The notes beneath the pieces were generated by a model that did not search any database, had not been told where the DNA came from, and was given only the letters and a program-made list of their open reading frames with translations. Made by a program: the position numbers and the translations under genes. A stretch of DNA of 38,135 nucleotides from a virus: the IMG/VR virus record IMGVR_UViG_3300020735_000025, positions 1 through 38,135 of that record. The stretch is one strand, 5' to 3'. Positions within the stretch are counted from its first letter, which is position 1; each line of letters begins with the position of its first letter. Below, piece after piece: positions 1-38,135 of this stretch.

Positions 1-18
1 CCCCGCCGCGCCCGCCAG
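1..18. repeat. 18-bp exact terminal direct repeat (left copy)
   Basis: The first 18 bases (CCCCGCCGCGCCCGCCAG) are identical to the last 18 (38118-38135). This is what a circular or circularly permuted assembly gives when the overlap is not trimmed. It is short for an assembly overlap, so a real terminal structure is not excluded. Joining the two ends through one copy gives an uninterrupted non-coding region and closes a small reading frame that starts at 38029. Confidence 0.8.
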
Positions 19-20
19 TG

Positions 21-80
21 CTTGAGGTTGCAAAGGTTCGCTCAATGTTTCACGTGGAACAATAGCGCCCTTGAGGTTGC
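21..80. repeat. 11-bp direct repeats flanking the parS-like site
   Basis: CTTGAGGTTGC occurs at 21-31 and again at 70-80, in the same orientation and 49 bp apart. The parS-like palindrome (46-61) lies between them. They may be binding sites for another protein or traces of a duplication. No function can be assigned from sequence alone. Confidence 0.7.
46..61. promoter_or_regulatory. parS: parS-like centromere site (ParB-binding palindrome)
   Basis: TGTTTCACGTGGAACA read on the other strand is TGTTCCACGTGAAACA, which fits the chromosomal parS consensus TGTTNCACGTGAAACA at every defined position. In bacteria ParB loads as a CTP-dependent clamp at this 16-mer and spreads along the DNA for segregation by ParA. 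With 15 defined positions, a chance match in 38 kb on either strand is very unlikely (roughly 1 in 10,000 or less). The site is intergenic, upstream of terL. No ParA- or ParB-like protein is encoded here, so any ParB would come from the host or another element. The site is directly visible; its function is inferred. Confidence 0.75.
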
Positions 81-86
81 CCCCAG

Positions 87-99
87 TACCTACAATGTA
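87..99 (+). promoter_or_regulatory. Operator-like motif, copy 1
   Basis: TACCTACAATGTA with the small palindromic core TACA-A-TGTA. The same motif occurs at 252-270 and, inverted, at 37687-37705. All three are non-coding. This suggests binding sites for one phage regulator, for example the Xre protein at 34053-34235 or the TetR-like protein at 31434-31751. Confidence 0.4.
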
Positions 100-106
100 A
101 GCAATA

Positions 107-122
107 CCCCCAGTGCTGGGGG
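107..122. repeat. Perfect G/C inverted repeat
   Basis: CCCCCAG-TG-CTGGGGG: two perfect 7-base arms around a 2-base centre, or a 6-bp hairpin with loop GTGC. It is followed by C-rich sequence and not a T run, so it is not an intrinsic terminator. Possible roles are a packaging-site structure or a protein site. Confidence 0.6.
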
Positions 123-145
123 CTCCCCCCGCCCCGCCGCCTCCC

Positions 146-170
146 TAAGTAAGTAAGCGCTAACTAACTT
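146..170. repeat. 24-bp imperfect palindrome with stops in all three forward frames
   Basis: Bases 147-170 form a near-palindrome centred on AGCGCT, with two mismatched symmetric pairs. Its left arm, starting at 146, is TAAGTAAGTAAG, which places TAA in all three forward frames. Its right arm puts TAG in two frames on the other strand. It therefore insulates translation and could also be an operator or recombination site. Confidence 0.5.
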
Positions 171-251
171 TGGTAGCCCCTGGGCCATCCCCCCGACGGG
201 GTGCGTTTTCGCGGCGGCCCGCCCGCCAAACTGCGCATAGTTACAATCCTT

Positions 252-270
252 TACCTACATTGCATGTATA
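252..270 (+). promoter_or_regulatory. Operator-like motif, copy 2, upstream of the terL promoter
   Basis: TACCTACATTGCATGTATA matches the inverted copy at 37687-37705 at 17 of 19 positions. It contains TACAT/ATGTA arms around TGC and ends 11 bp before the -35-like element at 282, a suitable place for a repressor or activator of terL transcription. Confidence 0.45.
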
Positions 271-281
271 TCGCTAAGTGC

Positions 282-309
282 TTGTAGTCACCAAGAGTTC
301 CGCTATACT
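282..309 (+). promoter_or_regulatory. Sigma70-like promoter for terL
   Basis: TTGTAG (282-287), a 16-bp spacer, then TATACT (304-309). The predicted start of transcription falls at about 316-317, that is on or next to the ATG chosen for terL. Two other promoter candidates in the window (7546 and 29241) also use a 16-bp spacer. Found by inspection only. Confidence 0.4.
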
Positions 310-316
310 GACCCTC

Positions 317-2308
317 ATGTCACTATCTAACGAAGCTATCCTCAAGGCCATCAGCACCGACAGAGCGCTCGGTTCAGCGATGTTGTTCAACCATCGGCAC
401 CGTCAGGCTTCGCCACCGTTCCATATTTCAATCATGGATTTGTGGGCGAGTGCCGATGAGAATGTGTGTATCGAGGCTTTTCGAGAAGGGGCAAAATCCA
501 CACTCTCGGAAGAGTTCTTGTTGATGGAAGCGGGATTTGCCAACTTTAAGTATTGCTTGATCTTTGGTGAGACCTACACCAAGGCTTGCCAACGACTCTC
601 AGCAATCAAGCATGAGATTTTGACCAACGGGAAATTAAAGCAACTGTTTGGGGATTTGAAGGGAACAGTTTGGGCTGAGAACAAAATCTTATTTACAAAC
701 GGGGTACTTCTTGAGGCTCACGGTTGGGAAGAGGAAATTCGAGGCTACAAACACTTTGACATGCGCCCTGACCGCGCTTACCTTGATGACATTGAAAATT
801 CGGAGTCGGTGCGCGATACGTTCACGGTAGATAAGAACTGGAAAAAGATTCACCTCCAGCTTATGCCTGCCATGGACAAAGAGTTTGGGAAGATCCGAAT
901 TACTGGCACACCGCTGGCTGACGATTGTTTGATCACACGGGCGCTTAATTCCCCTAGCTGGGTAAGTGCAAAGTTTCCGATCTGTGACCGTGATATTGAT
1001 GACCCAGCCGCCCAGTCACTGTGGCCTGACCGTTACCCGATGGAATGGATTAGGGAAAAGCGGGATCAATACGCCAGAGAGGGCATGCTGCGGGAATTTA
1101 TGCAAGAGTACATGCTGATCGCGGCAGGTTCTCAAGGTAAACCGTTTACTGAAGAAATGATTGCGGTAGCGGATATCGCGCCCACCACGTACAGTCCCAA
1201 GGTTGTGATCATGGACCCGGCGCGTACTGTGGAAGTGAAAAAGTCTGACCAAACGGGTACCGTCACTGTGTCCCGAATGGGGACAACAATCTACGTTCAT
1301 GAGTCCGGTGGTCATTATTGGCAGCCGGATGAGATCGTGCGGGGCGCGTTTGAAATGAGTGAGCGCCATGGGGATGCCGAAGTGGTCATTGAGAAAAACT
1401 CATTGGATGACTGGCTCTTGCAACCAATCCGCGCCCACTCGCTTACTACGGGTAAACACCTAGATATTCGCCCAATCAACGCCCCACAAGATCGGGATAA
1501 AGCGCAGTTCATCATGGGATTGCGTCCGTTTTTCATTGCGGGGGACATTATCTTGGTTGGTGGCCGCGCTAAACACCAACAGCTCATTAGCCAGATTTTG
1601 AACTTCCCATCAGGTAAGCGAGATATCTTAAACGCCTTGGCCTACTCACTTCGAGTGTTCTCTGGGGTGCCGGTCTATGGTGACTTTGGCCAGGCAAACA
1701 TTGTGCAAGACGCAGAGTTAAATCGCCGTGACGCATTGCTTCTGGCTTGCAACGCTTCGGGCACTGAAACCACAGCATGCTTGGTGGCGGTCAATGGCCG
1801 TAACCTTACAGTGCTGGCCGACTGGGTGTCACCATTGATGCCAAACGATGCCATCCCCGATGTGGTCGCTTTGATTCGAGCGGTCTATCCTGGGCGTAAA
1901 GTCACGACTTGGGTACCGGCCGATGTGTACGATCAGGTAGGGCGAAACCCATTGATCAGTGCGCTCAAGTCATCAGGATTTACCCCTAATCGGGCTGAGA
2001 ACGCCATCATGAGCAGGTCGGCGCTCAGCCCCATGATCCGTACTGAAATGAATGGGCGGCGCATGTTTCAAGTCGATGATCGCGCTGAAAACACATTGAA
2101 GGCGTTGTCGGGCGGTTATCACTGGCCAATCAAGTCGGGTGGTGAGCGCGGAGCTGAACCGCAAAGAAATTCAGCAAAAACATTAATTGAGGGTTTAGAG
2201 GCATTGACCTTTGCTATGAATCAGCCTGATAATCGGTTATCAAAGACAAGTGCAAATGCTGTAAACTCCACTGGAACCCCTTACTTGAGCGCTTTACCTA
2301 AACGATAA
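317..2308 (+). CDS. terL: Terminase large subunit
   Basis: The packaging motor ATPase and headful/end nuclease, 663 aa from the ATG at 317. A Walker A-like FREGAKST is at about residues 55-62, Walker B AYLDDIEN at 154-161. An RNase H-like nuclease follows, with MDPART (Asp about 300), an IEKN segment and RDILNA (Asp about 436). Roughly 200 further residues (about 465-660) look like a second, degenerate RNase H-like unit, which makes the protein longer than most TerLs. The frame is also open from a GTG at 278, but neither start has a Shine-Dalgarno sequence and the ATG coincides with the predicted transcription start. The stop overlaps the portal start by one base, and the gene opens the late region. 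Confidence 0.9.
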   Translation: MSLSNEAILKAISTDRALGSAMLFNHRHRQASPPFHISIMDLWASADENVCIEAFREGAKSTLSEEFLLMEAGFANFKYCLIFGETYTKACQRLSAIKHEILTNGKLKQLFGDLKGTVWAENKILFTNGVLLEAHGWEEEIRGYKHFDMRPDRAYLDDIENSESVRDTFTVDKNWKKIHLQLMPAMDKEFGKIRITGTPLADDCLITRALNSPSWVSAKFPICDRDIDDPAAQSLWPDRYPMEWIREKRDQYAREGMLREFMQEYMLIAAGSQGKPFTEEMIAVADIAPTTYSPKVVIMDPARTVEVKKSDQTGTVTVSRMGTTIYVHESGGHYWQPDEIVRGAFEMSERHGDAEVVIEKNSLDDWLLQPIRAHSLTTGKHLDIRPINAPQDRDKAQFIMGLRPFFIAGDIILVGGRAKHQQLISQILNFPSGKRDILNALAYSLRVFSGVPVYGDFGQANIVQDAELNRRDALLLACNASGTETTACLVAVNGRNLTVLADWVSPLMPNDAIPDVVALIRAVYPGRKVTTWVPADVYDQVGRNPLISALKSSGFTPNRAENAIMSRSALSPMIRTEMNGRRMFQVDDRAENTLKALSGGYHWPIKSGGERGAEPQRNSAKTLIEGLEALTFAMNQPDNRLSKTSANAVNSTGTPYLSALPKR

Positions 2309-4467
2309 TGGCTAAAAAGAAACCTGAAATCCAGAAAGTCGATAGCCCAGCAATCGAAAAAGACAGCGTTGAGAAAAAGGACGTAGAGAATTGGGCCGAT
2401 AAAAAGGACTCAGATATTTACGAAAAGTGTGAAGGCTTTTACAAAACCATCCAGCAAGCGTATAAAAATCGTGAAGAAGCAAATGAAGCCATCGTTGAAT
2501 ATTGGAACATCTACAATGCTCAACCTGATACAAATCAACAGTATGTGGGTAATTCGCGCTGTTATATTCCGGCCGTACGTGACGCTATTAACGCTCGTTC
2601 AAAGCGTGCTTTAAAACAGTTATTCCCCAACAAATACACCCACGTTGAAGCGGTCGGTTCTGATCCACAAACACCGGGACCACAGTTATCGCTTCTCGAG
2701 CATTACATTCGCAGCACTAATCTCAAGTCGGTTGTTCGTTCGATCTTGATCTCTGGCGATGTGACCGGCCAATGGAGCCTATACATCGATTGGAAGCGCA
2801 ATTACAAAACAATTACGGATTTCATTCAGCGTAACCCTGTCCTGGAAACAGTTGATGGTGAAACGCTTGAGATGGAAGATCCAACAGATTTGGAAGAGTC
2901 TGAGCAAACCAAAGAGATTTTAGAAGAGGGTCCAGATATTGTGGACGTGGCCACAGAAGATTTAGTGGTGATTCCTCCAACTTCAGCAAGCGTTGAAAAA
3001 GCCGACATTACTTGCATCAAGCTGCGCATGTCCAAAGACCAAGTGCAAAAGATGATTGATGAAGGTATTTTCTCATTGGATCTTGAAGCCAAAGGTGAGC
3101 TCTCTTCTTGGATGAGCGATCGCAAAGGAAGCGAACATTCAAACCCACAGAAGGCTCGTACTTCTGACGCTGGTGTTAAAACTGAAGGCACTTTTAAATA
3201 CGCTTTGATCTATGAGGCGCACGTTCGCCTTGAGTTTGAAAAGGGTAAAAAAGAACTCGCCTACGTTTACTATGCTGGTGAAAATGAAATTATTGGCATT
3301 ATCAAAGCTCCACAATGGGGTCAAAAACGTCCTATTCTTTCAGCTCCAGTAGATCGTTTGAGCGGATCGTTTAACGGTATATCCAAGATTGAAGCCGTCA
3401 AGTTCTTACAGTGGAACTTAAACGACTTTTGGAATATGGGTCAAGACTCAGCGATGTACTCATTGCTCCCAGTGGTAATGACCGATCCTGAAAAGAATCC
3501 AAACTACGCCATGATGGTGTTTGGTTTAGCTGCCGTGTGGCCGGTTGATCCAAACTCCACCAAATTCCAATCCTTTCCGCAATTGTGGAAAGACTCGGTT
3601 CAAATGTGTGGTGCGATTGAAGCGCGCATTCAACAGTCCTTAGAGTCTAATGAAGCGATGATGGGTAAACAGTCTGGCAAGAAAAACGCTCAGGCTATTG
3701 GCGCCCAAATGCAAGAGCAATCCGTAGCGATTGTCGATCACGCTGAACGCTTTGAGGAAGAGATACTAAACCCATTGATGGAGCGATTCTTTGAATACGA
3801 TTGCCAATTCCGTGAAGATGATATTTCTATTCTAAACATTGGTGAATTGGGAGTTAAAGCTACTATGCAAGAAGTACCTCCAAATCAATGGGGTCAACGT
3901 TACTTCTTCCAATGGACCGGCACTTCATTCGTAATGAACATGCAGCGCATGCAGCAACAGATCGCCACCATGAACGTATTGCGTGGTATTCCACCGCAGC
4001 AACTTAACGGTCGTCGCCTTGACATTACTCCAATACTTGACACTATGGTTGAGAATGTCTTTGGCCCAGAGTTGGGTAATCAGATTTTGATTGATGATCG
4101 CAACAAGTTCACGATTGCTCCTGAAATTGAAGATGAGATGATGGTTAATCATATTCAAGTTGATGTTCATGAGGCAGATGATGATGCTGAGCACATTAAG
4201 CAACACGCTCAAGCGGGTCAGATGTCTCAAGATCCAACTGGTATGATTCGCGCCCATATTCAAAAACACATTGAGCAGTTGCAGAAAAAACGTCAAATGG
4301 CGGCACCGCAACAACCTCAAGGTCAACAAGGTGTTCCAGGTGGTTCAGGTCCCGGTGTAGCCGGAACTCCACGCATGGGTGCTCAACCGCAAATGCCGCG
4401 CCCTGGCCAACAACCCCCTGGTGCGATTCATCCTGACGTAATGCCTGGTGGTCAACCTAGAGGTTAA
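2308..4467 (+). CDS. Portal (head-tail connector) protein
   Basis: 719 aa, next to terL as is usual for portals. The N-terminal 40 residues are highly charged. A long mixed alpha/beta body contains conserved-looking podovirus portal segments (GNSRCYIPAVRDAI near residues 80-93; an acidic segment near 180-205). The C-terminal 80 residues are rich in Gln, Pro and Gly (repeated PQ/GQ), probably flexible. It would form the dodecameric ring at the capsid vertex through which DNA is packaged and ejected. Translation is coupled to terL by the one-base stop/start overlap. Assigned from position, size and general appearance. Confidence 0.85.
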   Translation: MAKKKPEIQKVDSPAIEKDSVEKKDVENWADKKDSDIYEKCEGFYKTIQQAYKNREEANEAIVEYWNIYNAQPDTNQQYVGNSRCYIPAVRDAINARSKRALKQLFPNKYTHVEAVGSDPQTPGPQLSLLEHYIRSTNLKSVVRSILISGDVTGQWSLYIDWKRNYKTITDFIQRNPVLETVDGETLEMEDPTDLEESEQTKEILEEGPDIVDVATEDLVVIPPTSASVEKADITCIKLRMSKDQVQKMIDEGIFSLDLEAKGELSSWMSDRKGSEHSNPQKARTSDAGVKTEGTFKYALIYEAHVRLEFEKGKKELAYVYYAGENEIIGIIKAPQWGQKRPILSAPVDRLSGSFNGISKIEAVKFLQWNLNDFWNMGQDSAMYSLLPVVMTDPEKNPNYAMMVFGLAAVWPVDPNSTKFQSFPQLWKDSVQMCGAIEARIQQSLESNEAMMGKQSGKKNAQAIGAQMQEQSVAIVDHAERFEEEILNPLMERFFEYDCQFREDDISILNIGELGVKATMQEVPPNQWGQRYFFQWTGTSFVMNMQRMQQQIATMNVLRGIPPQQLNGRRLDITPILDTMVENVFGPELGNQILIDDRNKFTIAPEIEDEMMVNHIQVDVHEADDDAEHIKQHAQAGQMSQDPTGMIRAHIQKHIEQLQKKRQMAAPQQPQGQQGVPGGSGPGVAGTPRMGAQPQMPRPGQQPPGAIHPDVMPGGQPRG

Positions 4468-4469
4468 TC

Positions 4470-5276
4470 ATGGGAACAAATCAACAAGGCCATCCTAATC
4501 GCCAAATTTATATTGGTTTTGATCCTAATACTTTAGACTCAGCCGCGCCATACGTGGCTAATGGTTTGCTCAGTATTGCGTCTTATGTTTACAACTCAAG
4601 TACCCAAACTTGGGTACCGGCCACTCCACAATTGTCTGAAACCCAATTTAGTTATTTGAATTGGGTTGCCACAGCTAATGGCACAGGTTATGTTACTAAC
4701 GACTATTTGCAACAGATCGATGAATATAATGTCAATGTTGTACCTGCTCAATATTTAGGCACTACTTGGCGTAACATTAGCCAAGGTACAACTTTAAGTT
4801 CAGCTCCAACACCAGGAACCTATATTCCTGTTAGTTCAATTATTAGCACTGTTAGCGTTAATAACTTTCCAGCAGTTCAAGCCATTAGTGCAGCCTCTTT
4901 ACCTTTACCAAGTGGTGCAGCAACATCAGCGTTGCAAACCACGGGTAATGCCTCATTGGCTTCAATTGCCACAAGTGTTGCTGGAATGGGCGGTATTCAA
5001 AACACATTGATTGCTGGCCAAAAAGCCATTGCAACTACAGGTACAGCCGTTCAACTTGGTACAGGCGCGTTGGTCAATGGTGTGACTATCACTGCCAACA
5101 TTAACAATTCAGCACCTATGACAGTTGGCCCAACTGGAGTGACCAACACTCAAACTGGTTCAGGTAATGGGTACATACTTCAACCTGGCGCCTCAATGTC
5201 GTTTTCAATCAGTAATCTATCTCCAATCTACTTGAACGGAACGGCTGGCGACTTCGTATCGTACACCGGCAACTAA
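4470..5276 (+). CDS. Virion structural / fibre-associated protein
   Basis: 268 aa, rich in Ser, Thr, Ala, Gly and Asn with few charges, as in phage fibre or decoration proteins. Residues around 128-165 carry a VNNFPAVQAIS-type segment seen in fibre linker regions, followed by Ala/Thr-rich helix-like sequence. The C-terminal 80 residues look like a beta-sandwich (alternating V/T/N/G strands ending SFSISNLSPIYLNG). It starts 2 bases after the portal stop in the arrangement TAA-TC-ATG without a clear ribosome site. Probably a minor virion protein or the base of the adhesin encoded next. No enzymatic motif seen. Confidence 0.65.
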   Translation: MGTNQQGHPNRQIYIGFDPNTLDSAAPYVANGLLSIASYVYNSSTQTWVPATPQLSETQFSYLNWVATANGTGYVTNDYLQQIDEYNVNVVPAQYLGTTWRNISQGTTLSSAPTPGTYIPVSSIISTVSVNNFPAVQAISAASLPLPSGAATSALQTTGNASLASIATSVAGMGGIQNTLIAGQKAIATTGTAVQLGTGALVNGVTITANINNSAPMTVGPTGVTNTQTGSGNGYILQPGASMSFSISNLSPIYLNGTAGDFVSYTGN

Positions 5277-5277
5277 C

Positions 5278-7326
5278 ATGCTTTTACCGATTCCGTCACC
5301 GGCCCCAGGTGTTGTAATCAATGATGACACCTCGACCGCTTCAGTACGCTATCCCGTCTTTGCTGCGATCACTAACGGTCAAGCGGTAAAAGAATACGTC
5401 TCATCTTCAAAGCTGTATTACACACCTAGCACTGGTGTTTTAAATGCTACTGGGTTTGCAGGTGCGGGTACTGGTCTTACTGGTACTGCTGCGAGTTTGT
5501 CAATTGGTGGCAATGCTGCCACGGCAACTTTAGCCACTGCTGCCACCAACTTAGCTGGCGGTGTGGTCAACAATATTGCTTATCAAACTGGAGCAGGCGC
5601 AACAGCGTTTATTACTGCCCCATCGATCAGTGGATCGTATTTGCAATGGACTAGCGTTGGTGGATTTGCTTGGACTGCATTTAATGGAGTCACTTCGTTT
5701 AGCGCTGCAAGCACTGGTTTGACTCCCAACTTGGCCACTACAGGCGCAATCACATTGGGTGGAACTTTAAGCGCGGCATACGGTGGCACTGGTGCCAATA
5801 CATTGACTGGCTATGTGTATGGTAATGGCACTGGGGTAATGACCGCCGCAACCACTATTCCTAATACCGCAATTAGCGGTTTAGGTACCATGTCCACGCA
5901 AAATGCAAGCGGTGTGGCCATCACAGGTGGTTCAATCAACGGTACATCGATTGGTGGGTCCGTTGCTTCAACTGGAGCATTTACTACTTTAGGTGGCACA
6001 ACTATTACCGCTAGTACGCAGTTTAGTGGCCCTGGCACTGGATTAACTGGTACAGCAAGTTCGTTGTCTATTGGTGGCACTGCAGCACTAGCAACATCAT
6101 TAGCTGCTGGATCAACATACTCAATACCGTATCAGAGCGCTGCTGGAACTACTGCATTTTTAGCCGCTGGAACATCAGGGTCAATTTTAATGACCTTGGG
6201 TTCATTTTCTGCTCCAATTTGGACAAGTGCTGCGGCACTTAGCGTTGCAAGCGCAAATAATTTAGTTGGTGGTAATTCAGGCTATGTGCCTTATCAAAGT
6301 GCGGCAAGCACTACCGCTTTTGTAAGTGCTGGCACTACCGGCCAAGTATTTACTTCAGGTGGTACTGGGGCCCCAACTTGGACAGCACAATCCGCATTAT
6401 CAGTAGGTACTGCAACCAATGTGGCTGGAGGTGCAGCTAACCAAATCCATTATCAAACTGGAGCGGGAGCAACCTCATTTATAACGGCTCCGACAGTATC
6501 GAGCACTTTCCTTCAATGGAATGGTAGTGCGTTTGTATGGGCTGCTGGTGGTAGTGGAACCGTTACTTCTGTGGCCGCTTCAGGTGGCACAACCGGATTA
6601 AGTTTTACTGGATCACCAATTACAACAAGCGGCACATTGACCTTAACTGGCACTTTAGCTGTAACCAATGGGGGTACTGGATATTCCACAGGTATTCCAA
6701 CACCACAAGTAACCGTTTACACAAGCGGTAGCGGAACTTATACGGTACCGGCTAATTGCCGTTATTTATATGTAAAAATGGTTGGCGGTGGCGGTGGTGG
6801 CGCTGGCGGTAACAATGGTGGAAATGGAACTGCTGGTGGAAATACCACTTTTGGAAGTTCATTTTTAACTGCTGGTGGTGGCGGTGGTGGTTATATAGCG
6901 GCTAATGGTATTGTTGGCTCTGGTGGAACTGCAACTATTGGTTCAGGAGCAACAGGAATAGCTATAGTAGGTGGTCAAGGAACTGGTGGAACAGGGCAAA
7001 GTGCTGCAACAGGTGGTTATCAGGTTTCTAGTGCTGGCGGTAATAGCGCATTAGGCGGTGGTGCTGGTGGTCAAGAAAATCAACCAGGAGCAAATGGAGC
7101 ACCAAATACTGGTGCTGGTGGTGCTGGTAGTGCTGGCACAGTAGGTATAGCCAATGTAGGCGGAGGCGGTGGTGCTGGTGGATATATTGAAGCCTACATT
7201 ACAACATTAGCAGCTTCATATTCTGTTGCTATTGGTGCTGGTGGAACAGGCGGAGCTGCTGGAACCTCATCTTATGTTGGCGGAAATGGTGGTGCTGGAT
7301 TAATTATTGTTACTGCTTTCTTTTAA
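5278..7326 (+). CDS. Tail fibre with glycine-rich adhesin tip
   Basis: 682 aa. The shaft contains repeats: GTGLTGTA-SLSIGG occurs twice, and a YQ-(S/T)-A/G-rich unit ending TTAF/TAF/TSF occurs four times, spaced by aromatic W-containing turns. An LGTMSTQN motif common in fibre proteins is near residue 202. From about residue 475 the protein becomes a distal domain: YTVPANCRYLYVKMVGGGG followed by many GG-rich runs and a final TSSYVGGNGGAGLIIV. Glycine-rich sandwiches of this kind form receptor-binding tips in other phages, so this is the likely host-range determinant. The gene begins one base after the preceding stop. Confidence 0.8.
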   Translation: MLLPIPSPAPGVVINDDTSTASVRYPVFAAITNGQAVKEYVSSSKLYYTPSTGVLNATGFAGAGTGLTGTAASLSIGGNAATATLATAATNLAGGVVNNIAYQTGAGATAFITAPSISGSYLQWTSVGGFAWTAFNGVTSFSAASTGLTPNLATTGAITLGGTLSAAYGGTGANTLTGYVYGNGTGVMTAATTIPNTAISGLGTMSTQNASGVAITGGSINGTSIGGSVASTGAFTTLGGTTITASTQFSGPGTGLTGTASSLSIGGTAALATSLAAGSTYSIPYQSAAGTTAFLAAGTSGSILMTLGSFSAPIWTSAAALSVASANNLVGGNSGYVPYQSAASTTAFVSAGTTGQVFTSGGTGAPTWTAQSALSVGTATNVAGGAANQIHYQTGAGATSFITAPTVSSTFLQWNGSAFVWAAGGSGTVTSVAASGGTTGLSFTGSPITTSGTLTLTGTLAVTNGGTGYSTGIPTPQVTVYTSGSGTYTVPANCRYLYVKMVGGGGGGAGGNNGGNGTAGGNTTFGSSFLTAGGGGGGYIAANGIVGSGGTATIGSGATGIAIVGGQGTGGTGQSAATGGYQVSSAGGNSALGGGAGGQENQPGANGAPNTGAGGAGSAGTVGIANVGGGGGAGGYIEAYITTLAASYSVAIGAGGTGGAAGTSSYVGGNGGAGLIIVTAFF

Positions 7327-7335
7327 GGAAAAATT

Positions 7336-7539
7336 ATGACTTTAATTAGACATTGCATTGTCGATACAACTACCAATACAGTATTCAGTATTATTGAATA
7401 TGAAACTGTGCAAATAGGAGTTCCTCCAGGTTTAGAATCAACATTATTGTGTATTCCAAGCGAAACAGGACAAATTGGTGGAACTTACGCTAGTGGGGTA
7501 ATTACAAACCCTCCCGCCCCAGCAATACCAATTTTATAA
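7336..7539 (+). CDS. Small fibre-associated protein
   Basis: 67 aa, starting HCIVDTTTNTVFSIIEYETV and ending Pro-rich (NPPAPAIPIL). Short proteins opening with such a two-strand IVDT-x-N-xV-x-N/SIIEY pattern are common just after phage fibre genes, where some act as fibre assembly or tip proteins. It follows a GGAAAAATT ribosome site, 9 bases after the adhesin gene. Function is inferred from position only. Confidence 0.6.
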   Translation: MTLIRHCIVDTTTNTVFSIIEYETVQIGVPPGLESTLLCIPSETGQIGGTYASGVITNPPAPAIPIL

Positions 7540-7545
7540 ATTTAG

Positions 7546-7573
7546 TTGACCGATTCGTCATTAGTGCTAAACT
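7546..7573 (+). promoter_or_regulatory. Sigma70-like promoter before the capsid genes
   Basis: TTGACC (7546-7551), a 16-bp spacer, then TAAACT (7568-7573). It lies in the 75-bp gap between the fibre cluster and the gene at 7615, which suggests separate transcription of scaffold and capsid genes up to the terminator at 10536-10561. Confidence 0.45.
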
Positions 7574-7614
7574 AAAGCCTGACTATCTTTCAACCAAAGC
7601 TACAGGGGCACACC

Positions 7615-7866
7615 ATGTTTAGTTTTCAAGATTTAACGCAAACCGACGTACAAAATATTATGGCTGGATTAATGGAGTTGCCTGCCAAGTTTGCTAATCC
7701 TGTATTGCAAAAGCTCGATGCTCAGTTTCAGATTCAAATTGTTGCACAACAACAGGTAGCTGAAATAAAAAAGCCCGATCCCGCGCAAGATCAAGACGTA
7801 GGAACCGAAGCCACTAGCCCTTCAGAGGAAAAAGATCCTAACGCTGGATGGCCACCAGTAGTATGA
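7615..7866 (+). CDS. Hypothetical protein, first gene of the capsid operon
   Basis: 83 aa. The N-terminal half looks helical (FQDLTQTDVQNIMAGLMELP, then a Gln/Val-rich amphipathic stretch). The C-terminal 30 residues are acidic and disordered (Asp, Glu, Pro, Ser) and end GWPPVV. It is preceded by ACAGGGGCACACC and the promoter at 7546, and overlaps the next gene by ATGA. No family recognised. Its position before scaffold suggests a virion or assembly accessory. Confidence 0.65.
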   Translation: MFSFQDLTQTDVQNIMAGLMELPAKFANPVLQKLDAQFQIQIVAQQQVAEIKKPDPAQDQDVGTEATSPSEEKDPNAGWPPVV

Positions 7867-8249
7867 AAGTAATTCACACAAACGAAAATATGATTGCTCG
7901 GTCCCTTAGTTTCCTGTGGTGGAAACGGATTTATTTAGGGGCACGGTATTGGAAGCTGTTAAGATCACAGAAAGACGCAGTTCTAGCTCATGAGGAAGCG
8001 CATTGCAAGTTTCATCACTCAGAGTTAAGATTGCTTACGTTGTTGTTTTGCCCAGTTTTAATTAAGTTGGTTTGCCATAAAACCGAATTTGTAGCAGATC
8101 GATACGCCGCAAATAAAGGATTGGCAGGGCCATTAATACAAGTGCTTAGTTTTGATCGCGAAGAGGATTGGCTTTACCCCTGCAACGCAGATCGTCGCAA
8201 AGCCTTGGAGGATTATGAGTACACTCGCATGGCACCCGTTAAGTGCTAA
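7863..8249 (+). CDS. Small M48-like membrane metalloprotease (zincin)
   Basis: 128 aa from the ATG at 7863, which overlaps the preceding TGA (ATGA); an upstream in-frame ATG at 7848 is less likely. HEEAH at residues 43-47 matches the HExxH zinc site, and EFVAD at 75-79 gives the downstream Glu and the ExxAD pattern of M48/M56 peptidases. Between them lies a hydrophobic segment (about 55-71, LRLLTLLFCPVLIKLV) that could enter the membrane. The architecture is a minimal HtpX-like catalytic core. Whether it is proteolytic is not known. It lies directly before scaffold and capsid genes, so prohead maturation or host-membrane action are both possible. Confidence 0.65.
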   Translation: MKVIHTNENMIARSLSFLWWKRIYLGARYWKLLRSQKDAVLAHEEAHCKFHHSELRLLTLLFCPVLIKLVCHKTEFVADRYAANKGLAGPLIQVLSFDREEDWLYPCNADRRKALEDYEYTRMAPVKC

Positions 8250-8289
8250 TCTCGCCCGTTCGGCGTAACCGACCAAAGGAGTAAGAAGT

Positions 8290-9093
8290 ATGTGGAAATT
8301 GTTAATGAGTTATTTAATGTTTATGCTGGCAGTTCTCTCGCCAGGTGTAGATGATCCTTTTGGTGATGACACTCCACCAGATGACGATGTACCGCCAAAT
8401 GATGATGACGCGCCGTCAGATAATGACGATGATGACACTCCAGACGATGACGATACACCACCAACTGATGATGACATTCCCGCCCCACGTCAAATGACAC
8501 GGGCTCAAAAAGACATCATTGAAACCCGTAAAAGAGCACAAGACGCAGAAGCTAAATTGGCTCAAGCGCAAGCTGAATTGGAAGCCGCTCGTCGTCAACC
8601 TTCACAGTCATCCAGCGTACAGAATACGGAAGAGCAACGTGTTTGGCAGCAAGAAGAGGATGTTTTACGTAACCCTGATTCAACTGATTGGCAGAAATAC
8701 GCCATTCAAGCGAACCGTCAGGCCCGTGCAGCTAACTCTAATTCACAAAATGCCTTACGCCGCGCAGAAGATTTAGCAGATCTAACCAAGTTTGAGCAAT
8801 TGGCGGTTGCAAAACCAAAGATGTTCAATGCTTATAAAGATAAAGTTGAAGCTGAATTGTCCCGACTTCGTGCGAATGGAAACAATGCACCACGCGAAGA
8901 ATTACTCGCATTGCTCATTGGACGTGATTTACGTGATGGCAAGTTGAAAGCTGGTTCAAGCACTCCACCCAAAAAAGGCGGTGCTGGACGCGGTACTACG
9001 CCGGGAGCTCGATCTGATGTCCAAAGTTCTGGAACAGGCCGATTGACCGATGCTGAAAAACGTGCGAAGCGCCTTGAAAATATTCGTATTTAA
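8290..9093 (+). CDS. Scaffolding protein
   Basis: 267 aa, immediately upstream of the major capsid gene, with a strong ribosome site (AAAGGAGTAAGAAGT). Residues 20-65 are an acidic tract of Asp/Pro repeats (DDTPPDDD-type). Residues about 75-115 form a coiled-coil-like segment rich in Ala, Glu, Gln and Lys (KRAQDAEAKLAQAQAELEAA). A predicted helical region and a basic C-terminus (DAEKRAKRLENIRI) follow. This composition and position are typical of phage scaffolds, which leave the prohead after assembly. The hydrophobic N-terminus (MWKLLMSYLMFMLAVLSPGV) is unusual for a scaffold. Confidence 0.75.
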   Translation: MWKLLMSYLMFMLAVLSPGVDDPFGDDTPPDDDVPPNDDDAPSDNDDDDTPDDDDTPPTDDDIPAPRQMTRAQKDIIETRKRAQDAEAKLAQAQAELEAARRQPSQSSSVQNTEEQRVWQQEEDVLRNPDSTDWQKYAIQANRQARAANSNSQNALRRAEDLADLTKFEQLAVAKPKMFNAYKDKVEAELSRLRANGNNAPREELLALLIGRDLRDGKLKAGSSTPPKKGGAGRGTTPGARSDVQSSGTGRLTDAEKRAKRLENIRI

Positions 9094-9103
9094 AGGACTT
9101 ATC

Positions 9104-10519
9104 ATGAAACTCGTAACATTACTTAAAAGTTTACTTAGCCCGGGCGTGACAAACTACTCTCCTGGCGCCGGTGGTCAAACTATCGCCAACGACATTGAAT
9201 TGCATATTCAAGACGAAGTTTTACGTCTTGCGCGGCGTCAATTAGTTGCTTATCAATTCGGTCAACCACTGCGTATTGAAAAAAATACTGGTGTGACATA
9301 CACGGCTACTCGTTATGAGCGTTTACCGTTGCCATTCGCGCCATTGTCCGAAGGCGTACCTGCTGCTGGTGAGTCGATCTCGATCGCTCAAGTTAGCGCA
9401 ACCGCTCAGCAATGGGGTGACTTGGTTCGTGTGACCGACGTTGCAGATATGACTATCAAACACCCATTGTTTAAACAAGCAATTCGTTTGATCGCCTTGC
9501 AACAACCTGAAACCATTGAGCGTAACGTTCTCAATATCCTCATGACTGCAACTCAAGTCAACTACGCAAACGGTAAGGCCAACCGCGCCTCATTGTTAGC
9601 TACTGACGTGAATAGCCCAGTTGAAATTGGTAAGATCGTCGGTGCTTTAGAGACCTTCGGTGCTCCAACTTTCATGGGTGATGAGCGTGAAGATATGAAG
9701 ATCGACATGGACGGCAAAACTAAAGCTAGTAATAGCCCAAGCGTGATGCCTCACTATGTTGCATTGGTTCACCCATTAGTCGTTCAAGATTTACGTCAAA
9801 ATAGCACTATTGCTACTGCGTGGTCCTACTCTGACATCAATCGTCTGTATAACAGCGATTTGGGCGAATGGGGTGGAGCACGTTTTTGCAAATCCAATAT
9901 GATTCCTTATTGGACAGGTGTTGCTGCCGTTAGCGGTACAGCTTCATCTTCAGGCGGTACATTAGCAACTGGTACGTACTATGTTCAAGTAACTGGTGCT
10001 CCTGCTGCTACTTCCGTTGAGCAAAAAATCTATCAAGTGTCTGGTTCAATTTCTGTGACAGGCCCAACAGGCTCAATCTCAGTAACCGTTCCAACTTTGG
10101 CAGGTTATGTATTTAACGTTTATGTTGGTACTTCTGCTGCTCCTAGCAACCTTGGTCTATCTGCTTCTGGTCCTACTTCTGGTCCTTTAGCCGGTAATGC
10201 AACTCAGTTGACCTCTGGCTCAACCGTTGTGATCACAGGTGTTGGCGCAGCTCAAACTCCTCCTGCTGCTCCTGCAACTGGCGTAACTGTATTCCCAACT
10301 TTCTATTTTGGTACAGACGCTTACGGTCAGGTGTTGCTCGATGATGTTGAGTACCACTATTTGCGTGATGCAGACAAGTCCGATCCACACAACCAGACTC
10401 GCGTTGTTTCATGGAAGATGATGTACGGCACTATCATCCTGAACAATGCTTATTTGGCTCGTACTGAATCGGGTAGCGCATTTACACCAGGCTACACTGC
10501 TGGTACAGCGGCCGAGTAA
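9104..10519 (+). CDS. Major capsid protein, N4-gp56 type with inserted domain
   Basis: 471 aa from the ATG at 9104 (ribosome site AAAGGACTTATC). An in-frame start at 9050 lies inside the scaffold gene and is unlikely. The N-terminus (SPGVTNYSPGAGGQTIAND), a central ATQVNYANGKANRASL-like helix region and the C-terminal TRVVSWKMMYGTIILNN segment resemble HK97-fold capsid proteins of the N4-gp56 family. Between about residues 280 and 392 lies a Ser/Thr/Gly/Ala-rich block of beta strands (GTYYVQVTG; YVFNVYVGTS) that looks like an Ig or fibronectin III-type insertion, probably surface-exposed. A terminator follows. Confidence 0.85.
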   Translation: MKLVTLLKSLLSPGVTNYSPGAGGQTIANDIELHIQDEVLRLARRQLVAYQFGQPLRIEKNTGVTYTATRYERLPLPFAPLSEGVPAAGESISIAQVSATAQQWGDLVRVTDVADMTIKHPLFKQAIRLIALQQPETIERNVLNILMTATQVNYANGKANRASLLATDVNSPVEIGKIVGALETFGAPTFMGDEREDMKIDMDGKTKASNSPSVMPHYVALVHPLVVQDLRQNSTIATAWSYSDINRLYNSDLGEWGGARFCKSNMIPYWTGVAAVSGTASSSGGTLATGTYYVQVTGAPAATSVEQKIYQVSGSISVTGPTGSISVTVPTLAGYVFNVYVGTSAAPSNLGLSASGPTSGPLAGNATQLTSGSTVVITGVGAAQTPPAAPATGVTVFPTFYFGTDAYGQVLLDDVEYHYLRDADKSDPHNQTRVVSWKMMYGTIILNNAYLARTESGSAFTPGYTAGTAAE

Positions 10520-10535
10520 TATTTAGTCGGTCATT

Positions 10536-10561
10536 AGGGGGAGGGCAACTTCCCCCTTTTT
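10536..10561 (+). terminator. Rho-independent terminator after the capsid gene
   Basis: AGGGGGAG (10536-10543), loop GGCAAC, TTCCCCCT (10550-10557), then a T run to 10561. An 8-bp stem (one G-T pair) followed by five T residues, 17 bases after the capsid stop. It would limit or modulate transcription between the capsid gene and the genes that follow. Confidence 0.85.
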
Positions 10562-10578
10562 AACTAAGGAGTAAGAGC

Positions 10579-10827
10579 ATGAATCACGAAGTTACCTACC
10601 GTTCTTTTGGCTGCCCTGATGACAGAGACATTGCCCCTGTTCAAGAATCCCCAGCAGTTGAAGCTGAGACACAAGAATCCCCAGCAGTTGAAGCTGAGAC
10701 ACAAGAATCGGAAGAAACACTTGCTACGAACGCCCCTGAAGGTGTGGATAAAGCCCCAGCTTTGCCAGTAGATGAATCACCTGCTGAAGAAGCCCCTGAA
10801 GTACAAGCTGCTCCAACTGAGGAATAA
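10579..10827 (+). CDS. Acidic repeat protein
   Basis: 82 aa, strongly acidic and Pro/Ala/Glu-rich. After a short folded-looking start (MNHEVTYRSFGCPDDRDIAP) it contains two perfect copies of the decapeptide unit QESPAVEAET plus a partial third, encoded by a 30-bp tandem repeat. The rest is similar Pro/Glu/Ala sequence, probably disordered. It has a strong ribosome site (TAAGGAGTAAGAGC). The repeat number is likely variable between relatives. No known family. It lies between capsid and adaptor genes. Confidence 0.6.
   Translation: MNHEVTYRSFGCPDDRDIAPVQESPAVEAETQESPAVEAETQESEETLATNAPEGVDKAPALPVDESPAEEAPEVQAAPTEE
10642..10710 (+). repeat. 30-bp tandem repeat, 2.3 copies
   Basis: Units start at 10642, 10672 and 10702 (CAAGAATCCCCAGCAGTTGA...). 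The first two are identical over 30 bp and the third is a 9-bp partial copy with one change. In frame, it encodes a repeated acidic decapeptide. Confidence 0.95.
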
Positions 10828-10829
10828 TC

Positions 10830-11330
10830 ATGAGTGAAGCTAAAAAGAATTCAGAGTTATCTTACGAAGAGTTACAGGCTCAAATTGCCGATCTTGAAAA
10901 GAAACTCAAAGTAGAGACTAAAGCTCGTTCTGAAGCCGAAGAATTAGCTTCTGCTGTGGCTCAAGCTGGTCAATTTTCTGCCAATACTGAAGAGCAACCT
11001 ACTGGTAAAACAATTACCCTTAGCGTTTGTTTGAACCCTGGCGAAAAAGATGAGAAAAAATTGAAGTGGAAAGATGTGGAATACCCAACATATTTCTACA
11101 CAATTCAACTACCGGCCGGTGCTGGGTTGGATTTGACCACAAACGGTATTGCTTATTATCATGGTCAAACCTATGAAGTTGATCCAATGACATTGGTTGA
11201 TTTAAAGAGCCGTGTAGCTCGTTGCTGGGATCATGAGAAGTCAATCCATGGCGACAATGAAAACGCTTACCGTAAGCCTTTGGGCGGGTCTTTGATCAGT
11301 CCCGCAGCTAGAGCGCGTGGTGCTCGTTAA
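10830..11330 (+). CDS. Structural-region hypothetical protein with coiled coil
   Basis: 166 aa. Residues 8-45 form a heptad-like coiled coil (YEELQAQIADLEKKLKVE...). After a linker, a beta-rich domain (ITLSVCLNPGEKDEKKLKW, YPTYFYTIQLPAG, YYHGQTYEVD) and a short helical segment with a conserved-looking RCWDHE lie near residues 60-140. The basic Gly/Arg tail is AARARGAR. It begins two bases after the preceding stop (TAA-TC-ATG) and its stop overlaps the next ATG. Probably a virion or capsid-associated protein. No family recognised with certainty. Confidence 0.6.
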   Translation: MSEAKKNSELSYEELQAQIADLEKKLKVETKARSEAEELASAVAQAGQFSANTEEQPTGKTITLSVCLNPGEKDEKKLKWKDVEYPTYFYTIQLPAGAGLDLTTNGIAYYHGQTYEVDPMTLVDLKSRVARCWDHEKSIHGDNENAYRKPLGGSLISPAARARGAR

Positions 11331-11578
11331 TGGCTACAAAAATAGCCAAAGTCGCAATTAAAAAACCCTCCGGTAAGGTAGCTTCCGAGCCGATGGGTTT
11401 GCGACATAAAGATTTGCAAACTTCGGGTAAACGCGGATTTGTCACAACTGATGGTAAATTTGTCGGGCGCACCGAAGGCGCAAAAATAGCCAATAAGGCA
11501 AAACAGACCAAAACCCCTGTCTCTAGGCTTCATTCAGAGGATTTGAAAGCATACAAACCAAGGAGTAAGAGTAAATGA
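11330..11578 (+). CDS. Small basic conserved phage protein
   Basis: 82 aa, rich in Lys and Arg. The central pattern GFVTTDGKFVGRTEGAKIA followed by LHSEDLKAY matches a widespread small phage domain (GF-x-T-x-G-x-FV-x-R-x-EA-x-x-IA ... L-x-SEDL) whose function is unknown to me. It overlaps the preceding stop by one base and the next start by ATGA, so the three genes from 10830 to 12000 are probably co-translated. Confidence 0.6.
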   Translation: MATKIAKVAIKKPSGKVASEPMGLRHKDLQTSGKRGFVTTDGKFVGRTEGAKIANKAKQTKTPVSRLHSEDLKAYKPRSKSK

Positions 11579-12000
11579 ACAAAGCTGATAACGTAATCGA
11601 CGAATCCCAAGTAGCCGTAACAGGCAACTTCACATTGACTGCTAATTTGCCAAATGGCAAAAATTTTAGCGTTAGTGGCTATTTGTACTCTGGTGAGTCT
11701 ATGGAGTCCATTAATGACCGTGTGGACATTTTGCATGATGTGGTTGACCGCCAACGCACACGTGCTGAAATTCCAGAATTGGAAGCTAAACGCGATCAAA
11801 TCGTTACTGCAATGGGTCAAATGAAGGATGTATTGGCTTCATTGGACGTAAAACAGAACATTGAAGGTAAGAAATTAACTTCGCAAGAGAAACTTACCAT
11901 TGAGAATATGCAGCGTAGTATGGTTAAAGCCCAAGAAGATGTAGAAAAAGGTGAAAAAGCCATTAAAGATGCTAAACTCAAGGCTGGAATTAAACTCTAA
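11575..12000 (+). CDS. Hypothetical coiled-coil protein
   Basis: 141 aa. The first 40 residues look like beta strands (VTGNFTLTANLPNGKNFSVSGYLYSGES). The rest is a long charged helix with heptads (about residues 43-138, including LHDVVDRQRTRAEIPELEAKRDQ). Preceded by AAGGAGTAAGAGTAA and overlapping the upstream stop. Likely a virion assembly accessory by position before the adaptor. No known function. Confidence 0.6.
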   Translation: MNKADNVIDESQVAVTGNFTLTANLPNGKNFSVSGYLYSGESMESINDRVDILHDVVDRQRTRAEIPELEAKRDQIVTAMGQMKDVLASLDVKQNIEGKKLTSQEKLTIENMQRSMVKAQEDVEKGEKAIKDAKLKAGIKL

Positions 12001-12005
12001 AGATC

Positions 12006-12698
12006 ATGTCAATTACCGCAGCCCAAATCGTAGCTGACGCATGCGCAATAGCCAAATGCCCTGGATTTACTTCTCAAGGTGGCCGCGCATTGAATCTTGT
12101 CCTCTCCGATTTGGTGTTGCATCGTAATTTAAAAGTCAATTTAGTCAGTACGACCATTAATGTTGTGGCTAACAGTAATGGTCCTTTTAATTTAGAGTCC
12201 GATTATTTACGCACTTATGAGCTGATGTATTACATTGAAGATCAGCCATATTTCTTGCAACCATCTAATCGCGCCCAGTTTGACTCTGAGCCAAATAAAT
12301 CCACAACGTCAAATTACCCATACGAATGGGCGACTGATTTGTCCCCCGTGGCTAATGGTGGTCTTGGATTACTTTATATTTACCCTCAGTCAAATCAAAA
12401 TTTAAGTATGAACCATCGCTATATGGTTCAACGTCCAGACATTACAACTCCTGAAACTAGCTCAAGTATTCCTTGGTTTGCCGATCAAGATTACTTGGTT
12501 CATGCCACAGCAATGCGATTAATGCGTATTACTGACGATACGCGGTACGATCGTTTTGTAGCCGATTGTGAACGCATGCTTGAAGTTCATTTATTGACTG
12601 AAGGTGATGAGCAACAGGTAGTTAAAGAAGTAAAGCTAGATCCGCGTCGTTTTAGAACTGCTGGATCACTCCGACCAACGAAACTTGACCCGTGGTAG
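12006..12698 (+). CDS. Head-tail adaptor / tail tube A-like protein
   Basis: 230 aa. The helical N-terminus (AAQIVADACAIAKCPGFTSQGGRALNLVL), central beta region ending YIYPQ, and C-terminal helices (DYLVHATAMRLMRITDDTRYDRFVADCERML) fit the adaptor family represented by T7 gp11 and P22 gp4-type proteins, which attach below the portal. It sits directly before the large stabilisation-type protein, the order expected in podoviruses. Assigned from order, size and general pattern, not from a defining motif. Confidence 0.65.
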   Translation: MSITAAQIVADACAIAKCPGFTSQGGRALNLVLSDLVLHRNLKVNLVSTTINVVANSNGPFNLESDYLRTYELMYYIEDQPYFLQPSNRAQFDSEPNKSTTSNYPYEWATDLSPVANGGLGLLYIYPQSNQNLSMNHRYMVQRPDITTPETSSSIPWFADQDYLVHATAMRLMRITDDTRYDRFVADCERMLEVHLLTEGDEQQVVKEVKLDPRRFRTAGSLRPTKLDPW

Positions 12699-12701
12699 AT
12701 C

Positions 12702-14339
12702 ATGGGTATTCGCGAAGGTAGGCCCGTCAGATTTACGCCTATTGGCCTAGCTGACGCATTTGATGCAACAGACAAGTTTTTAGGATCTTGTCGCAGTTTG
12801 CAAAATTTAGTATTTGATCAATCCAATCCCTCTTGCGTCATTCCGCGCCCAGGAGTGGGTACAGCCTTTACGTCGTTTGCTGGGTTCACATCACCAACTT
12901 TTGTTTCATGCCAAGTGGTTGTTGGTAACTATATTTTTGGAATGGTTTCAACTGGCTTGACTGCGGGTCACGATCAGCCATTTTGCTACAACATGACGAC
13001 TAGTTCGTTTGTGACGATTTCAAACGTAACTTCGGGTAATTCTGAAGGTAGGCCCACTTCACCGGCTACAAGTGGCCCGTGGACACCGCCAACAATGGCG
13101 GTAATTGGAATAAAAGTCATCATCACTCACCCTGGGTATAGTGGTACCGGCACTAATTTCTTTGGTGTGATCGACATTACCAATCCTGCCGCTCCCGCTT
13201 ACAGCACAATGAATACGACCACACATGGATTACCTAGTGTGCCGACATACGTTGCCAACTTTAATAACCGCGCTTATTTTATTTGTGGAAACGCTGTTTA
13301 TTACAGCGATGTTTTAGTGCCAACTAGCATGACTAATGCTGGCCAAGCGCTCACTATTGGCGACACATCCAATTGCACAGCTTTATCAGGCTTGCCAATT
13401 CAAACTACCACTGCCGGTGTTGCGGCCGCATTAATCGTATTTAAAACTTCCCAAATTTGGCAGATTACAGGTGACGCAGCTATTTCAGGCTCTTTATCTT
13501 TGAATTACTTGTCATTAAACGTAGGTAGCGTAGCGCCTAGATCAGTCCAACCTTCACCAATTGGCACCATATTTGTATCTCAAGATTCAGCTTATGTGGT
13601 CAATCCTTTGGGCGCAGTAATTCCATTGTCAAATCAATTGGGGTCATTTAACGCAACTTCAGACATTCGTCAGCCATTTAACTATTGCACTCAACCAACT
13701 AGAGTATCAGCAGCTTATTCAAATGGTATTTATCGGATGTGCATACTTACCATTATTGATGGTAATGTGACCACAAATGATTATTGGTTCGATACTAAAC
13801 GTATGCGTTGGAATGGCCCGCATACGTTTATTTACGATACAGCTTCTTCGGCTGGCGGTAATTTTGTGTTATCTGGTGCTGGATCGGGAGCAAAATTGTT
13901 TTACAGCTATACGGTACCTAGCACCAATACTGTTTATAACGACAATGGGGTAAGCTATTTGATCGATTTAAAAAGCGCTGATTTTCCTAATACTGGTGAA
14001 ATGGCGATGAATCAGATCATAGAGTCCACTATAGCTCTGGCTTCATCTGGCGCTTCTCAAAACTTTAGCGTTTCTGCTTTTGACGATGCTGGCAATTGCA
14101 TTACTAGCACCAGCGTTAAAACAAACCCTAGTGGGGCCTTATGGGGTTCTAATTATTGGGGAGACGGGTTATTGTGGAAATCATCGCTGGTTCGACCACA
14201 AACCTATTTACTTGCATGGCCAATTCCAATAGTATTTAACCGAATTGCAATTGAAATAGTTGCTACTGCGGCATCGGGTGTGGCGATTGATAGCTTTTTT
14301 GCAAGAACCCAAAAAACTGGCTATACACTTCAAAGTTAA
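12702..14339 (+). CDS. Tail tube B / packaged-DNA stabilisation-type protein
   Basis: 545 aa, almost entirely short beta strands with Gly/Ser/Asn turns, as in the beta-propeller tail proteins T7 gp12 and P22 gp10. Characteristic segments are an early FLGSCRSLQNLVFDQ with RPGVG, AYFICGNAVYYSD, LIVFKTSQIWQITGD (about residues 243-260) and a propeller-like IFVSQDSAYVVNPLG. It would close the portal channel and join it to the fibres. It follows the adaptor by 3 bases. Confidence is moderate because no catalytic or signature motif exists for this class. Confidence 0.65.
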   Translation: MGIREGRPVRFTPIGLADAFDATDKFLGSCRSLQNLVFDQSNPSCVIPRPGVGTAFTSFAGFTSPTFVSCQVVVGNYIFGMVSTGLTAGHDQPFCYNMTTSSFVTISNVTSGNSEGRPTSPATSGPWTPPTMAVIGIKVIITHPGYSGTGTNFFGVIDITNPAAPAYSTMNTTTHGLPSVPTYVANFNNRAYFICGNAVYYSDVLVPTSMTNAGQALTIGDTSNCTALSGLPIQTTTAGVAAALIVFKTSQIWQITGDAAISGSLSLNYLSLNVGSVAPRSVQPSPIGTIFVSQDSAYVVNPLGAVIPLSNQLGSFNATSDIRQPFNYCTQPTRVSAAYSNGIYRMCILTIIDGNVTTNDYWFDTKRMRWNGPHTFIYDTASSAGGNFVLSGAGSGAKLFYSYTVPSTNTVYNDNGVSYLIDLKSADFPNTGEMAMNQIIESTIALASSGASQNFSVSAFDDAGNCITSTSVKTNPSGALWGSNYWGDGLLWKSSLVRPQTYLLAWPIPIVFNRIAIEIVATAASGVAIDSFFARTQKTGYTLQS

Positions 14340-14348
14340 GGTTTCATT

Positions 14349-15431
14349 ATGTCAATTATCGGAAGTTTTCCAACCACTCTTGCCAACGGTCAACCCGAAG
14401 ATGCAACCCAAGTAATGTCACTTTTTAGTTGGATTCAAAGTCAAGTAAACGGCAATGCTTGCGCTGCTACAACAACTACTAATGTTCTAAAGGGTGACGG
14501 TTCGGGTAATACAACCATGGCCGTGGCTGGAACAGATTACGTAGTTCCAAATTCAGATTATTTGGCAATTTCAGGTACGGCCAACGTTTATTCGGGTAAT
14601 TATCCAGGATTAGTCGCTTTAGTTGACGGATTAAAATTAAGATTTAAAACAAATTTAGCAAATACCGGCGCTTCAACTTTTAATCCAAATTCCTTAGGTG
14701 CTAAACCAATCGTTGATTACAAAGGAAACGCTTTAGTTGGTGGTGAATTAATATCAAATGGAAATGCTGAATTAACTTACAACTCGGCGTTCAATAGCGG
14801 AAATGGAGCATGGGTTCTTAATTTACTTGAAACCCAGTTGGCCATTTTCTTAGGTACCATGTCCACCCAAAACTCTAATGCGGTGTCCATTACTGGAGGT
14901 ACTTTAAGTGGCGTGGTTATCAATGGCGCATCAAGTATTAATACTTCAATGCCAATTTTTGCAACTAGCCCCAATAGCGGAAGCTCAGGCGGTGTAGTTG
15001 TTAAGCAAAACGCTAGTGGTGGTAATTGCTATATTCAATTTACAAATAATGCCGTTAGCTCAGAATTTGGTGATCTAAGTGTTAGCCCTGGTGGAGTGAT
15101 GAACTTTACTGCGCCAGGTGGATTAACTCTTAATAATGTACCCATAATTAAAGGTCTTGGTCTTGGGGGTGAAATTTGGCATGGTGTATCTAAGTCTTTT
15201 AATACGACTTATACAAATTCCAATTCTTATCCAATAATGGTGTCAATTTGCTGGGCTGATCCAAGTGGTGCCGGCACTGTTTCAGTTGTTATTAATGGCA
15301 GCACAACAATTATGGCGCAAGGTGACACTAGTAACGCTTATTCGTACAGTTTTATTGTTACTCCAGGTACGACTTATATTGTTAATGCTAGTGGTACTGC
15401 TTCTCTAAGTAGTTGGGCTGAACTCTTTTAA
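14349..15431 (+). CDS. Second tail fibre / tail protein
   Basis: 360 aa, Asn/Ser/Thr/Gly-rich. The N-terminal 30 residues (IIGSFPTTLANGQPEDATQVMSLFSWI) resemble virion-attachment regions of fibre proteins, followed by VLKGDGSGNTTMAVAGTDY. Residues about 167-190 carry LGTMSTQNSNAVSITGG, the same motif as in the fibre at 5278-7326, and a 17-base identity underlies it. The C-terminal half is beta-rich and ends SSWAELF. Likely a second fibre or a spike attached to the stabilisation-type protein. It precedes the lysis cassette. Confidence 0.65.
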   Translation: MSIIGSFPTTLANGQPEDATQVMSLFSWIQSQVNGNACAATTTTNVLKGDGSGNTTMAVAGTDYVVPNSDYLAISGTANVYSGNYPGLVALVDGLKLRFKTNLANTGASTFNPNSLGAKPIVDYKGNALVGGELISNGNAELTYNSAFNSGNGAWVLNLLETQLAIFLGTMSTQNSNAVSITGGTLSGVVINGASSINTSMPIFATSPNSGSSGGVVVKQNASGGNCYIQFTNNAVSSEFGDLSVSPGGVMNFTAPGGLTLNNVPIIKGLGLGGEIWHGVSKSFNTTYTNSNSYPIMVSICWADPSGAGTVSVVINGSTTIMAQGDTSNAYSYSFIVTPGTTYIVNASGTASLSSWAELF

Positions 15432-15433
15432 TC

Positions 15434-15703
15434 ATGAATACTCCTAATAAGTCCCCTTCTTTGTCAGACGAAGCCATTATTGAATTGGCGGTTGATTCAG
15501 CCATTAAAAAGACTTTTGCAATTCTTGGTGTGGACATTGACAAACCTGAATCAGTTGAAGCGTTTAGAGAAGATTTACGTTTTGGTCGAAAACTACGAAA
15601 AATGTCCGATCACGGGTCAATGGCAATGGTGACAGTCGTTATTGGCGGTCTTTTGTTAGCTCTTTGGTACGGTATTAAAGCTGCAGCATCAACAAAAATA
15701 TGA
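15434..15703 (+). CDS. Membrane protein of the lysis cassette (DUF6127-like)
   Basis: 89 aa. The cytoplasmic N-terminus is acidic and helical (SDEAIIELAVDSAIKKTFAI); a conserved-looking FREDLRFGRKLRKMSDHG precedes one C-terminal membrane segment (about residues 63-83, MAMVTVVIGGLLLALWYGIK). This layout matches DUF6127 proteins, which lie just before holins in many phages. It starts two bases after the fibre stop (TAA-TC-ATG) and overlaps the holin by ATGA. It may modulate holin or act as a second holin. Confidence 0.7.
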   Translation: MNTPNKSPSLSDEAIIELAVDSAIKKTFAILGVDIDKPESVEAFREDLRFGRKLRKMSDHGSMAMVTVVIGGLLLALWYGIKAAASTKI

Positions 15704-15909
15704 ACCTTTACCCACATTGGCGAACTATTTTACGTAAAGCGTGGTCTCTCAAATTTGGAGCCGCGGGGATATTCTTTACTTGTTTAGGTGCAATTTTGCC
15801 AATGTATGACTATAAGTTTCAAGGTCATGAAAACCTATTTGCTGCACTTACCGTTATTTCTATAGCTGGTGCGATGATCTCCCGCTTGGTGGCACAGCAA
15901 GATGTTTGA
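15700..15909 (+). CDS. Holin
   Basis: 69 aa with two predicted membrane segments (about residues 18-36, FGAAGIFFTCLGAILPMY, and 46-64, LFAALTVISIAGAMISRLV) joined by a short polar loop, giving an N-in/C-in class II-like holin. The N-terminal LYPHWRTILRKAWSLK segment is typical of a phage holin group near DUF6127. It would permeabilise the inner membrane at the end of infection. It overlaps the upstream gene by ATGA and the lysozyme by 8 bases. Confidence 0.75.
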   Translation: MNLYPHWRTILRKAWSLKFGAAGIFFTCLGAILPMYDYKFQGHENLFAALTVISIAGAMISRLVAQQDV

Positions 15910-16387
15910 GCGCACTAAAACCGCCGCTTTATCACTTACTGCCGTTGGCCTAGTAACACTTGCGCTTAATGAAAACTATGTACCAGTGGCTACTGCCCCC
16001 GTCAAAGGGGATGTGCCTACTTATGGCTTTGGATCAACTGGACCGGATATTCACAATGGGGATAAGATAACCCCACCTAAAGCACTTGAGCGTACCCTTA
16101 GAGATATTCAAAAAGACGAAGCCGTGATTAAGTCTTGTGTCCACGTTCCATTGGCTCAAAATGAATATGACGCGTATGTCGATCTTGCCTACAACATTGG
16201 CACAGGGGCTTTTTGTAGCTCGACGCTTGTAAAAAGGCTTAATTCTGGTGACTACGCCGGTGCTTGCCGTGAAATTCTAAAATGGGATCAATTTAAGGGT
16301 AAACCTTTAGCTGGGCTTACAAAACGCCGTCAGCAAGAGTACCATACCTGTATTGGGGATCAAAATGCTAACCTCGCTTCAAATTAA
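15902..16387 (+). CDS. Lysozyme-type endolysin (GH24)
   Basis: 161 aa. Residues about 8-22 (AALSLTAVGLVTLAL) form a signal-anchor-like segment. It is followed by the catalytic Glu24 and the PVKGDVPTYGFGST block, in which Asp37 and Thr40 are the likely other active-site residues of the GH24 lysozyme group. The characteristic LAQNEYDAYVDLAYNIG and the C-terminal GLTKRRQQEYHTC are present. The spacing Glu-x12-Asp-x2-Thr differs from T4 lysozyme but matches the PVKGD variant known in other phages. It hydrolyses peptidoglycan after export through Sec or the holin. Confidence 0.85.
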   Translation: MFERTKTAALSLTAVGLVTLALNENYVPVATAPVKGDVPTYGFGSTGPDIHNGDKITPPKALERTLRDIQKDEAVIKSCVHVPLAQNEYDAYVDLAYNIGTGAFCSSTLVKRLNSGDYAGACREILKWDQFKGKPLAGLTKRRQQEYHTCIGDQNANLASN

Positions 16388-16823
16388 GATTATTGGTATT
16401 GTTTTGGGTGTGGCTATCCTTATTGGAGGCGCTTGGGCCCTAGCCAATCATTTTGAAAATGTTGGATATCAAAAGCGAGTAGCGGAAGATACCGTTCAAC
16501 TTAATAAAGATTTAATTGCAGCAAAAGCCAAATCCACAGAACTTCAAGGTAAATTAGACAAGGCCCTATATGATCTCGCGCAAAGTAAAATCAATCTTGA
16601 TAAAACTACTTCCTATAACCGCCTTGTTGTTAGCGGGTTGCGGGACCAACTCAATGCCTACAACGGCAGCCTGTCCAACAATTCCAGAGAAGCCCTCCAG
16701 AACCGAATCACAGCCCTCTCAACAGTGGTCCAAGAGTGCTCAAGTGAATATTCAACGTTGGCAGAGCATGCTGACAAAACCGAATTAGACCTTCAAACTA
16801 TAGAAAACTCCTGGCCAAAATGA
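16365..16823 (+). CDS. Rz: Inner-membrane spanin (Rz-like)
   Basis: 152 aa from the ATG at 16365, which overlaps the end of the lysozyme gene by 23 bases. One N-terminal membrane segment (about residues 7-27, IKIIGIVLGVAILIGGAWAL) is followed by a long periplasmic coiled coil (KRVAEDTVQLNKDLIAAKAK...). This is the i-spanin layout: it bridges to the outer-membrane lipoprotein encoded within it and fuses the two membranes at lysis. The nested Rz1 gene strengthens the call. Confidence 0.8.
   Translation: MLTSLQIKIIGIVLGVAILIGGAWALANHFENVGYQKRVAEDTVQLNKDLIAAKAKSTELQGKLDKALYDLAQSKINLDKTTSYNRLVVSGLRDQLNAYNGSLSNNSREALQNRITALSTVVQECSSEYSTLAEHADKTELDLQTIENSWPK
16570..16788 (+). CDS. Rz1: Outer-membrane spanin lipoprotein (Rz1-like), nested in Rz
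   Basis: 72 aa, entirely inside the Rz gene in another frame. It has a basic start (ISRKVKSILIKLL), a hydrophobic core and a lipobox LAGC ending at Cys24. The mature region is Pro/Ser/Gln-rich (PTTAACPTIPEKPSRTESQP). This is the classic embedded o-spanin. It implies a host with an outer membrane. Confidence 0.8.
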   Translation: MISRKVKSILIKLLPITALLLAGCGTNSMPTTAACPTIPEKPSRTESQPSQQWSKSAQVNIQRWQSMLTKPN

Positions 16824-17143
16824 TCTCAGCTATCACACATCACTTCTCAGATAACCTTTATGCTAAGGAAACTCACATTCCGGCAGGGCATGCGCTTATG
16901 CAACACAAGCATAAGTTCAGCCATTTATCGATTGTGGCTCAAGGTACTGTAGAAGTTACTGTGGATGATGAGACTAAAATTTATATGGCTCCTGCTTGTA
17001 TTGAAGTCGAAAAAGGTAAAAACCATCGGGTTTTTGCTCTAACTAACGCTATTTGGTATTGCGTACACTCGACACCTGAGAAGGATGTGTCTAAAATAGA
17101 CGAAGTTCTCATTCGCATTAATAGCCCCGAAGAAGAGGTATAA
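16820..17143 (+). CDS. Single-domain cupin
   Basis: 107 aa. Cupin motif 1 is seen at residues 23-42 (GHALMQHKHKFSHLSIVAQG), with metal ligands His29, His31 and possibly His35 in place of the usual Glu, and motif 2 near 66-76 (GKNHRVFALTN, His69). The cupin fold is certain enough; its ligand is unknown. Cupins of this size appear near lysis genes in other phages. It overlaps Rz by ATGA, so it is late-expressed, which argues for a virion or late-infection role over metabolism. Confidence 0.75.
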   Translation: MISAITHHFSDNLYAKETHIPAGHALMQHKHKFSHLSIVAQGTVEVTVDDETKIYMAPACIEVEKGKNHRVFALTNAIWYCVHSTPEKDVSKIDEVLIRINSPEEEV

Positions 17144-17144
17144 C

Positions 17145-17282
17145 GTGCCACTCAAGAAAAGTTCAAGCAAACCCGCATTTAAAGAAAATGTGCGGAAAGA
17201 GGTACGAAGCGGCAAACCTGTTAAACAGGCTGTGGCTATAGCTTACTCGACAAAACGAGAAGCTAAGAAAAAGGGGAAATAA
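17145..17282 (+). CDS. Small basic protein (45 aa)
   Basis: A GTG-initiated frame two bases after the cupin stop and ending just before the gene at 17284. 45 aa, about one third Lys/Arg, with the pattern FKENVRKEVRSGKPVKQAVAIAYS and a Lys-rich end. Short proteins with this K/R-S-G-K-P-x-KQA-x-AIA core are common in phage structural regions. It could bind DNA. Upstream GAAGAGG may be its ribosome site. Confidence 0.65.
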   Translation: MPLKKSSSKPAFKENVRKEVRSGKPVKQAVAIAYSTKREAKKKGK

Positions 17283-17283
17283 C

Positions 17284-18399
17284 ATGCCATGGATTCCAGC
17301 GGCAGTAATTGCAGGTGGTAGTGTTGTAGGTGGACTACTTGGTGGATCTTCATCTAATCAAGGTGGTTACAGTGGAGTTTCAGGTGCTTATACACCTCAA
17401 GGATTAACTGCCGCCGATACAGCTTGGCAACAAGAATTTGGTAATCAACAAAATACAGTTAATCAAACTGGTTCGACAGTCCAACCTTTATACCAGCAAT
17501 CTCTTAACGCACAACAGGGTATTGATTACAGTCAATATTTGCAAGGCGCTCAGCAAGCAGGTCAATCCTATACGGGATTGGCTAATATGGCTGGGAATCA
17601 AGCTGGAATTTACGGACAGGCCGCTCAGACCGCTCAAGGTCAACAATCTAACCTTTACGCAAACGCCAATCAAGTGGCGCAAACTGCGTTTGATCCACAA
17701 AACGCTCTATACGCTCAAACTCAGCAACAATTGTCCGATCAGGTTAATGCTGGACAAGCTCAGCGAGGTTTAGGTATTTCACCTGTGGGTGGTAGTGAAT
17801 ACAACCAGGCAATGAGTAACTTTGACATTAATTGGCAAAATCAACAATTGGCACGTCAAACACAGGGCCTACAAGCTCAAGCTACTGGTAGTCAAGCTGG
17901 CGCACAACAAGGTACGTTAATGGGCGCTGACTTAGCGGCCCAATTATCAGCGCAAGGACAAGTTCCAACTTATCAACAACAAGCTGGTCAAGTGCCAACT
18001 ACTGCCCAGCAGTATGTGGCTGGTCAACCTGCGGCTAACGCGGCTGCCTATCAAACTAATATGGGTCAACTTGCCAATTTATATGGAGGAGTTGAAAGTT
18101 CAGCGATTCCTTATATGAATGCTGGCGTTGGCGCATCTCAAACACAGCAACAATTTAACGCTCAACAGCAAGCCGCTGGTGCGGCCGCTGGTAGTCAATT
18201 GGGTGGAATGTTGGGTAATGTGGCGGCTTCAGCTTATGGTGCAAGTTCAGCCTATAACCCTAGCTCTTGGTTATCTTCATTGAGCTCACCAACTTTAGAC
18301 ACAAATTATTTAAGCAATAGCACAAGCGGATCTGGAACAAACTACCTTAATATGGGTGGTTCTGGCTACGGTATTGGCGGCTATTCTCCAACCAATTAA
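17284..18399 (+). CDS. Internal virion / DNA-ejection-type protein 1
   Basis: 371 aa. It begins with a hydrophobic Gly-rich stretch (MPWIPAAVIAGGSVVGGLLGG), then is extremely rich in Gln, Ala, Gly and Asn (QQA/AQT repeats) through most of its length, ending in Gly/Ser/Tyr-rich sequence. This layout resembles the first of the three internal proteins of podoviruses (T7 gp14, P22 gp7 class) that leave the capsid with the DNA and form a trans-envelope channel. Based on composition and position. Confidence 0.6.
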   Translation: MPWIPAAVIAGGSVVGGLLGGSSSNQGGYSGVSGAYTPQGLTAADTAWQQEFGNQQNTVNQTGSTVQPLYQQSLNAQQGIDYSQYLQGAQQAGQSYTGLANMAGNQAGIYGQAAQTAQGQQSNLYANANQVAQTAFDPQNALYAQTQQQLSDQVNAGQAQRGLGISPVGGSEYNQAMSNFDINWQNQQLARQTQGLQAQATGSQAGAQQGTLMGADLAAQLSAQGQVPTYQQQAGQVPTTAQQYVAGQPAANAAAYQTNMGQLANLYGGVESSAIPYMNAGVGASQTQQQFNAQQQAAGAAAGSQLGGMLGNVAASAYGASSAYNPSSWLSSLSSPTLDTNYLSNSTSGSGTNYLNMGGSGYGIGGYSPTN

Positions 18400-18408
18400 G
18401 GACAGATC

Positions 18409-19830
18409 ATGTATCTAGGAAGTGTTCTTGGTGGCATAACTCAAGGTATGAGCAACCTACAGGTGGCTCAAGCGCAAGATCAAGCTATCAAAAAACAGCA
18501 ATTTGACCTAGAACAACAACGTGCGACTAAAGCTAAAGAATTGGCATTGGCGCAGTATGGATCAGGTGTGGCCGGACAACTATTTGCTCCACCCCCAGTA
18601 AGTCAACCTCAGCCTCAAACTCCAATGCCGGGACAGGCCTCTCAGCCAATGGCTCCCCCAGGTGGAGGTCAACCACAAGTTCCAATGAATATGGATCAAA
18701 GTGGCCAACAAGGTATGGCGCCACCCGCTCCAGCTATTCCACCTTATCAAACAGTTCAAGGTGCTGCCGCGCAACGTCAAGCTGCACCACAACCCGCTCA
18801 ACAGCAAATGATGGCACCCCCTTCAGTTGGAGCTCAATCACAGGGACAGGCTCAACCGCAGGGTCAACAAGGCGGTGAGATTACAGTTAATGGAATAATC
18901 AGCGCCCTTAGATCTCAAAATGTACCGCAAGAATATTGGATGGATGTGATCAACCAATACGCGCCAATCATGAACGCCCAAAACAAGCAAGAAGCCTTAA
19001 TGCTCAAGCAACAACTTGATGTGGCTAAACTTGGCTTGCAAGAAAAAAATATTCAATCATTAGTTGATTACCGCGGTAAAAAAGCTGGTGGCGGCGGTGG
19101 TATGGGTGGTGGAATAGGTGCAACTGGTGTCTATGACGCAATGCCTGACGCTGAGAAAAAACGAGTTGATTTCTATGCCGGTCGCGCAATGAATGGTGAT
19201 TACTCTTGGCGCACAGGTCTATCCCGTAATAAGGGTGGTGCTAATTTCATTAAGGCTGTAGATGAACGTGTGGCTGATTTATCCACGGAACAAGGAATTA
19301 CTCCGGGTGAATCAGCGGCCGCTGGTGCAGAAGCCAAAGGTTTAGCCAAAGTTCTTGCTGATCGTCAGAAATACGTAGCTAATGCCAATCAGTTCTCTCA
19401 GACTATGAACGGTCAAATGGATATTGTGCTTAAGTCACTTGATGCTGGATCTGCTGGTGGTATTCCATTGATTAACAAGTGGAAAAATGCTACCCGCGAA
19501 CAGATCCTTGGTAGCCCAGAGTTGACCACATTCGATAATGCGTTGACTGGTTTAGCCCGTGAACATGCTCGATTTGTGACCGGCTTAACATCAAATGCTC
19601 AATTGACTGCCGCAGCCACAAGTACTGGTGATCGATTGCTTAATCGCAATATGAGCCCTGAGCAGATCAAAGCCGCTATCAAAGAAATGAAAGACGAGCA
19701 AAAAGCTGCCGTTGCTGCTGGTAAAAATGAGGTTAACTCTCTAAAACAGCAAATTTCAACGGTTGGCCAACGCGCTAAAGGATCTACGGCCCCATTGGGT
19801 TCAGCAGAAAACCCTATTAAATTGGATTAA
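18409..19830 (+). CDS. Internal virion / DNA-ejection-type protein 2
   Basis: 473 aa. The N-terminus is helical (about residues 18-45, QVAQAQDQAIKKQQFDLEQQ). Residues 60-165 are a Pro/Gln/Met-rich low-complexity region. A folded domain follows from about residue 170 (QYAPIMNAQNKQEALMLKQQ) with a Gly-rich break near 224-237 and helical C-terminal sequence. It is the middle of three consecutive large genes with internal-protein character. No enzymatic motif seen. Confidence 0.6.
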   Translation: MYLGSVLGGITQGMSNLQVAQAQDQAIKKQQFDLEQQRATKAKELALAQYGSGVAGQLFAPPPVSQPQPQTPMPGQASQPMAPPGGGQPQVPMNMDQSGQQGMAPPAPAIPPYQTVQGAAAQRQAAPQPAQQQMMAPPSVGAQSQGQAQPQGQQGGEITVNGIISALRSQNVPQEYWMDVINQYAPIMNAQNKQEALMLKQQLDVAKLGLQEKNIQSLVDYRGKKAGGGGGMGGGIGATGVYDAMPDAEKKRVDFYAGRAMNGDYSWRTGLSRNKGGANFIKAVDERVADLSTEQGITPGESAAAGAEAKGLAKVLADRQKYVANANQFSQTMNGQMDIVLKSLDAGSAGGIPLINKWKNATREQILGSPELTTFDNALTGLAREHARFVTGLTSNAQLTAAATSTGDRLLNRNMSPEQIKAAIKEMKDEQKAAVAAGKNEVNSLKQQISTVGQRAKGSTAPLGSAENPIKLD

Positions 19831-19832
19831 TC

Positions 19833-21761
19833 ATGCCAGTTTATGAATACCAAGGCCAACACTACGATTTAAGTGAGACTGACCCCTCTGCCGCTAAGGC
19901 AAAGATCATGGCTCATTTAGGCGAATCTACTCCCGCCACTCCAAAACAAGGAATGTTAGAGCGCGGGGCTAGAGAATTAATCGGCGCGGGTGAAACAGGG
20001 TTGGCTTTAGCTTCAGGTGTGGCCGCACCCGTGATTGGTCAAGTTGCGGCAATTGGCTCAGATATATTTGGTGGCCCGCCTAAAAAACCAGCTTGGAACC
20101 CGAATTGGTCAGACCCATCGATGTATCGTTCTGATAAGTCAAAAAAAGGTCCAGGTTTTTTAGGGCCATTGACAGGTAAAGGCGGTCAACTTATGACCGA
20201 ATATTCAGTTGGTATGCCTATCAATGGCAAAGAAATGGACGTACCTACACTGATTCCAACTTTAACTCCACAAGAACGGGAGCTTATTTTAAATCAACCA
20301 AACCCTAAAGACATACCTAGCTCTATTTTTAGAAAAATAGAAGCTCATGCGAAACAAAGATTGGCTGAAGGTAAATCTGTATTTGCAACTGAGCAAGAAT
20401 ATAATGCGCCTGAATCTCGACTTGAAAGCCAAATGAGGGGCTTAGCCACTGGTGAAAAAGTGGCTCAAGCGCTTCAATATGAACCGCGTAGTGCTGAGGG
20501 GCAACGTAACATTCAAGCAATTGGGCGCGGTGCTGAAATGGCCAGTGAACTTGGCCGAAAAGTCACTGGCTCAGATATGCCATTACCTCCACTATTCCCA
20601 GAGCTAAGTGGGTTGGCTTCAGGTAAAGCTACAACTGCTGCCCCTAGAATTGGTGCGCAAGTTGAATCAGGTATGGCTCAAGTACCAAGTGTGGCTAAAC
20701 GCGCTGGTGAACTCACAGGCCAAGGTATTCAAATGGCTAAAGAGGCTGGTGCTCCATTAGCGCAAAAAGCTATCTCAGCAATGACTCCTGAGATTGATCC
20801 ATACAAATTGCAGACTTTTAGAAAAGCACATGCAATGGGTATTCCAGTTAGCCCGGCAATGTTGACTGACAATAAGTTATTCCAAATGGTTAACTCGATT
20901 GCTGAAAATACTCCATTATCGGGTAGTCCATTAAAACAACGCCAAACCTTATTTAATCAAAAATTGATTGAAACCATTGGTGGTGATGCTAAACGAACTG
21001 GCTTAACGCCTGACGTTTATAACGCCGCAATGGATGCTTCGGGATCTAAAATTGGATCATTGTCGTCTAAGTATAAGATTCCAAGATCCGCTGAGCTTGG
21101 CGATGGATTGAAAAACCTTAAAGCTGGATTAGAGTTTGAGCCAGATGAAGGTGTGGTCAAAGTGGTCAATAAATACGTTGATCAAATTGCCGATCTTGCA
21201 AGTAAGACTAAAGCTAAAAGCGGTAGAGCTTATATGGATGGCGAAGCCTTCCGTAAAATTCGCACCCAGGTTACTAATCAAATGCGAAAAACTACAAATG
21301 GTGACTTGCGAGATCAGCTAAATAACTTAAATGAATTGATGCTTGACACCATTGAAACTCAAATGAAACCCAATGATCTTGAGGCTTTCAAAAACGCTCG
21401 ATCACAATATCGTAACGGTATATTGGTTCGCGATCTAGTCAACCCAGAAGGCGCTATTAGCCCTAGCGCTTTATCTGGCCGTATGCGAGCTACAGGTAAT
21501 TTGAAAATGGACATGGCCCGTGATCGCGCAGGCGATCTAGGAGATCTGGCCAATATTGGTACTTTATTTATTAAAGAATCAGCCAACCCACTTGAAAAAT
21601 TAGGGCCATACGGCACTGGTGGTTTAGGTGTTGGTATCGGTTCAGCAATGGGCGTTCCTGGTGCCGCTGCCGCTGGTGCGGGTGTACTAGGTGGTGCCAA
21701 CCTCTATAATCGTGTGATTGCACCGGCGATTACTCAAAAATTATTAATCCCCCCACCATAA
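19833..21761 (+). CDS. Internal virion / DNA-ejection-type protein 3
   Basis: 642 aa. It starts with a short VYEYQGQHYDLSE motif common at the N-terminus of phage internal proteins. An inserted module at about residues 85-185 carries GFLGPLTGKGGQLMTEYSVG and DVPTLIPTLTPQE, a recurring phage domain. The remainder is long amphipathic helix sequence with a Gly/Ala-rich hydrophobic C-terminus (about 595-625, GTGGLGVGIGSAMGVPGAAA) that could cross a membrane. Likely the largest channel-forming ejection protein. Starts two bases after the preceding stop (TAA-TC-ATG). Confidence 0.6.
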   Translation: MPVYEYQGQHYDLSETDPSAAKAKIMAHLGESTPATPKQGMLERGARELIGAGETGLALASGVAAPVIGQVAAIGSDIFGGPPKKPAWNPNWSDPSMYRSDKSKKGPGFLGPLTGKGGQLMTEYSVGMPINGKEMDVPTLIPTLTPQERELILNQPNPKDIPSSIFRKIEAHAKQRLAEGKSVFATEQEYNAPESRLESQMRGLATGEKVAQALQYEPRSAEGQRNIQAIGRGAEMASELGRKVTGSDMPLPPLFPELSGLASGKATTAAPRIGAQVESGMAQVPSVAKRAGELTGQGIQMAKEAGAPLAQKAISAMTPEIDPYKLQTFRKAHAMGIPVSPAMLTDNKLFQMVNSIAENTPLSGSPLKQRQTLFNQKLIETIGGDAKRTGLTPDVYNAAMDASGSKIGSLSSKYKIPRSAELGDGLKNLKAGLEFEPDEGVVKVVNKYVDQIADLASKTKAKSGRAYMDGEAFRKIRTQVTNQMRKTTNGDLRDQLNNLNELMLDTIETQMKPNDLEAFKNARSQYRNGILVRDLVNPEGAISPSALSGRMRATGNLKMDMARDRAGDLGDLANIGTLFIKESANPLEKLGPYGTGGLGVGIGSAMGVPGAAAAGAGVLGGANLYNRVIAPAITQKLLIPPP

Positions 21762-21768
21762 AAGAATC

Positions 21769-23118
21769 ATGAGCAAAAGACTACTATTAATTGATCCCGC
21801 CTCTAACTGCCTCGATATGGCCCTTAGAGCCCAAAACGCCGGATGGGACGTTAAATGGTACGATGCTCCCCGTAAAGACGGTATGCCTCGTTTAGCTGGC
21901 AAGGGCATGATTGAAAAAATCAGCAACTTTAGTGAGATCACACGCAAATGGATGGATTGGGCTGACCTAATCTACCTACCCGACAATACTCGCTGGCTTG
22001 ATATGTTAGAGCCGTATCGCCTTAAAGGTTATCCAATTCTTGCCCCTTCGGCTGAAGCTGCAAAACTAGAGACTGATCGCGATATTGGCCAAAAGGCCAT
22101 GGCTAAAGCCGGTATTCCCATCATGTCGTCTAAAGCGTTTCATGACTACAACGACGCTATAGCTTTCGTTAAAAAGAACCCAGAGTTCTTGGTGTCTAAA
22201 CCTTCAGGCGACGCCAACAAAGCGTTGTCATACGTGGCTTCAGATCCCGCTGATTTAATCTACATGCTTAGTCGCTGGGCTCAGCGTGATGATCTGCGTT
22301 CTGCTGCTAAGAAAGATGGATTTATTCTTCAAGAGCGCAAATACGGCATTGAAATGGCGGTAGGTGGTTGGTTCGGTCCCGGAGGCTGGTCTAAGTGGTT
22401 CTATGAGAACTGGGAATACAAGAAGCTCATGGACGGAGATTTAGGTGTGGCCACAGGTGAAATGGGTACGCTTAGCCGTATGACCAAGCGTTCTAAGTTA
22501 GCTGAGCAAGTACTACTTCCAATCGGTGAGACTTTGGCTAAGTTAGGTTACGTTGGCTACATTGATAACAATTGCATCATCGATAAAGATGGTCCTTGGC
22601 CAATGGAATGGACCATGCGTGATGGCTGGCCAACTAAGCATAACGTCACTGCTCACATCAAAAACGAAGATCCAATTCAATGGCAACTTGACTTGGTGAA
22701 TGGCAAGGACACGATTGAGGCAATCGATAATGAGGTTTGCGTAAGTATCTTGATGGCGCTCCCAGACTTCCCATACTCAAAAATCACCAATAAAGATCTT
22801 TGCGGTATTCCGATCCGTGGCGCCGAAGATTATTTAGGTAAAGTTCATTTATCTGAAGTTATGATTGGCACCGCGCCCACAATGGTTGGCGATAAAGTAG
22901 TGGATTTACCAGGTTTAGTTACGGCCGGAGATTACACGCTGATTGTGACCGGCACTGGTGACAATATCACTGCTGCTCGTCGCACTGCCTACAACGCAAT
23001 TAAAAAGATCAAGATCCCAAATAATCCGTTTTATCGCCTTGACATTGGCGCGGGTAGAATGAAAAAACAATTACCAGAATTGCATAGAATGGGTTACGCA
23101 AAGGGTTTGGAGTTCTAA
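21769..23118 (+). CDS. PurD-like ATP-grasp protein (divergent GARS homologue)
   Basis: 449 aa, about full GARS (PurD) length. The N-terminal domain (LLLIDPASNCLDMALRAQNAG), ATP-grasp region (LAPSAEAAKLETDRDIGQKA near 91-110), DGDLGVATGEMG at 222-233 (the GARS DGD-x-GPNTGGMG block), YVGYIDNNCIIDKDGPWPME to 280, and a C-terminal domain (DYTLIVTGTGDNITAARR) align with phosphoribosylamine-glycine ligase. The GARS E-x-N-x-RFGDPE signature is here EWTMRDGWPT: the Glu is kept, but Asn and the substrate loop are changed, so the native reaction is doubtful. It is expressed with late virion genes, suggesting another ligase role, for example on protein or DNA. Confidence 0.7.
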   Translation: MSKRLLLIDPASNCLDMALRAQNAGWDVKWYDAPRKDGMPRLAGKGMIEKISNFSEITRKWMDWADLIYLPDNTRWLDMLEPYRLKGYPILAPSAEAAKLETDRDIGQKAMAKAGIPIMSSKAFHDYNDAIAFVKKNPEFLVSKPSGDANKALSYVASDPADLIYMLSRWAQRDDLRSAAKKDGFILQERKYGIEMAVGGWFGPGGWSKWFYENWEYKKLMDGDLGVATGEMGTLSRMTKRSKLAEQVLLPIGETLAKLGYVGYIDNNCIIDKDGPWPMEWTMRDGWPTKHNVTAHIKNEDPIQWQLDLVNGKDTIEAIDNEVCVSILMALPDFPYSKITNKDLCGIPIRGAEDYLGKVHLSEVMIGTAPTMVGDKVVDLPGLVTAGDYTLIVTGTGDNITAARRTAYNAIKKIKIPNNPFYRLDIGAGRMKKQLPELHRMGYAKGLEF

Positions 23119-23649
23119 ATGGCTAGGGAATTGCTCCGTGAGGGGTTAATAAGTGAAGATACGATCAAGGCGGCTTTGAGCCAAGCCAAAGGCGATCTTT
23201 TCTTATCCTCTTGTTATTTGGGTGTGACCGCTAGGGAACTAGACGGCTACATTCGAGCTTCCGATACGCTTCAGGGATTTGTGGGCGCTATAGCCAAAGT
23301 TAAGCAAGATCCTGAATATCGCAAGATGAGCAATGAGCAGTTTTCAGATGAACTAGAGCGATTGACTCGCGCCTATCATCTTGAAGCCCTTGAGGTAATT
23401 CATGGTTTAGCTATGGAAGGTTCAACTAGCGCGGCTGGTAAAGAAGTCCAGCTTAAAGCAGCGATTGCACTTATGGGTAGCGCCCCTCAGAAAAAGGCTG
23501 ACACTAGCCAGATGGCCACACTGCAAGAGCTTAATGAGCTATACAAGCAAAGTGCTCCGCGCATTAAGTCGGTTCGGATTCAGACGGCTCAAGTTGAGTT
23601 TCATCCTCAAAACACTGAACTAGTGGATATTCAGGTGCTTGATCAATAA
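23119..23649 (+). CDS. Putative terminase small subunit
   Basis: 176 aa, starting directly after the ATP-grasp stop. Residues about 10-50 read as a helix-turn-helix (AALSQAKGDLFLSSCYLGVTARELDGYIRAS) in the style of small terminase DNA-binding domains. Helical oligomerisation-type sequence follows to about residue 125, and the C-terminal 50 residues are polar. TerS usually recognises the packaging site and forms a ring with TerL; no other candidate was found, and terL lies at the other end of the late region. The assignment is by pattern. It ends 86 bp inside the opposing gene. Confidence 0.45.
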   Translation: MARELLREGLISEDTIKAALSQAKGDLFLSSCYLGVTARELDGYIRASDTLQGFVGAIAKVKQDPEYRKMSNEQFSDELERLTRAYHLEALEVIHGLAMEGSTSAAGKEVQLKAAIALMGSAPQKKADTSQMATLQELNELYKQSAPRIKSVRIQTAQVEFHPQNTELVDIQVLDQ

Positions 23650-24574
23650 GGTTTCGCATACGGAACCATTCGCCGCGCCGAGCATTGGCAATCGCATCAA
23701 TCACAGGGTAGTCTAAAGGCTTATAGCCAGTGCGAATTACGTAAATATACGGATTGCGCTTAATGTAATTTTCGCGAACCAATCGATTCATAAAGCGGTT
23801 TTGACTAGGTAAACGCACCTGGCCAGGGAACAAATCCATTCGTAAGTAACGCTCATTATTAGGCATTGCTGGTGTGGCTAACAGCATATTGTAAAAGTAA
23901 AGAAGATCAGGATCTTCAGGCTCAATAATAGGTGTGTAGCAGTGATAGCGGTTATATACGTTATGTAACCCTCGACCATTAAGAATCGTGCGTAACTGGC
24001 GATCATCAATACCCGTAATTGCCTCGATCTCTTTTGCTTCAAATACGGCAACTTTATCTCTAGCTCTAAAACCTGAGTAATCTAATGCGGCCTCAAGCCT
24101 TGGCGGTAAATCTCGACCCATGAGGCATTGAATTAAAGTAAACAATGTGTAATGGACATTGCTAGTTGGGTTCTTGTATTCAATCGTGTGCTCATGGAGG
24201 TTCCAAGTTGGTGGCCGATAAATAACAGCTTCGCGTTCAATCTCAGAACTCAGTCGTTCAAACTCCATGCAAGCTAAAGGGGCTTCAGTAAATAATGCCG
24301 CCTCTGCTGCAATTTGTTGAGGGTTTACTGGAAAATGACGATACAAAAGCATGCCACCTTCTTCGCGCCAAAAATCAACGCTCTTTTGAAAAAATGGGTC
24401 CCATTCCCGAGCCAATACCATCGGTATGTCTTTGACTTCATTAAGGCGAAGTGGGATCTTGCGTTTATTCTTTTGAGTGCAATAAACCACAAAGCGATGG
24501 TTGCGCAAATACATTTCGCGTACTGCTAACTCCATGTGCTCAGTTTGATAAATATCAAGCATAGCCCACGTCAT
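23564..24574 (-). CDS. Unknown protein coupled to the DNA polymerase gene
   Basis: 336 aa (332 if the ATG at 24562 is used; both starts overlap the polymerase stop). No family recognised. The sequence is rich in aromatic and charged residues, with compact segments such as LYFYNMLLATPAMPNNERYL, PSQNRFMNRLVRENYI and PVIDAIANARRGEWFRMRNL. Residues about 185-210 (FEAKEIEAITGIDDRQLRTILNGRG) could be a winged-helix or HTH-like unit. As the last gene of the replication operon, overlapping the polymerase, it may be a replication partner. Its 3' end overlaps the convergent gene for 86 bp. Confidence 0.65.
   Translation of the reverse strand: MTWAMLDIYQTEHMELAVREMYLRNHRFVVYCTQKNKRKIPLRLNEVKDIPMVLAREWDPFFQKSVDFWREEGGMLLYRHFPVNPQQIAAEAALFTEAPLACMEFERLSSEIEREAVIYRPPTWNLHEHTIEYKNPTSNVHYTLFTLIQCLMGRDLPPRLEAALDYSGFRARDKVAVFEAKEIEAITGIDDRQLRTILNGRGLHNVYNRYHCYTPIIEPEDPDLLYFYNMLLATPAMPNNERYLRMDLFPGQVRLPSQNRFMNRLVRENYIKRNPYIYVIRTGYKPLDYPVIDAIANARRGEWFRMRNLIDQAPEYPLVQCFEDETQLEPSESEPT
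23650..23667 (+). other. Hairpin just after the late-region stop codon
   Basis: GGTTTCG (23650-23656), loop CATA, CGGAACC (23661-23667): seven pairs including one G-T, directly after TAA at 23647-23649. No T run follows, so it is not a standard terminator. It may help end or protect the late transcript, and it lies within the opposing coding sequence. Confidence 0.35.
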
Positions 24575-26339
24575 TAAGAATAGATTGCGCCTCTTTGATG
24601 TACCAGTCGTAGTTTATATCGGGTGGTAAAGCCGAGGGTAATTCCATTAAAGGAAAGGCCCCATCAGATCGAGCAACTTTATTGTTATTAGCTACATAGC
24701 GGATTGAACGCTCTTCATTTTTGCGATAGTACCAACGAACAGCTTTACCAAGATATTGCTCATCATATTTCGCTCCACCATTAACTTGGCGAATTGTAAT
24801 GAACTTACGTACATCCGAACATCCCATAACTGTGGTGGGTATGGGAGTTCCAGCTTTTAAATATTCAATCACGGCTTCAACACAAATTGTATTAGTGGCG
24901 TTCTTTTGCATACCTGCTGGAGCGTAAAGACCTTTCAGTTTCACCTCCCCTTCAGGTTTGATCGCAATATAGTTGTTTACGTCCTTAGAGTACAAGGCGC
25001 GATAATTAGTTTCCTCAGTATTAAATCCTGTGATCATTTCCCAATAAGTGATTACCGCATTAAGGTCATCAACCCTAGATTCATAACCTTTGATCACTAT
25101 TCCGTCCGTATTAGCGCTCACTACAGTAAACCCAGCAAGTTCAACATTTTCAATCAGCATGAGAAGCGCAAGTTGACCAGTGACAGTAGTTTGAATTAAT
25201 AGATCGGGAGAATAGAGAACTGACCACTTGCTACCAAATTTACCAAATGATCCATTAATCATAATCTTCATAGCTTCATTGGTAACTTTATCGCCAGTGC
25301 GTTTAGCTTCAATACGTTGTGAAACAATACCCTGATAAACCTCAAGGAAGGCTTCGCCCATGTGAGCTGGATATAAGCTCTGATTCAAAATGATTGAAGG
25401 ATAGTAACTGGTTACGTCGCGATCTTTTAAAAATACGCCCGCATTAGAGATATGGGAGCTACATGACTCATTACTATGTAAACCACCAATTCCCATAGTG
25501 TAAGTACCAGAGCCAATCCGAATACGCATAGACTCAAAAATTTGAGGCAGTTCAACAGAACCTTTTTCATTAATAGTGAATGTTGCATTTTTAATGATCT
25601 CCAATACTTGATTCATGCCGGGCGCGGTAAAACTAACGAATGAGGGAATACGATACTTAAAGCTGTAATCAGGGCTAATATCAGGGCGGTAAATCTTACG
25701 GCCAACTTTCTTTTGCACCTCTTGACGAATCACCGCTTCGGCAATCTGAGCGTCAGACTTAGAACGTAAGTCAATATTGTATTTTGCGCTCATGGCCACA
25801 CGCAGATCAATCTGAGGCTTGAGCTGACGGTACATGTCGATTGTCGTATTCAAATCATTGATACAGTAATCTTTAATCACTGGGCGATCAGCAGGCTCAA
25901 TATTTTGAAAAGGATCAATAGGTAAGTCTTGCAATCGCTGTGAGTGCATACGCCCACCATAGAGTTTCAAGCCAACCATTCCAGGGGCAACTTCAATAAG
26001 ATCAATGTGATCGGGGTTAAATTCAGCACCGCCATACATTGTCTCTAATTCCCAAGGGCGCATATTCTCAACAATAATTGAGTCACTAGCTTTCTTTAAA
26101 TACTCATTATCAGCATGAGCAAAGAAAAGCCGTAGTAAAGGAATATCGTAATTAATGCCGTTAAAGCTAATGAGTTGTTTCGTCGTAAGACTCGTCTTAA
26201 TGCGCTCATAATCAGGTTCTATTCCTGGATAAAATTCGTAGGCTTCAATTTGACCTGAGTAAACATTCTTGAGTGCTATCAAGAAATAATTTCGATAGCA
26301 CTCAAGGTCAAACACCCAAACTGGTGGGACTGGGATCAT
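24555..26339 (-). CDS. DNA polymerase, family B, with 3'-5' exonuclease
   Basis: 594 aa, short for family B. The exonuclease is complete: Exo I DLE (Asp11/Glu13), Exo II FNGINYD (Asp65), Exo III YCIND (Tyr158/Asp162). The linker GIGGLHS lies near 284. Polymerase motif A DVTSYYPS has Asp308, motif B KIMINGSFGKFG begins at Lys358, and motif C is SANTDG at about 408-413, where the first of the usual two Asp is Asn410 and Asp412 remains. The thumb-type KDVNNY motif follows. This is the replicative polymerase. There is no obvious terminal-protein gene. It overlaps the SSB-like gene by ATGA. Confidence 0.9.
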   Translation of the reverse strand: MIPVPPVWVFDLECYRNYFLIALKNVYSGQIEAYEFYPGIEPDYERIKTSLTTKQLISFNGINYDIPLLRLFFAHADNEYLKKASDSIIVENMRPWELETMYGGAEFNPDHIDLIEVAPGMVGLKLYGGRMHSQRLQDLPIDPFQNIEPADRPVIKDYCINDLNTTIDMYRQLKPQIDLRVAMSAKYNIDLRSKSDAQIAEAVIRQEVQKKVGRKIYRPDISPDYSFKYRIPSFVSFTAPGMNQVLEIIKNATFTINEKGSVELPQIFESMRIRIGSGTYTMGIGGLHSNESCSSHISNAGVFLKDRDVTSYYPSIILNQSLYPAHMGEAFLEVYQGIVSQRIEAKRTGDKVTNEAMKIMINGSFGKFGSKWSVLYSPDLLIQTTVTGQLALLMLIENVELAGFTVVSANTDGIVIKGYESRVDDLNAVITYWEMITGFNTEETNYRALYSKDVNNYIAIKPEGEVKLKGLYAPAGMQKNATNTICVEAVIEYLKAGTPIPTTVMGCSDVRKFITIRQVNGGAKYDEQYLGKAVRWYYRKNEERSIRYVANNNKVARSDGAFPLMELPSALPPDINYDWYIKEAQSILNDVGYA

Positions 26340-27199
26340 CCTTGCATCATTCCATGCTGGATCAATAACGCATCAGTCCAACCGGCAGCAATCATTGCTT
26401 CATAAGTTGCACCTTGAGCTGGCGGCAACATTACACGCACTGGAGCTGCTGGGGGTGCAGCAGGCACAGGTGGTTGTAAGAACGCTGGATTAGGTACTGG
26501 CATTGGGGCAGGCGCGTATGCAACGGCAGCAGTAGTAACTGGGGCTGGCGCAGGCTGAGCTGGAGGCGTGAACGCCGCTGGCGGTGTAGTTGTAGCACCT
26601 GCTGGTAATGGAGCTTGACCAAATCCTACGCTACCTGCATCGGGACCAACAACGATTTCAGGGCCGTAAGCAGATAACGCAACCATGCTGTGATTAATAT
26701 ACACGCCTGGATTTTGATTACTACCGTTACCATCCACATCGCCGTTTACCTGAGCAAAGTAACCGAGCTTAACAGCATCAGGTTCAACGATTGCTTGGCT
26801 ACCGTCATTGTTATAAATCTTTGGCGCAAACCCACTAGAGAATGAGACTACCCAGTTACCTTTATAACCTTCGCGAGTAATTGGAGCAATTCCCTTTTTG
26901 TTAGGGATAGTGGAGTCACCATCCACAACTTTCCATGCAAATGAAGGTGCTTGGCAAGCCTGTGGGAAAGCCTCAGAACCAACTTTATAAATTGTTGCGC
27001 CCCATGGTGTTTGACTCCAATGAGTTTCACCAGGGTTCTTAGGAATTGCTAATGCAAAAAAGTAAGTAACCTTTGGTTGACCGGCATTAGGGCCAGACTT
27101 AACTACTAATGGTTTGCCGTCAGCGTCAGTTGTTTGTGGCTTATACAAGGAGCCCATTACTAAGCGTCCTACTGGGGTAGTGAAATTAGTTCTTTCCAT
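26336..27199 (-). CDS. Single-stranded DNA-binding-like protein (DUF2815 type)
   Basis: 287 aa. The N-terminal 165 residues look like an OB-fold ssDNA-binding protein of the phage DUF2815 group (start FTTPVGRLVMGSLYKPQ; KVTYFFALAIPKNPGE; KVGYFAQV-type late strand). Residues 195-265 are a Pro/Ala/Val-rich linker. The C-terminus (ATYEAMIAAGWTDALLIQHG) could be a small protein-contact domain. A ribosome site (GAGGAATAAATATC) precedes it. It lies between a recombination nuclease and the polymerase, consistent with replication and recombination. Confidence 0.7.
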   Translation of the reverse strand: MERTNFTTPVGRLVMGSLYKPQTTDADGKPLVVKSGPNAGQPKVTYFFALAIPKNPGETHWSQTPWGATIYKVGSEAFPQACQAPSFAWKVVDGDSTIPNKKGIAPITREGYKGNWVVSFSSGFAPKIYNNDGSQAIVEPDAVKLGYFAQVNGDVDGNGSNQNPGVYINHSMVALSAYGPEIVVGPDAGSVGFGQAPLPAGATTTPPAAFTPPAQPAPAPVTTAAVAYAPAPMPVPNPAFLQPPVPAAPPAAPVRVMLPPAQGATYEAMIAAGWTDALLIQHGMMQG

Positions 27200-27204
27200 G
27201 ATAT

Positions 27205-27411
27205 TTATTCCTCGATTGAATTAAGTTCGTTTTGAATCTTGCGTTGAATATCTATTAAATCCGAACGCAAAAGGGTTTGCTCAACGTGAATCTTCTCACG
27301 CTCGTCGTAGTCCATACCTGCCACATTGCGTTGCTGATTGGCATTAATGGTTGATAAGGTTGCGTATTCTAGCTTAGCTAGTTCAGCAATTCGTTCTCTT
27401 TTAGTACTCAT
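27205..27411 (-). CDS. Small helical protein
   Basis: 68 aa, mostly helical and charged (KRERIAELAKLEYATLSTIN; EKIHVEQTLLRSDLIDIQRK), probably a coiled coil. It overlaps the stop of the nuclease gene by ATGA and ends 5 bp before the SSB-like gene. It may be a partner of either; no known family. Confidence 0.6.
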   Translation of the reverse strand: MSTKRERIAELAKLEYATLSTINANQQRNVAGMDYDEREKIHVEQTLLRSDLIDIQRKIQNELNSIEE

Positions 27412-28505
27412 GATTGCTCCTTAAAAATTAAACGGGCGCGGTTCAAATCATCTTCAACTAACTTGATCTCACCCTTTGGGGTTTCGCTATATTGACTTAC
27501 GATCTCTGCTGACAATCCAGCTTTGATCGCTTGCTTTGGAGTAATAGCTGAAGGCTTAGCGATATTCACACCCATCATCTGACCTAAAGCTAAAACCTCA
27601 TCAATAGGTTTACTCCATTTCTCTCTACCCATACCTTGCTCAGTGCGCCATCCAGCGATCGGCGTACCTTGTTTTAGTTTGGCTAGTACTTCGTTCTCCA
27701 ACCCACTCTCACGGGCTTTGAGAATATCAATTGCCCGCTTGATCTTGCGTAACTCCCAACTTTGGACATTAGCTGGTAAATCAAACGGTGCATTGACCAC
27801 GCTCATTTCAACTTCATGTAATGCTTCACGTTGAAGGTTAGTACACGCATGACGGGCTGAGCAATCGCGGCACTCAGGGCCGGTACGAACAGGGCAATCA
27901 GGCTTCATCGATTCAGACTCAGACTTTTGCAAGCGAGTCATGTATTTAGCCAACTCGTCAGGTGTTACTTCCCAAGTCCGTACAGGTCCTTCAGGGTGGT
28001 AGCAACGTGGCTGCACAATCGTTAAGCGAATCTTTTTGAGATCATTGCGAAATACTTTGATGTGATCGCACACGCCGATTGCATATTCAAGCAATTGCCA
28101 ATTTTCAAATACATCAACGTAGCGATGACCAAACTTGTAATCAACAACATCGATAATCTTATTCTCGTTATCGTATGACCAAAAGTCAGGTGTACCAGAG
28201 CACTCAGAGTGAACTGAATAAATCGTCAGCCATTGCTCAAAGCCGCATTGAATAGACTCAGATCGTTTGAAAATATCTTGAATAACCTCAACCCACAAAT
28301 CAGCACCTTCAAGCATTTCTTCAGTATGACCTTCAGGTAATGGCGCGTTACCAAATACCGCCTGGTTTACTAAATGCGCAAGAGTGCCTTCCAGTGCGCG
28401 TGGATCATCTTCAGCTTGTGGGTACGTCGCTTCCATTACCCGTGAGCCAGGACATTGCATACGACGTGATGCAGAGCTGGGGGCTAATATGGCGTGTACG
28501 GTCAT
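27408..28505 (-). CDS. Cas4-like PD-(D/E)xK nuclease (DUF2800)
   Basis: 365 aa. The nuclease core has GTPDFW at 104-109 (Asp107), IIDVVDYKFG with Asp122 and Lys124, and NWQLLEYAIG downstream. One Cys near the N-terminus (MQCPGS, Cys18) and three in a C-x2-C-x5-C cluster (Cys212, 215, 221) match the 4Fe-4S ligands of the Cas4/AddB type. DUF2800 exonucleases pair with phage recombination or replication proteins. The gene overlaps both neighbours by ATGA and precedes the SSB-like gene. The enzyme probably resects DNA ends. Confidence 0.85.
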   Translation of the reverse strand: MTVHAILAPSSASRRMQCPGSRVMEATYPQAEDDPRALEGTLAHLVNQAVFGNAPLPEGHTEEMLEGADLWVEVIQDIFKRSESIQCGFEQWLTIYSVHSECSGTPDFWSYDNENKIIDVVDYKFGHRYVDVFENWQLLEYAIGVCDHIKVFRNDLKKIRLTIVQPRCYHPEGPVRTWEVTPDELAKYMTRLQKSESESMKPDCPVRTGPECRDCSARHACTNLQREALHEVEMSVVNAPFDLPANVQSWELRKIKRAIDILKARESGLENEVLAKLKQGTPIAGWRTEQGMGREKWSKPIDEVLALGQMMGVNIAKPSAITPKQAIKAGLSAEIVSQYSETPKGEIKLVEDDLNRARLIFKEQS

Positions 28506-29203
28506 AGTGCTAATCCCAAAGCTGTGGCCACTACAGGAACTAAATCAGGGCGTGAAGCCAACATTGGTAATGAAGGTAAACCTGCTGCTTGAACTGCCGC
28601 GCCAATTGCAGCTTGATCCAAAGTCTTAGCTGCAAACGCCGCTGTGATCTTTTGCATCAACTTAGGAAAAGTAATCTGCTCAGAAGGGGATGCACCAGTC
28701 GCAGTACCAACCTGGGGGATCTCCGTAGGCAACGTAGCCGCTGGGGGAGCAGGGGGCGCGACAGGAGGTGCAAAAGGGGGTGGTGGCACCTGTGCTGCTG
28801 GTTGCGCAAACACTTGAGCAGGTGGAGGTGTCAATGGTGTTGGTGGTACGACTTCAGTTGGAGCCATACCCATCGTTTGACGCAATTCGTTCAATACGGC
28901 TGAAACAATATCGTCGTCCACACCGCGACGCATTTTCCAATTACCATCTTGAGTCTTACTGCGAGTACTCGCATGAATACGGCCATCCCAAGGTAAGCCT
29001 GACGCATCAACATCAATACCAGAAGCAACAGGTACTTCAGGTAATTGTGGTGCTGGATCAGGGTCAACATGGCGATCTTCTTTTGTTGCAGGTGCTGGTA
29101 CTGATTGATCAAAGCCAATCTTCTTAGCAATAAATTCCAATGCCATTACAACATCGCTATGCTTCATTTCTTCAATATTTGTAAGGGTTATAGACGTACT
29201 CAT
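28502..29203 (-). CDS. Conserved phage RIHAS-type protein
   Basis: 233 aa, first gene of the minus-strand replication operon, with a strong ribosome site (AAAGGAGTAAAT). Residues about 60-105 contain GLPWDGRIHASTRSKTQDG then WKMRRGVDDD, a widely conserved phage segment that often occurs next to DUF2800 nucleases. The middle is a Pro/Ala-rich linker (about 120-170). The C-terminal 60 residues look like a helical domain (KLMQKITAAFAAKTLDQAAI). No enzymatic motif. A partner of the nuclease or the SSB is possible. Confidence 0.65.
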   Translation of the reverse strand: MSTSITLTNIEEMKHSDVVMALEFIAKKIGFDQSVPAPATKEDRHVDPDPAPQLPEVPVASGIDVDASGLPWDGRIHASTRSKTQDGNWKMRRGVDDDIVSAVLNELRQTMGMAPTEVVPPTPLTPPPAQVFAQPAAQVPPPPFAPPVAPPAPPAATLPTEIPQVGTATGASPSEQITFPKLMQKITAAFAAKTLDQAAIGAAVQAAGLPSLPMLASRPDLVPVVATALGLAL

Positions 29204-29303
29204 ATTTACTCCTTTGGTTAAATTTAATTTACAAAACTACTTGACACGGATGCAGAATAAACGATAATGACAGCATCGTCAATAACTTTTAATAAATATT
29301 TTC
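29204..29303. promoter_or_regulatory. Divergent promoter region between the two replication operons
   Basis: 100 bp separating the minus-strand operon (ending at 29203) from the plus-strand operon (starting at 29304). The plus promoter is described separately. The minus side has an AT-rich -10-like patch but no clear -35. The shared intergenic space allows coordinated control of both replication operons. Confidence 0.5.
29241..29268 (+). promoter_or_regulatory. Sigma70 promoter for the helicase operon
   Basis: TTGACA (29241-29246), a 16-bp spacer, then GATAAT (29263-29268). The -35 is a perfect consensus and the -10 differs at one position, making it the best promoter in the window. It drives 29304-34072. 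Confidence 0.65.
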
Positions 29304-30896
29304 ATGACCGAATTAAGGCCATTCCAAGCACAAGCGAAATTTGAGATTTACTCAGCGTGGGCGTCGGGCAGCAGAAATACACTATTGGTCATCCCTACTG
29401 GGGGTGGCAAAACTGTCACGTTTAGCAACATCATGTCCGAAGAGCAGGGCGCGTGTGTGGCCATTGCGCACCGTCAAGAATTAGTCACTCAGATTAGTCT
29501 AGCACTTGCCCGCTATGGTGTTCGCCATAGGATCATTGGCCCTAAAACAATCGCTAAGACCTGCACACAGATTCATTTAGCTGAATTGGGGCGCAACTTT
29601 GTTGACCCGCTTAATAAACACGCTGTAGCGGGGGTTGATACTCTTATTCGCATGCCCGCCGATGACCCTTGGTTTAAGCAAGTGGCCCTTACTGTGACCG
29701 ATGAGGCGCATCATGTCCTACGCAAAAACAAGTGGGGGCAAGCAATGGCAATGTTCCCTAATGCTAGAGGTTTAGGGGTGACAGCCACACCTTGCCGGGC
29801 TGATGGGAACGGGCTTGGCAGTCATGCCGATGGTCTTTTTGATTACATGATTGAAGGTCCTACCATGCGCCAATTGATCAATGAAGGATGGTTGACGGAA
29901 TACCGCATATTCGCCCCACCTTCAGACATTGACCTATCAGCAGTACCTTTATCAGCTTCAGGGGACTTTAGCCCTCCAAAGCTCTCTAAAGCAGTCCATG
30001 AGTCTCATATTGTTGGTGATGTGGTTGCACACTACATCAAGATTGCAGGCGGCAAGCTAGGTGTGACTTTTGCAGTGGATGTGGAGTCAGCTCAAGAGAT
30101 AGCCACAGCGTATCGATCTAAGGGTGTTGAGAGCCAGGTGGTATCAGCTAAGACCCCTGACACTCTACGGGCTTCCATCCTTCGCAGGTTTGCGGCCGGT
30201 GAGATCAAGCAGCTAGTAAACGTAGATCTATTTGGGGAAGGCTTTGATCTGCCCGCTTTAGAGGTCGTCTCTTTTGCCCGCCCCACCCAGTCCTATTCGC
30301 TCTATTGTCAACAATTTGGACGCGCATTGCGCATCAAAGAGGGTAAAGATCGGGCAATCATCATTGATCATGTAGGGAACGTACATCGCCACGGGTTGCC
30401 CGACGCTTATCGCGAATGGAGCTTAGATCGCAGGGAGCGCAGATCTAGGGGTACTATGGATGGGGTAATCCCTATTAAGACTTGCCCTAAGTGCGTATCA
30501 GCCTATGAGCGTATATACAAGGCTTGTCCCTATTGTGGATTTGAGCCTGAACCGGCGGGAAGATCGACCCCCGATGAGGTTGATGGTGATTTAATGGAGC
30601 TTAGCCCCGAGGCTTTAGCTAAAATTCGTGGTGAAATAGACGCTCAGCCGACTTTTCCCTATGGTGCTGGCCCTGAAGTGATTGGGGCTATCAAGAAGCG
30701 CCACCGAGAAAAACAGGAAGCTCAAGTTGCTTTACGTGAGGCAATGGCTATCTGGGGTGGTGCAAGAACAGAGCAAGGTGAGGATATACCTACTGCGCAG
30801 CGCAGGTTCTATCACACCTTCGGAATTGATGTATTGACGGCTCAAACTTTGAATCGCAAAGAGTCGGAAGAACTTTTAGAGAGGATCAGTAAATGA
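29304..30896 (+). CDS. Superfamily 2 DEAD/DEAH-box helicase with zinc ribbon
   Basis: 530 aa. Q-like/motif I region: PTGGGKT at 31-37. Motif II DEAHH at 133-137, motif III VTATPC near 157-162, later FGEGFDLPALEVV and motif VI QQFGRALR near 332-339. A zinc ribbon (CPKC ... CPYCG) follows near 393-415. This is an SSL2/RecQ-like DNA or RNA translocase of the type used in phage replication or recombination. Preceded by the strong promoter at 29241; its stop overlaps the next gene by ATGA. Confidence 0.85.
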   Translation: MTELRPFQAQAKFEIYSAWASGSRNTLLVIPTGGGKTVTFSNIMSEEQGACVAIAHRQELVTQISLALARYGVRHRIIGPKTIAKTCTQIHLAELGRNFVDPLNKHAVAGVDTLIRMPADDPWFKQVALTVTDEAHHVLRKNKWGQAMAMFPNARGLGVTATPCRADGNGLGSHADGLFDYMIEGPTMRQLINEGWLTEYRIFAPPSDIDLSAVPLSASGDFSPPKLSKAVHESHIVGDVVAHYIKIAGGKLGVTFAVDVESAQEIATAYRSKGVESQVVSAKTPDTLRASILRRFAAGEIKQLVNVDLFGEGFDLPALEVVSFARPTQSYSLYCQQFGRALRIKEGKDRAIIIDHVGNVHRHGLPDAYREWSLDRRERRSRGTMDGVIPIKTCPKCVSAYERIYKACPYCGFEPEPAGRSTPDEVDGDLMELSPEALAKIRGEIDAQPTFPYGAGPEVIGAIKKRHREKQEAQVALREAMAIWGGARTEQGEDIPTAQRRFYHTFGIDVLTAQTLNRKESEELLERISK

Positions 30897-31078
30897 AGCC
30901 GCGCATCAAATTTATAAACGGTCAATGGTTTTGTGGCCTTACCGTTACTGACAATAAAACATGGCTCACTTGCCAATGCCGCGGATCATCAATGATTGAG
31001 GCTTATCAAGATTGGAACTTGATCGCTCAGATCCCAGCTTTATGCAATCCGTTTGCTTACTTGGGGATGGCGCAATGA
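30893..31078 (+). CDS. Small hypothetical protein
   Basis: 61 aa, beginning MKPRIKFINGQWFCGL and containing AYQDWN near residue 40. Its W-F/C...AY-x-x-W pattern looks like other small conserved phage replication-region proteins. It is linked to neighbours by ATGA overlaps at both ends (30893-30896 and 31075-31078). No function assigned. Confidence 0.6.
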   Translation: MKPRIKFINGQWFCGLTVTDNKTWLTCQCRGSSMIEAYQDWNLIAQIPALCNPFAYLGMAQ

Positions 31079-31437
31079 ACGAAGCCGAGATTCAAAACAA
31101 AGTAAGGCTTGAAGCCTCAGAATTAGGTATGCGCTTGTGGCGCAACAACGTGGGCGCGGGCAAGTTGGAAAACGGCTCATTCATTCGCTGGGGATTGGCC
31201 AATGATTCCAAGGCCGTCAACGAAGAGATTAAATCAGGTGACTTGATTGGCATTAAGCCAGTTGTCATCACGCAGGACATGGTAGGAAGTGTGATCGGTC
31301 AGTTCATTTCAAGAGAATGTAAACGATCCGATTGGAAGTTTAATCCCAACAATCCACGGGATCTAGCACAGATGAAATGGGTTGAATTAATTTTAATTCT
31401 TGGCGGTGACGCGAAGTTTACAACAGGTGAGTTATGA
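31075..31437 (+). CDS. VRR-NUC-type nuclease
   Basis: 120 aa from the ATG at 31075, which overlaps the previous TGA. The frame is open further upstream, but the overlap and the start MNEAEIQ fit better. The pattern LWRNNVGAG, RWGLANDSKAVNEEIKSGDLIG and the IGQFISRECK segment match small VRR-NUC nucleases, with the catalytic GDLIG-type Asp and ExK replaced by a C-K region (SRECKRSD). Such proteins often act as junction-resolving or structure-specific nucleases. It overlaps the TetR-like gene by ATGA. Confidence 0.7.
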   Translation: MNEAEIQNKVRLEASELGMRLWRNNVGAGKLENGSFIRWGLANDSKAVNEEIKSGDLIGIKPVVITQDMVGSVIGQFISRECKRSDWKFNPNNPRDLAQMKWVELILILGGDAKFTTGEL

Positions 31438-31751
31438 AAGTTAGACGCGGAGAAGAGGTACGAAAGTCCGAGATATTAGCGGCAGCATTAGAGCTGGCGC
31501 ATGACATCGGTTATCAGAAGATCACACGGGATGCACTTGCCATCAAGGCTTGTTGTTCAACGGGATTGATTACGACTTATTTTGGAACGATGAATCATTT
31601 ACGCCGCGCCATTATTAGTCATGCGATTGCTAAGCATGATCTACAAGTGATCGCCCAGGGCCTCACAGCCAATGAATCTAAAGCTCATCATGCCAGTGAA
31701 GAGCTTAAACGTGCCGCGATGGAACACACGCTCATGATGGGACAAGAATAA
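31434..31751 (+). CDS. Mini TetR-like DNA-binding protein
   Basis: 105 aa. The first 65 residues match the TetR DNA-binding domain: RKSEILAAALELAHDIGYQK, then ITRDALAIKACCSTGLITTY and FGTMNHLRRAII. The usual ligand-binding and dimerisation domain (about 120 more residues) is absent; the rest is a short charged helix. It therefore looks like a stripped-down regulator or one that uses another partner. It is co-translated with the nuclease and primase genes. Candidate ligand for the shared motif near the genome junction, but no site can be assigned. Confidence 0.7.
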   Translation: MKVRRGEEVRKSEILAAALELAHDIGYQKITRDALAIKACCSTGLITTYFGTMNHLRRAIISHAIAKHDLQVIAQGLTANESKAHHASEELKRAAMEHTLMMGQE

Positions 31752-34072
31752 TGCTACCTGCCGCACTTCAACCTTTAAATGCTTACCGGCAATTTATTGT
31801 CTATAAGCTCGTACCCAGCTCACGCCCAGGCAAGATGGATAAGATGCCAGTCGATTGGCGCACAGGTAATGTGGCCGACGCGCACGATCCAGCGATTTGG
31901 ACTGATTACGATACCGCTTATGCTTGCGGTAACGGCCAAGTCGGATTTGTCTTTACTGATAACGATCCGTTCTGGTTCGTTGATATTGATGAGTGCTTGC
32001 TACCTAGTGGTTGGTCGCCACTTGCTCAAGAGATATGCAACCTACTGCCAGGCGCAGCCATTGAAGTTTCCGTATCGGGACGCGGGCTGCATTTATTTGG
32101 TACCGGCCAAATTCCACCACATAAGACCCGTGGTCCATCGGGATCTGGGATCGAGCTCTATCACACGGGTCGATTTGTTGCGCTTGGCAATCCCGAAGGT
32201 ACTACCGGCAACGCCTTGCATGATTGCACCGCTGGCATTACCGAGTTAGTTAACCGCTACTTCCCTAAAACCGCTGAAGAGTTGCAAGAAGCTACTTGGT
32301 CATTGGGCCCCGTTGAAGAGTGGAGTGGTCCAGTTGAAGATGAGCAATTGATCTCCCATGCCTGCAACGTGAAGAGCTCAACCAGTGTATTTGGTTCTAA
32401 GGCAACATTCAAAGACTTATGGGCTGGTGATGCCGCCGCATTAGGTAAGTCTTATCCCGATGGTGCCGGTCGCCCTTACGATGAGAGTACCGCCGATGCT
32501 GCATTGGCTCAACATTTAGCGTTTTGGACAGGTAAAGATTGTGAGCGCATGAAGCGCTTGATGCTGGCTTCAGGGCTCAAACGTGATAAGTATGATCGCG
32601 AAGATTACCTGCCGCGCACTATTTTGCAGGCTGTGGCCAAACAAAAGGAAGTATGTAAATACAAGGCAGTTGAAGATAATAAGCTCGTTGTCAAAGCCCG
32701 TGATGTTGAAGGTGAGACCTATATTCATCCCGACGCGCAAAAGCTACTATTTGATGGTTGCGTCTATGTTTCTGACGCTCATGCCATTTTGATGCCGGGT
32801 GGTCACATGCTTAACCAATCGCGCTTTGATGCTATGTGCGGTGGTTATTCATTTGTACTCGATAAGAGCAATACCAAAACTACTAAATCAGCATGGGAAG
32901 CCTTCACGCAATCACAAGCCTTACGCTTTCCTAAAGTGCATGCTGGGGAATTTGTACCATCGCGCCCCGCTGCTGATATTTGGAGCCGTGGTAATCGGAT
33001 CTACGTCAATACCTACAGTGAAATCTCAACCCCTAGTAAGCGCGGCAACCCCACACCCTTCTTGCAACACCTACAAAAGATTCTCCCCAACGAGCATGAT
33101 CGTCAAATCATTCTGGCCTACATGGCCGCCGTCGTTCAATATCCAGGTGTTAAATTCAAGTGGGCGCCACTGATTCAAGGCGCTCCTGGTAATGGTAAGA
33201 CACTGCTGTCCCGCTGCGTTACTGAAGCGGTCGGGCGCGAATACTGCCACACGCCAAAGGCTAAAGAGTTATCGAGCCGCTTTAATGACTGGCTTGAGGG
33301 TAGAATATTCATTAGCGTTGAGGACGTATTCATTGGTGAGCACCAATCAGAGCTTGCAGAAGCCTTAAAACCGATGCTCACTGACGATTGGATCGAGATT
33401 GAGGGTAAGGGTGGGGCAAAAGCGTCACGGGCTGTTTGTGCCAACTTTATCCTCAACTCGAACCATAAGGATGCTGTTCGCAAGACCCGCGATGATCGCC
33501 GCTTAGCAGTGTTCTATTGCAAGCAGCAAACCTATGAGGACATTAAACGGGATGGCATGGCTGGTAGCTACTTCCCTGACCTGTATTCATGGCTTAAGCG
33601 GGACGGCTATGCGATTGTGACTGAGTACCTTCAGACTTATCCAATTCCCGCTGAGCTCAACCCAGCAGGTGATTGCCACCGCGCCCCCACTACTTCGAGC
33701 TTTGAAGAGGCTTTGATGGAGTCGGCTGGACGCTTAGAACAAGAGATTCAAAACGCAATTGAGAATGAACGGATCGGTTTTAGGTGTGGCTGGATTAGTT
33801 CACACTTCCTAGATGAGTTGATTAAGCAAGTAGGCGCGGAACGTCAATACCCACCCAATAAGCGCCGGGACCTACTCAAAGCTATGGATTATGTACCGCA
33901 CCCAGGGTTAAGTAACGGTCAGGTAAATAACGCGGTGAGCCCCGATGGATGCAAGCCGCGCCTATACGTCAAAGAGAATCATCCGAGCTTTAGTAAGAGT
34001 GGCCGGGTTGTCGCTGATCAATACAGTAGCGATCAAACCCAGCCATCCCACCTCAAAGCTGTGGCGGCGTAA
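31751..34072 (+). CDS. PrimPol-helicase (NrS-1-like primase with DUF5906-type helicase)
   Basis: 773 aa. Archaeo-eukaryotic-primase-like N-terminus with FWFVDID (Asp78/Asp80), SGRGLH (109-114, His114) and IELYHTGRFVALGN (134-147). The C-terminal superfamily 3-type helicase has GAPGNGKT at 477-484 and FISVEDVF as Walker B. This matches PrimPol-helicases such as NrS-1 that prime and unwind at an origin. Together with the family B polymerase and the helicase it gives a self-contained replication set. It overlaps the TetR-like gene by one base and its end overlaps the opposing Xre gene by 20 bp. Confidence 0.85.
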   Translation: MLPAALQPLNAYRQFIVYKLVPSSRPGKMDKMPVDWRTGNVADAHDPAIWTDYDTAYACGNGQVGFVFTDNDPFWFVDIDECLLPSGWSPLAQEICNLLPGAAIEVSVSGRGLHLFGTGQIPPHKTRGPSGSGIELYHTGRFVALGNPEGTTGNALHDCTAGITELVNRYFPKTAEELQEATWSLGPVEEWSGPVEDEQLISHACNVKSSTSVFGSKATFKDLWAGDAAALGKSYPDGAGRPYDESTADAALAQHLAFWTGKDCERMKRLMLASGLKRDKYDREDYLPRTILQAVAKQKEVCKYKAVEDNKLVVKARDVEGETYIHPDAQKLLFDGCVYVSDAHAILMPGGHMLNQSRFDAMCGGYSFVLDKSNTKTTKSAWEAFTQSQALRFPKVHAGEFVPSRPAADIWSRGNRIYVNTYSEISTPSKRGNPTPFLQHLQKILPNEHDRQIILAYMAAVVQYPGVKFKWAPLIQGAPGNGKTLLSRCVTEAVGREYCHTPKAKELSSRFNDWLEGRIFISVEDVFIGEHQSELAEALKPMLTDDWIEIEGKGGAKASRAVCANFILNSNHKDAVRKTRDDRRLAVFYCKQQTYEDIKRDGMAGSYFPDLYSWLKRDGYAIVTEYLQTYPIPAELNPAGDCHRAPTTSSFEEALMESAGRLEQEIQNAIENERIGFRCGWISSHFLDELIKQVGAERQYPPNKRRDLLKAMDYVPHPGLSNGQVNNAVSPDGCKPRLYVKENHPSFSKSGRVVADQYSSDQTQPSHLKAVAA

Positions 34073-34235
34073 CGCCGGTCATTAATAGGAAGAGATTGTA
34101 TTTAGCCTGGGGCATGTTACGTGTCCCAGCTTCCCACGCCTGCCAAGTAGATAAGGCTGCGCCTATCATCATGCCTGCTTGAGTTTGCGTTAAGCCTGAT
34201 TGCTTGCGCACTTCTTTAATGATTGATGGGGTCAT
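34053..34235 (-). CDS. Xre-family regulator (Cro/C1-type HTH)
   Basis: 60 aa, nearly all one HTH domain: PSIIKEVRKQSGLTQTQAGM, GAALSTWQAWEAGTRNMPQAKYNLFL. This is a minimal DNA-binding regulator of Cro/C1 type. It is last in the minus-strand early operon, overlapping the upstream stop by ATGA. It could control the divergent early and late promoters; the operator-like motifs at the junction are candidate targets. Alternatively it controls the helicase operon. No C1-like dimerisation domain is present. Confidence 0.8.
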   Translation of the reverse strand: MTPSIIKEVRKQSGLTQTQAGMMIGAALSTWQAWEAGTRNMPQAKYNLFLLMTGVTPPQL

Positions 34236-34771
34236 GAGCTAAATCCTGAAAGGCGCGGGCTAAAACTAAACGTTGCTTTATAGGGCGTTGTAGTACCCAT
34301 GGTCATCGCCCGAAGATTCCAGCCCAAATTAATATAAATGCACTTGGTTGAGCTGATCTGCTTAACCCATACCCATTGGAATAGGCCATTGGACTTAACC
34401 ATCACTGATCCAGCCACACCTCGCGAACCATCCGATACTGCGTTATTACCTGAGATCGTATAGGTCGCATCGGTCAATATACGCATAGCAAAGCAAGGCA
34501 ATGGGTTACGAATAAGCCACTTCACCATGCTCAGATAACTAGTACCATTAATCGATTGGAAGGTACTATCGCCGTACAGTGAGTTATCCCAAGTTTGAAA
34601 CCATGAAAGCCAGTTAGGCAAGCGTGGCCCAAATCCTGTAGCTGAATTGTTATCGATTGGCCCAAAAACACTTGAGGCAAACAATGGCAAGATTAAAGCC
34701 AACGGGTAGGACACAATGTAGGCAAGCACTAACTGGACTGGGACGATGAGGATATAGAGTAAGTAGATCAT
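34232..34771 (-). CDS. Membrane-anchored phage protein (DUF7338-like)
   Basis: 179 aa. One long N-terminal hydrophobic stretch (about residues 4-36) forms one or two membrane helices. A conserved-looking NWLSWFQTWDNSLYGD follows near 52-68; this LSWFQT-x-DNSL pattern is shared by a family of phage small membrane proteins. The rest is beta-rich. It overlaps both neighbours by ATGA. Possible roles are superinfection exclusion or membrane alteration; neither is shown. Confidence 0.6.
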   Translation of the reverse strand: MIYLLYILIVPVQLVLAYIVSYPLALILPLFASSVFGPIDNNSATGFGPRLPNWLSWFQTWDNSLYGDSTFQSINGTSYLSMVKWLIRNPLPCFAMRILTDATYTISGNNAVSDGSRGVAGSVMVKSNGLFQWVWVKQISSTKCIYINLGWNLRAMTMGTTTPYKATFSFSPRLSGFSS

Positions 34772-35055
34772 TTGTAGCTCCTTGGTAATGGTAAAGGTGG
34801 GGGTAAGTAATACGGTTGCGTTGGTTGCGGTGCCGGAGTACTTTGAGTGTAGCCTAAAGGCTTACCGGCGGCATTAGTGTAGTAAGTCGTATCACCATAG
34901 GTTGTGGCTGTACCCAAGGGTGTACCTTGTGCATTGCTGATGTTCACAACTTGACTAGGCGGTTGACTCCATGGGTTTTGGGGTGGGAATAAAGCCTGCG
35001 CATGGCATGAGGTTCCCCATGAGTAACCAATAATTACAAATATTAGTAGTCTCAT
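34768..35055 (-). CDS. Secreted Pro-rich protein with signal peptide
   Basis: 95 aa. A signal peptide-like N-terminus (MRLLIFVIIGYSWGTSCHAQ, likely cut after CHA) is followed by a Pro/Gln/Thr-rich mature region with the repeated motif GTPLGT...GKPLGYTQ and a Pro-rich end. Secreted small proteins in phage early operons may protect the envelope or adsorption sites. No lipobox seen. It overlaps the genes on both sides by ATGA. Confidence 0.65.
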   Translation of the reverse strand: MRLLIFVIIGYSWGTSCHAQALFPPQNPWSQPPSQVVNISNAQGTPLGTATTYGDTTYYTNAAGKPLGYTQSTPAPQPTQPYYLPPPLPLPRSYK

Positions 35056-35213
35056 TTTGATGCCTCCAATGTAACCATTCCCATAAACGGAATAGGCTCG
35101 ACTTCTTGTGATGGTTCGCGCTTACCCCCAGTGACTAAGCTAGGGATAACCCTAAACTGCTCAACGCGGTTCTGCATGGGGTGAGGTGTGGGTTTATACG
35201 GTTTGCTGTTCAT
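35052..35213 (-). CDS. Small hypothetical protein (53 aa)
   Basis: Begins MNSKPYKPTPHPMQNRVEQF and ends VTLEASK. It is basic, with Pro-rich ends. Its start lies inside the zincin gene (20-base overlap) and its stop overlaps the next start by ATGA, so it is locked into the operon. The coupling supports a real gene despite its size. Confidence 0.6.
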   Translation of the reverse strand: MNSKPYKPTPHPMQNRVEQFRVIPSLVTGGKREPSQEVEPIPFMGMVTLEASK

Positions 35214-35844
35214 TTAATGCTCCTTTAAAGTTGGATCTAAAGCGGTTGACATAAGGTTTTACTACTTCGTGAAAATCAATCTCTCTAAGCTCAGCGATAG
35301 TGCCGGTGGACATATAGGCTTGAAGCTCATCTTCAAGCACGTCATCGTGATAACCCATATTGGACAGCGCTTTAAGCATGCGCCCATAGTCAAAGCAATC
35401 ATTTTCTTTAAACGTCTTTAGGATCGCCCTGGCCATCTTGTGATAGTTTGAATCGAGATACCACAGGGCATGGGCTAGTTCATGGTTGACGGTATCGTTA
35501 TCGCCTATCAGAGTGCCAATGACATAGAAGGGGGCGCGAATGTCTAGCTCATCTTCCATAATGGCAATGAGATCTTTTTCATGCTTAGTACGCTCCCAAG
35601 GTAGCCATTTGCGCCACACTTTGTCATTAAAGTTGTAGCCCTCCCATTCTTGAAAGTAAGTGATCGCGCCCTTAGAGTCCATGTGAGCGTAAATAAAATC
35701 CGCAAAAGAGGCGGGGACCCCCTTAATGTTGGCTAATTTAGACTCATGGAACTCCTGCACTCGGCAAAAGCACAGGGATAGATCGCTTTTGTTCTCAAAC
35801 TGAACCAAAAGGCATTGCGGTATCGGTTTAATAATTTGTATCAT
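35194..35844 (-). CDS. HELAH zincin-like protein
   Basis: 216 aa. HELAHALWYLD at 121-131 contains a perfect HExxH zinc site (His121, Glu122, His125). A downstream acidic cluster (EDELQAY, Glu171/Glu173) could give the third ligand, as in gluzincins. Upstream, FADFIYAHMDSKG and KWLPWERTKHEKDL look like conserved fold segments. No signal peptide is seen, so it probably acts in the cytoplasm. It is unrelated to the M48-like protein at 7863. A host-targeting early protease is the most economical guess. Ribosome site AAAGGTCAACCGT. Confidence 0.6.
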   Translation of the reverse strand: MIQIIKPIPQCLLVQFENKSDLSLCFCRVQEFHESKLANIKGVPASFADFIYAHMDSKGAITYFQEWEGYNFNDKVWRKWLPWERTKHEKDLIAIMEDELDIRAPFYVIGTLIGDNDTVNHELAHALWYLDSNYHKMARAILKTFKENDCFDYGRMLKALSNMGYHDDVLEDELQAYMSTGTIAELREIDFHEVVKPYVNRFRSNFKGALNEQQTV

Positions 35845-35924
35845 ACGGTTGACCTTTCATAAAATGATTTCAAAAGTGTCCTCGAAAACCTTGTAAATGG
35901 GTACTGGAATTTTTTGGAGTTGTT

Positions 35925-36071
35925 TTACGCAAAGGGGTCTCCCCCTCCGTCTATCCACCCCACACCTTCAACCAACGCCCGCCACAATACACGCAACGCC
36001 CAAAGTGCCGCCGCCATTATTAAGGCGCCAAATATAAAGCCGACTACCCAGCTAATGAGTTGAGCGATCAT
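35925..36071 (-). CDS. Small membrane protein (48 aa)
   Basis: MIAQLISWVVGFIFGALIMA starts the protein and one membrane segment covers about residues 4-32. A short polar tail ends DGGGDPFA. It overlaps the preceding gene's stop by ATGA (36068-36071). Many early phage genes encode such single-span proteins; possible roles are superinfection exclusion or lysis control. Confidence 0.6.
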   Translation of the reverse strand: MIAQLISWVVGFIFGALIMAAALWALRVLWRALVEGVGWIDGGGDPFA

Positions 36072-36286
36072 AGGACGATATCCAAGGCTTCTAATAGTTC
36101 CTGGTAGGTTTGGCTTGTGGTGTCAATTGTGGCCGTGACGTCATCGTCTGAGTCCCTTGTGCTGGCCTCTATTTCATCTACTAAAGCCTGAGCGGCCGCC
36201 CTAAGTGCTACTAGTTCAGCTATTAAAGCCGCCCCCTTTACGTCACCCGCAGCATATAGGCGGGCCTCTTCGTGTGCCAATTGCAT
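36068..36286 (-). CDS. Small acidic helical protein
   Basis: 72 aa from the ATG at 36286, which has a strong ribosome site (GGAGGTTTTAAC). An in-frame start 7 codons upstream lies before that site. Mostly helical and Ala/Leu/Glu-rich (HEEARLYAAGDVKGAALIAE; LRAAAQALVDEIEAS), ending in an acidic helix. It follows the structured leader at 36320-36418. No known family. Confidence 0.6.
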   Translation of the reverse strand: MQLAHEEARLYAAGDVKGAALIAELVALRAAAQALVDEIEASTRDSDDDVTATIDTTSQTYQELLEALDIVL

Positions 36287-36319
36287 GTTAAAACCTCCAA
36301 TTTTCAAGGGTGAGCTCTT

Positions 36320-36418
36320 CCCTCACGTTTACACGTGAATAGGCGTGAGTTACCCCATAAGGGCGTACACCCTTAAAACCGGGCAAAATTACCCGCCGTA
36401 AACCCCCAGCCGTGAGGG
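36320..36418 (-). promoter_or_regulatory. Structured leader with mutually exclusive stems
   Basis: An 8-bp inverted repeat, CCCTCACG (36320-36327) and CGTGAGGG (36411-36418), encloses two smaller hairpins: TAAGGG/CCCTTA (36358-36363 with 36370-36375) and CGGG/CCCG (36380-36383 with 36392-36395). The segment CTCACG at 36322-36327 can instead pair with CGTGAG at 36344-36349. The two pairings exclude each other. In the minus-strand RNA this lies just before the ribosome site of the gene at 36068-36286, as expected for an attenuator-like or ligand- or protein-responsive leader. No riboswitch class is recognised. Confidence 0.4.
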
Positions 36419-36434
36419 CTTAGAGCTGATAGTT

Positions 36435-36569
36435 TTAGGTTAAGAGCTCAACCTTACCGCCAACGCGCCGGGCGAACTTATCGGCCGCTTTACGCGTGGC
36501 GAACTCCATCGAGCAATGATCGCGGGTTACGCGGTCAACATAATGCACAAGCCATCTAAGAGTAATCAT
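36435..36569 (-). CDS. Small basic protein (44 aa)
   Basis: MITLRWLVHYVDRVTRDHCS followed by EFATRKAADKFARRVGGKV and ELLT. The E-F-x-T-R-K-A-A-D-x-F-A-R-R pattern is a small conserved-looking phage unit. Its start overlaps the stop of the upstream gene by ATGA (36566-36569). Confidence 0.6.
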   Translation of the reverse strand: MITLRWLVHYVDRVTRDHCSMEFATRKAADKFARRVGGKVELLT

Positions 36570-36757
36570 AGGAAGCGCCCCAATAAGTAACCGAAGCCCA
36601 GCACAAGCAAGAAAACGCCCAGCCAGTCGGCCAAGGCGTGAAATTGAGCGGAGCGGCTAGACTGACAGCGCCATAAGCCGGTTGCATAATCAGCCGTTTT
36701 AAAGGCTTCGGCTACGCTTGAATAGGTGCGCGGCTCGTCGTGGTAATTGTGGATCAT
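36566..36757 (-). CDS. Small C-terminal membrane protein
   Basis: 63 aa. The polar N-terminus (HNYHDEPRTYSSVAEAFKTA) is followed by a C-terminal hydrophobic segment (about residues 45-62, LGVFLLVLGFGYLLGRFL), so it is tail-anchored. Starts two bases after the preceding gene's stop. No known family. Confidence 0.6.
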   Translation of the reverse strand: MIHNYHDEPRTYSSVAEAFKTADYATGLWRCQSSRSAQFHALADWLGVFLLVLGFGYLLGRFL

Positions 36758-36759
36758 GC

Positions 36760-36933
36760 TTAGTCCTTTGCAAAACTGGCCTTAAATTCCCATTGTGGCC
36801 GCTCCAACTTGGCCGCCGCTACTGCATCCCTACAGGTTTTGTAAGCGTTAGTGCTCCAGGCGTACCAGAGCCCACTAGGCTTTTTATAGTAAACATGAAT
36901 TTTTCGCTTATACACTTTAAAGTCGGTTCTCAT
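36760..36933 (-). CDS. Small hypothetical protein (57 aa)
   Basis: 57 aa from the ATG at 36933, preceded by GGGGGTTTAATT; the open frame extends further upstream without a ribosome site. Basic, with RTDFKVYKRKIHVYYKKPSG, WYAWSTNAYKTCRDAVAAAK and an end EFKASFAKD. A beta-beta-alpha fold is likely. Function unknown. Confidence 0.6.
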   Translation of the reverse strand: MRTDFKVYKRKIHVYYKKPSGLWYAWSTNAYKTCRDAVAAAKLERPQWEFKASFAKD

Positions 36934-36935
36934 AA

Positions 36936-37022
36936 TTAAACCCCCAGCAATGCAGTTGCAAACATAGCGCCCAAAACTGAGGCTATGACGATAAATAAGG
37001 TAATTTCTAATAGTTTGCGCAT
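36936..37022 (-). CDS. Mini membrane protein (28 aa)
   Basis: ATG at 37022 with a strong ribosome site (AGGAGGTTTAATC). The 28-aa product is almost entirely one membrane helix (starts MRKLLEITLFIVIASVLGAM). It fits exactly between the genes at 37025 and 36933. Real by ribosome site and packing; function unknown. Confidence 0.55.
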   Translation of the reverse strand: MRKLLEITLFIVIASVLGAMFATALLGV

Positions 37023-37024
37023 GA

Positions 37025-37333
37025 TTAAACCTCCTGATCATTTAAAAGAGTGCGGCCTTTTACGGTGCGCACGTTTGCCCCCAGGGCGCGGAGTCGGCTC
37101 TTAGTTGTTGGAGTTGGCCAACGGTGAAGGGTTTGACGATTTACGGCCAAAGGCGCGGCGGTTTGATCGTGCCAATATTCGGCTATGAGGTTCCCATGTA
37201 GATATATTTCACTTCTCGCGCCGTGTGGATTACCTGATTCATTAGCGGATATATAAAAGACGGCGGTATTATCTAAGCGCCAGTCCTTTTTAGTCATTAC
37301 CGCTTCGCGCATTGCTTGCTCTATTTTTCTCAT
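37025..37333 (-). CDS. Hypothetical early protein
   Basis: 102 aa. RKIEQAMREAVMTKKDWRLD at the start, then a beta-rich region (TAVFYISANESG; SEIYLHGNLIAEYWHD) and a basic C-terminus (TLHRWPTPTTKSRLRALGAN). Starts two bases after the gene upstream. Proteins with this W-P-T/S-x-TTKSRL-x-ALG-AN ending are familiar in phage accessory regions. Function unknown. Confidence 0.6.
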   Translation of the reverse strand: MRKIEQAMREAVMTKKDWRLDNTAVFYISANESGNPHGARSEIYLHGNLIAEYWHDQTAAPLAVNRQTLHRWPTPTTKSRLRALGANVRTVKGRTLLNDQEV

Positions 37334-37335
37334 GA

Positions 37336-37623
37336 TTAAGCCGCCTCTCTTTTAGAAAACTCTAATCCGCGGATAAATGATTGCAGGTCGTTATATAGTT
37401 CCCGCTTAGTGCGTGTCCCCATTCCAACCGGAGTAGAAACGCCGCCGCCTTCATTACTCATACGGTGAACATTCACCCCACCATAAGCGTGATATAGATG
37501 AAAATTACCTACATTGGCCACGCTCTTATTATCGGTGCGTGTGTATGGTGTCATCGGGCTATCAGTCAGTTTATTAATGTAGTCAACTAATGACTCTAAT
37601 TGTTTCTCTGTGATACGTTCCAT
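37336..37623 (-). CDS. Conserved hypothetical phage protein
   Basis: 95 aa, first gene of the minus-strand early operon, with ribosome site AAGGAATC. MERITEKQLESLVDYINKLT, GNFHLYHAYGGVNVHRMSNE and GGGVSTP are typical of a widespread family of small phage proteins of unknown role that commonly opens early operons. The promoter at 37685-37714 lies about 60 bp upstream. A further copy of the TACCTACATTG motif occurs within its coding sequence (37506-37517). Confidence 0.7.
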   Translation of the reverse strand: MERITEKQLESLVDYINKLTDSPMTPYTRTDNKSVANVGNFHLYHAYGGVNVHRMSNEGGGVSTPVGMGTRTKRELYNDLQSFIRGLEFSKREAA

Positions 37624-37684
37624 AATCTTGATTCCTTGTTTTAAGTTAAATTAACTGTGAATTGGTGAAGCTGCTACAGTTCCT

Positions 37685-37714
37685 ATTATACATACATTGT
37701 AGGTAATGCAACAA
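37685..37714 (-). promoter_or_regulatory. Early promoter for the minus-strand operon
   Basis: Read on the minus strand: TTGTTG (37709-37714), an 18-bp spacer, then a perfect TATAAT (37685-37690). The operator-like motif (37687-37705) covers the -10 and most of the spacer, so a protein bound there would block it. Confidence 0.55.
37687..37705 (-). promoter_or_regulatory. Operator-like motif, copy 3, overlapping the early promoter
   Basis: TACCTACAATGTATGTATA on the minus strand. It matches the copy at 252-270 at 17 of 19 bases and its core is the near-palindrome TACA-N-TGTA. It lies within the promoter, a classic repressor position. Confidence 0.5.
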
Positions 37715-37826
37715 GTATCTTATAGGGATAAACCCTAATAGAATCCACCTCACACTTTTACGCACCTTACACCTTAAAGGGGTTCGAGTTGCCCGCTAAG
37801 CCAATAACTATAAGGGTTTAGTAGGG

Positions 37827-37962
37827 TTTTACCTTTTACCTCAGAGCCGCTATACCCCCTCCCCCTACCCACCTCCTACACCCCTCTACTACTATTATAT
37901 ATATCTTATATTCTATTATTTATAAAAGGTAAAAAGGTAAAAAGGTAATAGAGTAATAGAAT
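37827..37962. repeat. Iterons and inverted repeat, candidate replication origin
   Basis: Three copies of an 8-bp unit (A/T)AAAAGGT at 37923-37930, 37931-37938 and 37939-37946 lie between the perfect 9-base arms ATTCTATTA (37910-37918) and TAATAGAAT (37954-37962). A related unit, TACCTTTTACCT in the opposite orientation, is at 37830-37841. The strand is very AT-rich next to it. Repeats plus AT-rich DNA are typical of iteron origins. No function is shown. Confidence 0.45.
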
Positions 37963-38028
37963 CAAGGGGTTAGCTCACCTCATCGAACTTACCTCGAACT
38001 GTAAGAACATGAGAGTGTGAGGTAAACC

Positions 38029-38135
38029 GTGAGTGATCAACGTCAGCGTGAGGATTATCAGCACTCTAAGGCGGTGAGTGCTAATGAGTGGGTACGAACT
38101 ATCACCCCCAGTAATTGCCCCGCCGCGCCCGCCAG
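38029..38135 (+). CDS. Possible small protein crossing the sequence junction (partial)
   Basis: GTG start at 38029 after AGGTAAACC. It reads VSDQRQREDYQHSKAVSANE, WVRTITPSNCPAAPA and then leaves the window. If the terminal repeat joins the ends, it stops at TGA after about 37 codons (base 25). The sequence looks protein-like, but evidence is limited to start, ribosome site and composition. It could be chance. Confidence 0.25.
   Translation, partial: MSDQRQREDYQHSKAVSANEWVRTITPSNCPAAPA
38118..38135. repeat. 18-bp exact terminal direct repeat (right copy)
   Basis: Exact copy of bases 1-18. The element is pure G/C except for one A and resembles other C/G-rich patches at 129-144 and 210-227, so this part of the junction is richer in GC than the coding genome around it. 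Confidence 0.8.

Follow-up and report, generated by a model that had tools for sequence, protein, structure and literature searches.

An orphan chromosomal-type parS site between the early and late genes of a tailed phage: probable recruitment of host ParB

Why should a phage in which neither an integrase nor a partition gene can be detected carry, between its early and late genes, a site of the type read by the chromosome-segregation protein ParB? A preliminary description of this DNA, centred on positions 37,624–38,135, had pictured a self-replicating episome that borrows the ParAB system of its host. Of this proposal, the use of host ParB is an inference well supported by the comparisons given below, but the stable self-replicating episome is not supported. 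We favour the reading that the phage is of lytic type and uses parS to bring host ParB onto its own DNA, with the likeliest benefit coming during infection rather than from plasmid-like inheritance, and we give this reading a probability of about 0.5; the lifestyle itself is beyond what sequence alone can settle. If host ParB does load through an orphan parS, phages exploit the bacterial chromosome-segregation machinery, with consequences for the positioning, compaction and timing of phage DNA and for the persistence of some phages.

The window, by which we mean the whole stretch of DNA analysed here, is an IMG/VR virus record of 38,135 bp. Comparison of its ends reveals an exact 18-bp overlap common to both; a related sequence, G001, whose large terminase (TerL) is 98% identical to that of the window, is unbroken across the window's contig joint, and G001 has a separate 65-bp end overlap elsewhere on the map. 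It follows that the map is circular and that the window represents an essentially complete tailed phage genome of about 38 kb. Its annotated open reading frames (ORFs) encode structural and packaging proteins (large terminase, portal and capsid) together with a replication set that comprises a phage DNA polymerase, an SSB-like protein, an exonuclease, a helicase and an NrS-1-like primase-polymerase. Relatives of the polymerase and the primase-polymerase, at about 46–52% identity, are found in cultured phages, among them Acinetobacter phage Scuro, CAjan-like coliphages and phages of Klebsiella. Several cultured phages with a related replication module, the CAjan-like coliphages among them, are virulent.

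The preliminary description was right that no integrase is present: models for tyrosine integrases (PF00589) and serine recombinases (PF00239) find no match in the window record, and there is none among the annotated ORFs. The ParB_N model (PF02195) finds no match in the window or anywhere among ten phages of its group, and neither ParA nor a plasmid-type Rep initiator is present among the annotated ORFs of the window, in which no tRNA genes were found either. The window is an uncultivated bacterial virus with its own replication module and without a detectable integrase, partition gene or plasmid Rep. A PurD-like ATP-grasp protein is encoded in the late region (21769–23118), scoring 105 bits against the purD model, for which the cut-off is 288.

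Among 84,980 genomes, TerL relatives are confined to integrated Paraburkholderia prophages, at 58–59% identity, and a single Methylococcaceae MAG contig at 33%; the search for host strains carrying the phage, which the preliminary description had advised, thus yielded no close relative. A capsid search of 399 Burkholderiales genomes gave one strong match (61%), in the same Paraburkholderia genome as was found with TerL. No closely related plasmid was found in the plasmid collection, and no close TerL or capsid match among cultured phages. It is the related Paraburkholderia prophages that suggest Burkholderiales as the host order. These prophages (L049–L051) share the packaging module of the window, and one of them, L051, has by eye a ParB_N-like protein at 3439–4338. 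Another relative, G016, has an integrase, and lifestyle therefore varies across the wider family.

Early and late genes are separated by a single long non-coding region that is the control centre of the genome. As the preliminary description had recognised, this region is real and long; it runs across the circular joint and amounts to about 810 bp once the overlap is removed. Its features are listed in the table together with the genes referred to here.

Table. Positions of genes and control elements in the window (38,135 bp).
Feature	Position	Strand	Basis and remarks
Large terminase subunit (terL), first late gene	317..2308	+	Annotation
Phage DNA polymerase (phrog_1252)	24555..26339	-	Annotation
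TetR_N protein, 105 aa	31434..31751	+	Annotation; comparison with relatives
NrS-1-like primase-polymerase/helicase	31751..34072	+	Annotation
Xre/HTH protein, 60 aa, last gene of leftward early run	34053..34235	-	Annotation
Fourth exact operator-motif copy, TACCTACATTG	37506..37516	+	Within first early gene
Control region, right-hand part	37624..38135		Early promoter, operator O1, AT-rich origin-like segment; aligned with G001, G013, G003, G015
Early promoter -10, TATAAT	37685..37690	-	By eye
Operator O1, ACCTACAATGTATGT	37690..37704	-	In early promoter spacer between -35 and -10; starts at -10 edge
Early promoter -35, TTGTTG	37709..37714	-	By eye; 18-bp spacer; drives leftward early genes
Putative origin-like segment	37827..37990		AT-rich stretch, AAAAGGTA repeats, inverted TTTTACC copies, conserved AATCAA...ACCT...AACTTACCTCGAACT
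Inverted TTTTACC copies	37827..37841		Within origin-like segment
AAAAGGTA repeats	37924..37948		Within origin-like segment
Control region, left-hand part	1..316		parS, O2, palindrome, GC-rich dyad, late promoter; circular joint 38135/1
Chromosomal-type parS, TGTTTCACGTGGAACA	46..61		Pattern search; homologous site in G001 and G013
Operator O2, ACCTACAATGTAAGC	88..102	+	Right of parS
Near-palindrome, 24 bp, AAGTAAGTAAGCGCTAACTAACTT	147..170		Candidate site for TetR-like protein
GC-rich dyad, GACGGGG core	173..235		Upstream of terL; candidate packaging signal (cos/pac)
Operator O3, ACCTACATTGCATGT	253..267	+	Upstream of late promoter
Late promoter, TTGTAG (282-287), 16-bp spacer, TATACT (304-309)	282..309	+	By eye; directly before terL ATG at 317

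Both promoters were assigned by eye, on the strength of a perfect or near-perfect -10 hexamer and of conservation, the late hexamers being unchanged in alignments with G001 and G013, the latter a further relative. A strict consensus promoter scan calls neither of them, and both are weak by consensus. The terL ATG lies 7 bp past the -10 hexamer TATACT (window 304–319), a spacing which suggests that the late transcript is leaderless. The 24-bp near-palindrome, which the preliminary description had overlooked, is almost unchanged in G001 and G013. The GACGGGG-core dyad is kept in most relatives, integrase-bearing and integrase-less alike; it is seen in L003–L025 and in the Paraburkholderia prophage L051 (about 9890–9970), in the same place before terL.

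One element of the original proposal does not survive closer inspection. What had been taken for iteron-type repeats is one array of the 8-mer AAAAGGTA, with 3.1 copies in the window and about two in its relatives; three poorly kept 8-bp repeats do not make a plasmid-type iteron array, and an episome with iterons in the form first described is rejected.

The parS site, on the other hand, is real. It belongs to the same control region but lies across the joint, outside the interval 37,624–38,135. It matches the 16-bp palindrome pattern TGTTNCACGTGNAACA exactly and has one mismatch against the chromosomal consensus TGTTTCACGTGAAACA; for a genome of the size and composition of the window, the expected number of exact matches to the pattern is 0.0002. 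At the homologous place G013 carries the perfect consensus, and G001 carries TGTTTCACGTGGAACG, in which the outermost base is changed. The site has thus been kept in both while the flanking DNA diverged, the changes being restricted to a tolerated inner position and the outermost base, and each of the three genomes has a single site. Searches of the window, G001 and G013 for tyrosine integrases and serine recombinases, as for ParB, gave no match. From these alignments we conclude that parS is conserved by descent and is not a product of chance. It is absent from the wider relatives G003, G015 and G016, and must therefore have been gained or lost within the group; nor, therefore, is it essential to the family. 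Neither a conserved 20-mer nor one of the early proteins, when used to look for further members of the parS-bearing clade, led to a new control region beyond those of G001 and G013. One parS-less relative, L004, has a 22-bp repeat, CATATCGACCAGTAGCGCGCCA, present in 4.3 copies at 7459–7553, near the place that parS occupies in the window; this is a candidate for an alternative protein-binding array.

The likely reader of the site can be sought in the chromosomes of the suggested host order. The identical 16-mer is present in 14 of 60 Burkholderiales genomes, and its reversed control in none of the 60. In one of them, a 2.0-Mb genome (G124), contig C1 holds four copies, located at 71, at 2074 and near 1.956 Mb, the placement expected around oriC. 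Because three phages without ParB have retained a chromosomal-type parS, and because the same 16-mer serves as a chromosomal parS in Burkholderiales, we conclude that the phage site probably recruits the host segregation protein ParB.

The same arrangement recurs in other viral contigs. Two parS variants are each found in at least 120 IMG/VR contigs, compared with 1 and 5 for two scrambled palindromes, one of which retains CACGTG; this is an excess of at least 24-fold. Among the matches listed, 44 of the 49 parS contigs of at least 30 kb have no ParB_N, and 41 of the 49 have no tyrosine integrase. Of the sites, 48% fall outside ORFs of at least 100 aa, whereas 17% of random positions do so, and in eight of ten contigs checked the closest large ORF had a match to a phage family, portal, terminase and capsid included. 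We regard this pattern as a strong lead, in which some contigs may be misassigned host DNA or carry chance sites within genes. The contigs concerned (L125–L361, for example L155, L190, L192 and L200) are mostly without ParB, and L190 and L192 have several parS sites each, near terminase or capsid genes. When the parS contigs were compared with the window proteins in a shared-gene test, weak matches were obtained together with one of 47% to the early protein g37336; in L327, the contig that gave it, a small ORF contains the parS site. A plausible, if tentative, generalisation is that orphan chromosomal-type parS is a widespread cis-element of phages lacking both ParB and integrase, through which host ParB, and perhaps SMC, would be recruited in lytic infection. 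The window group would then be a compact example, with parS set between early and late promoters.

These data also bear on whether the site could be accidental, or be read by some other protein that binds CACGTG. Matches with up to three mismatches are not rare (0.23 expected), and the wider relatives lack the site, as an accident would allow. The very low expectation for an exact match, the retention in three phages with diverged flanks, and the specific excess of parS over scrambles, even over the one that keeps CACGTG, nevertheless lead us to consider such an accident very improbable.

Beside parS, the control region contains a second recurrent element, absent from the preliminary description. 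New here are four exact copies of a palindromic motif, TACCTACAWTG, of which one adjoins the early promoter, one parS and one the late promoter; all four are near the control region, and 0.045 copies are expected in the window. Most relatives for which upstream DNA is available have variants of the motif in the late position, with a CAWTG core. It had been advised that an operator controlling the early promoter be looked for, and O1, in the spacer between the -35 and -10 hexamers, is a putative operator of this kind.

Two regulators could be considered as readers of this motif. The Xre and TetR-like proteins named in the preliminary description both exist, and both are encoded outside the interval 37,624–38,135, the Xre gene 3.4 kb from it. 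In G001, whose operator is that of the window, Xre shares 98% identity with the window protein; in G013, whose operator differs, it shares 77%. For the TetR-like protein the identity is 98% with either relative. Since Xre diverges where the operator has changed and the TetR-like protein does not, this comparison, mainly through one discriminating pair, points to the small Xre protein as the reader of TACCTACAWTG. The TetR-like protein is accordingly disfavoured in this role, and its site may be the 24-bp near-palindrome. The Xre gene seems to be the last in an operon driven by the promoter that its product probably controls, a position better suited to a Cro-like or feedback regulator than to a classical prophage repressor. 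The HTH part of Xre also matches the XafT family (NF040522), weakly, at 38.6 bits against a cut-off of 70. Integration by exploitation of Xer, as in elements of the XafT/TLC type, was considered for this reason and rejected, the best dif-like attP in the window agreeing at 18 of 26 scored positions, where simulated sequences reach 16–19.

We envisage the following scheme. A palindromic operator occupies the spacer of the leftward early promoter and another copy accompanies the rightward late promoter; the 60-aa Xre protein would bind these sites and restrain early and late transcription in a feedback or Cro-like manner. Host ParB, loaded at the phage parS in the form of CTP-dependent sliding clamps, would spread across the control region and the putative origin. 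The gain during infection could lie in placement or compaction of the genome through ParA or SMC, or in the timing of the two flanking promoters. It is also conceivable that parS serves only as a decoy, titrating host ParB and so disturbing segregation, or only as a transcriptional switch, in which spreading silences the early and late promoters on either side until replication dilutes ParB. In favour of such a role, parS is centrally placed in the control region, with O2 26 bp away and the late -35 hexamer at a distance of about 220 bp. One site in each genome would, however, titrate ParB poorly before the late stage of infection, and we think it quite improbable that parS has such a role alone.

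The main rival to ParB recruitment in infection is partition in a carrier state, in which Xre would silence the phage, the circular genome would replicate slowly, starting in the control region, and the ParAB proteins of the host would segregate this phage-plasmid via parS. We favour recruitment in infection because Rep, ParA and ParB were not found in the window, iterons are not what the repeats represent, and the replication genes are of lytic type and resemble those of phages known as virulent. Neither a closely related plasmid nor a genomic relative beyond the prophages and MAG contig described above was found, although such an absence weighs little. The Xre gene, moreover, sits at the end of the run that it appears to restrain, and most other large parS contigs are likewise without integrase and ParB; taken together, these points make a carrier state unlikely. 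It would, for its part, account for a parS in a phage that has neither ParB nor integrase, for operators at both main promoters and for the circular maps of the window and G001, and some integrase-less phages, such as Lacachita, are thought to be maintained extrachromosomally (PMC10286716). Partition of a dormant episome is thus possible, and we retain recruitment of host ParB during infection as the preferred reading.

The window phage can be compared with several known systems. A literature search, with many subscription papers outside its reach, gave no report of phages with chromosomal parS alone. The sites of chromosomal ParABS (Spo0J) systems are the same 16-bp palindrome and are clustered in Burkholderiales chromosomes, whereas the window phage has a single site and no parAB. 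Phage-plasmids, such as those like P1 and the genus of Staphylococcus phage Lacachita (PMC10286716), resemble it in having no integrase, a circular map and a partition element; P1, however, encodes ParAB and Rep itself, and Lacachita has a gene of ParB-like type, whereas the window phage has the site only. Phages with a lone ParB gene are discussed in the same Lacachita paper (PMC10286716). Acinetobacter phage Scuro and Shewanella phage SppYZU01 have NrS-1-like primase-polymerases that are 49–52% identical to that of the window, but their structural module is unlike. A precedent in the literature searched is a mobile element that steals a plasmid ParABS system: SGI1 carries parS-like copies that exploit the ParABS of IncC plasmids (PMC10954446). 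The phage would resemble it as a mobile element whose parS is read by the ParB of another replicon, but SGI1 is an integrative mobilizable element that parasitises a plasmid ParB, whereas the window phage carries a site of chromosomal type and brings its own replication genes.
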